From Prescottella sp. R16 (GTDB lineage: Bacteria > Actinomycetota > Actinomycetes > Mycobacteriales > Mycobacteriaceae): 64,000 nucleotides of DNA. The notes beneath the pieces were generated by a model. The model searched no databases and was not told the origin of the DNA. It saw only the letters and a program-made list of their open reading frames with translations. Position numbers and translations under genes: made by a program. Position 1 is the stretch's first letter, and each line of letters begins with the position of its first letter. The stretch spans positions 2,170,001-2,234,000 of the forward strand of contig NZ_CP130943.1 of the NCBI RefSeq assembly GCF_030656875.1. Direction: 5' to 3'. Below, in pieces: positions 1 to 64,000 of this stretch.

Positions 1-444
1 CTCGGAGGCGTGCGGCTCCCGCAGTTCGGGGTAGCGTGCGAGGCCCTTGACGGCCAGCACCACGGCGATGCCCTCGGGCCAGCCCGCGAGGATCGACACG
101 ACGACGGCGGTCCGCTCCAACAGGCCGATCACCCGGCCGCCCCGGAGCGGGCCGCCGTCGTTCGTTCCGGCCCCGGCATCGGGTTGGCGCCGCGCGAACC
201 GGAAGGCAGCCAACACCATGGGGGCACCACCGGTCGCGGCCGCCACCACCGCGGTGACGTACGTCGCCGCGAGTGCGGCGCCGTGGACCGGGGGCGCGGC
301 CAGTGCGGCGAGGGCTGCACCCGCGGTGGCGAGCGCGGTGACGGCGGCCAGGGCGGCTCCGAGCAGTCCGTGGGCGGACAGGCGTCCGGCGATCGCCCCG
401 ACCACCGCGGTGAGGGCGACGAGGATCAGTGCGAGCGCGGTCAT
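1..444 (-). CDS. hypothetical membrane protein (C-terminus outside window)
   Basis: The reading frame starts at the ATG at 444 and stays open to the window edge, giving 148 codons with no stop. The N-terminal part has three hydrophobic Ala/Val/Leu-rich stretches (about residues 3-18, 24-45 and 56-75), followed by an Arg/Gly-rich cytosolic-like loop and a further hydrophobic segment near residue 115. The start overlaps the stop of the upstream regulator gene as ATGA, so the two are probably translationally coupled and function together. I do not recognise the family. The regulator upstream suggests that this membrane protein is its main target, which is inference. Confidence 0.6.
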   Translation of the reverse strand, partial: MTALALILVALTAVVGAIAGRLSAHGLLGAALAAVTALATAGAALAALAAPPVHGAALAATYVTAVVAAATGGAPMVLAAFRFARRQPDAGAGTNDGGPLRGGRVIGLLERTAVVVSILAGWPEGIAVVLAVKGLARYPELREPHASE

Positions 445-1022
445 CGGTCGGCCCTCGCGAGCAGTCGCGCCGCGAGCCTGCGCCCCGCCGGCTCGGTGTG
501 CCAGCCGGCGGCACTGAGACGCTGGGACACCGCCTGGGTACTGATGCCGAGCTCGGCGGCGGCCTCGGCCTGGGTGAGGCCGCTCTCGACGAGGTCCACG
601 GCGGCCTGCCCGGCCGTGGACCGGCGGGCGATCAGCAGTGCGAGCAGGGTGAGCGCGGTGTCGGCGTCCGCGCCGGCAGCAGGATCCGGGGCCTCGACGG
701 CCACCGGCACCGGCGCCTTCTTGGCCCGTTCCACGGCGCGGCGTGCCGCCTCGAAGGCGGGGCCGCGTCCGGCCCGGGTCTGCTGCGGCAGGGGGTGTTC
801 GACGGGGCCGGCCCCGACCCCGATGCTCCAATGGCTGCGGCGCAGCAGGTCGAGGGCGAGGTCGACGGCCAGGTCCGCGTCGTCGGTGACGGCCTGGACC
901 TCGTCGCCGGCGGTGCGTTCGAACGGGCGCAGCAGCGGACGATCGGCCAGGTCGGTGAGCAGAGAACCGACCCGGTCCACATCGCGTCGACTGCCGCGTT
1001 GGTCCACGGTGAGTACGAACAT
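441..1022 (-). CDS. SatD-like protein with C-terminal helix-turn-helix
   Basis: A 193-residue protein. The N-terminus (FVLTVDQRGSRRDVDRV) resembles the opening of SatD-family proteins, with a small hydrophobic strand followed by an Asp/Gln-Arg-x-Ser motif. The C-terminal third contains a clear helix-turn-helix (LTQAEAAAELGISTQAVSQR, near residues 149-168), so it probably binds DNA. It overlaps the following membrane gene by 4 bp (ATGA). Its own start is preceded 6 nt upstream by a -10-like TAACCT with no ribosome binding site, so the mRNA is probably leaderless. An inverted repeat overlaps the -35 element, which fits autoregulation. The family assignment is from motif memory; the HTH is clear. 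Confidence 0.65.
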   Translation of the reverse strand: MFVLTVDQRGSRRDVDRVGSLLTDLADRPLLRPFERTAGDEVQAVTDDADLAVDLALDLLRRSHWSIGVGAGPVEHPLPQQTRAGRGPAFEAARRAVERAKKAPVPVAVEAPDPAAGADADTALTLLALLIARRSTAGQAAVDLVESGLTQAEAAAELGISTQAVSQRLSAAGWHTEPAGRRLAARLLARADR

Positions 1023-1028
1023 GGTGAA

Positions 1029-1059
1029 AGGTTAGAGCCTTGATTTGCTCATATCAAGG
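1029..1059 (-). promoter_or_regulatory. promoter with overlapping inverted-repeat operator, upstream of the SatD-like gene
   Basis: On the minus strand a TTGATA hexamer (1057-1052) and a TAACCT hexamer (1034-1029) are separated by 17 nt, which is near-ideal sigma-70/SigA spacing. The -10 ends 6 nt before the ATG at 1022. A 7-bp inverted repeat CCTTGAT/ATCAAGG (1038-1044 and 1053-1059) covers the -35 hexamer, and a further CTTGAT half-site lies at 1067-1072. The arrangement suggests a repressor site for the downstream HTH protein. Confidence 0.6.
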
Positions 1060-1061
1060 TT

Positions 1062-1733
1062 TCAGGCTTGATTTTCGGGTGTTTTCTCGGCGGAGGCGAC
1101 CGGTGTGCGGGCGTCGAACAGCAGTCCGACGACACCGATCGCGATACATACCCCGGACAGCACCAGCAGGCCGGGATTCGCGGTGCCGGCCAACGCGTCG
1201 CCGAGCAGGACGACACCGACCGTGCCGGGCAGGATGCCGACCACCGTGGCCAGCGTGTACGGCAGCACCCGGATCGACGACACCCCACAGCAGTAGTTGA
1301 TCACCGAGAACGGGATGGGGGCGATCAGCCGCAACGATCCGACCGCGAGCCAGCCGCGTCGCGCCAGCCGGGCGTCCACGGCCCGCACCGCCGGATGCGT
1401 CAGGTGCGGGACGACGGCGTCACGGCCCATCGCCCGCACGATCACCAACGCCAGGACCGCGGAGATCGTCGTCGCCACGATCGTCACCGTCAGACCCGTC
1501 GCCGCGCCGAACAGCACCCCCGCGCTCACCGTGAACAGGGTGCGCGGCACCGGCGCGATCGTCACCACGGTGTGCACCAGGAAGAACACGAGCGGAAACA
1601 CCGGACCGACCGCGTCCGCCCACGCCCGGATCTGCTCGATCGACGGGTGCGGCAGCAGCGCCGCCACGACGAACAACGCCACGACACCGACGAGCGCGCC
1701 GAGCAGTCGGGGGTCCCGCAGGCGTGTGATCAC
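1062..1733 (-). CDS. TVP38/TMEM64 family (DedA-like) membrane protein
   Basis: A 223-residue integral membrane protein with about five or six hydrophobic segments. The central region carries the VTT/SNARE-associated signature: the APVPRTLFTVSAGVLFG stretch near residues 61-77 and the RLIAPIPFSVINYCCG stretch near 134-149. Members of this family are proposed lipid scramblases or membrane-homeostasis proteins; the substrate here is unknown. The start is a GTG with a -10-like TACCCT (minus strand, 1747-1742) 8 nt upstream and no Shine-Dalgarno sequence, suggesting a leaderless message. The stop is about 40 nt from the SatD-like gene, which has its own promoter. Confidence 0.8.
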   Translation of the reverse strand: MITRLRDPRLLGALVGVVALFVVAALLPHPSIEQIRAWADAVGPVFPLVFFLVHTVVTIAPVPRTLFTVSAGVLFGAATGLTVTIVATTISAVLALVIVRAMGRDAVVPHLTHPAVRAVDARLARRGWLAVGSLRLIAPIPFSVINYCCGVSSIRVLPYTLATVVGILPGTVGVVLLGDALAGTANPGLLVLSGVCIAIGVVGLLFDARTPVASAEKTPENQA

Positions 1734-1741
1734 GATGGATC

Positions 1742-1747
1742 AGGGTA
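1742..1747 (-). promoter_or_regulatory. -10 element (TACCCT) for leaderless TVP38 gene
   Basis: On the minus strand TACCCT ends 8 nt before the GTG at 1733; no purine-rich ribosome binding site lies between. Confidence 0.4.
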
Positions 1748-1757
1748 CGCGCGGCCG

Positions 1758-2588
1758 TTACCGGGCCGGAGTGGTCGGCGCGCTCGGCCGCCGGCACGTC
1801 ACGGTCCCGACCGCGCACACCCGGCCCTCACCGTCGGTGCTCGTCACCCGTACCACCGCGATCGAGCGTCCGGCCCGGACCACCTCCGTGGTGAACACGA
1901 CGTCCGTGTCGACCGGGGCGGGTCGAAAGTAGTTGATCCGCAGCGATGCGGTGTGCATCGGTGCGTTCGGGGTGGAGACGGCCGCGTTGCCGACCAGATC
2001 CATCGCACACGCCTGGACACCGCCGTGCATCACGCCGAGCTTGTTGGCGAGCGCCGGGTTCGACGGCACGACCAGCCGGTCGGTGCCGACGAGACGTCCG
2101 CCGATCCGTTCCAGTGGTGACAGTGGGGCGGGCGGAATCCCGGACGCCGCGGCGACGGGACGCACGACGGTCCCGCTGCGGTCGACGCCGCCGTCGACGA
2201 AGTTTCCCCACGCGGTCGCGGTGGCGACGAGGACACCGTCGGCGTCACGGATCTCGGTGACGGCCACACCGCCGTCACCGGTGATCGCCACGACCCGGCC
2301 CTCGGCGCACAGTTCGGGACCGGTCCATCCGGTCGGTGTGACAAAGTCCACTGACAGGTCGGCGGTCACCAGACCGGCGTGTGTTCCACGCCGGTCCCGC
2401 AGTGTCGCGCCGACACTGTCGTCGACGAGGACACCCAGAGCCGCCGTGGCAGACCCCGAAGCGGAGGCGATCCCGTCGATGTCCATGGTCAGCCGGGTGA
2501 CGTCGCCGAGACGCTGCAACGTGCTCATTCGGAACAACCACTGCGGAGTGATCACGACACCGTCGTCGAGAATGTTCGCCACGCTCAT
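1758..2588 (-). CDS. PaaI-family thioesterase with two hot-dog domains
   Basis: A 276-residue protein made of two hot-dog halves. The first spans roughly residues 15-130 and ends in a typical VVAITGDGGVAVTEIRDADG strand pair. The second (about 160-270) has the classical helix motif NPALANKLGVMHGGVQACAMD, followed by LRINYFRPAPVDTDVVFTTE and a final AVGTVTC strand. Such tandem hot-dog proteins hydrolyse acyl-CoA thioesters; the substrate cannot be read from sequence. It is divergent from the methylmalonyl-CoA mutase operon with about 170 bp between starts. A TAGCCT hexamer 6 nt before the ATG suggests leaderless expression. Confidence 0.8.
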   Translation of the reverse strand: MSVANILDDGVVITPQWLFRMSTLQRLGDVTRLTMDIDGIASASGSATAALGVLVDDSVGATLRDRRGTHAGLVTADLSVDFVTPTGWTGPELCAEGRVVAITGDGGVAVTEIRDADGVLVATATAWGNFVDGGVDRSGTVVRPVAAASGIPPAPLSPLERIGGRLVGTDRLVVPSNPALANKLGVMHGGVQACAMDLVGNAAVSTPNAPMHTASLRINYFRPAPVDTDVVFTTEVVRAGRSIAVVRVTSTDGEGRVCAVGTVTCRRPSAPTTPAR

Positions 2589-2594
2589 GAGCCG

Positions 2595-2600
2595 AGGCTA
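2595..2600 (-). promoter_or_regulatory. -10 element (TAGCCT) for leaderless thioesterase gene
   Basis: On the minus strand TAGCCT ends 6 nt before the ATG at 2588; no Shine-Dalgarno sequence is present. The rest of the divergent spacer (to 2759) belongs to the mutA leader; a TATTGT hexamer near 2686 is a possible -10 for mutA. Confidence 0.45.
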
Positions 2601-2759
2601 GCGAACGGGGGTGGCCTGACACGGGGCGCCGGACAGGTGCGGTTAGCATCACAGATCAACAGGACGGAAGAGTCCTTTGTAAGTCCTATTGTTCTGTTCG
2701 ATCGGAAAACCTGTTCGCCCTCCGGGCGGACGTTCATGAGAGTGAGAGGGAGCCGCCTC

Positions 2760-4673
2760 GTGTCACCAGCTTCACAAGCCGAGGACGCTGCGCACGCCTA
2801 CTCGGAATGGCAGCAGGCCGTCGCCGGTGTGCTCGCCAAGTCGCGTCGAGTCGACGCCGCCGAGCTGGGCCCGGAGCCGCAGAAACTTCTCGAGACCACG
2901 ACGTACGACGGTGTCACCGTGTCGCCGCTGTACACCGGCCGTGACGAGCTGCCCGAGGCGCCGCTGCCCGGTGAGTTCCCGTTCGTCCGCGGTGCGAACG
3001 GCACCCGCGACGTCAACGCGGGCTGGCTGGTGGCCGCACTGTTCGGTCGCGGCGGAAGCGACGTCGCCGCCGTGAACCGTGCGATCCTCGACGGCCTCGA
3101 GAACGGTGTGAGCGCCGTGACCCTGACCGTCGGCGCCGCCGGTGTCCCGGTCGCGTCACTGGATGCCGCACTCGAGGGGGTCCTGCTGGACCTTGCGCCG
3201 CTGACCCTCGACGCCGGAGCGGACACCGCCGCGGCCGCACAGCAGCTGTACACGCTCCTCGACGCGCGGGCCGCCGCCGGTGACGGAGTCACCGACCGTG
3301 CCGCGATCCGTGTCGGCCTGGGCGCGTCCCCGCTGACCGACGCGTTCTCCGGCGCCACCGGCACCTCGTTCGACGCCGTTGCCGCGCTCGCCGAGACCGC
3401 CGCTGCCCGCGCCGAGACCGTCCGCGCGATCACCGTGGACGGCACCGTCTTCCACAACGCCGGCGCCTCCGACGCCGAGGAGCTCGGTGCCGCGGTCGCC
3501 GCCGGTGTCGAGTACCTGCGCGCACTGACCGCGGCGGGCCTGCCGATCACGCAGGCGCTCGGCCAGCTCGAGTTCCGCCTCTCCGCCACCGACGACCAGT
3601 TCCAGTCCGTCGCCAAGTTCCGGGCCGGCCGCCAGGTGTGGGCGCGGATCGCACAGGTGTGCGGCGCGTCCGAGGCCGGTGCCGCCGTGCAGCACGCCGT
3701 CACGTCGGCGGCGATGATGTCGCAGCGCGACCCGTGGGTGAACATGCTCCGCACCACCCTGGCCGCGTTCGGTGCCGGTGTCGGCGGTGCCGACTCGGTG
3801 ACCGTCCTGCCGTTCGACGTCGCCCTGCCCGCCGGTGCTGCCGGTGTGTCGACGTCGTTCTCCGAGCGCATCGCCCGCAACACGCAGCTGCTGCTGCTCG
3901 AGGAATCGCACCTCGGCCGCGTCCTCGATCCGGGTGCCGGTTCGTGGTACGTCGAGCAGCTGACCGAGCAGGTCGCCGCGAAGGCGTGGGAATTCTTCCA
4001 GCAGATCGAGGCCGCCGGCGGTTACCGTGCCGCGCTCGACGCCGGTGTCGTCGCCGAGAAGATCGCCGCCACCAAGGCCGCCCGCGACTCCGACATCGCG
4101 CACCGCCGCACCGCCGTCACCGGCGTCAACGAGTTCCCGAACCTTGCCGAGGATCCGCTGCCCGCGGGTGTCGCCGAGGCCGGGACCACGGTCGCCGGCA
4201 CCCCCGTCGCCCGCTACGGTGCGGCGTTCGAGGCACTGCGGGACCGCTCCGACGCCTACGTCGCCGCCCACGGCGTCCGCCCGCGGGTGCTGCTGGCGCC
4301 GCTGGGTTCGGTCGCCGAGCACAACGTGCGCACCACGTTCGCGGCCAACCTCCTCGCCTCCGGTGGCATCGAGGCCGTCAACCCGGGTCCGCTGGATCCG
4401 GCCGACGGCTCCCTCGCCGCCGCCGTGCAGGACGCCGGCGTGTCGATCGCCGTGCTGTGCGGCACCGACAAGCGCTACGGCGACCAGGGTGGCGCCGCGG
4501 TGGCCGCGCTGCGCGACGCGGGCATCGGACAGGTTCTGCTGGCCGGCCCGGAGAAGATTTTCGCGGAGGCTCCCGACGCCCAGCGTCCGGACGCCTTCCT
4601 CACCGCTCGCATCGACGCGGTCGCGGCCCTGACCGCGCTGTTCGACGCTATCGAGACTGGGAGCACCAAGTGA
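2760..4673 (+). CDS. mutA: methylmalonyl-CoA mutase small subunit
   Basis: A 637-residue beta (small) chain of the heterodimeric methylmalonyl-CoA mutase, which interconverts methylmalonyl-CoA and succinyl-CoA in propionate metabolism. It has the TIM-barrel mutase domain, with motifs shared with the large chain such as [20 protein letters not shown] and [13 protein letters not shown], and a C-terminal Rossmann domain. The C-terminal domain lacks the DxHxxG cobalamin ligand, as expected for the non-catalytic subunit. I chose the GTG at 2760 because GAGAGGGAG lies about 8 nt upstream; an in-frame ATG at 2736 is possible. The stop overlaps the mutB start as GTGA, so the subunits are translationally coupled. 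Confidence 0.93.
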
Positions 4674-6931
4674 GCACCAACGAGGTCACGCACGAGATCG
4701 GCAGCTTCGCCGACGTCGCGCTGACGGACCCGCAGTCCCCGACCCCGGCCGCCCCCACCGCGGAGCAGGCTCAGGAGCTCGTCGAGAACCTGGCGTCCGC
4801 GAACGGCTACACGCCCGAGCAGGTCGTGTGGTCGACGCCCGAGGGCATCGACGTCAAGCCCGTCTACACCAAGGCGGACCGGGACGCCGCCGCGGCCGAC
4901 GGCTACCCGCTGGGCAGCTACCCGGGTGCGGCGCCGTACCTGCGTGGCCCGTACCCGACGATGTACGTCAACCAGCCGTGGACCATCCGCCAGTACGCGG
5001 GCTTCTCCACCGCCGCCGAGTCCAACGCGTTCTACCGGCGCAACCTCGCGTCCGGTCAGAAGGGCCTGTCGGTCGCGTTCGACCTCGCGACGCACCGCGG
5101 CTACGACTCCGATCACCCGCGCGTGCAGGGTGACGTCGGCATGGCCGGTGTCGCGATCGACTCGATCCTCGACATGCGTCAGCTGTTCGACGGCATCGAC
5201 CTGTCGCAGGTGTCGGTGTCGATGACCATGAACGGCGCGGTGCTGCCGATCCTGGCGCTGTACGTCGTGGCCGCCGAGGAGCAGGGTGTCGCTCCCGAGC
5301 AGCTGGCCGGAACCATTCAGAACGACATTCTGAAGGAGTTCATGGTCCGCAACACGTACATCTACCCGCCGAAGCCGTCGATGCGGATCATCTCCGACAT
5401 CTTCGCGTACACGTCGGCGAAGATGCCGAAGTTCAACTCGATCTCCATCTCCGGCTACCACATCCAGGAAGCCGGTGCGACGGCCGACCTGGAGCTGGCG
5501 TACACGCTGGCCGACGGCATCGAGTACATCCGCGCCGGCCTCGACGCGGGCATGGACATCGACAAGTTCGCGCCGCGGCTGTCGTTCTTCTGGGCGATCG
5601 GCATGAACTTCTTCATGGAGGTCGCCAAGCTGCGCGCCGGGCGTCTGCTGTGGGCCGAGCTGGTCGAGAAGTTCGCGCCGAAGAACGCCAAGTCGCTGTC
5701 GCTGCGCACGCATTCGCAGACGTCGGGCTGGTCGCTCACCGCGCAGGACGTGTTCAACAACGTCGCCCGCACGTGTGTCGAGGCGATGGCCGCGACGCAG
5801 GGCCACACCCAGTCGCTGCACACCAACGCCCTCGACGAGGCGATCGCGCTGCCGACCGATTTCTCGGCCCGTATCGCGCGTAACACGCAGCTGCTGATCC
5901 AGCAGGAGTCGAACACGGTCCGGCCGATCGACCCGTGGGGCGGCTCGCACTACGTCGAGTGGCTCACCAACGAGCTCGCGAACCGTGCCCGCAAGCACAT
6001 CGCCGAGGTCGAGGAGGCCGGCGGCATGGCCCAGGCCATCGGTGAGGGCATCCCGAAGCTGCGCATCGAGGAGGCCGCGGCCCGTACGCAGGCCCGTATC
6101 GACTCCGGCCGGCAGCCGCTGATCGGTGTCAACAAGTATGTGCCGGACGAGCCGGACAGCATCGAGGTCCTCAAGGTCGACAACACCAAGGTGCGTGCCG
6201 AGCAGCTCGCGAAGCTGAAGCAGCTGCGCGCCGAGCGTGACGAGGCCGCCACCCAGGCCGCGCTCGCCGAGCTCACCCGTGCCGCTGCCTCGACCGAGGG
6301 TGGCATGGAGAACAACCTGCTGGCCCTCGCGATCGACGCCGCCCGCGCCAAGGCGACCGGTGGCGAGATCTCCGACGCGCTCGAGAAGGTGTACGGGCGT
6401 CATCAGGCCGAGATCCGGACCATCAGTGGTGTGTACCGGGACGAGGCCGGAAAGGCGGGCAACATCAGCTCCGCAATCGAACTCGTCGAGAAGTTCGCCG
6501 AGGCGGAGGGCCGTCGCCCCCGCATCCTCGTCGCGAAGATGGGTCAGGACGGTCACGACCGCGGCCAGAAGGTGATCTCCACCGGTTTCGCGGACCTCGG
6601 CTTCGACGTCGACGTCGGACCGCTGTTCCAGACCCCCGAGGAGGTCGCCCAGCAGGCGGCCGACGCCGACGTCCACATCGTCGGTGTGTCCTCCCTCGCC
6701 GCCGGTCACCTCACCCTGGTGCCGGCGCTGCGGGAGGCTCTCGCGGAGGTCGGACGCCCCGACATCATGGTCGTCGTCGGTGGTGTCATCCCGCCGGGTG
6801 ACTTCGACGAGCTGTACGAGGCCGGTGCGGCCGCCATCTTCCCGCCCGGCACGGTCCTCGCCGACGCGGCGGTCGGCCTGCTGAACAAGCTGTCGGAACA
6901 GTTGGGACACGAGACGATTGCTGCAGACTAG
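4670..6931 (+). CDS. mutB: methylmalonyl-CoA mutase large (catalytic) subunit
   Basis: A 753-residue adenosylcobalamin-dependent catalytic chain. The N-terminal barrel contains the substrate-channel motif [21 protein letters not shown] near residues 86-106 and the family signature around [12 protein letters not shown]. The C-terminal cobalamin domain has MGQDGHDRG, with His629 as the lower cobalt ligand, and the GGVIPPGD loop. Start is the GTG at 4670, overlapping the mutA stop by 4 bp; the end overlaps meaB by 14 bp. This is the standard actinobacterial mutA-mutB-meaB operon. Confidence 0.97.
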
Positions 6932-7919
6932 TCGTCCGCCGCTGGACCTGGACGCGCTCGGTGACGCGGTCCTGGCGGGTTCGCGAGCACAGATCTCCAA
7001 GGCGATCACGCTCGTCGAGTCCACCCGGACCGATCACCGGGAACAGGCGCAGCAGCTGCTGCTGCGCCTGCTCCCGCACGCCGGCAAGGCGATCCGGGTA
7101 GGGATCACCGGTGTCCCCGGGGTGGGTAAGTCCACGACCATCGAGGCTCTCGGGATGCACCTGCTCTCGCTGGGGCACAAGGTCGCGGTGCTCGCGGTCG
7201 ATCCGTCCTCGACCCGCACCGGCGGGTCGATCCTCGGTGACAAGACCCGGATGCAGAACCTGTCGGTGGAGCCGAACGCGTTCATCCGACCGTCTCCGAC
7301 GTCGGGCACGCTCGGCGGGGTCGCGAAGGCGACCCGGGAGACGATGGTGCTGCTCGAGGCCGCCGGCTACGACGTGATCCTCGTCGAAACCGTCGGGGTG
7401 GGGCAGTCGGAGGTGACGGTCGCCAACATGGTCGACACGTTCACGTTCCTCACCCTCGCCCGCACCGGCGACCAGTTGCAGGGCATCAAGAAGGGTGTCC
7501 TCGAGCTCGCCGACATCGTCAGCGTCAACAAGGCCGACGGCAAGCATCAGGCGGAGGCGCGGGTCGCGGCCCGGGAACTGTCCGGGGCGCTGCACCTGAT
7601 CTATCCGCACGACGCCCTGTGGCGGCCGCCGGTGCTGACGATGAGCGCGCTCGAGAACGACGGCATCGACAAGTTCTGGGACGAGGTGCTGCGGCACCGG
7701 CAGGTCCTCGGTGACGCCGGGGAACTCGAACGCAAGCGGCACCAGCAGCAGGTGGACTGGACGTGGTCGATGGTCCACGACCAACTGCTGCGCCGTCTCG
7801 AATCCAACGAGCAGGTCAAGGCGATCCGTGGCCGGGTCGAGCAGCGGGTGCGGGAGGGGTCGCTCACCGCGGCTCTCGCCGCCCGCAGCATCCTCGACGC
7901 GTTCGACGGCACGGACTAG
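6918..7919 (+). CDS. meaB: methylmalonyl-CoA mutase-associated GTPase MeaB
   Basis: A 333-residue G3E-family P-loop GTPase that loads and protects the cobalamin cofactor of methylmalonyl-CoA mutase. Visible motifs are the Walker A GVPGVGKS (residues 65-72), the switch segment [18 protein letters not shown], the Walker B region [13 protein letters not shown] and the base-recognition NKAD. The best start is the TTG at 6918, inside the 3' end of mutB (14-bp overlap), with GGGACACGAG upstream. The gene is followed at once by a strong hairpin. Function and operon context agree fully. Confidence 0.95.
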
Positions 7920-7924
7920 ATTCG

Positions 7925-7968
7925 ACGTCTCGGGCCCCGCACCTGCACAGGTGCGGGGCCCGAGACGT
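7925..7968. terminator. perfect 20-bp hairpin between meaB and the TetR gene
   Basis: Positions 7925-7944 are exactly complementary to 7949-7968 around a GCAC loop. The genes on both sides converge on it (meaB ends at 7919, the TetR gene at 7985), so it can act as a bidirectional terminator. It lacks a U-tract, as is common for actinobacterial terminators. Confidence 0.8.
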
Positions 7969-7984
7969 ATGCCGGACAGGGCCG

Positions 7985-8662
7985 CTAGGCGCAGGCCTGT
8001 TCCGTGACCGGCGTGTTCGGGATCGATTCAGGGCGCGACCAGCGGGCTGCGCGGATGCCGGCGAGTTCGTCGACGTCATCGGTGGCGGCGACGGACGGGA
8101 GCAGCAACTGCCACATGGCGTCGACGCGATGCTCGAGGTCCTGCCGGCAGGTCAGGACCTGGGACACCAGCTGGGCGCCGGTGAACGCTTCGGCGAGGAA
8201 CCGGGCGAAGGTGCCGGCGTCGATGGTCGCGGCGATCTGCCCGCGCGCGATCCCGGCCTCGACGATCGCCCGGGCGGCCTCGATCCAATCGCGGTACGGC
8301 TGGTCCCGGCCGCCGACGGAACCGAATTCGAGGACGAGCCGGATACCGGCCCGCACGATCGGATCCTCGATGAGCTGCCGCGCCGTCTCGTGCGTGAGCA
8401 TCACGAGCTGGCGCAGCGCGTCCGTCCCGGTGTCCGCGATCGCAGCGACCGTGTCGAGCGATATGCGGTGCTGTTCGGCGATGACGACGCTCGCGAGGTC
8501 GTCCTTGGATTGGAAGTGGAAGTAGAGGGCGCCCTTGGTGGTGCCCGCGCCGGCGACGATGTCGCCGAGGCTCGCGCCCTCGAATCCGCAGCGCTCGAAC
8601 ATGCGCGCCGCACCGGTGATGATCTGCTGCCGTGTTGCCACGGCTCGTGCTTGCTTTACCAC
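7985..8662 (-). CDS. TetR-family regulator of the ScbR/ArpA (gamma-butyrolactone receptor) type
   Basis: A 225-residue regulator. The N-terminal DNA-binding domain matches the autoregulator-receptor subfamily closely: VKQARAVATRQQIITGAA, then FERCGFEGASLGDIVAGAG and TTKGALYFHFQSKDDLA. The C-terminal ligand domain is the usual all-helical TetR core. In streptomycetes these proteins bind gamma-butyrolactones or related signals; the ligand here is unknown and no butyrolactone synthase (AfsA-like) gene is in the window. I chose the GTG at 8662 because AAAGG lies 8 nt upstream, rather than the longer frame to 8704. A perfect inverted repeat sits just upstream. Confidence 0.85.
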   Translation of the reverse strand: MVKQARAVATRQQIITGAARMFERCGFEGASLGDIVAGAGTTKGALYFHFQSKDDLASVVIAEQHRISLDTVAAIADTGTDALRQLVMLTHETARQLIEDPIVRAGIRLVLEFGSVGGRDQPYRDWIEAARAIVEAGIARGQIAATIDAGTFARFLAEAFTGAQLVSQVLTCRQDLEHRVDAMWQLLLPSVAATDDVDELAGIRAARWSRPESIPNTPVTEQACA

Positions 8663-8682
8663 GTGAAATGCCTTTCCCCGAC

Positions 8683-8743
8683 TTTCGACGATCCGGTGTG
8701 CCACCCACCGGGCTCGGCGGGGCGCACGCGCGGATCGTCGAAA
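8683..8743. promoter_or_regulatory. widely spaced perfect 13-bp inverted repeat upstream of the TetR gene
   Basis: TTTCGACGATCCG at 8683-8695 is repeated in inverted form at 8731-8743, separated by 35 bp. It lies 21 bp upstream of the regulator start and is outside any gene. A smaller palindrome CGAAC-N5-GTTCG follows at 8756-8770, straddling the end of the nucleoside hydrolase gene. Candidate operator or looping site for the TetR protein. Confidence 0.5.
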
Positions 8744-8752
8744 CCGTACCAG

Positions 8753-9775
8753 TTACGAACCTAACGTTCGGTTGACCTGGTGAACGTCGAGGAGACGGGC
8801 GAGTGCCGCCACGTGCCGGACGACGTCGTCGACGAAGGCGTCGGGGTCGGCGTCGACGACGATCCGAGCGTTCGGCGGGCGGCCCCACAGGCCTGCGTGA
8901 TCGGCGACGGTCTGGCCACGGGTGATCCGTCCGGCGGTCTCGACGTCCACCGCCGTGGGCCGCATCCGGGCGATCCCGGGGTCGAGGGCGACGGCTGCAG
9001 CGAACGGGTCGTGCAGGTGCGCGAAGTACTCGTACCCGTGGTCGCGGTGGAACTCGAAGTAGAACCGCAGGGCATCCGAGACGAGTCGCACGACCGGATT
9101 GTCCGTGCTCGCCGGACCGCCGGCGAGCACGGACAACCGGTGCAGATGCTCGGGGCGCAGGATCATCCGTTCGGTGATGTCGAGTCCGCACACGATCGGT
9201 GACCGCTGCGGTGGGACGACGGAGAACGCGTCGAACACCTCGGCCGCAGCCTCGGGGTCCACCGAGATGTTCCACTCCGCGACCGGGGTCGTGTTGCCGG
9301 GGTGCGCGAACGCGCCGCCCATGATCACCAGCTGCCGCAGCCGGTGCGGCAGTTCGGGATCCGAGCGGATCGCCAGCGCCAGATTCGTCAGCGGCCCGGT
9401 GACCAGGCCGGTCAGCTCGCCGGGGCGGGCTCGCGTCAGTTCGATCCAGGTCTGCGCTGCGGACCGCGCCGACGGCCGCCGCAGGGTGCGGGGGAGCCGC
9501 GCATATCCCAGCCCCCGCGGGCCGTGGGTGTCCTCGGTGGTGCGCAGCGGCGCCGACAGCGGGCCGGGTGCGCCGGCCGCCACCTCGATGTCGGTGCGTC
9601 CGCACAGTTCGAGCAGGGCCAGATTGTTCTCGACGACCTGCTCGGTGGGGACGTTGCCGGCCGTGGAGAGCACCGCCACGACGTCCGCATCGTCGTGGGA
9701 GAGCAGGTACAGCAGCGCGATCGCGTCGTCGATACCGGTGTCGACGTCGACGATCAAGGGGGTCGGACCGGTCAC
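8753..9775 (-). CDS. nucleoside hydrolase (IunH family)
   Basis: A 340-residue inosine/uridine-preferring nucleoside hydrolase homologue, which would split ribonucleosides into base and ribose. The Ca2+-binding N-terminal signature DVDTGIDDA is at residues 10-18, with the family motifs VTGPLTNLALAI and MGGAF further on and a C-terminal Asp-containing segment (HDPFAAAVALDP). The GTG at 9775 gives the standard N-terminus; TAACCT ends 7 nt upstream, suggesting leaderless expression. Exact base preference cannot be inferred. Confidence 0.88.
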   Translation of the reverse strand: MTGPTPLIVDVDTGIDDAIALLYLLSHDDADVVAVLSTAGNVPTEQVVENNLALLELCGRTDIEVAAGAPGPLSAPLRTTEDTHGPRGLGYARLPRTLRRPSARSAAQTWIELTRARPGELTGLVTGPLTNLALAIRSDPELPHRLRQLVIMGGAFAHPGNTTPVAEWNISVDPEAAAEVFDAFSVVPPQRSPIVCGLDITERMILRPEHLHRLSVLAGGPASTDNPVVRLVSDALRFYFEFHRDHGYEYFAHLHDPFAAAVALDPGIARMRPTAVDVETAGRITRGQTVADHAGLWGRPPNARIVVDADPDAFVDDVVRHVAALARLLDVHQVNRTLGS

Positions 9776-9782
9776 GCTGTCG

Positions 9783-9788
9783 AGGTTA
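9783..9788 (-). promoter_or_regulatory. -10 element (TAACCT) for leaderless nucleoside hydrolase gene
   Basis: On the minus strand TAACCT ends 7 nt before the GTG at 9775. Confidence 0.4.
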
Positions 9789-9872
9789 GAGCCACCACCG
9801 GCGGATGTCGCGGAGGCATACTGGCAGTGGATCCGTGTCGAACGCGATGTCGAGACGAGGAGAGCGACCGTT

Positions 9873-10748
9873 ATGTGTCGACTGTTCGGACTGTCCGCGG
9901 CCCCGCACCGCGTCCGTGCCACCTTCTGGCTCCTCGACGCCGAGGACAGCCTCGCCGAACAGAGCCGCCGGATGCCCGACGGCACCGGCCTGGGCACGTT
10001 CGACGTCGACGGCACGCCGCGGGTCGAGACGCAGCCGCTCGCCGCGTACGAGGACCGGCAGTTCGCGTGCGAGGCTCGGGAGCGTCGGTCGCGGACGTTC
10101 GTCGCGCACGTGCGGTACGCCACCACGGGCGCAGCGGTCCCGGCCAACACGCACCCGTTCGCGCAGAAGGGCCGGCTGTTCGCCCACAACGGGATGATCG
10201 AGGACCTGCCGGTGCTCGAAACCGAGCTCGGCCCCTACCAGGACCTGGTCGGCGGGGACACCGACTCGGAACGGTTCTTCGCGCTCGTCACCCGCCGTAT
10301 CGACGAGCACGACGGGGACGTCGCGGCCGGAATCACGTCGGCCGTCGGCTGGCTCGCCGACAACGTGCGCCTGCTGGCCCTGAACTTCGTGCTGGTCGAC
10401 GCCGACGAACTGTGGGCGTTCCGGTACCCGGACGTCCACGACCTGCTGGTGTTGCAGCGCCGTCCGGGTGGCCGCAGCGGCCGCCGGCACTTCGACCATG
10501 CGAGCGCAGCCGGCACCGTCCGCGCCCGTTCCGGGGAACTGTCGACGCTGCCCGCGGTCGTCGTGGCGACCGAGCAGATGGACGAGGACCCGGGCTGGGA
10601 GTCGTTGGGTTCCGGTGAACTCCTCCACGTCGGACCCGGACAGGACGTGACACGGACGACGATCCTGGACCGGCCACCGGCGCATCCCCTGACACTCGAC
10701 GACCTCACCGGTCGGGCGGCCGCGGCACAGGCGCCGAGCCACCGCTGA
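9873..10748 (+). CDS. class II glutamine amidotransferase (YafJ-like)
   Basis: A 291-residue Ntn-type glutaminase-fold protein with the catalytic Cys at position 2 (MCRLFGLSA). Conserved fold segments follow: VAHVRYATTGAAVPANTHPF, LFAHNGMIEDLP and GGDTDSERFFALV. It is a stand-alone GATase_4/YafJ type; it resembles EgtC distantly, but no other ergothioneine genes are nearby, so the acceptor substrate is unknown. The ATG at 9873 is preceded by GAGGAGAG at good spacing. Start and family are firm, function is not. Confidence 0.88.
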   Translation: MCRLFGLSAAPHRVRATFWLLDAEDSLAEQSRRMPDGTGLGTFDVDGTPRVETQPLAAYEDRQFACEARERRSRTFVAHVRYATTGAAVPANTHPFAQKGRLFAHNGMIEDLPVLETELGPYQDLVGGDTDSERFFALVTRRIDEHDGDVAAGITSAVGWLADNVRLLALNFVLVDADELWAFRYPDVHDLLVLQRRPGGRSGRRHFDHASAAGTVRARSGELSTLPAVVVATEQMDEDPGWESLGSGELLHVGPGQDVTRTTILDRPPAHPLTLDDLTGRAAAAQAPSHR

Positions 10749-10750
10749 TC

Positions 10751-10785
10751 GCCGCGGTCGGGCCCGGACGGCGAGCAACCGCGGC
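10751..10785 (+). terminator. candidate terminator after the glutamine amidotransferase
   Basis: GCCGCGGT (10751-10758) and ACCGCGGC (10778-10785) form an 8-bp inverted repeat directly after the stop codon, with a GC-rich loop of 19 nt. Confidence 0.4.
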
Positions 10786-10805
10786 AGCATGTCGGAGGTT
10801 CGTCG

Positions 10806-10811
10806 TACAGT
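10806..10811 (+). promoter_or_regulatory. -10 element (TACAGT) for leaderless DinB-like gene
   Basis: TACAGT ends 6 nt before the ATG at 10818; no ribosome binding site lies between. Confidence 0.4.
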
Positions 10812-10817
10812 CCTCCC

Positions 10818-11360
10818 ATGGCAGAAAACGAGACCTTCGTCACTACCGGTGAGCGCGCCGATCTACTCGGACTGCTCGCGGATCAGCGCCACAACCTGCT
10901 GATCACGGTCCGCGGCATCGACGACGAGCAGGCGCGAGCCCGCACCACCGTCAGCGAGTTGACGCTCGGGGGACTGATCAAACACGTCACTCGAACCGAG
11001 CGGAACTGGCTCGAGTCGATCCGGGAACCCGACGAGAACGCCGAGTTCGACATGGCGGACGCGGCGGCCAGTCATGCCATGACCGGCGACGAGACGATCG
11101 CCGGACTGATCGACGACTACCGGAAGGTGGCCGCCGAGACCGAGCGCACGATCGCCGCACTGGACGACCTGGACACGCTGATTCCACTACCGACGGCACC
11201 GTGGGCGCCGGAACGTCAGTGGTGGACGGCGCGGCGGGTGCTGCTGCACGTGCTGCGGGAGACCGCCCAGCATTCCGGTCACGCCGACATCATCCGCGAA
11301 TCGCTCGACGGCGCGAACACGACCCGGCAGATGGGTGAGGACGCCGGCATGGAGTTCTGA
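10818..11360 (+). CDS. DinB/DUF664 family putative metal-dependent protein
   Basis: A 180-residue four-helix-bundle protein of the DinB superfamily. The three putative metal-ligand histidines sit in GGLIKHVTRTERNW (helix 2) and in LLHVLRETAQHSGHADIIRE (helix 4). In mycothiol-producing actinobacteria many such proteins are thiol-S-transferases or related enzymes, and a mycothiol biosynthesis gene (mshC) lies elsewhere in the window, but the substrate is unknown. The gene has its own leaderless-type promoter. It converges on the enoyl reductase gene with only 11 bp between stops. Confidence 0.85.
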   Translation: MAENETFVTTGERADLLGLLADQRHNLLITVRGIDDEQARARTTVSELTLGGLIKHVTRTERNWLESIREPDENAEFDMADAAASHAMTGDETIAGLIDDYRKVAAETERTIAALDDLDTLIPLPTAPWAPERQWWTARRVLLHVLRETAQHSGHADIIRESLDGANTTRQMGEDAGMEF

Positions 11361-11371
11361 GCGTCCGGCGC

Positions 11372-12619
11372 TCACTCCTGCCGCACCGCGATCTCGAATC
11401 CGGCGGCGCGGAGTCGGTCGACGAGCACGTCGCCGATTCCGGTGGCCGGGGTGAGAACACCACCCGGGGTGTCTGGGAGGTCGTCGTGTTGCAGGGCGAG
11501 GGACAGTGCGGACTCGCCGAGCATCACGGCGGTCGCCGCGTAGCCGGGGTCGCCCTGCGCCGCGACCCGGGACGTGTAGCGGTTGCCCGTCGACGTGGTG
11601 GCGTACACGTCGATCGTGAAATGCCCACTGCTGCGGGTCTTCTCGCTCGGACCCTCGCCGGGCTTCGGCAGGACCCGGTCCAGCAGCCAGCGGCTCGGTG
11701 GGAACGCGAGTCCCGCGACGGCCGCCCCCATGCCGGCGGCGAGACCACCCGCGACCACCGCCGACAGCGGCGACGAACCCACGTTCATCACCTCCCGGTA
11801 GCGGAACCGGGACCCGTACGCGTGACCGGTGAGGGCGTTGCTGCGCCGCACCACCCGCGTGTTGTACGGCCCCATGAAGAACGGCGCCTTCCACCCGGAC
11901 AGCCCGGGTGCGATGTCGGTGCCGCGAACCACGGCCAGGTCGTTCTGTGAACCGACGTCCGGTTCCGTGGCCCGGTCCGGGCTCAGCGAATACGGCGACA
12001 GCGCCACCTTCCGCAGGGCGGCATCGCTCTTGACGGCGTCGATCTGCATCCGCAGCGAGTCGACGGTGCCGCCGCTGACTCCGCCGCGCATCGATGTCAC
12101 CACCAGGGTGGTGTCGGTGAGCTCACCGGCACGGTCGGCGGACACCTGCCGGTGCAGGGTGTGGACGCCGAGATCGGACGGGACGGAGTCGAACCCGCAC
12201 GAGTGCACGATCCGTGCCCCCGTCGACGCGGCGACGTCGTGGTAGCGGTCGATGCTCTCGCGCACGAACAACACCTCACCGGTGAGGTCGACGTAGTCGG
12301 TGCCGGCCTCGGCGCAGGCCCGCACCAGCGGCAGCCCGTACCGGGCGTACGGGCCGACGGTCGACGCGACGACGTGCGTGGCCGCAGCCAGTTCGTCGAG
12401 CGAGGCGTCGTCGGTGGCGTCGGCACGCAGCAACGGCCAGCCGACGGCTGCCGGGCCGAGGTCGGCGCGGATCCTCTCGAGTTTCTCGACGGACCGTCCG
12501 GCGAGCCCGATGCGGGTGCCGTCGGGGGCGTGCCGGGCGAGGTACTCGGCCACGAGACGGCCGACGAATCCGGTGGCGCCGTAGACGACGACGTCGAGAT
12601 CGCGTGCGCGTGAGGTCAT
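11372..12619 (-). CDS. trans-acting enoyl reductase family protein (saccharopine dehydrogenase-like)
   Basis: A 415-residue Rossmann-fold protein. The N-terminus has the dinucleotide motif VVVYGATGFVGRLVAEYLARH, followed by IGLAGRS. A THVVASTVGPYARYGLPLV stretch and SCGFDSVPSDLGV are typical of the mycobacterial trans-acting enoyl reductase group (relatives of Rv2449c and Rv2953). A hydrophobic region near residues 285-305 may touch the membrane. Rv2953 acts in phthiocerol lipid synthesis; here no polyketide synthase is nearby, so the lipid substrate is open. A TAGGGT hexamer 7 nt before the ATG suggests leaderless expression. Confidence 0.85.
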   Translation of the reverse strand: MTSRARDLDVVVYGATGFVGRLVAEYLARHAPDGTRIGLAGRSVEKLERIRADLGPAAVGWPLLRADATDDASLDELAAATHVVASTVGPYARYGLPLVRACAEAGTDYVDLTGEVLFVRESIDRYHDVAASTGARIVHSCGFDSVPSDLGVHTLHRQVSADRAGELTDTTLVVTSMRGGVSGGTVDSLRMQIDAVKSDAALRKVALSPYSLSPDRATEPDVGSQNDLAVVRGTDIAPGLSGWKAPFFMGPYNTRVVRRSNALTGHAYGSRFRYREVMNVGSSPLSAVVAGGLAAGMGAAVAGLAFPPSRWLLDRVLPKPGEGPSEKTRSSGHFTIDVYATTSTGNRYTSRVAAQGDPGYAATAVMLGESALSLALQHDDLPDTPGGVLTPATGIGDVLVDRLRAAGFEIAVRQE

Positions 12620-12626
12620 GAAGCCG

Positions 12627-12632
12627 ACCCTA
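12627..12632 (-). promoter_or_regulatory. -10 element (TAGGGT) for leaderless enoyl reductase gene
   Basis: On the minus strand TAGGGT ends exactly 7 nt before the ATG at 12619. Confidence 0.45.
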
Positions 12633-12661
12633 CTGGTCGGTAGGGGCCGATGCGAGTGTCG

Positions 12662-13030
12662 TCACACCCGCATGCGGTCGCGGCGACGCAACCGCACGTA
12701 GCCGATCCACGACGCGAGCACGGCCGCCGCGACGAGGGCCTGCACGAGCGTCGCCGCACTCGCCGGGTACACGACACCGGTCAGATAGTGGGCGATGAAC
12801 CCGTCCGGGGGCAGCGGCGGCTCACCGCCGCGGGCGCGCGCCCAATCCTCCAGATAGGTGAGCGGACAGTCGAATCCGATCGCGACGATGCCCGCCGCCC
12901 ACGCCGCGGCGGCGAGATGCAGCCAGATCGTCCGCTGCCACCGCCACGCCAGGAAGCCGCCGACCACGACATAGCCGATGAACAGCAGATGCACGAGGAC
13001 GGTGACGTCCACCAGCAGCCGGTACGGCAT
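12662..13030 (-). CDS. DUF2784 small membrane protein
   Basis: A 122-residue protein with three or four transmembrane segments. The hallmark of DUF2784 is visible: an N-terminal VLVHLLFIGYVVVGGFLAWR helix, then FDCPLTYLEDWAR with a conserved Cys, and the FIAHYLTGVVYP segment. The function of the family is unknown. A GGGAGG ribosome binding site precedes the ATG. It lies 21 bp downstream of the universal stress protein gene on the same strand, so the two are likely co-transcribed. Confidence 0.85.
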   Translation of the reverse strand: MPYRLLVDVTVLVHLLFIGYVVVGGFLAWRWQRTIWLHLAAAAWAAGIVAIGFDCPLTYLEDWARARGGEPPLPPDGFIAHYLTGVVYPASAATLVQALVAAAVLASWIGYVRLRRRDRMRV

Positions 13031-13051
13031 CGGGCACCTCCCACGACCGGG

Positions 13052-13453
13052 TCAGTCGTCGTCGAGTGGTTCCTTGACGACGAGGACCGGAACCTCCACC
13101 TCCAACAGGATGCGCTGCAGGGTCCGGTCGAGGAGGAACTTGCCGACCGCGTTCCTGCGGCGCGTGCCGGCAACGAACAGGGCCGCACCACTGTCGGCGA
13201 TCAGCTCGATGAGCGCCCCCACCGGATCACCGCTGTGCTCCGCGGTCCGCAACTCCCACGGCGACTCACCGACACCACCGGCATCCAGCGCCGCCCGCAC
13301 CGCCGTCCGGACCGACTCCGGCTCCGTCGACGACACATCGTCCACGATCCGTAGCACCAGCAACTGCTCCCGCCGCTGCATCGCCGCCCGCGCGGCATAC
13401 ACGGCCGCCCACCGGCCTTCCGGAGAGTCGTCGAAAGCGACGGCGATAACCAT
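13052..13453 (-). CDS. universal stress protein (UspA family)
   Basis: A 133-residue single UspA domain. It opens with MVIAVAFDDSPEGRWAA and contains the C-terminal FVAGTRRRNAVGKFLLDRT segment followed by the VPVLVVKEP strand. The usual ATP-binding GxxG(S/T) pattern is altered (GTRRRNAVGK), so ATP binding is uncertain. A GGGAGG ribosome binding site lies just upstream of the ATG. It probably forms an operon with the DUF2784 gene. Confidence 0.85.
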   Translation of the reverse strand: MVIAVAFDDSPEGRWAAVYAARAAMQRREQLLVLRIVDDVSSTEPESVRTAVRAALDAGGVGESPWELRTAEHSGDPVGALIELIADSGAALFVAGTRRRNAVGKFLLDRTLQRILLEVEVPVLVVKEPLDDD

Positions 13454-13504
13454 GGAACCTCCCGGACGGGTCGAAACGAGGTGTGTCGGTTCCAGTATCC
13501 CCGA

Positions 13505-14107
13505 TCATCGGGGACACGTGATGGTGCCGACGGCTGTGGTCGGAGACCCGTTGTGCCGATCGGCCTTCGCCGCGTTGATCATCGAGAACGCCACCGCCGA
13601 ACGGTCTGGTGCGCTGTCGACGACGAGGCTGTCGTTGTCCGGCGCGTACATCTGCACGTAGGTCCCGGTCGAGTCCGCGAATGCGATCACGATCTGCGCA
13701 GCCCAGGTGATCCCGCCGTCCTGCTGGGGTTCGTCCGGGAGGATGACGGAAAGATGGTAGTAGTCCACGGTCGGATAGTTGTCGACGCCGGAGAACTGCT
13801 GTGCCGTAGAGGTTGTGACACTGTAGGTCCAGCGGTGGCTGTTCTCGTCGTAGATGCACGAGAGTTCGGCCGGTTCGTCGGATACCGCTGTACCCGAACA
13901 CAATCCGTCGAGGGTGAACATCGCGCCGGGTGTCGTCGCCGTCGGCAGCAGCGGCACCTCGGGAAGATCTCTCGGACCGGTGTACCAGTTCCGTGAGAAC
14001 ACTCCTGCAGCTGCCGGGTCGAGAGTCTCGGTTGCCGAACAAGCGGCGAGGAGTCCGGGTGCGAGGAAGAGAGCGCCTACTCGGAGGCTGATCGTCGGTG
14101 GCAGCAT
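13505..14107 (-). CDS. putative lipoprotein of unknown function
   Basis: About 200 residues. The N-terminus is a signal peptide ending in a lipobox (LAPGLLAAC, cleavage before Cys near residue 23), so the mature protein is expected to be lipid-anchored on the outer face of the membrane. The mature part has few charged runs and contains two further cysteine pairs (GLCSG, SCIYDE and the terminal TITCPR), which may form disulfides. I recognise no family. Start at ATG 14107 gives the best signal peptide; longer starts to 14131 are possible. The gene is divergent from the NTR-like gene. Confidence 0.65.
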   Translation of the reverse strand: MLPPTISLRVGALFLAPGLLAACSATETLDPAAAGVFSRNWYTGPRDLPEVPLLPTATTPGAMFTLDGLCSGTAVSDEPAELSCIYDENSHRWTYSVTTSTAQQFSGVDNYPTVDYYHLSVILPDEPQQDGGITWAAQIVIAFADSTGTYVQMYAPDNDSLVVDSAPDRSAVAFSMINAAKADRHNGSPTTAVGTITCPR

Positions 14108-14209
14108 CGTGAGCACAGTGTGGCACGGCATGTTCGGACAAATCGATGATCGAGATCCGGTGTTTCGGGATATCGTCCGCCGAGTTCACCTACATGATTG
14201 GGGGAGGAA

Positions 14210-14779
14210 ATGGTACGTCGACTGCTGTCGATCGTAGTGCTGACGGGATTCGCCGGTGTGCTGCCGTTGATCGCGCAGGCAGAGGCGTCGGCCTGCTCGT
14301 GTGTCTATATGCCCGACGATCCCCGGATCCTCGAGCAGGTGTCGCACGCGTCGTCGGTGTTCACCGGGACCGTCGTCTCGGAGCGGGTCGCGGGGCAGAC
14401 CGCATTCTTCGAGTTCGAGGTGCGGGACGTGTTCGACGGTGACGTCGACGGAACCACCACGGTGTCGTCGAGCATCCAGGGACCGGCGTGCGGGCGCGGT
14501 TTCGAGGTCGGCACCGAGTATCTCGTCTTCGCCTCGGACTACGAGACGAACGGCGCGGACTTCTCGGACAACAGTTGCTCGGCGACGACGGTGTCGACGA
14601 ACCAGCGGACGAGGGACGCCGCGACCACCGTCTACGGGGCACCTCGCACGGTCACTGTCGAAACCGGGACGGCCGTCGAGTCGAACGGCGTCCGGGTATG
14701 GGGTGGAATCGCCGCAGGCGTGGTCGTTGTCGGCCTTATCACGTTCGGTTTCGTTCGTCGGCCGAGTTCTCGGTCCTGA
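14210..14779 (+). CDS. secreted NTR/TIMP-like domain protein with C-terminal membrane anchor
   Basis: About 189 residues. A signal peptide (RLLSIVVLTGFAGVLPLIAQAEA) is followed directly by ASACSCVYMP, the CxC N-terminus typical of netrin-like/TIMP domains. In animal TIMPs the free N-terminal Cys chelates metalloprotease zinc. The body is a beta-rich domain (FTGTVVSERVAGQTAFFEFEVRDVF) with later Cys residues in GPACGRGF and DNSCSATT. A hydrophobic helix near residues 163-180 followed by RRPSSRS looks like a C-terminal anchor. The ATG at 14210 has GGGGAGG closely upstream; a TTG at 14198 is an alternative. Function is unknown; protease inhibition is only an analogy. Confidence 0.7.
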   Translation: MVRRLLSIVVLTGFAGVLPLIAQAEASACSCVYMPDDPRILEQVSHASSVFTGTVVSERVAGQTAFFEFEVRDVFDGDVDGTTTVSSSIQGPACGRGFEVGTEYLVFASDYETNGADFSDNSCSATTVSTNQRTRDAATTVYGAPRTVTVETGTAVESNGVRVWGGIAAGVVVVGLITFGFVRRPSSRS

Positions 14780-14853
14780 TACGGTGTCGCCCATGAGCGC
14801 GCACCAAGGCTAGCCCCACCGTGGGGCCGGCCACTGGACGAGAGGAACTCTCG

Positions 14854-15039
14854 ATGCGTGCTGCCTTCTGTGACGGTCTCTTCCGGCTGTTCGGGCATCG
14901 GGTCTGCTGCGGACCGCTCCCGGACTGGACCGCGAGTGTCGGTCAGACCCCGTGGGACACGTTCGATGTGAAGCCGTGGAATCTGTACAACATGCTCTGG
15001 CGGGTACAGCAGTGGATCTGCGCGGGAATGACGCAGTGA
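14854..15039 (+). CDS. small hypothetical protein (61 residues)
   Basis: An ATG at 14854 is preceded by GAGAGGAAC, a plausible ribosome binding site, and opens a 61-codon frame. The peptide is rich in Cys and Trp (RVCCGPLPDW, VKPWNLYNMLWRVQQWICAG) and has no recognisable family. The third-position GC is lower than in its neighbours. It could be a real small protein or a chance frame. A 5-7 bp hairpin (14812-14826) lies between it and the NTR-like gene. Confidence 0.35.
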   Translation: MRAAFCDGLFRLFGHRVCCGPLPDWTASVGQTPWDTFDVKPWNLYNMLWRVQQWICAGMTQ

Positions 15040-15085
15040 GGTAGACGCGGCGGGCGGTGTCGTGGACACCGCCCGCCGTGGACCT

Positions 15086-16543
15086 CTACCAGGGTGACGG
15101 CACGTAGTCCTTGAGGAAACAGCCGTGCAGGTCGACACCGGCCTCGCCCTGCACGATGGGGTCGTAGACGCGGGCGGCGCCGTCGACGAGGTCGAGGGGC
15201 GCGTGGAAGCCCTCTTCGGCGAGCCGCACCTTGGTGTAGTGGGGGCGTTCGTCGGTGATCCATCCGGTGTCGACGGCGGTCATGAGGATGCCGTCCTGTT
15301 CGAGCATTTCCTTGGCGCTGGTGCGGGTGAGCATGTTCAGGGCGGCCTTGGCCATGTTGGTGTGCGGGTGGCCGGGGCCCTTGTAGCCGCGCCCGAACTG
15401 GCCTTCCATCGCGGAGACGTTCACGACGTACTTGCGTCTGGCCGCGGCTGCCGCCATCGCCGGCCGCAGCCGGTCCACGAGGATGAACGGGGCCACCGAG
15501 TTGCACAGCTGCACCTCGAGCAGTTCGATCGGATCGACCTCGCCGACGGTCTGCACCCAGCTGTTGGTGTGCGCCAGATCCGGCAGCAGACCGCCCGCAT
15601 CGATCGCGATGCCCTGCTCGATACGGTCCGGGGTCGCCGACCCGGCAACGAGGGCGAGGGAGCTGACGTCGTCCACCGACAGGTTCGCGGCCGCCGCCAG
15701 ATTCGCCGTCGACAGCGACCCGGCCAGTGCCGCCGGATGCGCGTCGCTGGTCTTGCCGAACGTCACCACGTCGGGCAGGGCACCGGAGGGCAGCGGACCC
15801 GACTCGGCCTCGGCGAGCGCGCTGTACGCGCCGGGGGAGCGGCGCACGGTCTGTGCCGCATTGTTGATGAGGATGTCGAGCGGGCCCTGCGCGGCGACGT
15901 CGTCGGCGAGAGCCACCACCTGCGCGGGATCACGCAGGTCGATACCGACGACGCGCAGCCGGTGGATCCAGTCGGCGGAGTCCTCCATGGCGGTGAAGCG
16001 GCGGATCGCGTCGTTCGGGAACCGGGTCGTGATCGTCAGGTGTGCGCCGTCACGGAGCAGCCGCAACGCGATGTACATGCCGATCTTCGCGCGGCCACCG
16101 GTGAGCAGTGCGCGGCGCCCGGTCAGGTCGGTGCGCTGGTCCCGCTTGGCGTGACTGCTCGCCGCGCACTCCGGGCACAGCTGGTGGTAGAACGCGTCGA
16201 CCTGCGTGTAACGCTGCTTGCAGATGTAGCAGGGCCGCGGCCGGATCAGGGTGCCCGCCGTCGCACCGGCGGCGGTCGACGTCAACGGAATGCCCGCGGT
16301 CTCGTCGTCGATCCGGTCCGGCGATCCGGTCGCGGTCGCGGCCACCACCTTGCGGTCGGCCGCCGAGACCGCGTCGCGGGTCTCCTTGCGTCGCGTCCGC
16401 TTCAACTTCTTGAACATGTGGCCGACGGCCCGCTGCACGACCACCGAATCCGGGTGGTCGATGTCGAGGTGCGCCGCCTCCGACAGCACTCGCAGGCAGA
16501 CGTCGAGTTCGGCGGGATCGATCCCGGTCACGGTGTGGGCCAT
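15086..16543 (-). CDS. SDR-family oxidoreductase with N-terminal zinc ribbon
   Basis: A 485-residue protein. Residues about 1-85 are a helical domain (AHLDIDHPDSVVVQRAVGHM). Next comes a zinc-ribbon-like CYICKQRYTQVDAFYHQLCPEC (two CxxC pairs near residue 107), then a short-chain dehydrogenase domain with altered Rossmann motif LTGGRAKIGMYIALRLLRDG, the NNAAQT motif and a late catalytic region around VNVSAMEGQFGRGYKGPGHPHTN with YxxxxxxxxNxxK-like spacing. The SDR core is interrupted by an insertion of roughly 100 residues. Substrate unknown. The fusion of a zinc ribbon to an SDR is uncommon. Start ATG at 16543 is the first residue that gives a compact N-terminus. Confidence 0.8.
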   Translation of the reverse strand: MAHTVTGIDPAELDVCLRVLSEAAHLDIDHPDSVVVQRAVGHMFKKLKRTRRKETRDAVSAADRKVVAATATGSPDRIDDETAGIPLTSTAAGATAGTLIRPRPCYICKQRYTQVDAFYHQLCPECAASSHAKRDQRTDLTGRRALLTGGRAKIGMYIALRLLRDGAHLTITTRFPNDAIRRFTAMEDSADWIHRLRVVGIDLRDPAQVVALADDVAAQGPLDILINNAAQTVRRSPGAYSALAEAESGPLPSGALPDVVTFGKTSDAHPAALAGSLSTANLAAAANLSVDDVSSLALVAGSATPDRIEQGIAIDAGGLLPDLAHTNSWVQTVGEVDPIELLEVQLCNSVAPFILVDRLRPAMAAAAARRKYVVNVSAMEGQFGRGYKGPGHPHTNMAKAALNMLTRTSAKEMLEQDGILMTAVDTGWITDERPHYTKVRLAEEGFHAPLDLVDGAARVYDPIVQGEAGVDLHGCFLKDYVPSPW

Positions 16544-16778
16544 CGGTGAGTAGCTCGGTTCCTGATCTCGTGCGGGCACGCGGGCCCCGTGGTGGCGGCA
16601 CCCGCAGCGTGGGGCGGCCCGATTCCGGCGTCCGAGTCTACCGACCCCCGGGATCCGGGCCGACGTCGTGTCCACCCTGGTGACACGGCGTGCCCGGCGG
16701 AGGACGATGGAGACGGACCAGGGGACTGCCCCGCGGTGGTCCCCACTCGAGCGACGAACCTCGAGGAGGGCGAGAACC

Positions 16779-18005
16779 ATGAACGAATCGGACGGTGCGC
16801 CGGGGCGGCAGGCGACCGCGGTGACGGCCGCCGCGAACCCGATCGGCGGCTTCACCGCATTACATGCAGAGTCGGTGGTCCCGGTCGATCCGCCGCTGCA
16901 GAAGGACGGCCCGTTCCTTCCCGAACTGACCGAGATCGCCCCGCTGGTGCAGGCGACGCAGGCCCGACGGGACTTCAACGTTTCCGGGGCGGGGGTGACG
17001 GTGGCGGTCCTCGACACCGGACTGCGCACCACCCACGTCGACTTCGCGGGCCGGGTCGTGCCGGGCCGCAACTTCACAGCCGACTACGGCGGCGATCCGA
17101 CGGAAGTGAGCGACGGCCACGGCCACGGCACATCGGTGGCCGGGATCGCGTGTGCCGGCCGCATCCACACCGGTATCGCCCCCAACGCGCGGATCGTGCC
17201 GCTCAAGGTGCTCGGCAACGACGGCACCGGACGGTTCACCGACATCCGCGACGCCCTCGACTGGCTGCTGGACCGTCGTGCGGCACTGGGGGTTTCGGCT
17301 CTGTGTCTGGCCGCCGGCGCCCCCGACAACCGGACCACCGACACCGACATGCCCGGTGACGCGATCGGCGCGCTGCTCCAGGAACTCTGCGACGAGGGCG
17401 TGTGCTGCTGTGTGGCCGCCGGCAACGACTACTACGCCCACGGCGGCATGCAGGGCATGTGCTATCCGGCGATCTTCCGGCAGACGATCAGCGTGGGCGC
17501 CGTGTACGACGCCGACGAGGGCAGCTTCCGGTACCGGGACGGCGCCAAGGCGTTCGCGTCCGACGCCGACCGGCTCACCCCGTTCACGCAGCGTCTGCAC
17601 CACACGGTCGGCGGGCCGTGCGCGACGGACACGTTCGCGCCGGGTACGCCGGTGTCGTCGTCGGGCATCCTCAACGACACCGGCGAATCCCTCCAGTACG
17701 GCGCGAGCCAGGCCACCCCGACGGTGTTGGGGGTGGTGGCGTTGCTGCAGTCGTTCGCGCTGCGTACCACCGGACACCTGCCGACGGTGTGGGATGTGAA
17801 GCGCTGGCTGCAGCGGGGTTCGGCCGTCGTCTACGACGGCGCCGACGACCACGACAACGTCGACCACACCGGGCTGACGTTCGGTCGGGTCGGTGCGCTC
17901 GGGTCGCTGCTGGTGTGCGCGAAGGATCTCGCGGTGCGGGAACTCGCGAAGGCCGACCGGGCCGGACTGCGGTCCGGGCCGGGCGCCGGACCACCGGACC
18001 GGTGA
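16779..18005 (+). CDS. S8 family serine peptidase (subtilisin-like), no signal peptide
   Basis: A 408-residue subtilase. The triad is visible: Asp79 in VAVLDTGLRTTHVD, His116 in GHGHGTSVAG and Ser310 in YGASQATP; the oxyanion Asn216 is in AAGND. The serine motif GASQATP differs from the usual GTSMATP. The N-terminal 60 residues form a propeptide-like extension but lack a hydrophobic signal sequence, so cytoplasmic location is expected unless exported unconventionally. GAGGAGGG lies 8 nt before the ATG at 16779. A cysteine-rich stretch (LCDEGVCCCVAAGN) near the oxyanion hole is unusual. Terminated by the hairpin at 18019-18058. Confidence 0.88.
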   Translation: MNESDGAPGRQATAVTAAANPIGGFTALHAESVVPVDPPLQKDGPFLPELTEIAPLVQATQARRDFNVSGAGVTVAVLDTGLRTTHVDFAGRVVPGRNFTADYGGDPTEVSDGHGHGTSVAGIACAGRIHTGIAPNARIVPLKVLGNDGTGRFTDIRDALDWLLDRRAALGVSALCLAAGAPDNRTTDTDMPGDAIGALLQELCDEGVCCCVAAGNDYYAHGGMQGMCYPAIFRQTISVGAVYDADEGSFRYRDGAKAFASDADRLTPFTQRLHHTVGGPCATDTFAPGTPVSSSGILNDTGESLQYGASQATPTVLGVVALLQSFALRTTGHLPTVWDVKRWLQRGSAVVYDGADDHDNVDHTGLTFGRVGALGSLLVCAKDLAVRELAKADRAGLRSGPGAGPPDR

Positions 18006-18018
18006 CGGACGACCGAAA

Positions 18019-18058
18019 CGAGAAGATCCCCGGTTCTTGCGAACCGGGGATCTTCTCG
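18019..18058. terminator. perfect 18-bp hairpin between the S8 peptidase and tRNA-Leu
   Basis: Positions 18019-18036 and 18041-18058 are exact inverted copies around a TTGC loop. It sits between two convergent transcription units, so it probably serves both. Confidence 0.8.
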
Positions 18059-18075
18059 TCTGTCTCAACTCAGAG

Positions 18076-18161
18076 TGTCCGAGGGGGGACTTGAACCCCC
18101 ACGTCCGTTAATAGGACACTAGCACCTCAAGCTAGCGCGTCTGCCATTCCGCCACTCGGAC
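18076..18161 (-). tRNA. tRNA-Leu (anticodon GAG)
   Basis: The minus strand folds as a class II tRNA of 86 nt. The acceptor stem is GTCCGAG/CTCGGAC with discriminator A. The D-loop contains GGCAGACGC. The anticodon stem CTAGC/GCTAG encloses loop TTGAGGT, giving anticodon GAG. A long variable arm is present, as expected for leucine, and the T-arm reads GGGGG-TTCAAGT-CCCCC. CCA is not encoded. It reads CUC and CUU codons. Confidence 0.95.
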
Positions 18162-18348
18162 TCGTTGTTTTCCCGCCTGTTCGCGGGGCCTTCAGTTGTT
18201 TTCGTTTGCCCCCGCTCTCCGGGTGCCAGGAAAGATTATCCGATATTGCGCCAGGTCCAAAATCGGCTGGTCAGAGGGGGTTTTTGAGCGGTATGTGCGT
18301 ACTTGTCGGGTCTCGGACGGGGCATCGTGGGGGTGGTAGGAAAGGGAT

Positions 18349-19713
18349 GTGGCAGCAATGGACGAAACACAGCGACCGCAGCAACCTGCAGGCCGCGCCG
18401 AAACCGAGGTCGTCGACCTCGTCAGTGCGTTGATCCGGTTCGACACCTCCAACACCGGTGAACTCGAGACCACCAAGGGTGAGCGCGAGTGTGCGCTCTG
18501 GGTGAAGGAACAACTCGAGGAGGTGGGCTACGAGACCGAGTACGTCGAATCGGGCGCGCCGGGGCGTGGCAACGTGTTCGCACGACTGCGCGGCGCCGAC
18601 CCGCGCCGCGGCACGCTGCTGATGCACGGGCACCTCGACGTGGTGCCGGCCGAACCCGCCGACTGGAGCGTGCACCCGTTCTCGGGTGCCGTCGAGGACG
18701 GCTACGTGTGGGGTCGCGGCGCCGTCGACATGAAGGACATGTGCGGCATGATGCTGGCGCTCGCCCGCCAGTTCAAGGCCGAGGGCACCGTGCCTCCGCG
18801 CGACATCCTGTTCGCGTTCGTCGCGGACGAGGAGGCCGGCGGCAAGTACGGCTGTCAGTGGCTGGTCGACCACCGGCCGGACCTGTTCGAGGGCGTCACC
18901 GAGGCGGTCGGGGAGGTCGGCGGTTTCTCGCTGACCGTCCCGCGCGCGGACGGCACGGAGAAGCGCCTGTATCTCGTCGAGACGGCCGAGAAGGGTCTCG
19001 GGTGGATGCGGCTGACCGCGAAGGCCACCGCGGGCCACGGGTCGTTCCTGCACGAGGACAACGCGGTGACGATCCTCGCCGACGCCGTCTCCCGGCTCGG
19101 CAACCACACCTTCCCCCTCGTGATGTCGGATTCGGTCGCGGAGTTCCTCACCGTCCTGTCGGAGGAGACCGGTGTCGCATTCGATCCGAACTCCCCGGAC
19201 ATCGACGGCGCCCTCGCCAAGCTCGGGTCCATCGCCCGCATCATCGGCGCCACCCTCCGCGACACCGCGAACCCGACCATGCTGAAGGCCGGCTACAAGG
19301 CCAACGTCATCCCGCAGACCGCGGAGGCCGTCTTCGACTGCCGGGTGCTGCCCGGACGGCAGGCCGCGTTCGAGCGGGAGGTGGACGAGTTGATCGGCCC
19401 GCACGTGACCCGCGAGTGGATCACCAAGCTCGACTCGTACGAGACGACGTTCGACGGCGACCTCGTCGACGCGATGAACGACGCGATCCTCGCGCACGAC
19501 CCGAACGGCCGGACCGTGCCCTACATGCTCTCGGCCGGTACCGACGCGAAAGCGTTCGCGCGGTTGGGGATTCGCTGCTTCGGTTTCGCTCCGCTGCGGC
19601 TGCCGCCGGACCTGGACTTCGCCGCGCTCTTCCACGGCGTCGACGAGCGTGTCCCGGTGGACGCATTGCACTTCGGCACCCGAGTGATGGAACACTTCCT
19701 GCTACACAGCTGA
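18349..19713 (+). CDS. M20 family metallopeptidase (dipeptidase/deacylase-like)
   Basis: A 454-residue di-zinc hydrolase, homologous to M. tuberculosis Rv2141c. Metal-site motifs are LLMHGHLDVVP (His and the conserved Asp), GRGAVDMKD (bridging Asp), FVADEEAGG (catalytic Glu pair) and the late LSAGTDAKAF and FHGVDERVP (terminal His). Family members include ArgE, DapE and aminoacylases; genomic context does not tell which amide is cleaved. GTG 18349 or ATG 18358 could be the start; the AGGAAAGGG upstream suits both. The PEBP gene follows within 20 bp, as in M. tuberculosis (Rv2141c-Rv2140c). Confidence 0.88.
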   Translation: MAAMDETQRPQQPAGRAETEVVDLVSALIRFDTSNTGELETTKGERECALWVKEQLEEVGYETEYVESGAPGRGNVFARLRGADPRRGTLLMHGHLDVVPAEPADWSVHPFSGAVEDGYVWGRGAVDMKDMCGMMLALARQFKAEGTVPPRDILFAFVADEEAGGKYGCQWLVDHRPDLFEGVTEAVGEVGGFSLTVPRADGTEKRLYLVETAEKGLGWMRLTAKATAGHGSFLHEDNAVTILADAVSRLGNHTFPLVMSDSVAEFLTVLSEETGVAFDPNSPDIDGALAKLGSIARIIGATLRDTANPTMLKAGYKANVIPQTAEAVFDCRVLPGRQAAFEREVDELIGPHVTREWITKLDSYETTFDGDLVDAMNDAILAHDPNGRTVPYMLSAGTDAKAFARLGIRCFGFAPLRLPPDLDFAALFHGVDERVPVDALHFGTRVMEHFLLHS

Positions 19714-19731
19714 TCGCAAGAGAGGAACACC

Positions 19732-20265
19732 ATGGCGTACGACCCGTACGACGCACTGCCGTCCCTGCCGTCCTTCACCCTGACGTCCGAGCAGGTCACC
19801 GACGGCGCCCCGTTGGGCAACGATCAGGTCAGCGGCATCTTCGGGGCCGGTGGCCACGACATCTCGCCGCAGCTGTCGTGGTCCGGCTTCCCGGCCGAGA
19901 CCAAGAGCTTCGCCGTCACCGTGTTCGACCCCGACGCCCCGACGGCATCGGGCTTCTGGCACTGGGTGGTCGCGAACATTCCGGCCACCACGACGTCGCT
20001 GCGTGCCGACGCCGGCGACGAGACCGGTTCCGGTCTGCCTGCCGGCGCCGTGACGCTGCGCAACGACGGTGGCCTGGCGCGCTTCCTGGGCGCAGCACCG
20101 CCGGCCGGTCACGGCCCGCACCGCTACATGTTCGTCGTCCACGCCCTCGACGTCGAACGCCTCGACGACGTCACCGCCGACTCCACCCCGGCGTTCCTCG
20201 GCTTCAATCTGTTCTTCCACGCGATCGCCCGCGCCACCGTCACGGGCACGTACGAGCAGAAGTAG
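19732..20265 (+). CDS. YbhB/YbcL family Raf-kinase-inhibitor-like (PEBP) protein
   Basis: A 177-residue phosphatidylethanolamine-binding-protein fold, homologous to M. tuberculosis Rv2140c. The ligand-pocket signatures [19 protein letters not shown] and [12 protein letters not shown] are present, and the C-terminus [17 protein letters not shown] is characteristic of the bacterial YbhB branch. Cytoplasmic by sequence. GAGAGGAAC gives a good ribosome binding site. It is co-oriented with and close to the M20 peptidase. The biological ligand is unknown. Confidence 0.9.
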
Positions 20266-20276
20266 GACGACACCGG

Positions 20277-20339
20277 CCCGCCGCGGGAGGTTGCTGTGCC
20301 ATTGTTCGAGTGGCGTCCGCAGCAACCTCCCGCGGCGGG
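20277..20339. terminator. long hairpin A, first of a related pair
   Basis: Positions 20277-20296 pair perfectly with 20320-20339 (20 bp); the 23-nt loop can extend the stem by a few GCCA/TGGC pairs. It separates the convergent PEBP and lipoprotein genes and so works as a bidirectional terminator. Its sequence is closely related to hairpin B at 20967-21033. Confidence 0.75.
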
Positions 20340-20345
20340 TTCAGG

Positions 20346-20897
20346 TCACGCGATCCACACCGGCCCGGTCGTGCCCGTCACCGTCCACTGCCCGTCGACG
20401 TGGTCGAGCACGTAGGTGAGCCAGGTGCCGCAGTCGCCACCACACCACGCTCCGGCTCCGACGTGGACGGTGCCGTCGTCCTGGTGTGCGGGTGCATCGA
20501 GGGCGACGACGAAACCGTCCTCGTCGCCGCCGACCACGCCGCCGCGGCCCGCGATCGCCTGTTGCTCGGTGGGGGTGACGAACTCCACCGGCGCGAGGGA
20601 CGCGGACTGCACCGTGATCTCACGCTCCAGGTCCTCGCCGAACGGTGGACCGTCGGCCTCGGGTCGCAGATCCGCATTCTGCGGAATGATCCTGTCCACC
20701 ACGCGGATCGCCCCGGTCGGTGCCGACGTGCCGCCGACCGGATTGTCCACGGTCGTGAGCTGCCGCAGGACGCTCGTATAGATCTGCGACTGCTCGCTCG
20801 GTGGCGCGGGGGCCGGGGTGTCGTCGGTACCGGTGCCCGCACACCCGGCCGAAACCGCGGCGACGGCAACAGCGGTGATCGCTGCTCGAAGGTTCAT
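20346..20897 (-). CDS. putative lipoprotein of unknown function
   Basis: 183 residues. The signal peptide MNLRAAITAVAVAAVSAGC ends in a lipobox with Cys19, so it should be anchored outside the cell membrane. A Pro/Thr/Asp linker (GTGTDDTPAPAPP) leads to a mixed domain containing WCGGDCGTWLTYVLDHVDGQW, whose two Cys could form a disulfide. I recognise no family. The TAGGGT hexamer 7 nt before the ATG supports the short start at 20897 rather than the longer frame to 20960. The gene is framed by two related hairpins. Confidence 0.7.
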   Translation of the reverse strand: MNLRAAITAVAVAAVSAGCAGTGTDDTPAPAPPSEQSQIYTSVLRQLTTVDNPVGGTSAPTGAIRVVDRIIPQNADLRPEADGPPFGEDLEREITVQSASLAPVEFVTPTEQQAIAGRGGVVGGDEDGFVVALDAPAHQDDGTVHVGAGAWCGGDCGTWLTYVLDHVDGQWTVTGTTGPVWIA

Positions 20898-20904
20898 GCG
20901 CCGA

Positions 20905-20910
20905 ACCCTA
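20905..20910 (-). promoter_or_regulatory. -10 element (TAGGGT) for leaderless lipoprotein gene
   Basis: On the minus strand TAGGGT ends 7 nt before the ATG at 20897. Confidence 0.45.
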
Positions 20911-20966
20911 TGTCCGCGAACACGCGGAATCCGGGCGATCCGGAAATCGGGCGCCGACACGCAGAC

Positions 20967-21033
20967 GGCCCGCCGCGGGAGGTTGCTGCGTCATCGCCCG
21001 AGAGGCGTCCGCAGCAACAGCCCGCGGCGGGCC
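20967..21033. terminator. long hairpin B, second of a related pair
   Basis: Positions 20967-20989 pair with 21011-21033 (23 positions, two mismatches). Located just past the pyrD stop on its strand and upstream of the lipoprotein promoter, it fits a pyrD terminator. Left arm and part of the loop (GCGTCCGCAGCAAC) are shared with hairpin A. Confidence 0.7.
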
Positions 21034-21048
21034 ATCCGGTGGATGGGT

Positions 21049-22116
21049 CTACCGCGCCCCGGCGCCGACCGCCTGCTCGATGGACGAGAAGCCGGCCTCA
21101 CGAACCTTGCGGGCCAGACCCTTGTGCAGTTTCTTGGCGTAGAACGGGCCACCGTAGATGAAGCCGGTGTAGCCCTGGACGAGGGTGGCGCCGGCGAGGA
21201 TGCGTTCCCACGCCTGATCGACGGTCTCGATACCACCCACCGAGATCAGCACCAGCTTGTCGCCGACACGGGCGTGCAGACGGCGCAGCACCTCGAGGGA
21301 ACGCGCCGCGACAGGCGCGCCGGACAGGCCACCCGCCCCGATCTCGTCGATCCGGGCCTGGGAGGTGTTCAGGCCCGCGCGGGAGATCGTGGTGTTGGTG
21401 GCGACGATGCCCGCCAGACCGAGTTCCACGGCCAGGTCGGCGACGGCGTCGACGTCCTCGTCGGACAGGTCGGGCGCGATCTTCACCAGCACCGGGATGT
21501 GCACGGTGTCGAGCACCGCGGCCAGCAGCGGCCGCAGCGATTCCACGGCCTGCAGGTCCCGCAGCCCCGGCGTGTTGGGGGAGCTGACGTTGACGACGAG
21601 GAAGTCGGCGAGCGGCCCGAGGAGCTGCGCGCTCGCGGTGTAGTCGCCGGCCGCCTCCTCCGCGGGCACGATCTTCGTCTTGCCGATGTTGGCGCCGATC
21701 GGCACGTCGCCGCGGCGGTGCCGCAGATAGTTCGCCGCGTTCCCGGCGCCGTGATTGTTGAAACCCATCCGATTGACCAGCGCACGGTCGTCGGGCAACC
21801 GGAACAGGCGTGGCGCCGGATTACCGGGCTGGGCCTGCGCGGTGACGGTGCCGACCTCGGCGAACCCGAAGCCCAGCGGGCCCCACGTGTCGACGCCGGT
21901 GGCGTCCTTGTCGAACCCGGCCGCGAGTCCGACCGGGGCCGGGAACTCCACCCCGAACGCGCGGGTGCGCAGCACCGGATCGTCGACGACGAGCACCTTC
22001 GCGACCAGCGCCCGGATCGGAGCGAACCGGGTGACCAGCCGCATCGCCGCGAACGCGAGATGGTGGATGCGTTCCGGTGGAACCCGGAACATCAGACGCA
22101 GAAGCAGGTAGTACAC
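21049..22116 (-). CDS. pyrD: quinone-dependent dihydroorotate dehydrogenase (class 2)
   Basis: 355 residues. It oxidises dihydroorotate to orotate at the membrane, passing electrons to quinone, in pyrimidine synthesis. The N-terminal amphipathic membrane-binding segment ([21 protein letters not shown]) identifies class 2. FMN/substrate motifs are [42 protein letters not shown] (catalytic Ser), and [10 protein letters not shown]. The GTG at 22116 has TAGGGAG upstream. Adjacent to the lppL homologue as in M. tuberculosis (Rv2139-Rv2138). Confidence 0.95.
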
Positions 22117-22171
22117 GAATCTCCCTAGATACCGGGGACGGATGTGGAGCGACGCTCGGTCACGAGCCGGG

Positions 22172-23167
22172 TCAGCCGGCCAGTGGGATCCGCTGCAGGC
22201 CGTCACCGGTCGCCGAACCGATCAGCAGGGCGCCGCCGGCCGTGTCGACCGCGACGGTGTCGGGCTGGCGGACGGTGTCGAAACGGGCCTGCTCGACGGG
22301 AATGCCGGTCGCGATGTCGTAGCCGACCACCTGGTTCTCGGCGGTGAGCGTCACCCACACCAGATCGGTGCGCTCGTCGTAGGCGATGCCGTACGGGCTG
22401 CCCGAGACGGGGTAGCGCTGCCGCATGATCAGCTGATCGGTCGTGAACACCAGCAGTTCGCCGCCGCGGGTGTCGGTGACCAGGATCCGCCCGTACTCGT
22501 CGGTGACGAGGTTGGTGGCGCCCTCGCCGGCGCGCAGCGCCAGCCCGAGCTTGTCGTCCTCGAGATCGATCGCGGTGAGCGAGGTCTGGCCCCGATCGAG
22601 GGCGCTGAGGTCGTCGCCGGTGACGGCCAGTACGTCCACCGAGGCGAGACCGGAGATGGTCCGGTCCACCGTGCCCGACGCGTCGAGGACCAGGATCCGG
22701 CCGGACGACAGACCCACCGCGAGCCGGCCGTCCTCGAGGAACACCGCGGACCGGGCGTCACCGTCGACGACGGTCGTATCGGCCTTCCCGGTCACGATGT
22801 CGACGATCTGCACCTTGCCGTTCGCGGGTGCCAGCAGCCGCCCGTCGGGGGCGACCGTGAGCTGCGCAGCGGGACCGTCGAGCACGACCTCCCGCGGCTC
22901 CTTGCCTGCGGTCTGCAGCAGCACGCGGGTGCCGTCGTCGACGAGCATCGCGGTCGTCGCGGTCGACGGATCGAACACGAGCGCGTCGATCGACCGTCCG
23001 AGAGCCTCGACCGTGCCGGCCGGGGTGGTGGCGGCGGGGGAGTCGGCGGCGGTGGCCACCGGGATCGTCTTGAGATCGTCCGCGCTCTGCTCCGTCGAGC
23101 ATCCGGCCGTCAGCAACAGGGCGACGCCGATCGCGACGGCCGTGACGCGTGGGGCAGGTATTCGCAT
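22172..23167 (-). CDS. lppL: lipoprotein with beta-propeller-like repeats (LppL homologue)
   Basis: 331 residues. The signal peptide ends in LLLTAGC (lipobox Cys near residue 21). The mature part consists of repeating beta-strand units such as [39 protein letters not shown] and [17 protein letters not shown], as in YVTN/NHL-type propellers. Position next to pyrD matches M. tuberculosis lppL (Rv2138). The role is unknown. GAGGAG precedes the ATG at 23167. It lies 35 bp behind hmuV on the same strand, so the heme operon may read through. Confidence 0.8.
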
Positions 23168-23202
23168 GGGGGAGCTCCTCGGGAAGATGCGGGCGGGCCC
23201 CT

Positions 23203-24060
23203 CTAGCATTCCCGATCGTCGCGGAGCGGCAGCACCAGGGTCGCCCCCGACCGCGGGTGCGGGAACACCTCGACCGGATGCTTGTAGACACGGGACAGCA
23301 GCTCGTCGGTGAGGACCTCGGACGGGGGACCGTCCGCCGACGCCTGCCCGTCCTCGAGGACGCAGATCCGGTCGGCGTACGCGGCCGCGAGCCCGAGATC
23401 GTGCAGTACCACCACGACGGCGGCGCCTGCACGCGCCCGGTCCTGGGCGATCCGCATGACGGTTTCCTGGTGGCCGAGGTCGAGGGCCGCGGTGGGCTCG
23501 TCGAGCAGGATCGTCTCGGTCGACTGCGCCAGCACGCGGGCCAGGGCGACGCGGGCGCGTTCACCTCCGGACAGGACGGTGAACGGGCGGTCCGCGAGAT
23601 GCCGGACGTCGCAGATGTCGAGGCAGTCCTCGACCTGCTGTTCGTCGTCGGCGGCCTGCGGTGTCCGCTGCCACGGTGCCCGGCCCATCCGCACCACCTG
23701 GCGGGCGGTGAAGGAGAATCCGACAGTGTGCTGCTGCGGCAGCACCGCACGGCGGCGCGCCATCTCCGGGGCGGACCACGCATCCAAGGGTCTGCCGTCG
23801 AGTTCGATCGTGCCCGAGACCACCGGCTGGTCCCCGGACAGCGCCGCCAGCAGGGTCGATTTACCGGCCCCGTTGGGGCCCACCAGGGCCAATATCTCGC
23901 CGGCCCGGACCTCGACGCTCACGTGGTCGAGGACGGTGCGTCCGCCCCGCTGCACGCTGATGTCGGTGGCACGCATCGTGACCGTGCCGCGGGTGGTGGG
24001 GGCGGGAGCGGTGTCGTCGTGCCCGAACAGTCCGCGGGCCCGGTCGAGGAGCGAGGTCAT
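23203..24060 (-). CDS. hmuV: heme ABC transporter ATP-binding protein
   Basis: 285 residues. ABC ATPase of the iron/heme import subfamily: Walker A GPNGAGKST (61-69), Q-loop LPQQHTVGF, signature LSGGERARVALARVLAQ, Walker B ETILLDEPTAALD and H-loop VLHDLGLAA. The first 25 residues are a short variable extension. The ATG at 24060 overlaps the hmuU stop by one base (TAATG). Energises heme uptake with HmuU and HmuT at the inner membrane. Confidence 0.93.
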   Translation of the reverse strand: MTSLLDRARGLFGHDDTAPAPTTRGTVTMRATDISVQRGGRTVLDHVSVEVRAGEILALVGPNGAGKSTLLAALSGDQPVVSGTIELDGRPLDAWSAPEMARRRAVLPQQHTVGFSFTARQVVRMGRAPWQRTPQAADDEQQVEDCLDICDVRHLADRPFTVLSGGERARVALARVLAQSTETILLDEPTAALDLGHQETVMRIAQDRARAGAAVVVVLHDLGLAAAYADRICVLEDGQASADGPPSEVLTDELLSRVYKHPVEVFPHPRSGATLVLPLRDDREC

Positions 24061-25118
24061 TACGCCCATCCTCCCTGCTTGCTGCGGGTCTTGCGGAGCA
24101 TCCAGAAGAAGAACGGGCCGCCGACGAGGGACGTGAGCATGCCGAGCGGCAGATCGGCGTTGGTGACGAGGGTGCGGGCACCCAGGTCGGCGGCCAGTAG
24201 CACGATCGCGCCGCCGAGCGCGCTCGCGGGCAGCAGGAGACGGTGACCGGGGCCGACGAGTCCGCGCATGAGGTGCGGCACCACCAGACCGACGAACAGG
24301 ATGATGCCGGTGAACGCGACACTCGAGGAGACGAGGACCGCGACGATCACGATCACGATGATGCGCAGTTTCTCGACGTCGACACCGAGATGCCGGGCGG
24401 CGCTCTCGCCGAGCGCGAGCAGATCGAGTTTGGGGGCCAGCACGATCGCCGCCGTGATCCCGGCGATCGCCATGGGCACGACGATCGCGACCGCGTTCCA
24501 GGTGGCGCCGTTGAGGCTGCCCATCTGCCAGAACACGATCTGGTCGCGGGCGGCGGGGCTCGCGACGAACGTGAAGTAGGCGATCAGGCCGCCGGCGAAC
24601 GCGTTGATCGCGACACCGGTGAGGACCAGCGTCACCACCTCGGTGCGGCCCTCGGAGCGGGCGAGGAGATAGACGAGGCCGGTGGTGATCAGCCCGGTGA
24701 CGAACGCGGCCGTCGCGACGATCGGGCCGGCCGCGAACGCGCCGCCGAGCACGATGACCGCGCTCGCGCCGACCGCGGCGCCCGCCGACACACCGATGAC
24801 ACCGGGTTCGGCGAGCGGGTTCGCGAACACGCCCTGCAGCAGCGCGCCGGCGCAGCCGAGCGCGGCCCCGACGAAGATCGCCAGCACCACCCGCGGGAAC
24901 CGCACCTGCCACAACGTCACCTCGCCGGCCGGGTGCGCCGGCATCGGCCCGATGTCGAGTCCGATCCGGTGCAGGATCGAACCGAGCACCTCGGCCGGCC
25001 CGGTGGGGACCTGACCGAGGCACGCCGACACGAGCGCGAGCGCGACGAGGAGAACGATCAGGCCCGTGAGGACGGAGCCCGCACGGATCCGGGGGCGGGA
25101 GGTGGCGACGGTGCTCAT
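24060..25118 (-). CDS. hmuU: heme ABC transporter permease (FecCD family)
   Basis: 352 residues with about ten transmembrane helices. The FecCD signatures are present: VRFPRVVLAIFVGAALGCAGALLQ, NPLAEPGVIGVSAGAAVGA and the late GGAIVLLAADLGARTL. It forms the membrane channel for heme/iron together with HmuV. Start is ATG 25118 (MSTVATSRPR); longer starts have no support. It lies 13 bp after hmuT. Confidence 0.93.
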   Translation of the reverse strand: MSTVATSRPRIRAGSVLTGLIVLLVALALVSACLGQVPTGPAEVLGSILHRIGLDIGPMPAHPAGEVTLWQVRFPRVVLAIFVGAALGCAGALLQGVFANPLAEPGVIGVSAGAAVGASAVIVLGGAFAAGPIVATAAFVTGLITTGLVYLLARSEGRTEVVTLVLTGVAINAFAGGLIAYFTFVASPAARDQIVFWQMGSLNGATWNAVAIVVPMAIAGITAAIVLAPKLDLLALGESAARHLGVDVEKLRIIVIVIVAVLVSSSVAFTGIILFVGLVVPHLMRGLVGPGHRLLLPASALGGAIVLLAADLGARTLVTNADLPLGMLTSLVGGPFFFWMLRKTRSKQGGWA

Positions 25119-25131
25119 GTAGTGGTGCGGC

Positions 25132-26151
25132 TCATTCTGCGGTGGGATGGTAGATCGCGGTCGACAGGGCCGTGAGGACCTCGCCGGTGTTGGGTCCGAA
25201 GGAGAGCAGGATGCCGTCGGCCATGTCGACGACACGGCGATTCTGTCCGGCCGGGGTCTGCGCGATTCCGGGGATCTTCTCGACTCCGTCGACGCCACCG
25301 ATGGAATCGAGTCCCCCGGTCATCATCAACAGGACGTCGGGGGCGGACGCGATCATCGCCTCACTGGTGATGGGCACGAACTCGGACGTGAGCCCGGACG
25401 CGGTTCCGGCGTCGACGGCTCCGAGGGTGTCGATGATCGAGTCGGCGCCCGAGCCGGGACCACCGAGCATCGTGATCGACGACCCGCGCATGTAGAGGAA
25501 CGCGATCTTCAGCGGGTCGCCGTCGGTCGGGACGGTGGCCTTCGCGGCGTCGATCTCCGACTGGGTGCGGGCGACGAGCTCGGCACCCTGCTGCGGCACG
25601 CCGAGGGCGTCCGCGACCGCGGTGATCTGGTCCGGTACCCCGTCGAGGGTCCGGGCCGGGTCGAAGAAGACGACGGGGATCCCGGCCGCCCGCAGCTGAT
25701 CCTGTACCGCCTTGGGGCCGATGCTGGTGTCGGTGAGTACGACGGTCGGTGCCAGGTCGAGGATCGCCTCGGCGCTCAGCGACACGCCGCCGGGGGTGAT
25801 GCTCGGAACGTGCTGTGCCGCCGGGAACGCCGACGCCGTGTCCCGGCCGACGACGTTGTCGCCGAGGCCGAGGGAGAACACCGTCTGGGTGAGGGTGCCG
25901 TACCGGTCTGCGGTGACGATGCGGCTGACGTCGGTGACGGTGACGTCGGCGCCGTCGAAGCTGCGGACCGTGACCGGCAGTTGCGGCGACGGGTTCTCGG
26001 CGATCGGCCGCGGATCGGGATTCGCGACGACCGCGGTGGTCCGGCCCTGCTGGTCGGTGTCACCGGTCGTCGTCGCCGACGTGCACGCGGTGAGACCGAC
26101 CAGCGAGGCGATCGCCGTCGACGCGGCCAGGACCCGGGTGAGTTTCCTCAT
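25132..26151 (-). CDS. hmuT: heme-binding lipoprotein of the ABC transporter
   Basis: 339 residues. Signal peptide with lipobox LVGLTAC, then a periplasmic-binding-protein type III fold (VTVTDVSRIVTADRYGTLTQ, LGDNVVGRDTAS, LAPTVVLTDT, ADGILLSFGPNTGEVL). A Tyr and a His serve as heme ligands in characterised HmuT proteins; I can see candidate tyrosines but cannot assign the ligand. The ATG overlaps the heme oxygenase stop by one base (TGATG), so uptake and degradation are co-translated. Confidence 0.92.
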   Translation of the reverse strand: MRKLTRVLAASTAIASLVGLTACTSATTTGDTDQQGRTTAVVANPDPRPIAENPSPQLPVTVRSFDGADVTVTDVSRIVTADRYGTLTQTVFSLGLGDNVVGRDTASAFPAAQHVPSITPGGVSLSAEAILDLAPTVVLTDTSIGPKAVQDQLRAAGIPVVFFDPARTLDGVPDQITAVADALGVPQQGAELVARTQSEIDAAKATVPTDGDPLKIAFLYMRGSSITMLGGPGSGADSIIDTLGAVDAGTASGLTSEFVPITSEAMIASAPDVLLMMTGGLDSIGGVDGVEKIPGIAQTPAGQNRRVVDMADGILLSFGPNTGEVLTALSTAIYHPTAE

Positions 26152-26834
26152 CAGACGGCGTACCGGTCGATGTCGGCTTCGAGGTCGGAGAACAGGCCGC
26201 TGTTGAGTTCGTAGCCGAGGACGACCTCGTCGATGAACGCCTGCTGTTCGTCGGCGGACAGCGGTGCGGCGTCGAGCTTGGCGCGGTACTCGTCCTTGAA
26301 CACCTTCGGCTTGGCGATGCCGTCGAAGATGTAGAAACGCAGGCCGTCGACGTCGTAGTCGTAGGCGCGGGACAGCATGCGGCGGATGATCTGGCCGCCG
26401 GACAGGTCACCCATGTAGCGCAGGTAGTGGTGGGCGACGAACGCGGTCGGCGCCGTCGACGCGACGTCCTCGATGCGGGTGATGTAGCGGGTGGTGGCGG
26501 GGGTCGCGGTGACCTGCTCGCGCCACGCGGGGCCGAGCAGGAACTCGAGGTCGGCCGCCAGCGACGGCAGGCGCACGAGTTCCGGAGACAGGAACGGTGC
26601 GACGACCGGGTGGTCGGCGTACGTGGTGGCGACGCGCTCGAGGGCCTCGTACACGAGGTACGTCTGCGCGAGCAGAGCCGCGTAGCCGTCCTTGTTGATT
26701 CTGCCTTCGAGGAGTTCCCCGACGAACCGGGAGCTCTCGGTGCTGCGGTGGGCGGCATCGGATTCGGTCCTGATGCGTGCCGAGAAGGCGGGGGTGCCCT
26801 CCTCGATCGGGGCTGCCTGATCGAGCACGTCCAT
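26151..26834 (-). CDS. hmuO: heme oxygenase (biliverdin-producing)
   Basis: 227 residues. It opens heme to release iron, biliverdin and CO in the cytoplasm. The proximal ligand His29 lies in RTESDAAHRSTESS, and the distal helix YMGDLSGGQIIRRM carries the flexible Gly motif. Length and motifs match corynebacterial HmuO. The ATG at 26834 is preceded by AAGGAGA at ideal spacing. First gene of hmuO-hmuT-hmuU-hmuV, with an IdeR-like box 43 bp upstream. Confidence 0.95.
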   Translation of the reverse strand: MDVLDQAAPIEEGTPAFSARIRTESDAAHRSTESSRFVGELLEGRINKDGYAALLAQTYLVYEALERVATTYADHPVVAPFLSPELVRLPSLAADLEFLLGPAWREQVTATPATTRYITRIEDVASTAPTAFVAHHYLRYMGDLSGGQIIRRMLSRAYDYDVDGLRFYIFDGIAKPKVFKDEYRAKLDAAPLSADEQQAFIDEVVLGYELNSGLFSDLEADIDRYAV

Positions 26835-26876
26835 GGGGTCTCCTTCGTGACAAACCGTCGTCTGACTCAACGGCTG

Positions 26877-26895
26877 CGAGGTTAGCCTAGCCTCT
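26877..26895 (-). promoter_or_regulatory. iron box (IdeR/DtxR operator) upstream of hmuO
   Basis: The minus strand reads AGAGGCTAGGCTAACCTCG, matching 14 of 19 positions of the remembered consensus TTAGGTTAGGCTAACCTAA, including the entire core TAGGCTAACCT. It lies 43 bp upstream of the hmuO ATG. Iron-loaded IdeR/DtxR would repress the operon. Confidence 0.85.
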
Positions 26896-26953
26896 CTACT
26901 CGAGTCACTGACATTCACCCGGAATCAACCGAAAGTTGGAAGCGTGGACGCGG

Positions 26954-27889
26954 TCAGGCGCTGACATCGTCCAGGGCCGCCGCGATCGCCGCCGGAAGTT
27001 CGAGTTCCTCCGCCGACAACACACCCGTGAGCTGCGCCAGATCCCGCGACCCGACCACGGCGCTCGCCACCCCGGGCCGATCCCGCGCCCACGCCAGCGC
27101 CACCGCGAGCGGGGACGTGCCGAGCCCGTCGGCGGCGGTGAGGACGGCGTCGACGACACGGATCGACGTCTCGGTGAGATAGCTGCGCACCTCGGACGCG
27201 TGGACGTCGTCGGCGCCCCGCGAATCGGCGGGAATCCCGCCCCGATACTTGCCGGTCAGCACACCCCCGGCGAGCGGGACAGCCGCGAACACCCCGATCC
27301 CGTGGTGCGCGGCGGCCGGCAGCAGCTCCTCCTCGACACCGCGGGCCAGCAGCGAGTACTCGGCCTGCGTGGCGACCAGGCGGCCGGGGCCGCGATGGCT
27401 CGCCGCCGTGGCCAGCTGCCAGCCGAGATAGCCGCGGGCACCGGTGTAGCGGACCCGGCCACTGGACACCGCGTAGTCGAGGGTGGCGGCGATCTCGCCG
27501 ACCGGCGTCACCGGATCCCACGTCGCGACCTGCCACATGTCCAGATAATCGGTGCCGAGTTCCCGCAGCGTCGCATCGAGTTGAGCGAGCAGGCTGCGTC
27601 GCGAGCAGTCCACCCGGTGCCCGCCCGGGGCGGCCGCGTCGATACCGGCACTGCCACCGATGACCAGGTACTCGCGGGGGACGACGTCGTCGAGGAGTTC
27701 GGCGAGGATGCGCTGCGCCTTGCCGTCACCGTAGGCGGGCGACGTGTCGACGAGAGTGCCGCCGGCGTCGACGAACGCCGACAGCTGTGCGGCCGCCTCG
27801 TCTCCGTCGGTGTCCCGCCCCCAGTGCAGTGTGCCGAGACCGAGCCTCGACACTCGCAGCCCGCTCGCTCCCACCGCTCTGTATTCCAT
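26954..27889 (-). CDS. aldo/keto reductase family protein with altered catalytic tetrad
   Basis: A 311-residue TIM-barrel protein of the aldo/keto reductase superfamily (GLRVSRLGLGTLHWG, then DTSPAYGDG and the late AVVGSRDLAQL cofactor segment). Of the usual Asp-Tyr-Lys-His tetrad, Asp48 and Tyr53 are kept, but the Lys position reads Ser80 (VIGGSAG) and the His position reads Ala122 (WQVATWD). Normal NADPH-dependent carbonyl reduction is therefore doubtful; a binding or altered catalytic role is possible. A GAAGG site precedes the ATG. It is divergent from uppP, with 169 bp between starts holding no other gene. Confidence 0.82.
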   Translation of the reverse strand: MEYRAVGASGLRVSRLGLGTLHWGRDTDGDEAAAQLSAFVDAGGTLVDTSPAYGDGKAQRILAELLDDVVPREYLVIGGSAGIDAAAPGGHRVDCSRRSLLAQLDATLRELGTDYLDMWQVATWDPVTPVGEIAATLDYAVSSGRVRYTGARGYLGWQLATAASHRGPGRLVATQAEYSLLARGVEEELLPAAAHHGIGVFAAVPLAGGVLTGKYRGGIPADSRGADDVHASEVRSYLTETSIRVVDAVLTAADGLGTSPLAVALAWARDRPGVASAVVGSRDLAQLTGVLSAEELELPAAIAAALDDVSA

Positions 27890-28058
27890 AACCGCCTTCT
27901 CGGAAACCGCGCCGCTTCGACACCGGATGTACTCGTAGATGAACTGTGTTCGCCACCGAGAACATTAGTGCCGCGCACGACGCGCCGAGAACAGCCACGC
28001 CGGGTACCGTCTGCCTCGTGAAAATCGGACCTTCCGTGTGTAATCCGGAGCCTCCCGC

Positions 28059-28907
28059 ATGATCGGTGAGGCGATGACCTGGCTCCAGGCGATCGTCCTG
28101 GGTGCCGTGCAGGGTCTGACGGAGTTCCTGCCCATCTCGTCGTCGGGACATCTGCGGATCGTGTCGGAGATCTTCTTCGGCACCGACGCCGGTGCGTCGT
28201 TCACCGCGGTCACCCAGCTCGGCACGGAGGCGGCGGTGCTGCTGTACTTCGCCCGCGACATCGGCCGCATCGTCGCAGCCTGGTTCCGTGGACTGCTGCA
28301 CGCCGAGCACCGCAAGGACCTCGACTACCGGATGGGCTGGTATGTGATCATCGGCACCATTCCCGTCGGGGTGCTCGGATTCCTGTTCAAGGACCAGATC
28401 CGCACGGGTGCGCGGAATCTGTGGCTCATCGCCACGATGCTCATCGTGTTCGCCCTCGTCATCGCCGCCGCCGAACACTGGGGTCGCAAGACCCGCCCCA
28501 TCGAGGACCTGCGGGCGCGGGACGGCATCATCATGGGTTCCGCGCAGGCCCTCGCCCTCGTGCCCGGCGTGTCGAGGTCCGGCGGCACCATCAGTGCCGG
28601 CCTGTTCCTCGGTCTCACCCGTGAAGCGGCCGCACGCTATTCGTTCCTCCTCGCCATCCCCGCCGTCGTCGCGTCCGGCCTGTTCAGCCTCCCCGACGCC
28701 TTCGAACCCGCCGGCGAAGGACTCAACGCCTCCGGCCCGCAGTTGCTCGTCGCCACGCTCATCGCGTTCGCCATCGGCTACGCCTCCATCGCCTGGCTCC
28801 TCCGCTTCGTCGTCGACCACTCCATGTACTGGTTCGTCGGCTACCGTGTGATCCTCGGCGTCGTCGTCCTCGGGTTGCTGGCCACGGGAGTGGTGTCGGC
28901 GACGTAG
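28059..28907 (+). CDS. uppP: undecaprenyl-diphosphatase UppP (BacA)
   Basis: 282 residues with eight predicted membrane helices. It recycles the undecaprenyl carrier for peptidoglycan synthesis by removing the terminal phosphate. Catalytic motifs are [14 protein letters not shown] near the N-terminus and [16 protein letters not shown] in the middle. GGAG stands 8 nt before ATG 28059; ATG 28074 with GGTGAGG is an alternative that matches the mycobacterial N-terminus. Homologue of Rv2136c. In M. tuberculosis the next gene is the phosphoglycerate mutase-like Rv2135c; here an island intervenes. Confidence 0.95.
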
Positions 28908-28932
28908 GGGGGGCGACGCAACCGACTGTGGG

Positions 28933-30678
28933 TCAATCCCAGAGGTATGAAACAGGGCGTGCAGCTGCCTGGCGGACCAGATCCAGATGACGTCCCAACT
29001 CCCCGCTGTACGAGATGTCGGGCAGATGCAGGGTGTTCTCAGACGTACTCCAGGCCAGCGGCGTGTAGACGTCCGTGCCGGATTCATCACTGAACGAGAC
29101 CACGACGTACAGCCCGGTACCTCTTCGTTGCCATGCGGCCCGTAAAGCGGCGAGGTCCGGGGCAGGCAGATTCCACGGGGCGTCGAGGATGTTCTTGGTC
29201 ATGTAGTGAGCGCTGAGAACGGCAGGGCCGGCATCGTCCGACGACACGAATACCTCACGTGCCGCGATCTGCTCGACCGGATTGCGGCGTGTGGGCATCG
29301 TCGGCATCGGACCCCACAGCGTCGGACACAATTGCTTCGCTTGATCGAACAGCATCCGATGCACCGGATGCCGGGGGTGTTCGGGCGCGATGTGTGCCAC
29401 CGAACTGTTCGCTTCCCACCACGTCACCGTGCCGAGTGCCGCTCCGGTCCGAGCGAAGGCTGCGACAGTGCGGTCGTTGCCGTTCTCGTCGGAGACCTCG
29501 ATACGAATGCCGCTCGGGTCGAACGACTCCCGTGTCACCGGGAGAGTCAGGTCGAACGTCATCGTCGACAGCTCCCCGGTATCGGTGAGTATCACGGGGT
29601 AGACGACGACACCCGGTTCCCGTCGACGGTCGGTACTGCGGCGAAGTTGATCGCCGGTGACGACCATTTGTTGTCCGTCGCTGATCACGACGGTGCCGAG
29701 ACCGAGATAATCGGGATCGGTATCCCCGGTGAGTCGTGGACGTGCCGCCACCCATTCCGTCAGCAATCGATGCAATGGATGTAGCGGATTGGCCGGTTCG
29801 ATCCGGCGGATCACACCGTCACCGGACCACCAGGTTGCCCTTCCTACGGTGGCCCCGGGGCTGGCCCCGGTTGTCGCCCGCACTTCCCGTAGCCCTTCGC
29901 CGCGGGACGACACCTCGAATCGATACCGGCCGGGATCGAACTCCTTCCGGCCCCAATGCGTATTCGCGTCGAGGATCACTTTTTCGGGCCTCCCGCGATC
30001 GCTTTCGGTGGCAACTGTCCAGAACTGCTGCCCGTCCGGGTCTGTGTGAGGCTGCGGATCTCCGACGACGACCCGTGCCCCGCGCGCAACGATCAGGTCA
30101 CCTGGAATGAGGTCCGCAGGATCGGGTGCCCAGTGAGTGGAAGGATCCGGGACCCGCAGGATCGGACACGATTCCTCGGCTCGCGATATCAGCAACTGTC
30201 GCAGCGGATCGTGTGGACTACGCGGCGATAGGTTCAGGATGGTCCCGTCGGATTCACGCCACAACACTTCTCCGGATCGGAGTCCGTTCGACCAGGCGCC
30301 GATCGACCGGCGATCGTCTCGCGGCGTTTCGACCTCGAACTCGTACCGGCCGGCATCGAACGAGACTCGTTGCACCGGGGTATCGCAGTCGATGACGATT
30401 CGGGTGGGTTGCTGATTGCCGTGTACGACCTCGACGACGTGGAAGAGTGAACCGGACGGATCGCTGTACTGCTGCGGCGATCCCACGACGAGCGTCCGCC
30501 ATCCGATCCCGCGGATACGGATCAAGTCCCCGGGCGAGAACTCTCCGGGGTCGACTGTGCTCTTGTTGCGGCTCCAGGGGCCGGACTTGTTGTTACTCAA
30601 TACTTCCCCTATGGTGTGCGATTCTTCACAGTCGGCTGGACAGTACATCGACCGGCCGACACTGCAGTGTCGGATCAT
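28933..30678 (-). CDS. large island protein with three tandem ~140-residue modules
   Basis: About 581 residues from the ATG at 30678; ATG 30647 or a TTG near 30596 are alternative starts. Three copies of one module are visible (residues about 45-175, 186-316 and 324-455). Each has an early GDLI/GTVV strand, a F-D-x-G-R-Y-x-F-E-V strand (107-116, 247-256, 386-395) and an ending of the form W-x-I-x-P-x-P-x-P-L-x-L-L (140-163, 283-306, 420-443). The last 125 residues form a different domain (LRAAWQRRGTGLYVVVSFSDESGTDVYTPL). No signal peptide or membrane segment. I recognise no family. GC is lower than in core genes. A small gene with one related module sits 7 bp upstream. Confidence 0.7.
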   Translation of the reverse strand: MIRHCSVGRSMYCPADCEESHTIGEVLSNNKSGPWSRNKSTVDPGEFSPGDLIRIRGIGWRTLVVGSPQQYSDPSGSLFHVVEVVHGNQQPTRIVIDCDTPVQRVSFDAGRYEFEVETPRDDRRSIGAWSNGLRSGEVLWRESDGTILNLSPRSPHDPLRQLLISRAEESCPILRVPDPSTHWAPDPADLIPGDLIVARGARVVVGDPQPHTDPDGQQFWTVATESDRGRPEKVILDANTHWGRKEFDPGRYRFEVSSRGEGLREVRATTGASPGATVGRATWWSGDGVIRRIEPANPLHPLHRLLTEWVAARPRLTGDTDPDYLGLGTVVISDGQQMVVTGDQLRRSTDRRREPGVVVYPVILTDTGELSTMTFDLTLPVTRESFDPSGIRIEVSDENGNDRTVAAFARTGAALGTVTWWEANSSVAHIAPEHPRHPVHRMLFDQAKQLCPTLWGPMPTMPTRRNPVEQIAAREVFVSSDDAGPAVLSAHYMTKNILDAPWNLPAPDLAALRAAWQRRGTGLYVVVSFSDESGTDVYTPLAWSTSENTLHLPDISYSGELGRHLDLVRQAAARPVSYLWD

Positions 30679-30685
30679 TGGTGTG

Positions 30686-31069
30686 TCAAAGCCGGGGCCG
30701 GCACGGCTGCCACTGATCCGATTCTTCGATGCTGTAGAGCGCTCGGCCCGCGGGGGTGTGGATCTGCAGTACGTTGAATCCTCGTAGTACGACGCGGCTG
30801 TCGGCGCCGAGGAGTGTGGCGGCGACCCCGTCCGGATCGTGGTTGCGGAACCATGTGACTTCGTCGCCGACGGTGGCTCGGATGAGGCCGTCACTGTCCA
30901 CGACAGCGGTGACCTCGATTTCCGTCTCGGATTCGAACGCTTTGCGTGCCTGGATCCAGTGGACGTGATGGCCTGCACCGTACGATCCGCAGTCGGGTGC
31001 GGAGCTGCCGATCCTGCACACAGTGATCTGCGACTCGTTACCGGACTCGGAAGTGATGGGTTCGGTCAT
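30686..31069 (-). CDS. small companion of the three-module protein
   Basis: 127 residues; a GGAGGGA ribosome binding site precedes ATG 31069. Its middle part resembles one half of the module repeated in the next gene: FESETEIEVTAVVDSDG corresponds to F-D-x-G-R-Y-x-F-E-V, and TVGDEVTWFRNHD corresponds to the G-x-V-x-W strand. Cysteines occur in VCRIGSSAPDCGS. It ends 7 bp before the large gene begins, so the two form an operon. Function unknown. The 277 bp upstream, towards the restriction gene, contain no other convincing gene and should hold the divergent promoters. Confidence 0.65.
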   Translation of the reverse strand: MTEPITSESGNESQITVCRIGSSAPDCGSYGAGHHVHWIQARKAFESETEIEVTAVVDSDGLIRATVGDEVTWFRNHDPDGVAATLLGADSRVVLRGFNVLQIHTPAGRALYSIEESDQWQPCRPRL

Positions 31070-31346
31070 GGCGGATTCCCTCCGTCGGGGTCCCCTCGGG
31101 GACGCTCCTGCCCGCATCGGTCGACACGGACCACTTCGTCACCCGAACCACCCATGAGCATGGGGTTGGTGTGCGACCCAGTCGGGGCTTGGCGGCCGCA
31201 TCTCGTGAAGTGCAGACACGATACTGCGAGGCACCGACAATTTCGGTGGGCAGCGGTTCCGTGGCCAGGTCTGTACCCGACCGGCCGCAGACCAGGGCAA
31301 GATATCCAGCTGAGTGTTGTCGGGTCTGCGAAGGGGCGGGTTGGTC

Positions 31347-34300
31347 ATGGGTTCTGTTCACGAGGTGATCGAGGCGTTTCGTGAGGCGCCGTCGAACTCT
31401 GAGCGGGGTACCCAGTTCGAGCAGTTGATGGTCCGCTACTTCCAGCTCGATCCGTTGCTGTCGCAGCAGTACGAGCAGGTGTGGCGGTGGACGGACTGGC
31501 CGGGCCGTGATGGCAAGCCGGACACCGGGATTGACCTTGTGGCGCGGGAGCGGGACACGGGTGCATTCACGGCGATTCAGTGCAAGTTCTACGAGCCGAC
31601 CCACACCCTCGCCAAGGCGGATATCGATTCGTTCTTCACGGCGTCGGGGAAGAAGCCGTTCACGAACCGGCTGATCATCTCGACCACCGATCGATGGGGA
31701 AAGAACGCGGAGGCGGCGCTCGAGGATCAGCACACGCCGGTGCAGCGGATCGGGTTGGCGGAGATCGCCGAGTCCCCGATCGACTGGGATGTGGCGTGGC
31801 CGAAGGGCGAACTTACGGTCACGTTGTCGGAGGCGAAGCGGCACGATCCGCGCCCGCATCAGCAGGACGCGATCGATGCGGTGTTCACCGGGTTTGATGC
31901 CGGTCACGACCGCGGCAAGCTGATCATGGCGTGCGGCACCGGCAAAACGTTCACCGCGTTGAAGATCGCGGAACGTACCGCCGCCGAGCAGGGTGGGTCG
32001 GCGAAGATCTTGTTCGCGGTGCCGTCGATCTCGCTGCTGTCGCAGACGTTGCGGGAGTGGACCGCCCAGACCCTGTTGGATCTGCGGGCGTTCGCCGTCT
32101 GCTCGGACACGAAGGTCTCCCGGGCCGCCGAGGACATCGGCGCGGTGGATGTCGCGATTCCGGTCACCACCGACCCGGCCACCCTCGCCGCGGAGATGGG
32201 GCACCGCAAGCGGGCGAAGGGGTTGACGGTGGTGTTCACCACCTACCAGTCCCTGCCGGTGGTCGCGGCCGCCCAGGCGCAGGGTGGGGTGGACGGGTTC
32301 GATCTGGTGATCTGCGACGAAGCCCACCGCACCACCGGCGTCACCTTGGCAGGTGAGGACGAGTCGAACTTCGTCCGCGTGCACGACGGGGACTTCCTCG
32401 AGGCGGCACGCCGGCTGTATATGACGGCGACGCCGCGTCTGTTCGACGAGAAGGTCAAGGACCAGGCGGCCGAGCATTCGGCCGAGCTGGCGTCGATGGA
32501 TGACGAGACGAAGTTCGGGCCGGAGTTCCACCGGCTGTCGTTCGGGGACGCGGTCGAGCGGGGCTTGTTGACGGACTACAAGGTGATCGTGCTGACCGTC
32601 GACGAGGACCTCGTCGCCTCCCCGTTGCAGCAGCAGCTCGCCGGCGAGTTCTCCGAGCTGAAACTCGACGATGCGTCGAAGATCGTCGGCTGCTGGAACG
32701 GTCTGGCGAAGCGGGCCGGGCGGACCCCGGACGGCACCGGGTTCGCGCCGGGGGAGCCGCCGATGCGGCGGGCGGTGGTGTTCGCGAAGGACATCGCCGC
32801 CTCCAAGCAGGTCGCCGAGGTGTTTCCCGCGGTCGTCGACGCATACCGGGATCTGTTGGACGAGAGCGAGAACGACGGCCACGACATCGCGGCGACGAAC
32901 CGGGATCTGGCGTGTTCGGTGCACCACGTCGACGGCACCTACAACGCCCTGCAACGCAACGCCGAACTCTCCTGGCTCAAGGCGCCGGTCCCGGAGGGGG
33001 AGTGCCGGATCCTCACCAACGCCCGCTGCCTGTCCGAAGGCGTGGATGTCCCCGCCCTGGATGCGGTGATGTTCCTGAACCCGCGTAACAGTGTGGTGGA
33101 TGTGGTGCAGTCGGTGGGGCGGGTGATGCGTAGGGCCGACGGCAAGGACTACGGCTACATCATCTTGCCGGTCGCCGTCCCTGCCGGCGTGTCCCCGTCG
33201 CAGGCGTTGTCGGACAACCGCCGTTTCAAAGTTGTGTGGCAGGTCCTCAACGCTTTGCGCGCGCACGACGACCGGTTCAACGCGATGGTCAACTCGATTG
33301 CCCTCAATTCGACTGTGGTGGAGAAGAAGACCGGCAAGGGCTCGTCGATGCTGATGGGCGACCACATCGGCCCCGTCTCGGACGGAACCGGCGAATCTGT
33401 CGCCGGCACCGGCAACGGCGCCGATGGTGGCTCGTCGACCGCCGCTGGCTCTGACGGCGCCTCGACCGCCGCCGCGGATGCGGGTGGGCAGGTGGCGCAG
33501 CAGATGGCGCTGTTCTCCCTGTCCGAATGGCAGGAAGCGATCGTCGCGAAGATCGTCGACAAGGTCGGCACCCGCGCCTACTGGGAAGACTGGGCCGCCG
33601 ACGTCGCCGACATCGCCGCCGCCCAGATCACCCGCATCCGCGCCCAACTCGACGCCGCCGACCCGCAGGTCACCGCCGCGTTCGACCGCTTCCTGAAAGG
33701 CTTGCGGGACAACCTCAACGACTCCATCACCACCGACGACGCGATCAGCATGCTGAGCCAGCATTTGATCACCAAACCGGTGTTCGACGCCCTGTTCGCC
33801 GAACACGACTTCGCGTCCCACAACCCGGTCTCGCGGGTGATGCAGGCGATGGTCGACACCCTCGGCGACGCCGGCCTCGAAGCTGAGACCGCGAAACTCG
33901 ACGGCTTCTACGCCTCCGTCCGCACCCGCGCCGCCGAGGTCACCACCGCCGACGGCAAGCAGAAGGTGATCGCCGAACTCTACGAGAAGTTTTTCCGCCT
34001 CGGCTTCCGTAAGCAGTCCGAAGCCCTCGGGATCGTCTACACCCCCGTCGAGGTTGTCGACTTCATCCTCCGCGCCGCCAACCAGGCCTCCCGGGACGCG
34101 TTCGGCCGCGGCTTGACCGACGAAGGCGTCCACATCCTCGACCCGTTCACCGGGACCGGCACCTTCATCACCCGACTGCTGCAGTCCGGACTGATCTTCC
34201 CCGAAGACCTGGCCCGCAAGTACGCGCACGAGCTGCACGCCAACGAGATCATGCTCCTCGCGTACTACATCGCCGCGGTGAACATCGAATCCACCTATCA

Positions 34301-34646
34301 CGCTGTGCGTGACGCCGAGATCTGCGGGGGGGGGGGGGTATTCGCCGTTCGAGGGGATCGTGCTCGCCGACACCTTCCAGATCACCGAAGACGGCGACAC
34401 CATGGACGCGGACATGTTCCCCCAGAACAACGACCGCATCATCCGCCAGAAACAGATCCCCATCAACGTCGTCGTCGGCAACCCGCCGTACTCGGTCGGA
34501 CAGACCTCGGCGAACGACCTGAACGCGAACGTCGCGTATCCCACGCTCGACAAGCGGATCGCCGACACCTACGCCGCGCGATCGACGGCGACGAACAAGA
34601 ACAGTCTCTACGACTCCTACCTACGTGCCTTCCGGTGGGCCACTGA
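31347..34646 (+). CDS. Type ISP restriction-modification enzyme, nuclease-helicase-methylase part (frame broken at poly-G)
   Basis: The N-terminal part of a single-chain Type ISP (LlaBIII/LlaGI-like) enzyme. Residues 1-90 are an Mrr-like nuclease (Asp63 in TGIDLVA, QCK at 78-80). A superfamily 2 translocase follows, with Walker A CGTGKT near 195, DEAH near 324, TAT and a QSVGRVMRR motif VI. After a Gly/Ser/Ala-rich linker (near 685-715) come coupler helices and the start of a gamma-class N6-adenine methylase (DPFTGTGTF near 932). The frame runs into 13 G residues at 34326-34338 and then reads out of register to 34646, adding about 100 Arg/His-rich meaningless residues. The ATG at 31347 has AAGGGGCGGG upstream. 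Removing one G joins it to the next frame as a 1,665-residue protein. Confidence 0.85.
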   Translation: MGSVHEVIEAFREAPSNSERGTQFEQLMVRYFQLDPLLSQQYEQVWRWTDWPGRDGKPDTGIDLVARERDTGAFTAIQCKFYEPTHTLAKADIDSFFTASGKKPFTNRLIISTTDRWGKNAEAALEDQHTPVQRIGLAEIAESPIDWDVAWPKGELTVTLSEAKRHDPRPHQQDAIDAVFTGFDAGHDRGKLIMACGTGKTFTALKIAERTAAEQGGSAKILFAVPSISLLSQTLREWTAQTLLDLRAFAVCSDTKVSRAAEDIGAVDVAIPVTTDPATLAAEMGHRKRAKGLTVVFTTYQSLPVVAAAQAQGGVDGFDLVICDEAHRTTGVTLAGEDESNFVRVHDGDFLEAARRLYMTATPRLFDEKVKDQAAEHSAELASMDDETKFGPEFHRLSFGDAVERGLLTDYKVIVLTVDEDLVASPLQQQLAGEFSELKLDDASKIVGCWNGLAKRAGRTPDGTGFAPGEPPMRRAVVFAKDIAASKQVAEVFPAVVDAYRDLLDESENDGHDIAATNRDLACSVHHVDGTYNALQRNAELSWLKAPVPEGECRILTNARCLSEGVDVPALDAVMFLNPRNSVVDVVQSVGRVMRRADGKDYGYIILPVAVPAGVSPSQALSDNRRFKVVWQVLNALRAHDDRFNAMVNSIALNSTVVEKKTGKGSSMLMGDHIGPVSDGTGESVAGTGNGADGGSSTAAGSDGASTAAADAGGQVAQQMALFSLSEWQEAIVAKIVDKVGTRAYWEDWAADVADIAAAQITRIRAQLDAADPQVTAAFDRFLKGLRDNLNDSITTDDAISMLSQHLITKPVFDALFAEHDFASHNPVSRVMQAMVDTLGDAGLEAETAKLDGFYASVRTRAAEVTTADGKQKVIAELYEKFFRLGFRKQSEALGIVYTPVEVVDFILRAANQASRDAFGRGLTDEGVHILDPFTGTGTFITRLLQSGLIFPEDLARKYAHELHANEIMLLAYYIAAVNIESTYHAVRDAEICGGGGVFAVRGDRARRHLPDHRRRRHHGRGHVPPEQRPHHPPETDPHQRRRRQPAVLGRTDLGERPERERRVSHARQADRRHLRRAIDGDEQEQSLRLLPTCLPVGH

Positions 34647-36345
34647 CCGGATCGGTGACGCCGGCATCGTCGCGTTCGTCTCCAACGGCGGCTGGATCGA
34701 CGGCAACACCGCCGACGGCATCCGCCTGTCCTTGGCCGGCGAGTACTCCCGCATCTACGTCTACAACCTGCGCGGCAACCAGCGCACCGCCGGCGAACTG
34801 TCCCGCAAGGAAGGCGGCAAGATCTTCGGCTCCGGCAGCCGCAACACCGTCGCCGTCCTCATCGGCATCAAGAACCCCGCCCACACCGGCGACTGCGAGA
34901 TCTTCTACCGCGACATCGGTGACTACCTGAGCCGCGAGCAGAAACTCGAGATCGTCGACGCCGACACCCTCCCCAGCATCGACTGGCAGCCCATCACCCC
35001 CAACGCCCACGGCGACTGGGTCAACCACCGCAACGACGACTACCTCGCCTGGCCCGCCATCGGAGAGAAGAGCCCCGCCCCGGGGCAGGCCACGGTGTTC
35101 ACGATCTACTCATCTGGTTTGAAGACCGGACGCGACTCCTGGTGCTACAACTCATCCCGTACCGGTCTCGTCAAGTCGATCGAGGAACTTGCGACCCAGT
35201 ACCGCGACACCCAGAAGAAGTTCGCCCAGTACTGCACCGACGTCGGCGAACCCAAGCCCACACCGGACACGGTCGCCACGTTCCTCGCCGCCAACCCGGA
35301 ACTGACCGGGACCGGGAAGATCAGCTGGAACCGTGGTCTGCGCACCGACCTCGCCAAAGGCACGGACATCGTCTTCGCTGACGACTCTGTCCGGCTCGGC
35401 AGCTACCGGCCGTTCAATACTCAGTGGTCCTATCTCGACCGCCGCGTCAACGACATGATCTACAAGCTCCCCACGATGTTTCCCACCTCGCACCAGACGA
35501 ACATCGGCATTGTGTTGACCGGCGCAGCATCGCATTTCGAGTTCACCCCGTTCATCACCGACTTGCTCCCCAACCTGCATGTCCTGGACACGGCCCAGTT
35601 CTTCCCGCGATGGACCTACGCCAAGGCCGAATCCGCCGATGGCGAGCTGGATTTCGCATCAACAGACACCACCGACGTCGACGAGTACGGCTACCGGAGG
35701 ATCGACAACATCACCGACAGCATCCTCGCCCTCTACCGCGGCGCGGTCGGCGACCAGGTCACCAAGGACGACATCTTCTTCTACGTCTACGGACTGGTCC
35801 ACGACCCCGCCTACCGGCAGGCCTACGCGGCGGATCTGAAGAAGATGCTCCCGCGCATCCCCACCCCCGAAACCCAGGAACGGTTCGAGCAACTCACCGC
35901 CGCCGGCAGGCAGCTGGCTGATCTGCATGTGAACTACGAGACGGTGGCGCCGTACGACCTCGACGTGCAGCTCAAGAAGGGGACTGACCCCGCCGATCGG
36001 GAGACGTGGCGGGTGGCGAAACTCAAGTGGGGCAAAAAGAAAGACTCCGACACCGGCAAGAACATCGACGACCGCACCACCATCGTCTACAACCCGAAGG
36101 TCACCATCACCGGCATCCCCGAAGACGCCGAACGCTACATGCTCGGATCCCGATCCGCGCTCGCGTGGATCATCGACCGCTACCAGATCAAGCCCGACAA
36201 GGCATCCGGCATCGTCAACGACCCCAACAACTGGTGCGACGAACACGGCGACCCCACCTACATCGTCGATCTGATCAAGCGCGTGACGACTGTAGCCGTC
36301 GAGACGATGCGGATCGTGGATATGTTGGCCGAGACCAAGATCTGA
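34309..36345 (+). CDS. Type ISP restriction-modification enzyme, methylase motif IV and target-recognition part
   Basis: The second frame of the split Type ISP gene. It contributes YSPFEGIVLADTFQ, the catalytic NPPY motif of adenine-N6 methylases (VVVGNPPYSVGQ), the remaining methylase motifs (IVAFVSNGGWIDGN, VYNLRGNQRTAGE) and a long C-terminal target-recognition domain ending in VDMLAETKI. The nominal GTG at 34309 has no ribosome binding site and lies within the upstream frame, so this part is probably not made separately; it needs a 12-G tract or ribosomal slippage. Sequence to the end is intact with no further stops, arguing against old decay. A HEPN-motif gene follows after 9 bp. Confidence 0.85.
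   Translation: MTPRSAGGGGYSPFEGIVLADTFQITEDGDTMDADMFPQNNDRIIRQKQIPINVVVGNPPYSVGQTSANDLNANVAYPTLDKRIADTYAARSTATNKNSLYDSYLRAFRWATDRIGDAGIVAFVSNGGWIDGNTADGIRLSLAGEYSRIYVYNLRGNQRTAGELSRKEGGKIFGSGSRNTVAVLIGIKNPAHTGDCEIFYRDIGDYLSREQKLEIVDADTLPSIDWQPITPNAHGDWVNHRNDDYLAWPAIGEKSPAPGQATVFTIYSSGLKTGRDSWCYNSSRTGLVKSIEELATQYRDTQKKFAQYCTDVGEPKPTPDTVATFLAANPELTGTGKISWNRGLRTDLAKGTDIVFADDSVRLGSYRPFNTQWSYLDRRVNDMIYKLPTMFPTSHQTNIGIVLTGAASHFEFTPFITDLLPNLHVLDTAQFFPRWTYAKAESADGELDFASTDTTDVDEYGYRRIDNITDSILALYRGAVGDQVTKDDIFFYVYGLVHDPAYRQAYAADLKKMLPRIPTPETQERFEQLTAAGRQLADLHVNYETVAPYDLDVQLKKGTDPADRETWRVAKLKWGKKKDSDTGKNIDDRTTIVYNPKVTITGIPEDAERYMLGSRSALAWIIDRYQIKPDKASGIVNDPNNWCDEHGDPTYIVDLIKRVTTVAVETMRIVDMLAETKI
34326..34338 (+). 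repeat. run of 13 G residues inside the Type ISP gene (putative phase-variation tract)
   Basis: Between TCTGC and TATTCGCC the sequence is thirteen consecutive G. The helicase frame ends here and the methylase/target-recognition frame continues one position off. Twelve or fifteen G would give a continuous EICGGGGYSPFEG join, and YSPFEG is the expected methylase continuation. Either a slipped-strand switch in the OFF state or a homopolymer length error. Confidence 0.85.
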
Positions 36346-36354
36346 TAGGCAGCG

Positions 36355-37002
36355 ATGGAAGCGACAGGTGCACGGTTCGTGGACGGAGCAATTCAGGTAG
36401 ACGGCTACCCCGACGCGGTGAAGATTGCCGCTCTACCTCCAGACCTACCGGCGGATGCATCGAAGCGACTCGCAGACCTCGCCGCGCACATACAGGACCT
36501 CGTCTTCGCGAGTAGGGCGGCGGCCAGGCTCATCAACGAAGGGGGCGACCCGCCGCTCGTGCGTGACGCGCTCTGGCGATCTGCAGTTGTCGCATTCTGG
36601 CGCTGCTTCGACAAGACTTCAAAGCGGAGCCCCCTGGACCCGGCCGAAATCTACGGGGACGGGTTACCGCGCGAGGCGCACGAGTTCGTTCGAAAGCTCC
36701 GTAACAAGGGCATCGCCCACGACGATCGGATCTTCACCTCCTACGTACTTGGCGCCGTGATCGGACCCGATACAGAAGAGCGGAAAGTTATCGAGATCCT
36801 CTTTCATGGACTACAGGCCCAGGCCTTGACGTCTCCGATGCTGGTCAACTTCAAATTGCTGACGGAGGAGGCTCTTACCTGGGCGGACACGGAGTTTCAG
36901 AGCCAAGCCAGCCAAGTAGTGGTTCGCATGCGGTCAATGTCCTATGAGCAACTGCTCGCCTTGCCTGCTCTGTCGATCACTCCTCCCCAGGTGCTTGCGT
37001 GA
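36355..37002 (+). CDS. HEPN-motif protein directly behind the Type ISP gene
   Basis: 215 residues, mostly alpha-helical. The segment FVRKLRNKGIAHDDR has Arg116-Asn117-x4-His122, matching the R-(N/D/H)-x4-H motif of HEPN ribonucleases and nucleotide-binding proteins. There is no signal peptide. It begins 9 bp after the restriction enzyme stop, so it is very probably in the same operon. GC is clearly lower than in flanking core genes (about 53% in the sampled stretch 36781-36840), indicating foreign origin. A role as a backup abortive-infection nuclease is inference; no named family is recognised. Confidence 0.65.
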   Translation: MEATGARFVDGAIQVDGYPDAVKIAALPPDLPADASKRLADLAAHIQDLVFASRAAARLINEGGDPPLVRDALWRSAVVAFWRCFDKTSKRSPLDPAEIYGDGLPREAHEFVRKLRNKGIAHDDRIFTSYVLGAVIGPDTEERKVIEILFHGLQAQALTSPMLVNFKLLTEEALTWADTEFQSQASQVVVRMRSMSYEQLLALPALSITPPQVLA

Positions 37003-37061
37003 GGCGGCTATCTCGCGCCATCCGAGGGCGCCGTTGTCGTTCCCGAGTGGGCAGCGCCCCC

Positions 37062-37090
37062 ATGTCCTAGTTTCTTGGTCTTCAGGACAT
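37062..37090. terminator. candidate bidirectional terminator in the island
   Basis: ATGTCCT (37062-37068) and AGGACAT (37084-37090) form a perfect 7-bp stem around a T-rich 15-nt loop, located between two convergent genes. Confidence 0.45.
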
Positions 37091-37100
37091 CCACTGGCCC

Positions 37101-37904
37101 TCAGCGAAGCTGACCGTGAACTCCGTCTGGGATCGTCAATGTGAATGCGTCCAAACAGATAGGTGGAAGCCCGAGTGCGTTCCGCACGTGGTGGAGAAGC
37201 ACCTCACGTTCATGCAGTGTTCTATGCTTGTACGCCTTCACGGCATCACGCGAGCAGTGTGCAGCCTCCGCGGCTGTCGGTGACTCGTTGTCTTGCACGT
37301 GCACACTTTCCGCCACGTACCCGTTGGCGAACTCTTCCAGGAACCGGATCTGTACCATGAGCTGCTGGTAGGTCCAGCGAAGCATCTGAGCTGCGTAGCA
37401 GGGCTCCTCGTCCGCGACGAATTGGAAGAGGTCGATCGCACGGTTCAGGGCTGCGAGCGCTTCCTCGACCTCCAAGACAAGGTCTATCGGCGGTGGATTC
37501 TCCTGAACGAGTCTCTCCCGCGCAGACTCAGGGCCATCCCAGCTCCGGGCAAACGCGACCGATGTCTTCGTAGCCCGATCGACACGCGTGTCGAGCTCTG
37601 TTGCCGCCGTCAAGATCGCGGCCGCGGCGTCAACGGTTTGCTCCCGGATCCAGTTCCGTCGTTCCCGTTCCTCGGCAGCGAGGATGGTCTTGTCGACGCC
37701 ATCGGCGCTGGCTCTCACCGAGCTGGCGACGTTCGCCGCCGCTGCTTCGATAGATCTGTCCGCATTGACTTCTGCAGCTGCGATGGACTTGTCTGCATTG
37801 TCGCTGATCGTCTTGACGTTGCGATTGTTGATGTACAGCGCAATGCCGCCTGCGATCAGTGCCGCGACGATCGGCGCCAAGGTCTTCGTCAACTCGAACC
37901 ACAT
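37101..37904 (-). CDS. membrane-anchored coiled-coil protein of unknown function
   Basis: 267 residues. One transmembrane helix near the N-terminus (APIVAALIAGGIALYINN) is followed by an Ala-rich coiled coil built on a roughly 11-residue pattern (DKSIAAAEVNA, DRSIEAAAANV, DGVDKTILAAEE). A helical C-terminal domain contains MLRWTYQQLMVQIRFLEEF. The ATG at 37904 has AAGGAT 7 nt upstream. GC is low for this genome. No family is recognised. It sits among defence-like genes but nothing shows a direct link. Confidence 0.65.
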   Translation of the reverse strand: MWFELTKTLAPIVAALIAGGIALYINNRNVKTISDNADKSIAAAEVNADRSIEAAAANVASSVRASADGVDKTILAAEERERRNWIREQTVDAAAAILTAATELDTRVDRATKTSVAFARSWDGPESARERLVQENPPPIDLVLEVEEALAALNRAIDLFQFVADEEPCYAAQMLRWTYQQLMVQIRFLEEFANGYVAESVHVQDNESPTAAEAAHCSRDAVKAYKHRTLHEREVLLHHVRNALGLPPICLDAFTLTIPDGVHGQLR

Positions 37905-37936
37905 ACACACATCCTTGGGTACTCGCCGAGGCCGTT

Positions 37937-38293
37937 CTATTCGGTGGCCTTGGGGTGCCCGGTGCCCGCTGCTTTGATCCACAGGGTGCGGCGGGCTGTG
38001 TCGACGAGGTACCAGAGGCGTCCGCTGGCGGTGACCTCGTATTGCCACTGCTCCATCACAGTCCCGCCGTGGGCGGCGGTGGCGAGGGAGCCTTTGAGCT
38101 GGTGGTGCCGCGGGGTCGGTGCGGGAGTGTCGGTGCGGGAGCGCAGCTCGTTCCAGGCGGTGAGGGTGTTCGCCGGCGCCTGCTGGCACAGCGCATCCCA
38201 ACCCTTGACGGCGTCAGTGGTGGCGAACCGCAGCTCCCACCCGCCGGCCGGGTCTGCGGGCGGGGCGACCCGGTCGCCGCGTTTCGGGCTCAC
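37937..38293 (-). CDS. RelE/ParE-like toxin (putative)
   Basis: 118 residues with a compact alpha/beta pattern: WELRFATTDAVKGWDALCQQ, then a Lys-rich strand HQLKGSLAT and the C-terminal EQWQYEVTASGRLWYLVDTARRTLW sheet with terminal GHPKATE. This order of elements is typical of RelE/ParE-superfamily ribonuclease/gyrase toxins, and the partner gene upstream overlaps by 4 bp (ATGA). Catalytic residues cannot be assigned with certainty. Confidence 0.7.
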   Translation of the reverse strand: MSPKRGDRVAPPADPAGGWELRFATTDAVKGWDALCQQAPANTLTAWNELRSRTDTPAPTPRHHQLKGSLATAAHGGTVMEQWQYEVTASGRLWYLVDTARRTLWIKAAGTGHPKATE

Positions 38294-38766
38294 GAAGCGC
38301 CCGGCGCGGGGACAGCACCGAGGTCCTCATCGGTATCGGCCGCGAGGATCGCCGCCAACTCGGGGTCGGCCAGCACCTCCGCGGTGTGCCGCCAGGCCTC
38401 GATAACCTGCACCACCGGGGCTGGGTTGTCGAGCGATTCCGCCGCCCGCAGTGTCGCCACCAGCTCGACGACGAACTCCTGCACCTCTTCGCGGGAAAGG
38501 AACGCCACCCACGGGAACACTTCGGGCAGCACCTCGGTAACCAACTCCCGCGCCCTCGGATCGCGCTGCATCAACGCCACGAACATTCGTGTCGTCACAG
38601 ACGCTGCAGTGTGCTCGAGTTCGGCCCGCGCCGCGGTGGTTAGTACCAGGTCCTCGGCGTCGCGGCGTCGCACCCGCAGCGACTGGGCCGGTGAGCGGCG
38701 CAGCCGCTCGACTGTCGCTTTCCCCTGTAGCTGCAGTTCCGAGAATGTCACCTCATCCACACTCAT
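38290..38766 (-). CDS. putative antitoxin partner of the RelE-like toxin
   Basis: 158 residues. The N-terminal 50 residues (DEVTFSELQLQGKATVERL, then RRRDAEDLVLTT) look like a Phd/YefM-type DNA-binding antitoxin fold, and the C-terminal 100 residues are helical and acidic. The gene precedes and overlaps the toxin, the standard antitoxin-toxin order. Just upstream, an AT-rich palindrome (AAGTACTT, about 38774) in an otherwise GC-rich region may be the operator of the pair. Confidence 0.7.
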   Translation of the reverse strand: MSVDEVTFSELQLQGKATVERLRRSPAQSLRVRRRDAEDLVLTTAARAELEHTAASVTTRMFVALMQRDPRARELVTEVLPEVFPWVAFLSREEVQEFVVELVATLRAAESLDNPAPVVQVIEAWRHTAEVLADPELAAILAADTDEDLGAVPAPGAS

Positions 38767-39090
38767 ACATTAAAAGTACTTCTAAAGTGGCGATCTGTCG
38801 AGCGGTCGGTGCCGCGATCGGCTGCAGTCCCCGCACGAGTCGGTGTCCAGCTGAACCTGTCAGCACGCCAGGCAGACGTTGGGCATGAGCATGCACGGAG
38901 TAGGAGTGCGCTGGATGTGACTACACGCGGCCGTCTCATTTCCTTGGTAGCGGGACGGTCCATGCTGGCGTTGATACGGGACGGGTCGTTCCAGCTCGCC
39001 GCGTCCCAGAACTTCATGTCGAAACTGCGTGTCGAAAGGTGGTGCTGGAACAGTTTCCAGCGCATTCGTCGACTCGAGGTGCTTGCTCCG
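38767..39090. other. gene-free stretch at the right edge of the island
   Basis: About 320 bp between the antitoxin start and the GNAT promoter. The first 25 bp are AT-rich with a palindrome (candidate toxin-antitoxin operator). The remainder has only short overlapping frames on both strands, none with a ribosome binding site and good codon pattern. No integrase site, tRNA fragment or insertion sequence end was recognised. Confidence 0.4.
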
Positions 39091-39096
39091 TAGGGT
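39091..39096 (+). promoter_or_regulatory. -10 element (TAGGGT) for leaderless GNAT gene
   Basis: TAGGGT ends 7 nt before the ATG at 39104. Confidence 0.45.
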
Positions 39097-39103
39097 GGTC
39101 GAC

Positions 39104-39901
39104 ATGTTCGACGACACCACGCGTGGCCGCATTCTGGACGCGATGGAGCGCAACTGTGCGTCCCATGCGAGCCACCTGCATCCGTCGGTGGCGGGTGCCC
39201 GTGTCCTCGACAGCGGTGATCTCGTGGTGGCCGACAGCGGGTTGGCCGACGATACGTTCAATCTCGTGTGCCGGGCCCGGTTCACCGAGGCGACCGCCCG
39301 TGCGCGCGTCGACGAGGTGATCGCGATGGCCCGAACGGTCGACAGGCCGTTCTCGTGGTGGGTTGCGCCGACCTCGACGCCGGCGGACCTGGGAACGATC
39401 CTGCGAGAGCGTGGGCTGTCGGCGTCGGAGACCGAAGAGGCGATGGTCGCCGTGCTCGCCGATGTGCCGCCGGCGCCGGCCCGCGACGAACTGACCGTTG
39501 TCGTCGTGGACTCGGTGGAGCGCCTGTGTGACTACGCCTCGTTGGTGGCCCGGAACTGGAGTCCGCCGTCACCGGAGGTGGTCGAGTTCCACGAACGCGC
39601 CGCCCACGCGATCCTCGCCGACGACTGCGCGAGCCGGTTCGTCGTCGGATACCTCGGCGACGAACCTGTCGCCGGCGCCGAGGTCCACTTCGACTCGGGC
39701 CTGGCCGGCCTGTACGGCGTCGTGACCCTCGACGCGCACCGTCGTCAGGGCTTCGGGACAGCGGTCACATTGACAGCCCTGGATATCGCCCGGTCGCGGG
39801 GAACCACCCACGCGGTACTGCAGGCGTCCGCCGACGGCGCACCCCTGTACGAGAAGATCGGGTTCACGACCATCGGCACCTACACCGAATACGCGGTGTG
39901 A
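39104..39901 (+). CDS. GNAT-family N-acetyltransferase
   Basis: 265 residues. The C-terminal half is a GNAT fold: VVGYLGDEPVAGAEVHF, then LYGVVTLDAHRRQGFGTAVT with the RRQGFGT acetyl-CoA pyrophosphate loop, and YEKIGFTTIGTYTEYAV at the end. The N-terminal half (residues 1-130) is an extra domain that may be a degenerate second GNAT unit. The acceptor is unknown. The promoter-to-start spacing supports ATG 39104 rather than longer starts. Confidence 0.85.
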   Translation: MFDDTTRGRILDAMERNCASHASHLHPSVAGARVLDSGDLVVADSGLADDTFNLVCRARFTEATARARVDEVIAMARTVDRPFSWWVAPTSTPADLGTILRERGLSASETEEAMVAVLADVPPAPARDELTVVVVDSVERLCDYASLVARNWSPPSPEVVEFHERAAHAILADDCASRFVVGYLGDEPVAGAEVHFDSGLAGLYGVVTLDAHRRQGFGTAVTLTALDIARSRGTTHAVLQASADGAPLYEKIGFTTIGTYTEYAV

Positions 39902-39911
39902 GAGCGACCGA

Positions 39912-40316
39912 TCACGCCCCGCCCGACAGCGAGTAGGTCACGTACTTCCCGCTCCATTCGAGGAACGCGCTCGTCGTCGCCTGCCCCCGGATCTCGTCGT
40001 TCTGCCACTGGTACACGTCGTGTCCGGGCGGCAGACTACCGACCCGCTCGAGCGTGTAGCGGTCGCGGTGGGCGGGGGAGCGGCGTCCGGCGATCTCGTC
40101 GAGGCTCATCGGCGGAGTGCCACCGAGCAGATACGTCCGGCCCAACGAGGAGATCTGTTCCGGCGGCGAGAACACGTTCAGGCTCCGGTACAACACCGCG
40201 AGATACAGGTACCCGGCCACCACGGCGAGCGCCAGTAGCAGCCCGCCCACCCGGACGGCCCGCCTCGTGTTCCTCGCTGCCCGGGTTCTCGCCGACACCC
40301 CCACCGACTCCTCCAT
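39912..40316 (-). CDS. single-pass membrane protein of unknown function
   Basis: 134 residues. A basic cytosolic N-terminus (ARTRAARNTRRAVR) is followed by one hydrophobic helix (GGLLLALAVVAGYLYLAVLY) and an extracellular domain of about 90 residues ending in LEWSGKYVTYSLSGGA. No family is recognised. The gene is divergent from the phosphoglycerate mutase-like gene, with 39 bp between starts, and converges on the GNAT gene with 10 bp between stops. Confidence 0.65.
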   Translation of the reverse strand: MEESVGVSARTRAARNTRRAVRVGGLLLALAVVAGYLYLAVLYRSLNVFSPPEQISSLGRTYLLGGTPPMSLDEIAGRRSPAHRDRYTLERVGSLPPGHDVYQWQNDEIRGQATTSAFLEWSGKYVTYSLSGGA

Positions 40317-40342
40317 GTCCCGATCATGTCAGCACGGACGCA

Positions 40343-40348
40343 TAGGCT
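40343..40348 (+). promoter_or_regulatory. -10 element (TAGGCT) for leaderless histidine phosphatase gene
   Basis: TAGGCT ends 7 nt before the ATG at 40356. Confidence 0.45.
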
Positions 40349-40355
40349 GGCATGC

Positions 40356-41039
40356 ATGACGGTCATTCTGTTGCGTCACGGCCGCTCGACGGCGAACACG
40401 TCCCGGACGTTGGCGGGCCGGTCGTCCGGTGTCGCGCTCGACGATGTGGGGGTCGAGCAGGCGAAGGCGGTGGTGGAGCGGTTGGCGGGGGTGCCGGTCG
40501 AGGAGATCGTGCATTCGCCGCTGTTGCGGTGCGAGCAGACGGTCGCCCCGCTGGCCACCGATCGGGGGCTCGAGCCGCGGGTCGAGGAGCGTCTCGTCGA
40601 GGTCGACTACGGGCAGTGGACGGGGCGTGCGCTGCAGGAACTCGTCGAGGAACCGTTGTGGAAAGTGGTGCAGCAGCACGCATCCGCGGCCGTGTTCCCC
40701 GGCGGGGAGGGAATCGCTCAGGTGCAGGCACGGGCCGTTGCTGCGGTCCGCGAACACGATCGGCGGCTCGCCGACGTCCACGGCCGGGACGTGGTGTGGG
40801 TGGCGTGCACGCACGGCGATGTGATCAAGTCGGTGCTGGCCGACGCCGTCGGCTCCCACCTCGATGCGTTCCAGCGGATCGTCACCGAGCCGGCGTCGAT
40901 CAGCGTCGTCCGCTACACCGACGTCCGGCCGTACGTGCTGCGGATGAACGACACCGGCGGCGACCTCGCCGGACTGGGCACCCCGCCGCGGCCCGGCGAC
41001 ACGGCGGTGCCCGGAGGCGAGGTGGGGCATGGTCGGTAG
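40356..41039 (+). CDS. histidine phosphatase (phosphoglycerate mutase-like), Rv2135c homologue
   Basis: 227 residues. The catalytic RHG is at the N-terminus (VILLRHGRSTANTS), the second conserved Arg/Glu region is SPLLRCEQT and EVDYGQWTGR, and the second catalytic His lies in VACTHGDVIKS. It opens the conserved series with DUF3090, SCO1664-type and mshC genes seen in M. tuberculosis as Rv2135c-Rv2134c-Rv2133c...Rv2130c. The phosphorylated substrate is not known; acid phosphatase rather than glycolytic mutase activity is likely. Confidence 0.9.
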   Translation: MTVILLRHGRSTANTSRTLAGRSSGVALDDVGVEQAKAVVERLAGVPVEEIVHSPLLRCEQTVAPLATDRGLEPRVEERLVEVDYGQWTGRALQELVEEPLWKVVQQHASAAVFPGGEGIAQVQARAVAAVREHDRRLADVHGRDVVWVACTHGDVIKSVLADAVGSHLDAFQRIVTEPASISVVRYTDVRPYVLRMNDTGGDLAGLGTPPRPGDTAVPGGEVGHGR

Positions 41040-41078
41040 GCGGATAATGAAGCGGTACGCATAGTTCGAGGAGGTGCA

Positions 41079-41672
41079 ATGTCACGCGCGATCCACATTT
41101 TTCGCACCCCCGATCGCTTCGTCGCGGGAACGGTCGGTGAACCCGGCGAACGGTCGTTCTATCTCCAGGCTGTGCACGATGCGCGGGTGGTGAGCGTGCT
41201 GCTCGAGAAGCAGCAGGTGCAGGTGCTCGCCGACCGGATGGGGTTACTTCTCGAGGAGGTCCACCGTCGTTTCGGTACCGCGGTGCCACCCGAACCCGGT
41301 GAGGTCGGCGACCTCAGCCCCCTGCTCACCCCACTCGACGTCGAGTTCCGGGTCGGCACGATGGGCCTCGGCTGGGACGCCGAAGCGGAGGCCGTCGTCG
41401 TCGAACTCCTCGCCGTCAGCGACACCGAGTTCGACGAATCCGTCGTCCTCGACGACGCCGAGGAGGGGCCGGACGCGGTGCGGGTGTTCCTGACCCCGGT
41501 GCAGGCCCGCGAGTTCGCGTTGCGTTCCGAACGGGTCGTGGCCGCCGGCCGTGCCCCGTGCCCCCTGTGCGGGGAACCGCTCGGCGCGGGCGGGCACGTG
41601 TGTGTCCGCACCAACGGGTACCGCCGCATCGCCGGATTCGACTCCACCGTCGAGTTCGGGGAAGAGCTCTGA
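41079..41672 (+). CDS. DUF3090 family protein (Rv2134c homologue)
   Basis: 197 residues. DUF3090 features are the N-terminal IHIFRTPDRFVAGTVGEPG and the RSFYLQAVHDARVVSVLLEKQQVQVLADR segment. The C-terminus carries a probable zinc site: CPLCGEPL followed by GHVC. GAGGAGG precedes the ATG closely. It is located between the phosphatase and the SCO1664-family gene, a conserved actinobacterial order. The biochemical role is unknown. Confidence 0.92.
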   Translation: MSRAIHIFRTPDRFVAGTVGEPGERSFYLQAVHDARVVSVLLEKQQVQVLADRMGLLLEEVHRRFGTAVPPEPGEVGDLSPLLTPLDVEFRVGTMGLGWDAEAEAVVVELLAVSDTEFDESVVLDDAEEGPDAVRVFLTPVQAREFALRSERVVAAGRAPCPLCGEPLGAGGHVCVRTNGYRRIAGFDSTVEFGEEL

Positions 41673-41677
41673 CCCCG

Positions 41678-42475
41678 GTGCCGGGCGGCGTTCTCGTGGA
41701 CGGGGAACTGACCGTCGTCGGACGGATCGTGCACGCCAGCAACGCCACCCTCGTCTGCGACGTGTCGAACGACGACGAGACGCTGCGCTGCGTCTACAAA
41801 CCGGTCCGCGGGGAGCGTCCGCTGTGGGATTTCCCGGACGGCACCCTCGCCGGCCGTGAGATCGCGTCCTATCTGATCTCCGAGGCACTGGGCTGGGGTG
41901 TCGTCCCGCACACGGTCCTGCGCGACGGCCCGTTCGGCCCGGGCATGGTGCAGCGCTGGATCGACACCCCGGACCACCGCCCCGAGACGGGGGACCGAGC
42001 CGACCTGGTCGACATCTGCCCACCCGACGCCGTCCCGCAGGGCTGGATCGAGGTGCTCCGCGCCTACGACGCCGACGACAACGAGGTGTCCCTCGTCCAC
42101 GCCGACGATCCGCGGCTGCACCGGATGGCGGTCCTCGACGTGCTGCTCAACAACGCCGACCGCAAGGGCGGCCATGTCCTCGAAGGCGTCGACGGCGCGG
42201 TGTACGGCGTCGACCACGGCATCTGCCTGCACGAGGAGAACAAGCTGCGCACCGTCCTGTGGGGGTGGGCCGGGCAGCCGATCGGCGACGACCTGCTCGC
42301 CGACATCGACACGTTCACCGGGACGCTCGACGGTGACGCGTTCTCGACCCGGCTCGCCGAGCACATCACGCTCCGTGAGGTAGAGGCCCTGCGCGAGCGC
42401 GCCAAGACATTACTGGCGACGCCGGTCATGCCGCTGCCCGAGGGGCCGCGCACCATTCCGTGGCCGGCGTTCTAG
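41678..42475 (+). CDS. SCO1664 family protein (PI3K/PI4K-like kinase fold), Rv2133c homologue
   Basis: About 265 residues. A phosphatidylinositol-kinase-like ATP site is visible: [29 protein letters not shown] holds the invariant Lys and the Glu. The catalytic/metal region reads [19 protein letters not shown] followed by GVDHGICLH, with the D-x-x-x-x-N and D-H-G motifs. The start may be GTG 41678 or GTG 41696. It is 5 bp behind the DUF3090 gene, so they are probably one operon. Substrate unknown. Confidence 0.88.
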
Positions 42476-42508
42476 ACATCGCGCGCACGCCCGGAATCTC
42501 CCGTCCAC

Positions 42509-42514
42509 TAGGCT
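42509..42514 (+). promoter_or_regulatory. -10 element (TAGGCT) for leaderless mshC
   Basis: TAGGCT ends 7 nt before the ATG at 42522, the same layout as at 40343. Confidence 0.45.
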
Positions 42515-42521
42515 CGCTGGC

Positions 42522-43766
42522 ATGCAGTCTTGGTCCGACACCGCTGTCCCGTCCGTGCCCGGTCAGGGCCCTGCCCTCCGGCTGTACGACACCGCGGATC
42601 GGCAGGTGCGCCCGGTGACACCGGGGGCGACGGCGAAGATGTACGTGTGCGGTATCACCCCGTACGACGCCACCCACCTCGGTCATGCGGCCACCTATCT
42701 GACGTTCGATCTGGTGAACCGGATCTGGCGGGACGCCGGCCACGACGTGCACTACGTGCAGAACGTCACCGACGTCGACGATCCGCTGTTCGAGCGGGCC
42801 GACCGGGACGGCGAGGACTGGGTGGTGCTCGGGATGCGGGAGACCGCGCTGTTCCGGGAGGACATGGAGGCGCTGCGGGTGCTGCCGCCGCGCGATTACA
42901 TCGGCGCCGTCGAATCGGTGAACGAGGTCGTCGAACTCGTCGAGAAGTTCGTCGCGTCCGGGGCCGCGTACATCGTCGACGACGCCGAATATCCGGACGT
43001 GTACTTCCGTGCCGATGCGACGCAGCAGTTCGGGTACGAGTCCGGCTACGACCGGGCCACGATGGAGCGTTTCTTCGCCGAGCGCGGCGGCGACCCGGAG
43101 CGTCCCGGCAAGCGGGATCCGCTCGACGCCCTGGTGTGGCGGGCGCAGCGTCCCGGTGAGCCGTCGTGGCCGTCGCCGTTCGGCCCGGGCCGGCCGGGCT
43201 GGCACATCGAGTGCGCGGCCATCGCCCTCAACCGGATCGGTTCGGGTTTCGACATCCAGGGCGGCGGCTCCGACCTGATCTTCCCGCACCACGAGTTCTC
43301 CGCGGCGCACGCCGAATCCGCCAGCGGCACCGACCGTTTCGCGCGGCACTACGTCCACACCGGGATGATCGGCCTGGACGGCGAGAAGATGTCGAAGTCC
43401 CGCGGCAACCTGGTGTTCGTCTCCAAGCTGCGCGGTGAGGGCGTCGACCCGGCCGCGATCCGCCTCGGCCTGCTCGCCGGGCACTACCGCACCGACCGGG
43501 CCTGGACCGCGGACCTGCTCACTGCCGCGCAGGACCGGCTCGCATTGTGGCGCAAGGCCGCCGCCCTCGAATCCGGCCCGTCCGCCGAGGACACGATCGC
43601 CCGGCTGCGCCAGCATCTCGCCGACGACCTCGACACCCCCAAGGCGCTCGACGCGCTCGACGGCTGGGCCCGCCGCGCCGTCGACCACGGTGGCCCGGAC
43701 GCGTCCGCACCGGCCGGATTCGCGAGCGCGGTGGATGCGCTGCTGGGTGTCGAGCTGATCGGCTAG
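42522..43766 (+). CDS. mshC: L-cysteine:1D-myo-inositol 2-amino-2-deoxy-alpha-D-glucopyranoside ligase
   Basis: 414 residues. It joins cysteine to GlcN-Ins in mycothiol synthesis, using ATP, and derives from cysteinyl-tRNA synthetase. The zinc ligand Cys43 is in [10 protein letters not shown], the HIGH-like motif is THLGHA (51-56), [10 protein letters not shown] and [12 protein letters not shown] carry the other zinc ligands, and KMSKS is near residue 289. It lacks the anticodon-binding domain of CysS, as expected. This gene is the best single marker that the host is a mycothiol-producing actinobacterium. Confidence 0.96.
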
Positions 43767-43800
43767 CCGGTGCAGCCCAGCGCTTCGTCGCGGATCTGGT

Positions 43801-43806
43801 TATGGT
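43801..43806 (+). promoter_or_regulatory. -10 element (TATGGT) for leaderless mgtE
   Basis: TATGGT ends 7 nt before ATG 43814 and itself contains the alternative ATG 43802, which argues for 43814 as the real start. Confidence 0.45.
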
Positions 43807-43813
43807 GCACGCG

Positions 43814-45172
43814 ATGAGCCGAATCGAGGTGTCCGACGCCGAGTCCCGTGTCCGTGTCGTCGAGCGTGCGGTGGCGGATGCGGACCTGCCGACGTTGACC
43901 ACGACGGTGGCCGACTGGAGTGCCGTGCAGGTGGTGGAGGTGCTCGAGCGGCTCGACCACACGCAGCGGGCGGTCCTGTACCGGGTGCTGCCGAAGGATC
44001 GTGCGCTCACGGTGTTCGAGTCGTTGCCGCCGACCCTGCAGCGGGATCTGCTGGACGGGTTGCGGGACGACGACGTCGCCGCGCTGTTCGCGGGGCTGGA
44101 TCCGGACGACCGGGTCGAGTTGCTCGACGAGTTGCCGGCGGCGGTTGCGACGGCGCTGATGCGGGGTCTGCCCGACGAGGAGCGCACCCTCACCTCGGTC
44201 GTCCTCGGATATCCGTCCGGGTCGATCGGACGCCGGATGAGTCCGGAACTGGTCACCACGCACCCGGAGTTGACGGTGGCCGAGACCCTGGAGCGGGTGA
44301 CGCGGCGCCTCGACGACGCCGAAACCGTGTACACGGTGCCGGTGACGGACGGTGAGCGGACGCTGCTGGGGGTGGTGAGTCTGCGGGATCTGCTGCGGGC
44401 CGCACCGGAGACGCGGATCGCCGACATCGTGCAGCCCGCGGAATGGGTGCACGCCACCGACACGGCGGAGGATGCGGCCCGGTTCTGCGCGCAGGTGAAG
44501 CATTTGGCGGTGCCCGTCGTGGACGCCGAGACCCGGCTGGTGGGGATCGTCACGATGGACGACGCGCTACGGCTGCTCGAGGACGCCGACACCGAGGACC
44601 AGGCGCGCATCGGCGGTACCGAGCCGCTGCGTCAGCCGTACCTGACGACCCCGGTGCGGCGGATCGTCCGGTCCCGGGTGGTGTGGCTGCTGGTCCTCGC
44701 GTTGGGCGCGACCCTGACGGTGCAGGTACTCGAGATCTTCGAGTCCACGCTCGACGGGGTGGTGACGCTGGCGTTGTTCGTGCCACTGCTCGTCGGTACC
44801 GGCGGCAACACCGGGAACCAGGCGGCCACGACGGTCACCCGGGCGCTGGCGTTGGGGGAGATCGGGTCCCGGGACGTCCTGAAGGTGGTGTTGCGGGAAT
44901 TGCGGGTGGGCCTGTTCCTCGGGGCCCTGCTCGGTGGGATCGCGTACGTCCTGGCGGGCGCTATCTACGGCTACGACATCGGTCTGGTGATCGGGTTGAC
45001 GTTGCTGGCGGTGTGCACGATGGCCGCGACGGTCGGCGGCATGATGCCGCTGGTCGCGCGGGCGGTGCGCGCTGATCCGGCGGTGTTCTCCAACCCGTTC
45101 ATCACCACGTTCGTCGATGCGACGGGCCTGATCCTGTACTTCCTCATCGCCAAGGCCGTCCTGGGGCTGTGA
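43814..45172 (+). CDS. mgtE: magnesium transporter MgtE
   Basis: 452 residues with the standard MgtE architecture: an N domain of helical repeats (LPKDRALTVFESLP, LFAGLDPDDRVELLDELP), two CBS domains (about residues 130-250) that sense cytosolic Mg2+, a connecting helix and five transmembrane helices. The pore motif LLVGTGGNTGNQAATTVTRAL is complete. It is a Mg2+-gated channel of the inner membrane. It converges on the mntH gene with 3 bp between stops. Confidence 0.94.
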   Translation: MSRIEVSDAESRVRVVERAVADADLPTLTTTVADWSAVQVVEVLERLDHTQRAVLYRVLPKDRALTVFESLPPTLQRDLLDGLRDDDVAALFAGLDPDDRVELLDELPAAVATALMRGLPDEERTLTSVVLGYPSGSIGRRMSPELVTTHPELTVAETLERVTRRLDDAETVYTVPVTDGERTLLGVVSLRDLLRAAPETRIADIVQPAEWVHATDTAEDAARFCAQVKHLAVPVVDAETRLVGIVTMDDALRLLEDADTEDQARIGGTEPLRQPYLTTPVRRIVRSRVVWLLVLALGATLTVQVLEIFESTLDGVVTLALFVPLLVGTGGNTGNQAATTVTRALALGEIGSRDVLKVVLRELRVGLFLGALLGGIAYVLAGAIYGYDIGLVIGLTLLAVCTMAATVGGMMPLVARAVRADPAVFSNPFITTFVDATGLILYFLIAKAVLGL

Positions 45173-45175
45173 CGG

Positions 45176-46429
45176 TCAGGCGGCCCCGGTCGCCGTCAGC
45201 CACAGCAGCGCGACGTTGAGCGCGATGATCAGGCCCGCGCACGCCCAGGCCGCGACGGTGGTGGGACGAGCATTGGTTTCCGGGCCCATGACGTCGGTGT
45301 CGGCGGTGATCCGCACGAGCGGGATCAGCGCGAACGGGATGCACAGACTCAGCACCACCTGGCTGACGACGAGGGCCAGGGTGGGGTCGATTCCGATGCC
45401 GAGGACGATCAGTGCCGGGATCAGTGTCACGACGCGCCGCGCGAACACCGGTATCCGCACGTGCAGCAGCCCGTGCATGATCTCGGAGCCGGCCGCGCAG
45501 CCGACGGACGTCGACGCCAGCCCGGACGCGAGCAGGCCGATACCGAACACGATCGCGACCCCGGGCCCGAGTGCGGCCTGGATCGCGGCGTGCGCGCCCT
45601 CGATGGTGTCGGTGCCCGGCACGCCGCGCAGGGCGGATGCGGCGAGCAGCAGCATGCCGATGTTGACGCTGCCGGCGACGACGAGTGCGCCCGTGACGTC
45701 CCAGCGGGTGATCCGCAGCAGTCGGCGCAGCCGCGGGCCGTGTCCGGCGGCGCCGTGCCGGTCCCGGGCGAGCGCCGAGTGCAGGTAGATCGCGTGCGGC
45801 ATCACGGTCGCCCCCAGCATGCTCGCGGCGAGCAGCACGGTTTCGGTGCCTTGGAAGCGGGGCACGAGTCCGGCGACGGTGTCCGGGCCGGAGACGTCGG
45901 TGAAGGCGAGGCCGGCGAGGAACCCGATCGTGACGATCGCCAGCAGGCCCAGGACGACGAACTCGAACGTGCGCTGTCCGCGCCGGGACTGGATCGACAG
46001 GATCACCATCGACACGACGCCGGTGATCAGCCCGCCGAGCAGCAGCGGCAGCCCGAACAGCAGGTGCAGGGCGATGGCGCCGCCGATCACCTCGGCCAGA
46101 TCGGTCGCGGCCGCCATCACCTCGGCCTGCACCCAGAACGCCCGCCGGGAGGTGGGGCGCAGGCGGCGGCCGAGCATTTCCGGCAGGGACCGTCCGGTGA
46201 CCAGGCCCAGTTTCGCGGACAGGTACTGGATGAGAACCGCCATCGCATTGGCGACGACCAGCACCCAGATCAGCAGGTATCCGTACTTCGCGCCCGCGGT
46301 GAGGTTGGCGGCGACGTTGCCCGGATCGACGTAGGCGATCGCGGCGACGAACGCCGGACCCAGCAGGGCCACGGAACGCAGACCGCCCCGCGGGCGGTGC
46401 GGGGCGGGTGCGGCGATCTCGGTGCTCAC
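45176..46429 (-). CDS. mntH: NRAMP-family divalent metal transporter
   Basis: 417 residues with eleven or so membrane helices. The metal-binding helix 1 motif is AYVDPGNVAANL, and helix 6 carries ATVMPHAIYLHSA, the NRAMP signature. Expected substrate is Mn2+ (possibly Fe2+) with proton symport. The GTG at 46429 has GGAG a few bases upstream; the longer frame to 46456 is less likely. A strong promoter with an inverted repeat across its -10 lies directly upstream, fitting metal control. Confidence 0.92.
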   Translation of the reverse strand: MSTEIAAPAPHRPRGGLRSVALLGPAFVAAIAYVDPGNVAANLTAGAKYGYLLIWVLVVANAMAVLIQYLSAKLGLVTGRSLPEMLGRRLRPTSRRAFWVQAEVMAAATDLAEVIGGAIALHLLFGLPLLLGGLITGVVSMVILSIQSRRGQRTFEFVVLGLLAIVTIGFLAGLAFTDVSGPDTVAGLVPRFQGTETVLLAASMLGATVMPHAIYLHSALARDRHGAAGHGPRLRRLLRITRWDVTGALVVAGSVNIGMLLLAASALRGVPGTDTIEGAHAAIQAALGPGVAIVFGIGLLASGLASTSVGCAAGSEIMHGLLHVRIPVFARRVVTLIPALIVLGIGIDPTLALVVSQVVLSLCIPFALIPLVRITADTDVMGPETNARPTTVAAWACAGLIIALNVALLWLTATGAA

Positions 46430-46474
46430 GAAACTCCACGGGTGCGTCGGGAACAACCGACCACCGGTTATTCG

Positions 46475-46513
46475 ATAGTTCGCACTATAGAGTTCGGGTC
46501 ACCGAACATTCAA
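46475..46513 (-). promoter_or_regulatory. mntH promoter with operator-like inverted repeat
   Basis: On the minus strand TTGAAT (46513-46508) and TATAGT (46489-46484) are 18 nt apart. ATAGT-N4-ACTAT (46475-46488), a perfect inverted repeat, covers the -10. A metal-responsive repressor (MntR-like) would be the natural candidate; this is inferred from position only. Confidence 0.55.
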
Positions 46514-46517
46514 GCTG

Positions 46518-47375
46518 TCAGTGCAGGACGCCGAGCGCGCGCTGGAAGCTGTCGATGCGCTTGAGCAGTCCGTGCGTGCCGCCGTTGACGATGCGCGACA
46601 CCTTCTCGATGCTGCCGCTGTCGGAGACGGCGTTGAGGTTGCGGGACTGCCAGTACCAGGCCGCGGTCTCGAACGCGTTCTCCGGCGTCGCCATCAGCTC
46701 GGGGTGGGCCACGAAGTCGACACCGAGGTAGTCGCTCACGCTCTGGTAGTTGTGCCGGCCGGTGACCTGGATGGCGCCGCGGCCCTTGTAGCGCTCGCCG
46801 TCGCCGGGGGCGACGTTGCCGAGATCGGCGCGGCCTTCGTAGGCGCGACCGGAGGCGTACTCCTCGAACGTGCGGAACGAGTCCGATTCGACGACGAGCT
46901 GCGCGATGAACGCGGCCTTGCGCAGCGGGGTGTCGATCGCAGCCTTCGCGAGCGCGTCGTTGAGCGGCTGGACGTACTGTGCGAGCCTGTCCGGCGACAC
47001 CTGCGGGACGATCTGCACCAGCTCGTCGAGGGTGACCGAGGCCGGGTTCGGCGCGGGAGCCGGCGGGGGCTCGACCGGTGCGGGGGCCGGAGTGGCGATG
47101 TCCTGGGCGACCGGCTCCGAGGCCGGCGTGGTCGCGGGCAGGTCGAGAGCCTTCAGCAGGCCCGCGGACTCGAGGAACTGCACGGGGGCAGCCAGCGGGG
47201 CGGGCACGGCGGCCTCGGCGGGCTGGGCCTGGGCGGGCAGTGCACCTGCGACGGCGGAGCCGACCCACAGGCCGGCGGCGGCCAGGGTGGCGATGCCCGC
47301 GGCGCGGGTCCGGGTCATGAAACCGCAGCGGGTGGTCGACGTCTGGTCGAAGGTGTTCGTACGCGAATCGTTCAA
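46518..47375 (-). CDS. secreted GH19-like (chitinase/lysozyme-type) glycoside hydrolase
   Basis: 285 residues. The N-terminal region contains a signal sequence (GIATLAAAGLWVGSAVAGALPAQA), followed by a Pro/Ala-rich linker (TPAPAPVEPPPAPAPNPAS). The catalytic domain is GH19-like: KAAFIAQLVVESDSFRTFEEY contains a putative catalytic Glu, and ERYKGRGAIQVTGRHNYQ is the family hallmark. Peptidoglycan or chitin could be cut. TTG 47375 has GGAGAG at 8-nt spacing, and ATG 47318 is a weaker alternative without one. Confidence 0.82.
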   Translation of the reverse strand: MNDSRTNTFDQTSTTRCGFMTRTRAAGIATLAAAGLWVGSAVAGALPAQAQPAEAAVPAPLAAPVQFLESAGLLKALDLPATTPASEPVAQDIATPAPAPVEPPPAPAPNPASVTLDELVQIVPQVSPDRLAQYVQPLNDALAKAAIDTPLRKAAFIAQLVVESDSFRTFEEYASGRAYEGRADLGNVAPGDGERYKGRGAIQVTGRHNYQSVSDYLGVDFVAHPELMATPENAFETAAWYWQSRNLNAVSDSGSIEKVSRIVNGGTHGLLKRIDSFQRALGVLH

Positions 47376-47492
47376 GGTTCGTGCTCTCCAACTTCGGGCT
47401 GCAGACGGGGCAGCCTCCGAACGTGTTCACCGGTACAGTCGAGAGAGGTTGTTTCGATCCGACCGTGTGGATAACTCGGTGATCACGACAAG

Positions 47493-47564
47493 GTCACAAC
47501 CAGGTAACAGCTGGATCGCTCAAGATCGCAACCTCGAGAGGTTCATGTCACAGAATGGTGACAT
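47493..47564 (-). promoter_or_regulatory. putative MtrA-type direct repeat and palindrome upstream of the GH19 gene
   Basis: GTCACA (47493-47498) and GTAACA (47504-47509) are direct repeats with 11-bp period, the layout described for MtrA boxes at actinobacterial cell-wall hydrolase genes. ATGTCAC-N6-GTGACAT (47545-47564) is a perfect palindrome further upstream. The 200-bp leader contains no gene. Confidence 0.4.
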
Positions 47565-47599
47565 TGTGAGCCGGATCACCTAGGATGCGCGGCGTGTGA

Positions 47600-47635
47600 C
47601 GCCGGCCACCGATCCGTGAGACGTGGTGGCCGGCG
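47600..47635 (-). terminator. hairpin ending the jet operon
   Basis: Positions 47600-47610 and 47625-47635 form a perfect 11-bp GC-rich stem, 12 bp past the jetC stop. Confidence 0.65.
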
Positions 47636-47647
47636 CGATGCGGAGGC

Positions 47648-50600
47648 TCAGGCGGGAGCGAACTCGAGTCCGCCGTCGACGGTGGTCGGCACGCGACGCC
47701 GCATCGGCGACCCCAGTGCGTGGGCCAGATTGCTGCCGTCGTGCTCGGCGAGCAGGCCACCGCCCGACCACACCAGCAGGGCGGCGCCCACCGTCTGCTC
47801 GGCCGTCGAATGCGCCAGATCGTAGTGCGCGCACCCCGGCACCCCGGCGTACGTGATCCACAGGTCGTAGCCGGTCATGAACAGATCCAGATCGAACTGC
47901 ACGCTCAGACCCAGCAGCTCGCTGCGGCCGTTGTCGTCGACACCGGCGAAGGCCTCGTCGAGACCGAGGAGGCGCGGGGAATGCGGATCCGCCGACGACA
48001 GCATCACGTGCGCGGCCGCGAACAGCGGAAGGTGCAGCGACACCGACTGCTCGCCGCCCGAGAGGGCACTGTGCCGGGCGACGGTGAGCCGGTCCTCGCT
48101 GCCGTCGCCGCCGATCAGGGTGAACGAGAACACCCGCCACCGCCGGTAGTCGAGCGCCGACGCGAGGATCTCCGGGTAGGACCGCTCCGGGTGCGCGGCC
48201 CGCGCCGTCCGCACCTGCGCCGCGAAATGCGCTCGGACGGACGCCAACTCGTCGCCGGACAGGGCCGACGGGGCGCGGTCGAGCAGCTTCGACACGGCGC
48301 GGGCGTTGGCGTCGAGGTTGTCGGCCAGCACCCAGTGCACCCCGATCGTGGAGCCCGACGACATGTGCCGCTCCCGCATCTCGGAACCCATCCGGGCGAT
48401 GAGATCACGGGCGTCGGCAGTGCGCTCGTGGATCTGCTGCGCGAGGCCGGTCAGCAGCGCGTCCTCGAGGATGCGGCGCTCCGAATCCGTCAGCAGCACC
48501 TCCTGATCCTTGCGTGCCGCGCTGATCCGGGTCGCGAACTCGCCGATCGACGCGTACCCCTGATCGTCCTGCACCCGGACGACGGTGAGCCCGTCGGGTG
48601 CGTCCCACTGCAGCCGGTAGTCCTGGCCGGCCGCGGCGAGCTGCGCGTCGAAGTCCTGCAGGGCCGCCGTCAGCGCCGACCGGGTCGCCTTCCGGGCGTG
48701 CTCGCTGGTCTTGACGTCGGCGGTCGCCGTCTCCAGCGCCCGCTGCAGGGCTGCGACGTCCGGCGGCAGGATCGGGGCGTCGACGTCGCCCTCGGTGACG
48801 ATCCGGTACACCAGCTGTTCCGCGGTGAGCCACGCCGCGGAACTCTGCGGCCAGCTGTGGTGGGTCGGCACCCCGAGCAGATCGAGCAGGTCACGCCGCG
48901 CGTACGGGGCGAGGCGGTCGGCGTCCGCCCGGGTCTCGGTCAGCGCGGCCCGCAGTGCCTCGACGGCCGCAGTGTGCGCGCCCTCGGCCTTACCGATCTG
49001 TTCGACGGCCGCGTCGTACGCCTTGCGGGCGGCCCGCTGCTCCGTCTTGCACACCTCGATCCGGGACCGGGCCTGCTCGAGATCGGCGTCGATCTGTTCG
49101 GCGCTCGCACCGAGAGCGTCCCGCAGCGTCTCGAGCCGGGACAGCTGCCGCGTGTAGTTCTCCTCCGCGACGGCGGCCTCCTCGACGAACTCCTCGGTGT
49201 TGTCGCGGGCCTCGTCGAGGCGTTCCTCGGCCTCCCGGTGGAGTTCGAGTTCCTTCTCGTGGTCGCGGCGGGCCCGCAACAGCTGCTCGCCCTGCCCTTC
49301 GAAGTGCCGGATCGCGGCCGCGAGGGCGTCGACGTCCCGCGGCTCGGACGACATCCGGTGCGTGGCGGCGACCGCGCGGAGCTGTTTCTCCTTCGCGGTG
49401 TGGTCGGCGATCGCGTGGTCGAGTTCGTCACCCGCACCGGCCGTCGCCTCGGCCCGTGTGCGCAGCGCGCCCGCCGCCTCGGTGAGCTTCTTGAGCGCGG
49501 CGAACACCCCCGATGTGCGGGGCAGTGCCGTCGCAGCGGCCGCGAGCCGGTCCAGCACCGCGGCCGTCTCGGCCTCGGTGTCCTTCGCTGCGGCGAGGGC
49601 CTCCTCGGCGGCGGCGATCTCCTCGTCGAGTTCGGTGAGCCGGGCGGCGCGCCGCCGCTCCCGCGCGGTGGTGCCGATGTATTCGGCGTGCGCCTGCACG
49701 TGCCGGCCGTGCTGGACGCCCTGCCGGTAGCGGCCGTCGACGGTGACGCCCACCTCGGCGGCGGCGTCGTCGGCGGGATTCAGGGCAACCGACTCGAGGA
49801 TCGCCTGCACGACCGGTTCCGGCACCCCGGCATCGGGTTCCACCGCGAGCACCGACGCCAGGGTCGGGCCGTGCGGTCGACGCTCGGTCGGCAGCGGCAC
49901 CAGGAACTGCTCGGACTCGGTCTCGGGCAGAGGGCCGTCGGGCACCCACGCGTCGAGCAGGTTCGCCGCCGCCAGCGCGGATTCGATACCGGCCGCGTCC
50001 TCGGCGGACACCCCGTCCGCGAACCGCACCAGCCGCCACAACGGTGCCCCCGACAGGCCACTACGGTCACCGGTGCGGAACGGCACCGCGGCCGGGGCGT
50101 CGTCGTGTTCGGCGGCGACCCGGCCGCGGTCGGCGCGCAGCGCGACGATCCGGTCCCGCACCGCTGCCTGCTCGGCGACGGCGTCGCGACGGACCCCGCG
50201 CTGCTCGTCGAGCGCCGACTGGGTCTGCTCGTGCAGCACCGACGCCAGGGCAGGGGCGTCGTCGTCGCCGGCGTGCGCGAGCGCGGCGTCCAGCGCGGTG
50301 AACGTCTGTGCGGTCACCCCGACCGACGCGTACTCGGCCGAGTGCTCGGTCCACCAGGCGCGCAGCGCGGCCGCGCAGTCGGCGCGCGCCAACTCCACCG
50401 ACGCCTCCGCCTCGGCGACCGCGGTGCGGGCGGCGTCGAGCAGTTCCCGGCCCCGATCCGCGGCCCGGTCGGCGCGGGCGCGTTCGGTGCCCGACTTGTC
50501 GACCGTTGCGAGCGCGGCCCGCACCGCCCGGACGTCGTCGTCGCGTTCGGTGGCCAGACCGCGGACGGTCGTGGTGATCCGATCGGCCCGCGCATCCTGC

Positions 50601-51811
50601 GGCAGCGGGGTCCACGTGATCCCGGCCTGCTCGGCGGCCGCGGCCAGCTCCTCCTCGGCGTGCACGAGGGCGGTGGTCGCCCGGCGCACCGACTCCGTCG
50701 CACGGGACGCCTCACCGGTGCGCTGCTCGAGCGTGGCCTGCGCCTTGCGGGCCTTGTCGGCCTGCTGCGCCGTCGACACCTTCAACTGTTCGACGGCGGC
50801 CGCGAGGTCGTCGAGCTGTTGTTTGCCCTCGTACGCGCCCGACCGTTGCAGTGTGTCGAGGTCGGCGCGGGCCTGCTCGAGCGCCCGCTCGGCGGCGGTG
50901 AACCGGTCCTCGGCGAGCCGCCGCTCCTCCTGCCGTTCGGCCTGCCGGGCGACCGCATCGTCGAGGACCGTCTTCGCCCGGTCCACCGCCTCGAGGCGAC
51001 GCGACACCTGCTCGACGTCGGTGCGGGCCTGCTGGGCCAGGTACTTCGAGTACACGGTGACGAAGCTCTGCGCGGCCCGGTCGGCGGCGGCCAGACCCTC
51101 GAGAGCGCGGCCCACCTCCTCCATGTCGCTGAACGAGCGGGCCGCCTCGAGCACGAGCTGGTCGTCGAGGGGGCGCAGACCGTCGGTGAGGGCCTGCGAC
51201 AGGCCCTTCGGGTCGAGGTTCTTCGCGAGCTGCGGGCGGCGCAGCGTCAGGATCAGGTTGATCAGCTGCTCGTAGCGTTGCGCGCCCAACCCGAACAGGC
51301 GGGCGTCGATCGCGGCCCGGTAGTCGACGGGGCGGTCGGTGACGGCGTCGCTGCCGAGTTCGTCGGTCAGCTGCTTCTTCGTCAGCGGCCGGTCGTCGCC
51401 GTCGAGGAGGGAGAAGTCGACGCCGACGCGGCCCTCGGCGACGAAGTACCAGCGGGTGACCTTGTCGTTCTGCCGGGTGGCGCGCATGCCGATACCGACG
51501 GTGACCGCCTCCGGATCGTCCTGCGGGCCGCGGCAGAACTCCATCCACACGTACGAGTGCGCCGAATCCTGCCCGCGGTACAGCAGATTCGACTTCATCG
51601 TCCGCTCCTCACCGGCGAACGGGTTGAGCCGGCGCGGCTCGATACGGCCGTCGAACACGAACGGGAACAGCACCTCGAGGGCCTTCGTCTTGCCGGACCC
51701 GTTGGGGCCGCGCAGCACCAGCCGCCCGTCGGCGAAGGAGAACTCCTGGTCGCGGTAGTCCCACAGGTTGATGATTCCGGCGCGGGTCGGCTTGAAGCGC
51801 GCAGATGCCAT
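47648..51811 (-). CDS. jetC: Wadjet SMC-like ATPase JetC (TIGR02680 family)
   Basis: 1,387 residues. An MukB/SbcC-like ATPase: Walker A GPNGSGKTKALEVLFPF near 36-52, two long coiled-coil arms (about 250-560 and 740-1000) around a hinge region, then the signature ALSGGEQSVSLHLPLF and Walker B LLGLDEAFAGVDD near the C-terminus. In Wadjet systems JetC with JetA and JetB extrudes DNA loops and senses plasmid circles, and JetD cuts. The ATG at 51811 follows jetB by 13 bp. The operon ends right after this gene, with no jetD. Confidence 0.9.
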   Translation of the reverse strand: MASARFKPTRAGIINLWDYRDQEFSFADGRLVLRGPNGSGKTKALEVLFPFVFDGRIEPRRLNPFAGEERTMKSNLLYRGQDSAHSYVWMEFCRGPQDDPEAVTVGIGMRATRQNDKVTRWYFVAEGRVGVDFSLLDGDDRPLTKKQLTDELGSDAVTDRPVDYRAAIDARLFGLGAQRYEQLINLILTLRRPQLAKNLDPKGLSQALTDGLRPLDDQLVLEAARSFSDMEEVGRALEGLAAADRAAQSFVTVYSKYLAQQARTDVEQVSRRLEAVDRAKTVLDDAVARQAERQEERRLAEDRFTAAERALEQARADLDTLQRSGAYEGKQQLDDLAAAVEQLKVSTAQQADKARKAQATLEQRTGEASRATESVRRATTALVHAEEELAAAAEQAGITWTPLPQDARADRITTTVRGLATERDDDVRAVRAALATVDKSGTERARADRAADRGRELLDAARTAVAEAEASVELARADCAAALRAWWTEHSAEYASVGVTAQTFTALDAALAHAGDDDAPALASVLHEQTQSALDEQRGVRRDAVAEQAAVRDRIVALRADRGRVAAEHDDAPAAVPFRTGDRSGLSGAPLWRLVRFADGVSAEDAAGIESALAAANLLDAWVPDGPLPETESEQFLVPLPTERRPHGPTLASVLAVEPDAGVPEPVVQAILESVALNPADDAAAEVGVTVDGRYRQGVQHGRHVQAHAEYIGTTARERRRAARLTELDEEIAAAEEALAAAKDTEAETAAVLDRLAAAATALPRTSGVFAALKKLTEAAGALRTRAEATAGAGDELDHAIADHTAKEKQLRAVAATHRMSSEPRDVDALAAAIRHFEGQGEQLLRARRDHEKELELHREAEERLDEARDNTEEFVEEAAVAEENYTRQLSRLETLRDALGASAEQIDADLEQARSRIEVCKTEQRAARKAYDAAVEQIGKAEGAHTAAVEALRAALTETRADADRLAPYARRDLLDLLGVPTHHSWPQSSAAWLTAEQLVYRIVTEGDVDAPILPPDVAALQRALETATADVKTSEHARKATRSALTAALQDFDAQLAAAGQDYRLQWDAPDGLTVVRVQDDQGYASIGEFATRISAARKDQEVLLTDSERRILEDALLTGLAQQIHERTADARDLIARMGSEMRERHMSSGSTIGVHWVLADNLDANARAVSKLLDRAPSALSGDELASVRAHFAAQVRTARAAHPERSYPEILASALDYRRWRVFSFTLIGGDGSEDRLTVARHSALSGGEQSVSLHLPLFAAAHVMLSSADPHSPRLLGLDEAFAGVDDNGRSELLGLSVQFDLDLFMTGYDLWITYAGVPGCAHYDLAHSTAEQTVGAALLVWSGGGLLAEHDGSNLAHALGSPMRRRVPTTVDGGLEFAPA

Positions 51812-51824
51812 GTGAAGGATGCCT

Positions 51825-53270
51825 CTACTTCTCTACGGAGTTCTCGGGGTCGGTCGCGGTGCCGGGCTCGGACACCGGGTCCTCGGATATCGGGTCCCGG
51901 AACAGTTCGGGCTGGGCGCTGCGTTCGCGGACGGTGACGACGACGCCACGGAACCGGGCGATCGCCGGCAGCACCAGGACGCCACCGGGTTCCCCGGTGA
52001 CGACGCGGACCAGGTCCAGGCGGTCCAGCAGGGTGACGGCCGCGCGGCGCAGCCCGTCGGGGTCGGCCTGCCACTGCGCGGCGAACGTGCGCCCGAACTG
52101 GTGGGCCAGTTCGGTGACGGTGCCGGCGATCCACTCGTGATCGAGCAGCGGATACCGGGCCGGGTCGGGACCGGCCTCGGCCTCCGATGCCGGGTCCGCG
52201 GCCGGGGGTGGGTCGTCGTCGGCGAGCTGCTCGAAGATCCCGGCGGACGGGACGGCGCCGTCGAGTTCGTCGATCAGCATGTCCTGCGCCGTGGACGGCA
52301 GCGGCAGTGCCGGCAGCTCGGGCGCGTCGAGGTCGAGGACCCGGTCGGCCATCTCCCCGGCGAGGAGCAGCGCCACCTGGGAGACGGTGCCGGTGCTCGG
52401 GAACCGGATGTCCGACAACCGCCCCGACGTGTCGATCATCGCGATGCCCTCGGCGCGGCGTTCCGCGGCGAGGCCGGTGAGCCGTTCGACGGCGGCCGCC
52501 GTACCGGGCAGCGCGAGCTGCAGGCGTTCGTCGTCGGTGAGGTCGTCGGCGTAGACGACGGGCCGCTGCACCAGTGCCCGGCGCATCCGTCGTGCCGTCT
52601 CCCGCGGATCGGTGGTCCGGTAACCGCTCGCACCCGGATCGTCGGGGTCCGGGGCCGGTGCGCCGGCGAGCAGCGACCGCACCGACGTCACGTGCTGCAG
52701 GGCCCGTGGCGGCCGGAACAGGGCCACCACGACGGACCGGTCGATGTCGTAGAGGGCTTCGCCGGCATCGGGATTCGACGCCCAGCGGCCGGCGTCGCCG
52801 TCGGCCAGGACGATCGCGCCGCGCGCGGCGAGCCAGCCGACGGCGTCGACGAACGCGTCACGGTCGGTGGACCGGTCGGTCGACAGCTCCACGCCGGGGA
52901 TCCGGGTGGCGTCGGCGGCGACGTGATCGGCCAGCTCGGAGAGGGTGATCTGGTTGCCGGCGCGGCCGAGCGCGGCCAGCGCGAGCGCCAGGTAGGCGTA
53001 GCGGTGCCGGTCGAAGGTGCGATCGGTGGTGGTGCGGGCCGGGGTGCCGGGCCCGATCCGGTCGGGGACCGTGAACAGCCGGGCCGTGGTCTCGGTGACC
53101 TCGAGCCGGTACCCGAACAGCTCGAGGAGGTCGTCGCGCAGTTCGGTGGCCCAGCGCCGCACCAGCGGTAGCGCAGTCCGGTCCGGATAGGACTGCGTCA
53201 CAAGATGGTTCGACAGGACGACGCGGGCCGCCCGCTGATACGAGTCGAGGTCGAGGGGGGAGACGGTCAC
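51825..53270 (-). CDS. jetB: Wadjet protein JetB (TIGR02678 family)
   Basis: 481 residues; kite/winged-helix-type accessory subunit of the Wadjet SMC complex. Conserved stretches include LDSYQRAARVVLSNHLVTQSYPDR at the N-terminus, FDRHRYAYLALALAALGRAG, and GIAMIDTSGRLSDIRFPSTGT in the middle. The acidic Pro/Ala-rich segment near residue 350 is a linker. GTG 53270 overlaps the jetA stop by 4 bp (GTGA). Family identified from TIGR02677/02678/02680 gene order and motifs. Confidence 0.88.
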   Translation of the reverse strand: MTVSPLDLDSYQRAARVVLSNHLVTQSYPDRTALPLVRRWATELRDDLLELFGYRLEVTETTARLFTVPDRIGPGTPARTTTDRTFDRHRYAYLALALAALGRAGNQITLSELADHVAADATRIPGVELSTDRSTDRDAFVDAVGWLAARGAIVLADGDAGRWASNPDAGEALYDIDRSVVVALFRPPRALQHVTSVRSLLAGAPAPDPDDPGASGYRTTDPRETARRMRRALVQRPVVYADDLTDDERLQLALPGTAAAVERLTGLAAERRAEGIAMIDTSGRLSDIRFPSTGTVSQVALLLAGEMADRVLDLDAPELPALPLPSTAQDMLIDELDGAVPSAGIFEQLADDDPPPAADPASEAEAGPDPARYPLLDHEWIAGTVTELAHQFGRTFAAQWQADPDGLRRAAVTLLDRLDLVRVVTGEPGGVLVLPAIARFRGVVVTVRERSAQPELFRDPISEDPVSEPGTATDPENSVEK

Positions 53271-54736
53271 TTCACACTCACCTGCAGTCCGTCGAGGTAC
53301 AGCCGTCCGCGGGCCGTCTGCACGACCGTCGGCTCGGTGTGCGGGCTCAGCGTCAACCGCACCCCGCTGTCCGCGCCCGTCGAATCGGAGACCGCGCCGC
53401 TCACCGGGACCCGGGCCGTCAGCGCGGCGTTGAGCAGGCTCAGCAGCACGTCGGTCTCCTCGGTGTCCAGCACCCGGTCGTACGCGCCGTGCGCGGCGAG
53501 CGACGACGCCGCCACCGCCCGCGCCCGCTGCGCGGACAGCTGTCCCTCCCGCAGCCGCCGGATGCCGCCCTCGTTGCGCTGCACCTTCGACGGCATGCCG
53601 GGCGACGCGGCCCGCCCGGTCTCGGCGAGGGTGCGGGAGATCTCCACCGGTGTGGCGTCCCACCACGACCGCGACTCGGGAATGATGTCGGCGTCCGGGT
53701 GCACCGAGGACAGGTGCCGGGGCCGACCCAGATCGAAGACCAGCTCGAACAGGGTGTGCGCCGACTCCTCGGTGGGCGTCGCGGCGAACCATCCGGCCAG
53801 GTGCCGCAGCTGGCTTTCCCGGCTCACCCCGCCGCGGCGGGTCTCGGTGACCCTGCGCAGCAGTGACAGTACCGCGGCGATCGCGCTCATCGTGCCCTCG
53901 CGCAGCCGTTCCGACTCGCTCGGGCCGGCGGCGGCCACGAACCACTGGGCCAGGCCGGACCAGCGTGCCCGCCAATCGGATTCGCGTTCCTCCCGGGTCA
54001 GGAACACTCGCTCGTCGCTGGTGGCGGCCCGGGCGATCAGCTCGTCGACGCCGGTGTCCTCGACGGTGGCGATGGCCTCCGCCAGCTTGGGGGCGTACCG
54101 GGCCAGGTCGGAACTGAACTCCTGCATGTGGCGCAGCAGCGCGTCCTTGTGGGCGAGGAACGCTTCGGGGGTGATCTCGGTGGTGCGGACCAGATCGCCG
54201 AGCATGAGATAGAACTGTGCGGCGCGGGCCGCCATGTCGGTGAGCGTCGCATCCAGGCGGGACAGCTTGCGGTAGATCAGGTCGGCGTCGCCGCGGCGGT
54301 TCGCGGCCGCGAGTTCCTCGAGGTCGGCGAGCAGGTCCGGCAGTGTCAGCCGGGACAGCGTCGCATCCTCGAGCCGGGCACCGAGGACGTCCTCGACGGC
54401 CCGGAACGCCAGGTAGCCGGCCTGTCCGAACTGGTACACGAAGTGCCGGTTGCGGTAGTCGGCGAGGGTTGCGGCCCGGCTGCCGTCGTAGCTGCGTTCG
54501 AGCACCCCCCACGTGTGCAGTTGCTCGAGCAGGGGAGTGATCTCCGCGGCGGTGAGCCGGCCGGCGTCGTCGTCGGCGATCCGGCCGAGGATGTCGGCGA
54601 CGTCACCGGCGTGCAGCAGGACGACATAGTTGGCGCGGGCGGTGTCGAACGCGCGCAGCACCCACAGGTACTCGGCTCGTTTCTCGGCCGTCGTGAAGGA
54701 GAACAGCCGCAGCCGGTCGTCACCTGAATCGCTCAC
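53267..54736 (-). CDS. jetA: Wadjet protein JetA (TIGR02677 family)
   Basis: 489 residues; kleisin-like subunit of the Wadjet complex. The N-terminal motif RLRLFSFTTAEKRAEYLWVLRAFDTAR is characteristic. A central helical region (LLADLEELAAANRRGDADLIYRKLSRLDATLTDM) and a C-terminal winged-helix-like part (RVPVSGAVSDSTGADSGVRL) follow. GTG 54736 has TAGGCT 6 nt upstream, giving the operon its own leaderless promoter. Confidence 0.9.
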   Translation of the reverse strand: MSDSGDDRLRLFSFTTAEKRAEYLWVLRAFDTARANYVVLLHAGDVADILGRIADDDAGRLTAAEITPLLEQLHTWGVLERSYDGSRAATLADYRNRHFVYQFGQAGYLAFRAVEDVLGARLEDATLSRLTLPDLLADLEELAAANRRGDADLIYRKLSRLDATLTDMAARAAQFYLMLGDLVRTTEITPEAFLAHKDALLRHMQEFSSDLARYAPKLAEAIATVEDTGVDELIARAATSDERVFLTREERESDWRARWSGLAQWFVAAAGPSESERLREGTMSAIAAVLSLLRRVTETRRGGVSRESQLRHLAGWFAATPTEESAHTLFELVFDLGRPRHLSSVHPDADIIPESRSWWDATPVEISRTLAETGRAASPGMPSKVQRNEGGIRRLREGQLSAQRARAVAASSLAAHGAYDRVLDTEETDVLLSLLNAALTARVPVSGAVSDSTGADSGVRLTLSPHTEPTVVQTARGRLYLDGLQVSVK

Positions 54737-54742
54737 CGGGAC

Positions 54743-54748
54743 AGCCTA
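54743..54748 (-). promoter_or_regulatory. -10 element (TAGGCT) for the jet operon
   Basis: On the minus strand TAGGCT ends 6 nt before the jetA GTG at 54736. Confidence 0.45.
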
Positions 54749-54785
54749 GGGGGCGGGGCCGACACCCGTGCACACCCGCCGGTCG

Positions 54786-55883
54786 TCACCGGGCTCGCCG
54801 GACGGGACGCCGCCACGCGGTCTCGTCGGTGGTCATGGTGGTGAGCAGGTATTCGGCGGCGTCCGGGTGCCGGAACGGGCCGGCGACGAGGTCGGCGTAC
54901 GCGTGCGACGGTGCGACGCAGCGCAGTCCGTCGCGGTACTGCAGGCGGTCGAACACGACGGCCGACCACGGCGTCGCCACCACGATGTCGGCGGTGGCCG
55001 CACCGGCCCCGGTGTCCGTGGGGCGCAGGTCGAGGGCGGCGGCGAACGCGTCGACGTCGTCGGCGTACACCTCGAGGACGGTGGGGGCGGCGTAGTCGGT
55101 GGCGCCGATGCCGGTGACCGCGTACCCGAGATCCGGTGCGGCCGAGGCGAGTCGTTCCCGCAGGTTGTCGATCCCGCCGGGGGCGGCGAAACTCCGTGTG
55201 GGGCAGGGTTTGCGGTCGGCGGCCCAGGCCCGCAGCATGTGCGGCCAGTGGACGTCGGTGACCGGGCCGCGGGGCAGGCGGGTGATCAGTTCGCGTTCCT
55301 GGAGGACCTCGACGACACGGTATGCGGCACCGGTCGACGCCCCGGACAGTTTGATGAGGTCGGGGACCGACATCTCCCCGGCGTGGTCGGCGAGGGCGCG
55401 CACGACCCGCTCGGACGGTTCGCCGGTGAGGACACCGGACGGGCGGCCCGGCCCGCGCCACGGGTCGGCGTCCGCGCCGCGGTTGCGCACCCAGATCGCC
55501 GGCCGGTCCGCGACCAGGGCGACGTTGCCGGTGGCGTCGGCGTAGGAGATGCCGTGACCGTCGAGTTGCCGGCGCACCGGATCGGACAGGTAGTGGGCGC
55601 ACACGAACGCCCGGTCGCTGTCGGCGAGTTCGGCGACGATGCGGGCGACGTCGCCGCTGAGAACGCCCTTGGGGGTGCTGATCGCGTAGGAGACGCTGTC
55701 GCCGTCGGGGGCCGTCACCAGCAGCCGGGCGGGGGCGGCGGGGGAGCGGGGCCGATCGGAGGAGATCGACCAGCCGGGCGGGAGGTGCGTCTCGAGCCAT
55801 GCCACCGCCCGTCGGTAGATGTCGATCGCGCGTTCGGGGCGGGGATTCGGGGAATCCGAGGGCGGGGAGGCGGCGCTGGTCAC
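54786..55883 (-). CDS. HTH-domain regulator (AbiEi/antitoxin-like architecture)
   Basis: 365 residues. The N-terminal half has a nuclease-like or ligand fold (GDSVSYAISTPKGVLSGDVARI, then ADATGNVALVADRPAIWVRN). A winged helix-turn-helix sits near residues 165-205 (SVPDLIKLSGASTGAAYRVVEVLQERELI). The C-terminal part (TPWSAVVFDRLQYRDGLRCV, then SHAYADLVAGPFRHPDAAEYLL) resembles AbiEi-type antitoxins, in which a similar domain follows an HTH. It lies 49 bp upstream of jetA on the same strand, but each has its own promoter. It is not JetD. Confidence 0.65.
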   Translation of the reverse strand: MTSAASPPSDSPNPRPERAIDIYRRAVAWLETHLPPGWSISSDRPRSPAAPARLLVTAPDGDSVSYAISTPKGVLSGDVARIVAELADSDRAFVCAHYLSDPVRRQLDGHGISYADATGNVALVADRPAIWVRNRGADADPWRGPGRPSGVLTGEPSERVVRALADHAGEMSVPDLIKLSGASTGAAYRVVEVLQERELITRLPRGPVTDVHWPHMLRAWAADRKPCPTRSFAAPGGIDNLRERLASAAPDLGYAVTGIGATDYAAPTVLEVYADDVDAFAAALDLRPTDTGAGAATADIVVATPWSAVVFDRLQYRDGLRCVAPSHAYADLVAGPFRHPDAAEYLLTTMTTDETAWRRPVRRAR

Positions 55884-55889
55884 GATTCC

Positions 55890-55895
55890 AGGGTA
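55890..55895 (-). promoter_or_regulatory. -10 element (TACCCT) for leaderless HTH gene
   Basis: On the minus strand TACCCT ends 6 nt before the GTG at 55883. The spacer from here to the MFS gene (55896-56069) is relatively AT-rich and holds no gene. Confidence 0.4.
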
Positions 55896-56069
55896 GTCGC
55901 TCGGTGGTGAACGGAACCGAAGGAAAAGCCGAAAACTGTGGCCGCGTCGCCGACGGACAAAAATTCGTTCAAGACGGAAACTGAAAATATACCGAAACTC
56001 TCGGTGCCGGTGAGCCCGTCACCTCACAGTTTCCGAAAGAGCGCCCCGATCCCCGGCCGGGCGGCGAGC

Positions 56070-57233
56070 CTAACGGGACCCGGTTGCGCTGTCGCGGCTC
56101 CGGGGCATGAGCAGCGGTGGCAGCACCGCCAGCAGCAGGGCCGGCACCAGGAACGCTCCGTAGGGGTGTGCGGCGTAGACGGGGGTGAGGGCGAGGGGCG
56201 CGAGGGCGGAGCCGCCGAAGCGCAGCGACTGGACCACGGACACCGCGCCGCCGCGGTTGCCGCCGTCGCCGCCCAGGACGGCGGCGTTGACGCCGACGAG
56301 GATGAACTGGGACGCCACCCCGGAGACGAACCAGGCGGCCGCGACGACGGCGACCGATCCGACGGTGCCGGCGACGGCGACGAGGACGGCGCCCGCGACG
56401 GCGCCCACGAGAACCGTTCGGCGGGCACCGATCCGGTCGATCAGGTTTCCGACCGGGCGGGCGGTGACGATGCCGGCGACCCCGAAACCGGTGAGGAGCA
56501 GGCCCCGCATCGCCGGGTCGAGGCCGAAGACGTTCTCGGTGCGGAACGCGACGAGGAAGCCGAGCCCACCGAGCGCGCCCCACCCGAGCAGGGCGACGGC
56601 TCCGACCCGCAGCACGGTGGGACGGAGGGCGTCCCGGAGCCGGGCGGGTGGTCCGGTGGGGGCGGCGCGGGCGGCGTCGGGCAGTCCGACGGCGCCGAGT
56701 ACGGCGGCGACGACGGCGATCGCGAGGAACGCGAGCCGCCAGTTCGCTTCGGCGGCGAGCCCGCCGATGAGTGGTGCAGTGGTCTGTCCGGCGGCCTGCA
56801 GCGCCCCGAACGCGCCGAGTGCGCGGCCCAGGGTCTGCTGCGGTGTCATTGCGGCGAGCGCCGCCAGCAGCAGCGGGGTGGTGAACGCGTTGGCGCATCC
56901 TTGCAGGACGCGGGCAGCGAGGAACAGGTCCAGGGTGGGTGCGACGAAACAGGCCAGTGACGCGGCCAGGTAGACCCCGTACGCGATGCGGACGGTCCGC
57001 ATCCGGCCCCAGCGGGCACCGAGGGTGCCGGAGACGAGCATGACGAGCGCGAACGGCAGCAGGTATGCCGTCAGCGAGGTGGCGGCCGCTGCTGCGTCGA
57101 CACCGAGACCGTCACCGATCTCCGGCAGCATCGAGGTGACGACTCCGCCGCCGAAGGGGCCGAGGAATCCACCGGCGTACAGCGCGGTGAGCTGTAGTCG
57201 AGTGCGGATCCCGGGAGTCCTGGAGGCGTTCAC
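56070..57233 (-). CDS. MFS transporter
   Basis: 387 residues with about twelve transmembrane helices. The loop 2-3 motif reads GTLGARWGRMRTVRIAY, a variant of the MFS motif A, and AARVLQGCANAFTTPLLLAAL is the helix 4 signature of drug-efflux-type members. The GTG start overlaps the PAC2 stop by 4 bp (GTGA), so it is the second gene of that operon. The substrate is unknown. Confidence 0.88.
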   Translation of the reverse strand: MNASRTPGIRTRLQLTALYAGGFLGPFGGGVVTSMLPEIGDGLGVDAAAAATSLTAYLLPFALVMLVSGTLGARWGRMRTVRIAYGVYLAASLACFVAPTLDLFLAARVLQGCANAFTTPLLLAALAAMTPQQTLGRALGAFGALQAAGQTTAPLIGGLAAEANWRLAFLAIAVVAAVLGAVGLPDAARAAPTGPPARLRDALRPTVLRVGAVALLGWGALGGLGFLVAFRTENVFGLDPAMRGLLLTGFGVAGIVTARPVGNLIDRIGARRTVLVGAVAGAVLVAVAGTVGSVAVVAAAWFVSGVASQFILVGVNAAVLGGDGGNRGGAVSVVQSLRFGGSALAPLALTPVYAAHPYGAFLVPALLLAVLPPLLMPRSRDSATGSR

Positions 57234-58159
57234 GCCCCGAAGCGGCCCGGGCCGCGTCGGCGCAGGTACTTCTCGAACTCGGCGGCCAGCGCGTCCCCGT
57301 CGATCTTCGCGATCGCGTCGTCGATGTCGGATTCGGCGTCGCCGCGTTCCTCGAGGGTGCGCACGTATTCGGCGATCTCCTCGTCGTCACGGGTCATCTC
57401 GGTGACGGATTCCTCCCAGTCCTCGGCCTGGTCGGGCAGGTCGCCGAGCGGTACCTCGACGTCGAGGACGTCCTCGACGCGCTGCAACAGCGCGATGGTC
57501 GCCTTCGGGTTGGGCGGCTGGGACACGTAGTGAGGGACCGCCGCCCAGAACGAGACGGACGGCACCCCGGCCTTGACGCAGGCGTCCTGCAGGACCCCGG
57601 CGATCCCGGTCGGCCCCTCGTAGCGGGAGCGTTCGAGGTTGAAGCGTTCGGCGGCCTCGGTGCTGTGCGCGGTGCCGGTGACCGGCACCGGCCGGCTGTG
57701 CGGGGTGTCCGCGAGCAGCGCCCCGAGGATGACGACGGTGTGGATGCCGAGTTCCTCGACGAACTCGAGCAGTTCGGCGCAATAGCTGCGCCAGCGCATG
57801 TTCGGTTCGATGCCGCGCAACAGCACCACGTCCCGGTCGCCGCCCGGGGGGCTGCACAGCGACATCTGCGTGGTGGGCCACACGATCTCGCGGGTCACGC
57901 CGTCGATCTGCCGGACCATGGGCCGGTTGACCTGGTAGTCGTAGTAGTCCTCGGAGTCGAGCTCGGCGAGTGGTTTGGCGTCCCACGTGAGCTCGAGATG
58001 TTCGACGGCGCCGGACGCCGCGTCGCCCGCGTCGTTCCAGCCCTCGAACGCGGCGACGAGGACCGGGTCGCGCAGGACGGGCACCTCGGTGTCCGCGGCG
58101 ATGTCACGGTCGTCGGTATCCGACGCCGGTTCGGGGTCGAAGAACTCGGGGGAACTCAC
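57230..58159 (-). CDS. PAC2 family protein (Rv2125 homologue)
   Basis: 309 residues with the proteasome-assembly-chaperone 2 fold. Typical segments are VLVAAFEGWNDAGDAASGAVEHL near the N-terminus, VVLLRGIEPNMRWRSYCAELLEF, TVVILGALLADTPHSRPVPVTGTA and SFWAAVPHYVSQPPNPKATIALLQRVE. The acidic C-terminus (VTEMTRDDEEIAEYVRTLEE) is helical. Rv2125 in M. tuberculosis has the same neighbour metH. Physiological role not settled. GTG 58159 has a TAGGCT hexamer 6 nt upstream. Confidence 0.92.
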   Translation of the reverse strand: MSSPEFFDPEPASDTDDRDIAADTEVPVLRDPVLVAAFEGWNDAGDAASGAVEHLELTWDAKPLAELDSEDYYDYQVNRPMVRQIDGVTREIVWPTTQMSLCSPPGGDRDVVLLRGIEPNMRWRSYCAELLEFVEELGIHTVVILGALLADTPHSRPVPVTGTAHSTEAAERFNLERSRYEGPTGIAGVLQDACVKAGVPSVSFWAAVPHYVSQPPNPKATIALLQRVEDVLDVEVPLGDLPDQAEDWEESVTEMTRDDEEIAEYVRTLEERGDAESDIDDAIAKIDGDALAAEFEKYLRRRGPGRFGA

Positions 58160-58165
58160 GCACCC

Positions 58166-58171
58166 AGCCTA
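58166..58171 (-). promoter_or_regulatory. -10 element (TAGGCT) for leaderless PAC2 gene
   Basis: On the minus strand TAGGCT ends 6 nt before the GTG at 58159. It forms a back-to-back pair with the metH promoter. Confidence 0.45.
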
Positions 58172-58197
58172 CGGCCAGGGGTGGTTCGGTCGCCCAC

Positions 58198-58203
58198 TAG
58201 TGT
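58198..58203 (+). promoter_or_regulatory. -10 element (TAGTGT) for leaderless metH
   Basis: TAGTGT ends 7 nt before the metH ATG at 58211. No cobalamin riboswitch can fit, because only 51 bp separate the divergent starts. Confidence 0.5.
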
Positions 58204-58210
58204 GGACGGC

Positions 58211-61772
<3,562 letters not shown>

Positions 61773-61780
<8 letters not shown>

Positions 61781-62468
61781 TCGAACCGGGGCGGCGTCGA
61801 GCACGCTGCGCGCTGTGCTGTGGGACATGGACGGGACACTGCTCGAATCCGAGCACCTGTGGGACATCGGGGTGCGGGAACTGTCGCTGCACCTCGGCGG
61901 TCCGATGTCGGAGGAGACCCGGCTCGCGACGATCGGCGCGTCGAGTGCGAACGCGCTGTCGATCGTGTTCTCCGCCCTCGGGCTCGAGCAGACGCCGCAG
62001 GCACTCGCCGACGCGAAACGCTGGCTGTACGACCGCATGGGCGAACACTTCTCGGCCGGATTGCCGTGGCGTCCCGGGGCCCGGCAGGCGCTGCGGACGG
62101 TGCGCTCGGCCGGGCTCGGGTCGGCGTTGGTGACCAACACCGACCGCGAGTTGTGCGAGTTCGCGCTCGAGACCCTCGGGCGCGAGCACTTCGACCACTC
62201 GGTGTGCGGGGACGAGGTGCCGGCCGGTAAACCCGACCCGGCGCCCTACCTGCGCGCGGCCGAACTGCTGGGGGTGGATCCGCAGCACTGTCTGGCCGTG
62301 GAGGATTCACCGGTCGGTGCGGCGTCCGCCGACGCCGCCGGCTGCACCGTGCTGGTGGTCCCGTCGATCACGACGGTGTCGGAGTCGCCGCGCCGGATCT
62401 TCCGCACCACGCTCGAGGGGCTGACCGCGACCGATCTGCACGCCCTGCACTCCGGCACGGCGGTGTAG
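61773..62468 (+). CDS. HAD-superfamily phosphatase
   Basis: 231 residues. Motif I is [12 protein letters not shown] with nucleophile Asp18 and acid/base Asp20, motif II is ALVTNTDRE, motif III the Lys in PAGKPDP and motif [17 protein letters not shown]. The cap is the helical type 1, so small phosphate esters are likely substrates. The ATG overlaps the metH end (ATGTTTGA), implying coupled translation, though a metabolic link to methionine is not evident. Confidence 0.9.
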
Positions 62469-62470
62469 CG

Positions 62471-63322
62471 ATGGCGACACCGAAAATCGTGCTGTTCTAC
62501 CGGTTCACGCCGCTGCCCGACCCGGAGGCGATCCGGCTGTGGCAGCACACACTGGCCGCGTCGAACAACCTCACCGGCCGCATCCTGATCTCCGAACACG
62601 GCATCAACGCCACCGTCGGCGGCGACATCGCCGACGTCAAACGGTACGTGCGCGGCACCCGCTCGTACGGCCCGTTCTCCGACGCCGACATCAAATGGTC
62701 CGACGGCACCGGGGACGACTTCCCGCGCCTGTCGGTGAAGGTGCGCCCGGAGATCGTCACGTTCGGCGCCCCCGACGAGGTGAAGGTCGACGAGAACGGC
62801 ATCGTCGGCGGCGGAAAGCACCTGTCGCCGAACGAGGTTCACGAACTCGTCCGGCAGCGCGGCGACGACGTCGTGTTCTTCGACGGCCGCAACGCCTTCG
62901 AGGCGCAGATCGGCCGGTTCCGGAACGCCGTCGTCCCCGACGCCGCCACCACCCGCGATTTCGTCGCGGAACTCGACAGCGGACGCTACGACCACCTCAA
63001 GGACAAGCCCGTCGTCACGTACTGCACCGGTGGGGTGCGGTGCGAGGTGCTGTCCGTGCTCATGCGCAATCGTGGCTTCGACGAGGTCTACCAGATCGAC
63101 GGCGGCATCGTCCGCTACGGCGAAACGTTCGGCGACGAGGGCCTGTGGGACGGCTCGCTGTACGTATTCGACAAGCGGATGAACGTCGAATTCACCGGCA
63201 ACGCGGTCACTTTGGGGCGCTGCACCCGGTGCGAGGCGCCCACGTCGCGGTACCGTAACCATCCCGATGTGAACGGCCGGGAGTTGACGCTCGTGTGCGA
63301 GTCGTGCGTGCCCGACGCGTGA
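62471..63322 (+). CDS. trhO: oxygen-dependent tRNA uridine(34) hydroxylase (rhodanese-fold)
   Basis: 283 residues. The N-terminal ferredoxin-like domain ([19 protein letters not shown], then [13 protein letters not shown]) is followed by a rhodanese domain with active-site Cys185 in [10 protein letters not shown]. The C-terminus carries two pairs of cysteines (CTRCEAP, CESC) that probably bind zinc. TrhO/YceA makes 5-hydroxyuridine at tRNA wobble position 34. Starts 2 bp after the phosphatase stop. Confidence 0.93.
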
Positions 63323-64000
63323 CGCCGCTCCCGGTCCGCGGCGGGCTCGGCCCGGATCGGATCCGGATGCCGGCAGACGGGACGGCCGGCACCGTCGTCG
63401 AGTTCCTCACCGCCGCGTGCCCCGACGAGGACTGGTCGGCCCGGCTCGCGGCGAGAGAGGTCGTCGACGAGCACGGCCGGGTCGTCGACGCGACCACCGC
63501 CTATCAGCCCACCCGGTTCGTGTACTTCTACCGCGAGCCCGCACCCGAGGTGCCGGTGCCGTTCGGGATCGACGTCCTGTACCGGGGCGACGGGCTCGTC
63601 GTCGTCGACAAACCACACTTCCTGTCGACCATCCCGCGGGGCGCGCACATCCGGGAGACCGTCACCGTCCGGTTGCGCCGCGACCTGGACCTGCCGGATC
63701 TGGTGCCGGTGCACCGGCTGGACCGGATGACCGCCGGCGTGCTGCTGTGTACCACCGATCCGGCGCTGCGTCGGCCCTACCAGGAGCTGTTCGAACGGCA
63801 GCGGGTCACCAAGGTGTACGAGGCGATCGCGCCGGTGGTGCCCGGAGCGTTCCCGCGCACCGTGCGCAGCCGCATCCGCAAGGTCCACGGCGAGCTGACC
63901 GCCACCGAGGAAGCGGGACAACCCAATTCGGAGACCCGCATCGAGGTCGTCGAACGCCGCGGCGATCTCGCCCGCTACCGGCTGCACCCGCGCACCGGTC
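63319..64000 (+). CDS. RluA-type pseudouridine synthase (C-terminus outside window)
   Basis: Open from GTG 63319 to the window end (227 codons). The GTG overlaps the trhO stop (GTGA). The N-terminus [17 protein letters not shown] is typical of actinobacterial RluA paralogues. The catalytic motif is [14 protein letters not shown], with the Asp of HRLD as nucleophile, and [11 protein letters not shown] is motif I. It would modify uridines in rRNA or tRNA; the target cannot be read. Together with trhO this suggests an RNA-modification segment. Confidence 0.9.

What the first reader, a model, noticed from the sequence alone, without database searches (positions are those of the whole stretch)
34320..34345. 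Poly-G tract of 13 G splits a giant Type ISP restriction-modification gene: likely phase-variable
Two long, well-preserved frames (31347 onward and up to 36345) join exactly at G13. With 12 or 15 G the protein is continuous, and the join reads into the expected YSPFEG methylase motif; no other damage is seen in 5 kb. Long G runs are a known basis of slipped-strand switching of restriction-modification genes in pathogens such as Neisseria and Campylobacter, but this is rare in high-GC actinobacteria. In the given sequence the enzyme would be OFF (no NPPY motif, no target recognition), which also turns off a possible downstream HEPN gene by polarity.
Basis: partly seen in the sequence, partly recalled or inferred. 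Interest (0 to 1): 0.85.

Follow-up and report, generated by a model that had tools for sequence, protein, structure and literature searches.

The report
Poly-G frameshift in restriction enzyme gene
In this bacterium the gene for a single-protein DNA-cutting defence enzyme is split into two reading frames by a run of 13 Gs that none of the related genes read here carries; the genome shows no MutS repair protein, so the run is predicted to slip and would switch the enzyme on and off, but no change of length has yet been seen.

Summary
G13 lies at 34326-34338, and a Type ISP restriction-modification gene changes frame exactly there: one profile covers positions 2-975 in the first frame and 978-1638 in the second, with no other break or internal stop. 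The host is a Rhodococcus-like actinobacterium (inferred) with NucS and no MutS match. Published work says NucS does not repair small indels, so a long G run should be unstable here.

The tract is private to this genome: no G run over 5 in the linker of 45 related loci, no glycine run over 2 there in 120 proteins. The second half shows no more decay than in an intact close relative, so the frameshift is recent, reversible or a length miscall. Six of 55 other loci also break frame, each elsewhere and with no homopolymer of 7 or more, so plain loss by frameshift is a real rival.

Switching is predicted, not shown: no reads or second isolate were available. The downstream 'HEPN' gene is an orphan with only a sub-threshold match. 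Verdict: a plausible new member of a known kind, the poly-G switchable restriction gene.

The parts
34326..34338 (+). Run of 13 G, the point where the reading frame changes
31314..34646 (+).
31446..31805 (+). Mrr_cat_2 restriction nuclease domain
   Evidence: PF13156, E 1e-49
31842..32438 (+). ResIII / DEAD helicase-like domain
   Evidence: PF04851, E 2e-25
32910..33134 (+). Helicase_C domain
   Evidence: PF00271, E 1.1e-8
33579..33953 (+). ISP coupler domain
   Evidence: PF22240, E 4.7e-51
34140..34160 (+). Methyltransferase motif I, DPFTGTG (motif name recalled)
   Evidence: translated
34299..34325 (+). Linker before the tract, unlike that of relatives; part of the 100-base bin with 0.75 identity to the nearest relative
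34309..36345 (+). Second frame: rest of the methyltransferase and the specificity domain
34480..34491 (+). Methyltransferase motif IV, NPPY (motif name recalled), only in the second frame
   Evidence: translated
35095..36273 (+). Type ISP C-terminal specificity domain
   Evidence: PF18135, E 6e-98
36355..37002 (+). Downstream orphan gene, 9 bases after the second frame; holds RNKGIAH; HEPN identity not established
28906..40342 (.). Island that carries the gene, between a BacA-family gene and a histidine phosphatase gene; flanks lie 15-37 bases apart in 12 of 13 genus relatives

Best explanation
A 13-G run, absent from every relative read, splits an otherwise intact Type ISP restriction-modification gene in a genome with NucS and no MutS match; the run likely slips during replication and would switch the enzyme at random between a split (off) and a full-length (on) form. 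Shown: the tract, the change of frame at it, intact domains on both sides, absence of the tract in relatives, a well-kept second half, NucS without MutS. Inferred: that the run grew recently from a short G stretch in a length-tolerant linker; that slips in it stay uncorrected because NucS does not act on indels; that they are frequent enough to give both states in one culture. In the split state the cell would make a nuclease-helicase without motif IV and without the specificity domain, expected neither to modify nor to restrict. It looks like a young contingency site, not an evolved and conserved switch.
For: One profile is split exactly at the tract and no other break or internal stop is seen. 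It is the only G run of 9 or more in the genome with coding-like flanks on both sides. NucS in 14 of 14 and MutS domain I in 0 of 14 genus genomes, while the MutS search finds 11 of 14 control genomes. In M. smegmatis NucS does not repair 1-2 base indels (PMC11551767, passages); in data quoted by PMC8228993 (passages) loss of nucS changes total indels 1-fold and 0-fold, loss of canonical repair 286- and 44-fold. Homopolymer switching is described in M. tuberculosis (PMC11898584, passages). On the window branch 13 synonymous and 5 nonsynonymous changes follow the tract, on the intact relative's branch 9 and 12: no sign of decay. The linker varies from 21 to 69 nt among 45 loci, so whole-codon changes are likely tolerated.
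Against: No length variation was observed; no reads and no second isolate were available. The tract is not conserved. The genome's G14 is also private (12 of 12 relatives read have no run over 5 there) and lies in noncoding-like DNA, so long runs arise here without selection for switching, or both are assembly faults. Six of 55 other loci are broken without long homopolymers. PMC8228993 notes that DnaE proofreading may remove most short indels.
Confidence: 0.5

Rival explanations
1. The tract is real but its length was miscalled in the assembly; the gene is in frame and always on.
For: Both frames are otherwise intact and as well kept as in an intact gene. Homopolymers are a usual place for assembly errors (PMC8339072, passages; PMC12007338 on gene-fragmenting errors in long-read assemblies, start of abstract in the listing). 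Another assembly of the genus, G012, has long poly-G at contig ends.
Against: Nothing here tests it; platform and coverage of this assembly are unknown. Even then a run of about this length would stay in the gene and be prone to slip.
Confidence: 0.25
2. A one-off expansion inactivated the gene, which is now a young pseudogene with no useful switching.
For: Six of 55 other Type ISP loci carry frame breaks without long homopolymers. The tract is private. The gene lies on an island that 12 of 13 genus relatives lack at this place.
Against: No stop or second break in the 2 kb after the tract and no excess of nonsynonymous changes on the window branch, though downstream counts are small (18 changes).
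Confidence: 0.2
3. The G run makes the polymerase or the ribosome slip, so that a fraction of full-length enzyme is made without any change of DNA.
For: Slippage at long homopolymers during transcription is established in general (recalled, no call). The second frame stays well kept.
Against: No relative has such a site, so no conserved device; nothing here measures RNA or protein.
Confidence: 0.05

Closest known systems
Type ISP enzymes LlaGI and LlaBIII (PDB 5ffj, 4xqk)
   Same: Same domain order; the intact relative P0004 aligns with both over nuclease or helicase, coupler, methyltransferase and specificity domain
   Different: Their genes are in one frame; at the linker they are two residues shorter than P0004 and no homopolymer switch is described in the passages seen
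Homopolymer-switched restriction genes of Helicobacter pylori: Type IIG JHP1272 and the S genes of BcgI-like systems (PMC3936762, passages)
   Same: A homopolymer inside a restriction-modification gene sets the frame; the BcgI-like S genes carry G repeats of 13 or 14
   Different: Other enzyme classes and a distant host; length variation was seen there. The H. pylori Type ISP cluster HP0667-HP0669 has frameshifts said not to be due to repeats (same passages)
[quoted passage not shown]
   Same: Same bacterial order (taxonomy recalled) and indels in homopolymers as the switch
   Different: No restriction genes; variation there is seen in large isolate collections
Type ISP gene of genus sibling G005 (P0004, L010/L085)
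   Same: 97% identical in the first part, 78% in the second
   Different: Intact, no tract, and on a contig whose flanks do not match the window

Membership tests
Type ISP restriction-modification enzyme | N-terminal Mrr-type nuclease domain | tested here: met
   PF13156, E 1e-49
Type ISP restriction-modification enzyme | SF2 helicase-like motor and ISP coupler | tested here: met
   PF04851, PF00271, PF22240
Type ISP restriction-modification enzyme | Gamma-type methyltransferase with motifs I and IV, and C-terminal specificity domain | tested here: met
   DPFTGTG in the first frame, NPPY in the second; PF18135
Type ISP restriction-modification enzyme | All in one polypeptide (definition in PMC3874165, passages) | tested here: not met
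   As deposited the gene is in two frames, so it is filed as a split Type ISP gene
Type ISP restriction-modification enzyme | ATP-dependent translocation, cleavage and one-strand methylation | not testable with these tools
   needs protein or a methylome
Homopolymer phase-variable restriction gene | Long simple repeat inside the coding sequence, at the point of frame change | tested here: met
   G13
Homopolymer phase-variable restriction gene | Both frames otherwise intact and under constraint | tested here: met
   (downstream counts small)
Homopolymer phase-variable restriction gene | Tract length varies among cells or isolates | not testable with these tools
   no reads, no second isolate
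Homopolymer phase-variable restriction gene | Tract kept in related strains or species (usual, not strictly defining) | tested here: not met
   no G run over 5 in 45 loci; no glycine run over 2 in 120 proteins; strains of the same species not available
Homopolymer phase-variable restriction gene | Methylation or restriction switches with tract length | not testable with these tools
   needs clones and a methylome
HEPN protein (downstream gene) | Profile match and R-x(4-6)-H in a helical fold | tested here: inconclusive
   RNKGIAH present; PF18734 E 0.03, below cut-off; model pLDDT 40, unusable; no relatives

The most novel reading that the evidence does not exclude
An actinobacterial Type ISP restriction enzyme is switched on and off by a poly-G tract that exploits the blind spot of NucS repair: without MutS, a long G run that lands in the enzyme's length-tolerant linker becomes at once a contingency switch for phage defence and DNA uptake.
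Probability: 0.4. Interest if true: 0.65.

Novelty: new member of a known kind. Interest (0 to 1): 0.45.

Why it matters
If the tract varies, homopolymer switching of restriction genes would extend to Type ISP enzymes and to bacteria without MutS. A clear question would become testable: does NucS-only repair turn long homopolymers into switches, and do such switches open windows for phage infection or plasmid entry? If the tract does not vary, the case is a useful caution about reading a frame break at a homopolymer in a single assembly.

Tried and rejected
Conserved switch: rejected, since no relative read has the tract.

Decayed second half: the raw comparison with the nearest relative gave a higher nonsynonymous share after the tract (pN/pS 0.24 against 0.08), which at first suggested relaxation. 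Polarised with three outgroups, the window branch has 90 synonymous and 15 nonsynonymous changes before and 13 and 5 after (Fisher p 0.17), the intact relative 67 and 21 before and 9 and 12 after (p 0.007); the excess is on the intact relative. Pairs without the window also run above 1 (post/pre ratios up to 2.11, same call).

Downstream HEPN: not established. The model had a mean pLDDT of 40, so no fold search was made.

Same linker in viral contigs: 0 matches; one distant relative in viral contigs. A hairpin TCACGC-TGT-GCGTGA before the tract: the 81-base stretch folds about as well as shuffles (z -1.0). Promoter-like sites between 34300 and 37100: 0. Long G runs of other genus genomes (ten loci, contexts): mostly flanks without a clear coding pattern; G012 has a G20 with coding-like flanks, but its assembly has poly-G at contig ends and I did not trust it.

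Limits: L011 and L012 lay on the other strand for the script and were not read; L054, L056 and L057 lacked one or both anchors. The 51 loci include two genes twice. Protein searches scored capped candidate lists and show the best 120. The shuffle expectation was made for the window and scaled by me.

Full report
WHAT IS THERE. A run of 13 G lies at 34326-34338 on the + strand, the only G or C run of 8 or more in the window. A long frame runs into it (31314 or 31347 to 34646) and another, one frame over, runs out of it (34309-36345). The first holds an Mrr-type nuclease, a helicase-like motor and the ISP coupler; the second holds the Type ISP C-terminal specificity domain. One long model, PDLC03597, matches the first frame at positions 2-975 and the second at 978-1638. 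The methyltransferase is cut between DPFTGTG (34140-34160) and NPPY (34480-34491). No internal stop and no second break is seen when an intact relative is laid on it.

HOW UNUSUAL. 2 of 100 dinucleotide shuffles of the window contain a G13; scaled to the genome, composition alone would give a few. But the genome of 4,569,731 bases has just three G runs of 9 or more: a G9, this G13 and a G14, where shuffles give 1.48 overlapping G9 matches per 64 kb. The G14 lies between the end of a phosphoglycerate mutase-like gene and the start of a sensor-kinase-like gene (names recalled from the sequences). Only this G13 has coding-like composition on both sides.

WHOSE GENOME. Two contigs. Its rpoB DNA is 94-95% identical to the two genus siblings searched, 90% to Rhodococcus tukisamuensis, 88% to Nocardia thailandica and 85-87% to five mycobacterial genomes. 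It is a Rhodococcus-like actinobacterium (inferred), not a Mycobacterium.

RELATIVES. A scan of genome contigs gave 44 loci. Between the anchors the linker is 21 to 69 nt long and holds no G run over 5 in 45 loci read. Over the gene, as far as held, the longest G or C run is 4 to 7 in 50 of 51 loci and 9 in one. All 120 listed protein relatives were read at the linker: the longest glycine run is 2. The nearest, P0004, is 97% identical to the first frame and 78% to the second, with the linker ALIGSESVGEYSPFEG. DNA identity to G005 is 0.87 or more in each 100-base bin from 31400 to 35099 except the bin with the linker, 0.75, and falls to 0.44 from 35100 on, in the specificity domain. In LlaGI and LlaBIII the linker is two residues shorter than in P0004. 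The recognition loops of LlaGI named in PMC4872093 (passages) begin at residue 1017, by my count just after NPPY, so the linker is probably outside them (inference).

IS THE SECOND HALF DECAYING? Between window and G005, pN/pS is 0.08 before the tract and 0.24 in the 220 codons after it. Polarised with three outgroups, the window branch has 90 synonymous and 15 nonsynonymous changes before and 13 and 5 after (Fisher p 0.17); the intact relative has 67 and 21, then 9 and 12 (p 0.007). The window's second half is thus no worse kept than that of an intact gene, though counts are small. The frameshift is recent, reversible, or not real.

HOW COMMON ARE FRAME BREAKS? Of 55 other loci 6 break frame, each at another place (L034, L041, L052, L123, L124, L125), and none of the 6 holds a homopolymer of 7 or more. 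Seven plasmid loci (L006, L007, L121-L125) were picked because no gene was listed there; 3 of these 7 and 3 of the other 48 break. Frame breaks thus arise in this family without long repeats; the window is the only one at a long homopolymer.

REPAIR BACKGROUND. NucS is found in 14 of 14 genomes of the genus (and 7 of 14 controls), MutS domain I in 0 of 14 (and 11 of 14 controls). In M. smegmatis NucS does not repair 1-2 base indels (PMC11551767, passages). A table in PMC8228993 (passages) gives total indels as 1-fold and 0-fold in two nucS mutants and 286- and 44-fold in two canonical repair mutants; the same review says DnaE proofreading may remove most short indels. Homopolymer phase variation is described for M. 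tuberculosis (PMC11898584, passages) and reversible frameshift indels more widely (PMC8339072, start of abstract and passages). A slipping G13 is expected, not shown.

SETTING. The gene lies on an island, about 28906-40342, between a BacA-family gene and a histidine phosphatase gene. In 12 of 13 genus relatives the flanks lie 15-37 bases apart on one contig; in G005 they are on two contigs. Relatives of the second frame are in G005 and G013, a short piece in G007 and none in the other ten genus genomes; in G005 the gene is on another contig than the two flanks and in G013 at a distant place of the same contig. Plasmid records with a match number 30, 20 of them Rhodococcus. The next gene starts 9 bases after the second frame. 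It has one hit, its own; HEPN rests on RNKGIAH and a match below cut-off, and the model is unusable.

MECHANISM. Most likely a short G stretch in the linker (G005 has GGGGAG at the aligned place) lost its interrupting base and grew. In a cell without MutS such a run should gain and lose bases fast, and the gene would pass between split and full length, the linker absorbing whole-codon differences. In the split state NPPY and the specificity domain are missing, so neither modification nor restriction is expected. All steps beyond the sequence facts are inference.

WHAT IS KNOWN. Homopolymer switching of restriction genes is well known: in H. pylori a Type IIG enzyme and BcgI-like S genes switch so, while its Type ISP cluster has frameshifts said not to be due to repeats (PMC3936762, passages). 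A review speaks of phase-variable Type I and III systems (PMC12707154, passages). Searches: Type ISP with phase variation or homopolymer (20 of 375 listed), Type ISP with LlaBIII (12 papers), phase-variable restriction genes with Actinobacteria and homopolymer (1 paper), Type ISP with phase-variable (5 papers; passages of 4 seen), poly-G with Rhodococcus and phase variation. None of the listings or passages I saw reports a poly-G switched actinobacterial Type ISP gene; the library holds open-licence papers only.

VERDICT. Observation confirmed; interpretation partly supported; moderate interest, to be settled by reads.

Noticed in passing
G000:C1:3739168-3739181 (L082 1669-1682), outside the window: A G14 run (minus strand) upstream of a sensor-kinase-like gene, next to a palindromic repeat that occurs in many places in the genus; 12 of 12 relatives read have no G or C run over 5 there.
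   Followed up: partly
proteins P0050 and P0088 (no locus fetched): Two Type ISP proteins of different origin end alike right at the catalytic motif (NPPF then RKMS.CCG..CCCG), and several C-terminal pieces start just after it, as if a mobile intron sat in the motif codons.
   Followed up: no
window 28906-40342: An island of about 11.4 kb between a BacA-family gene and a histidine phosphatase gene, absent at this place in 12 of 13 genus relatives.
   Followed up: partly
window 28933-30978 (-): A 681-aa frame in the island without a Pfam, NCBIfam or PADLOC match and without a relative in the loci held; part of it may not be a gene.
   Followed up: no
window 34299-34325: The linker before the tract differs from all relatives and holds an inverted repeat TCACGC-TGT-GCGTGA, which could be the trace of a template switch (one search shows no unusual fold).
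   Followed up: partly
window 35100-35480 against L085: Identity to the nearest relative falls from about 0.9 to 0.44-0.59 in the specificity domain and recovers after it, as if recognition domains had been exchanged.
   Followed up: no
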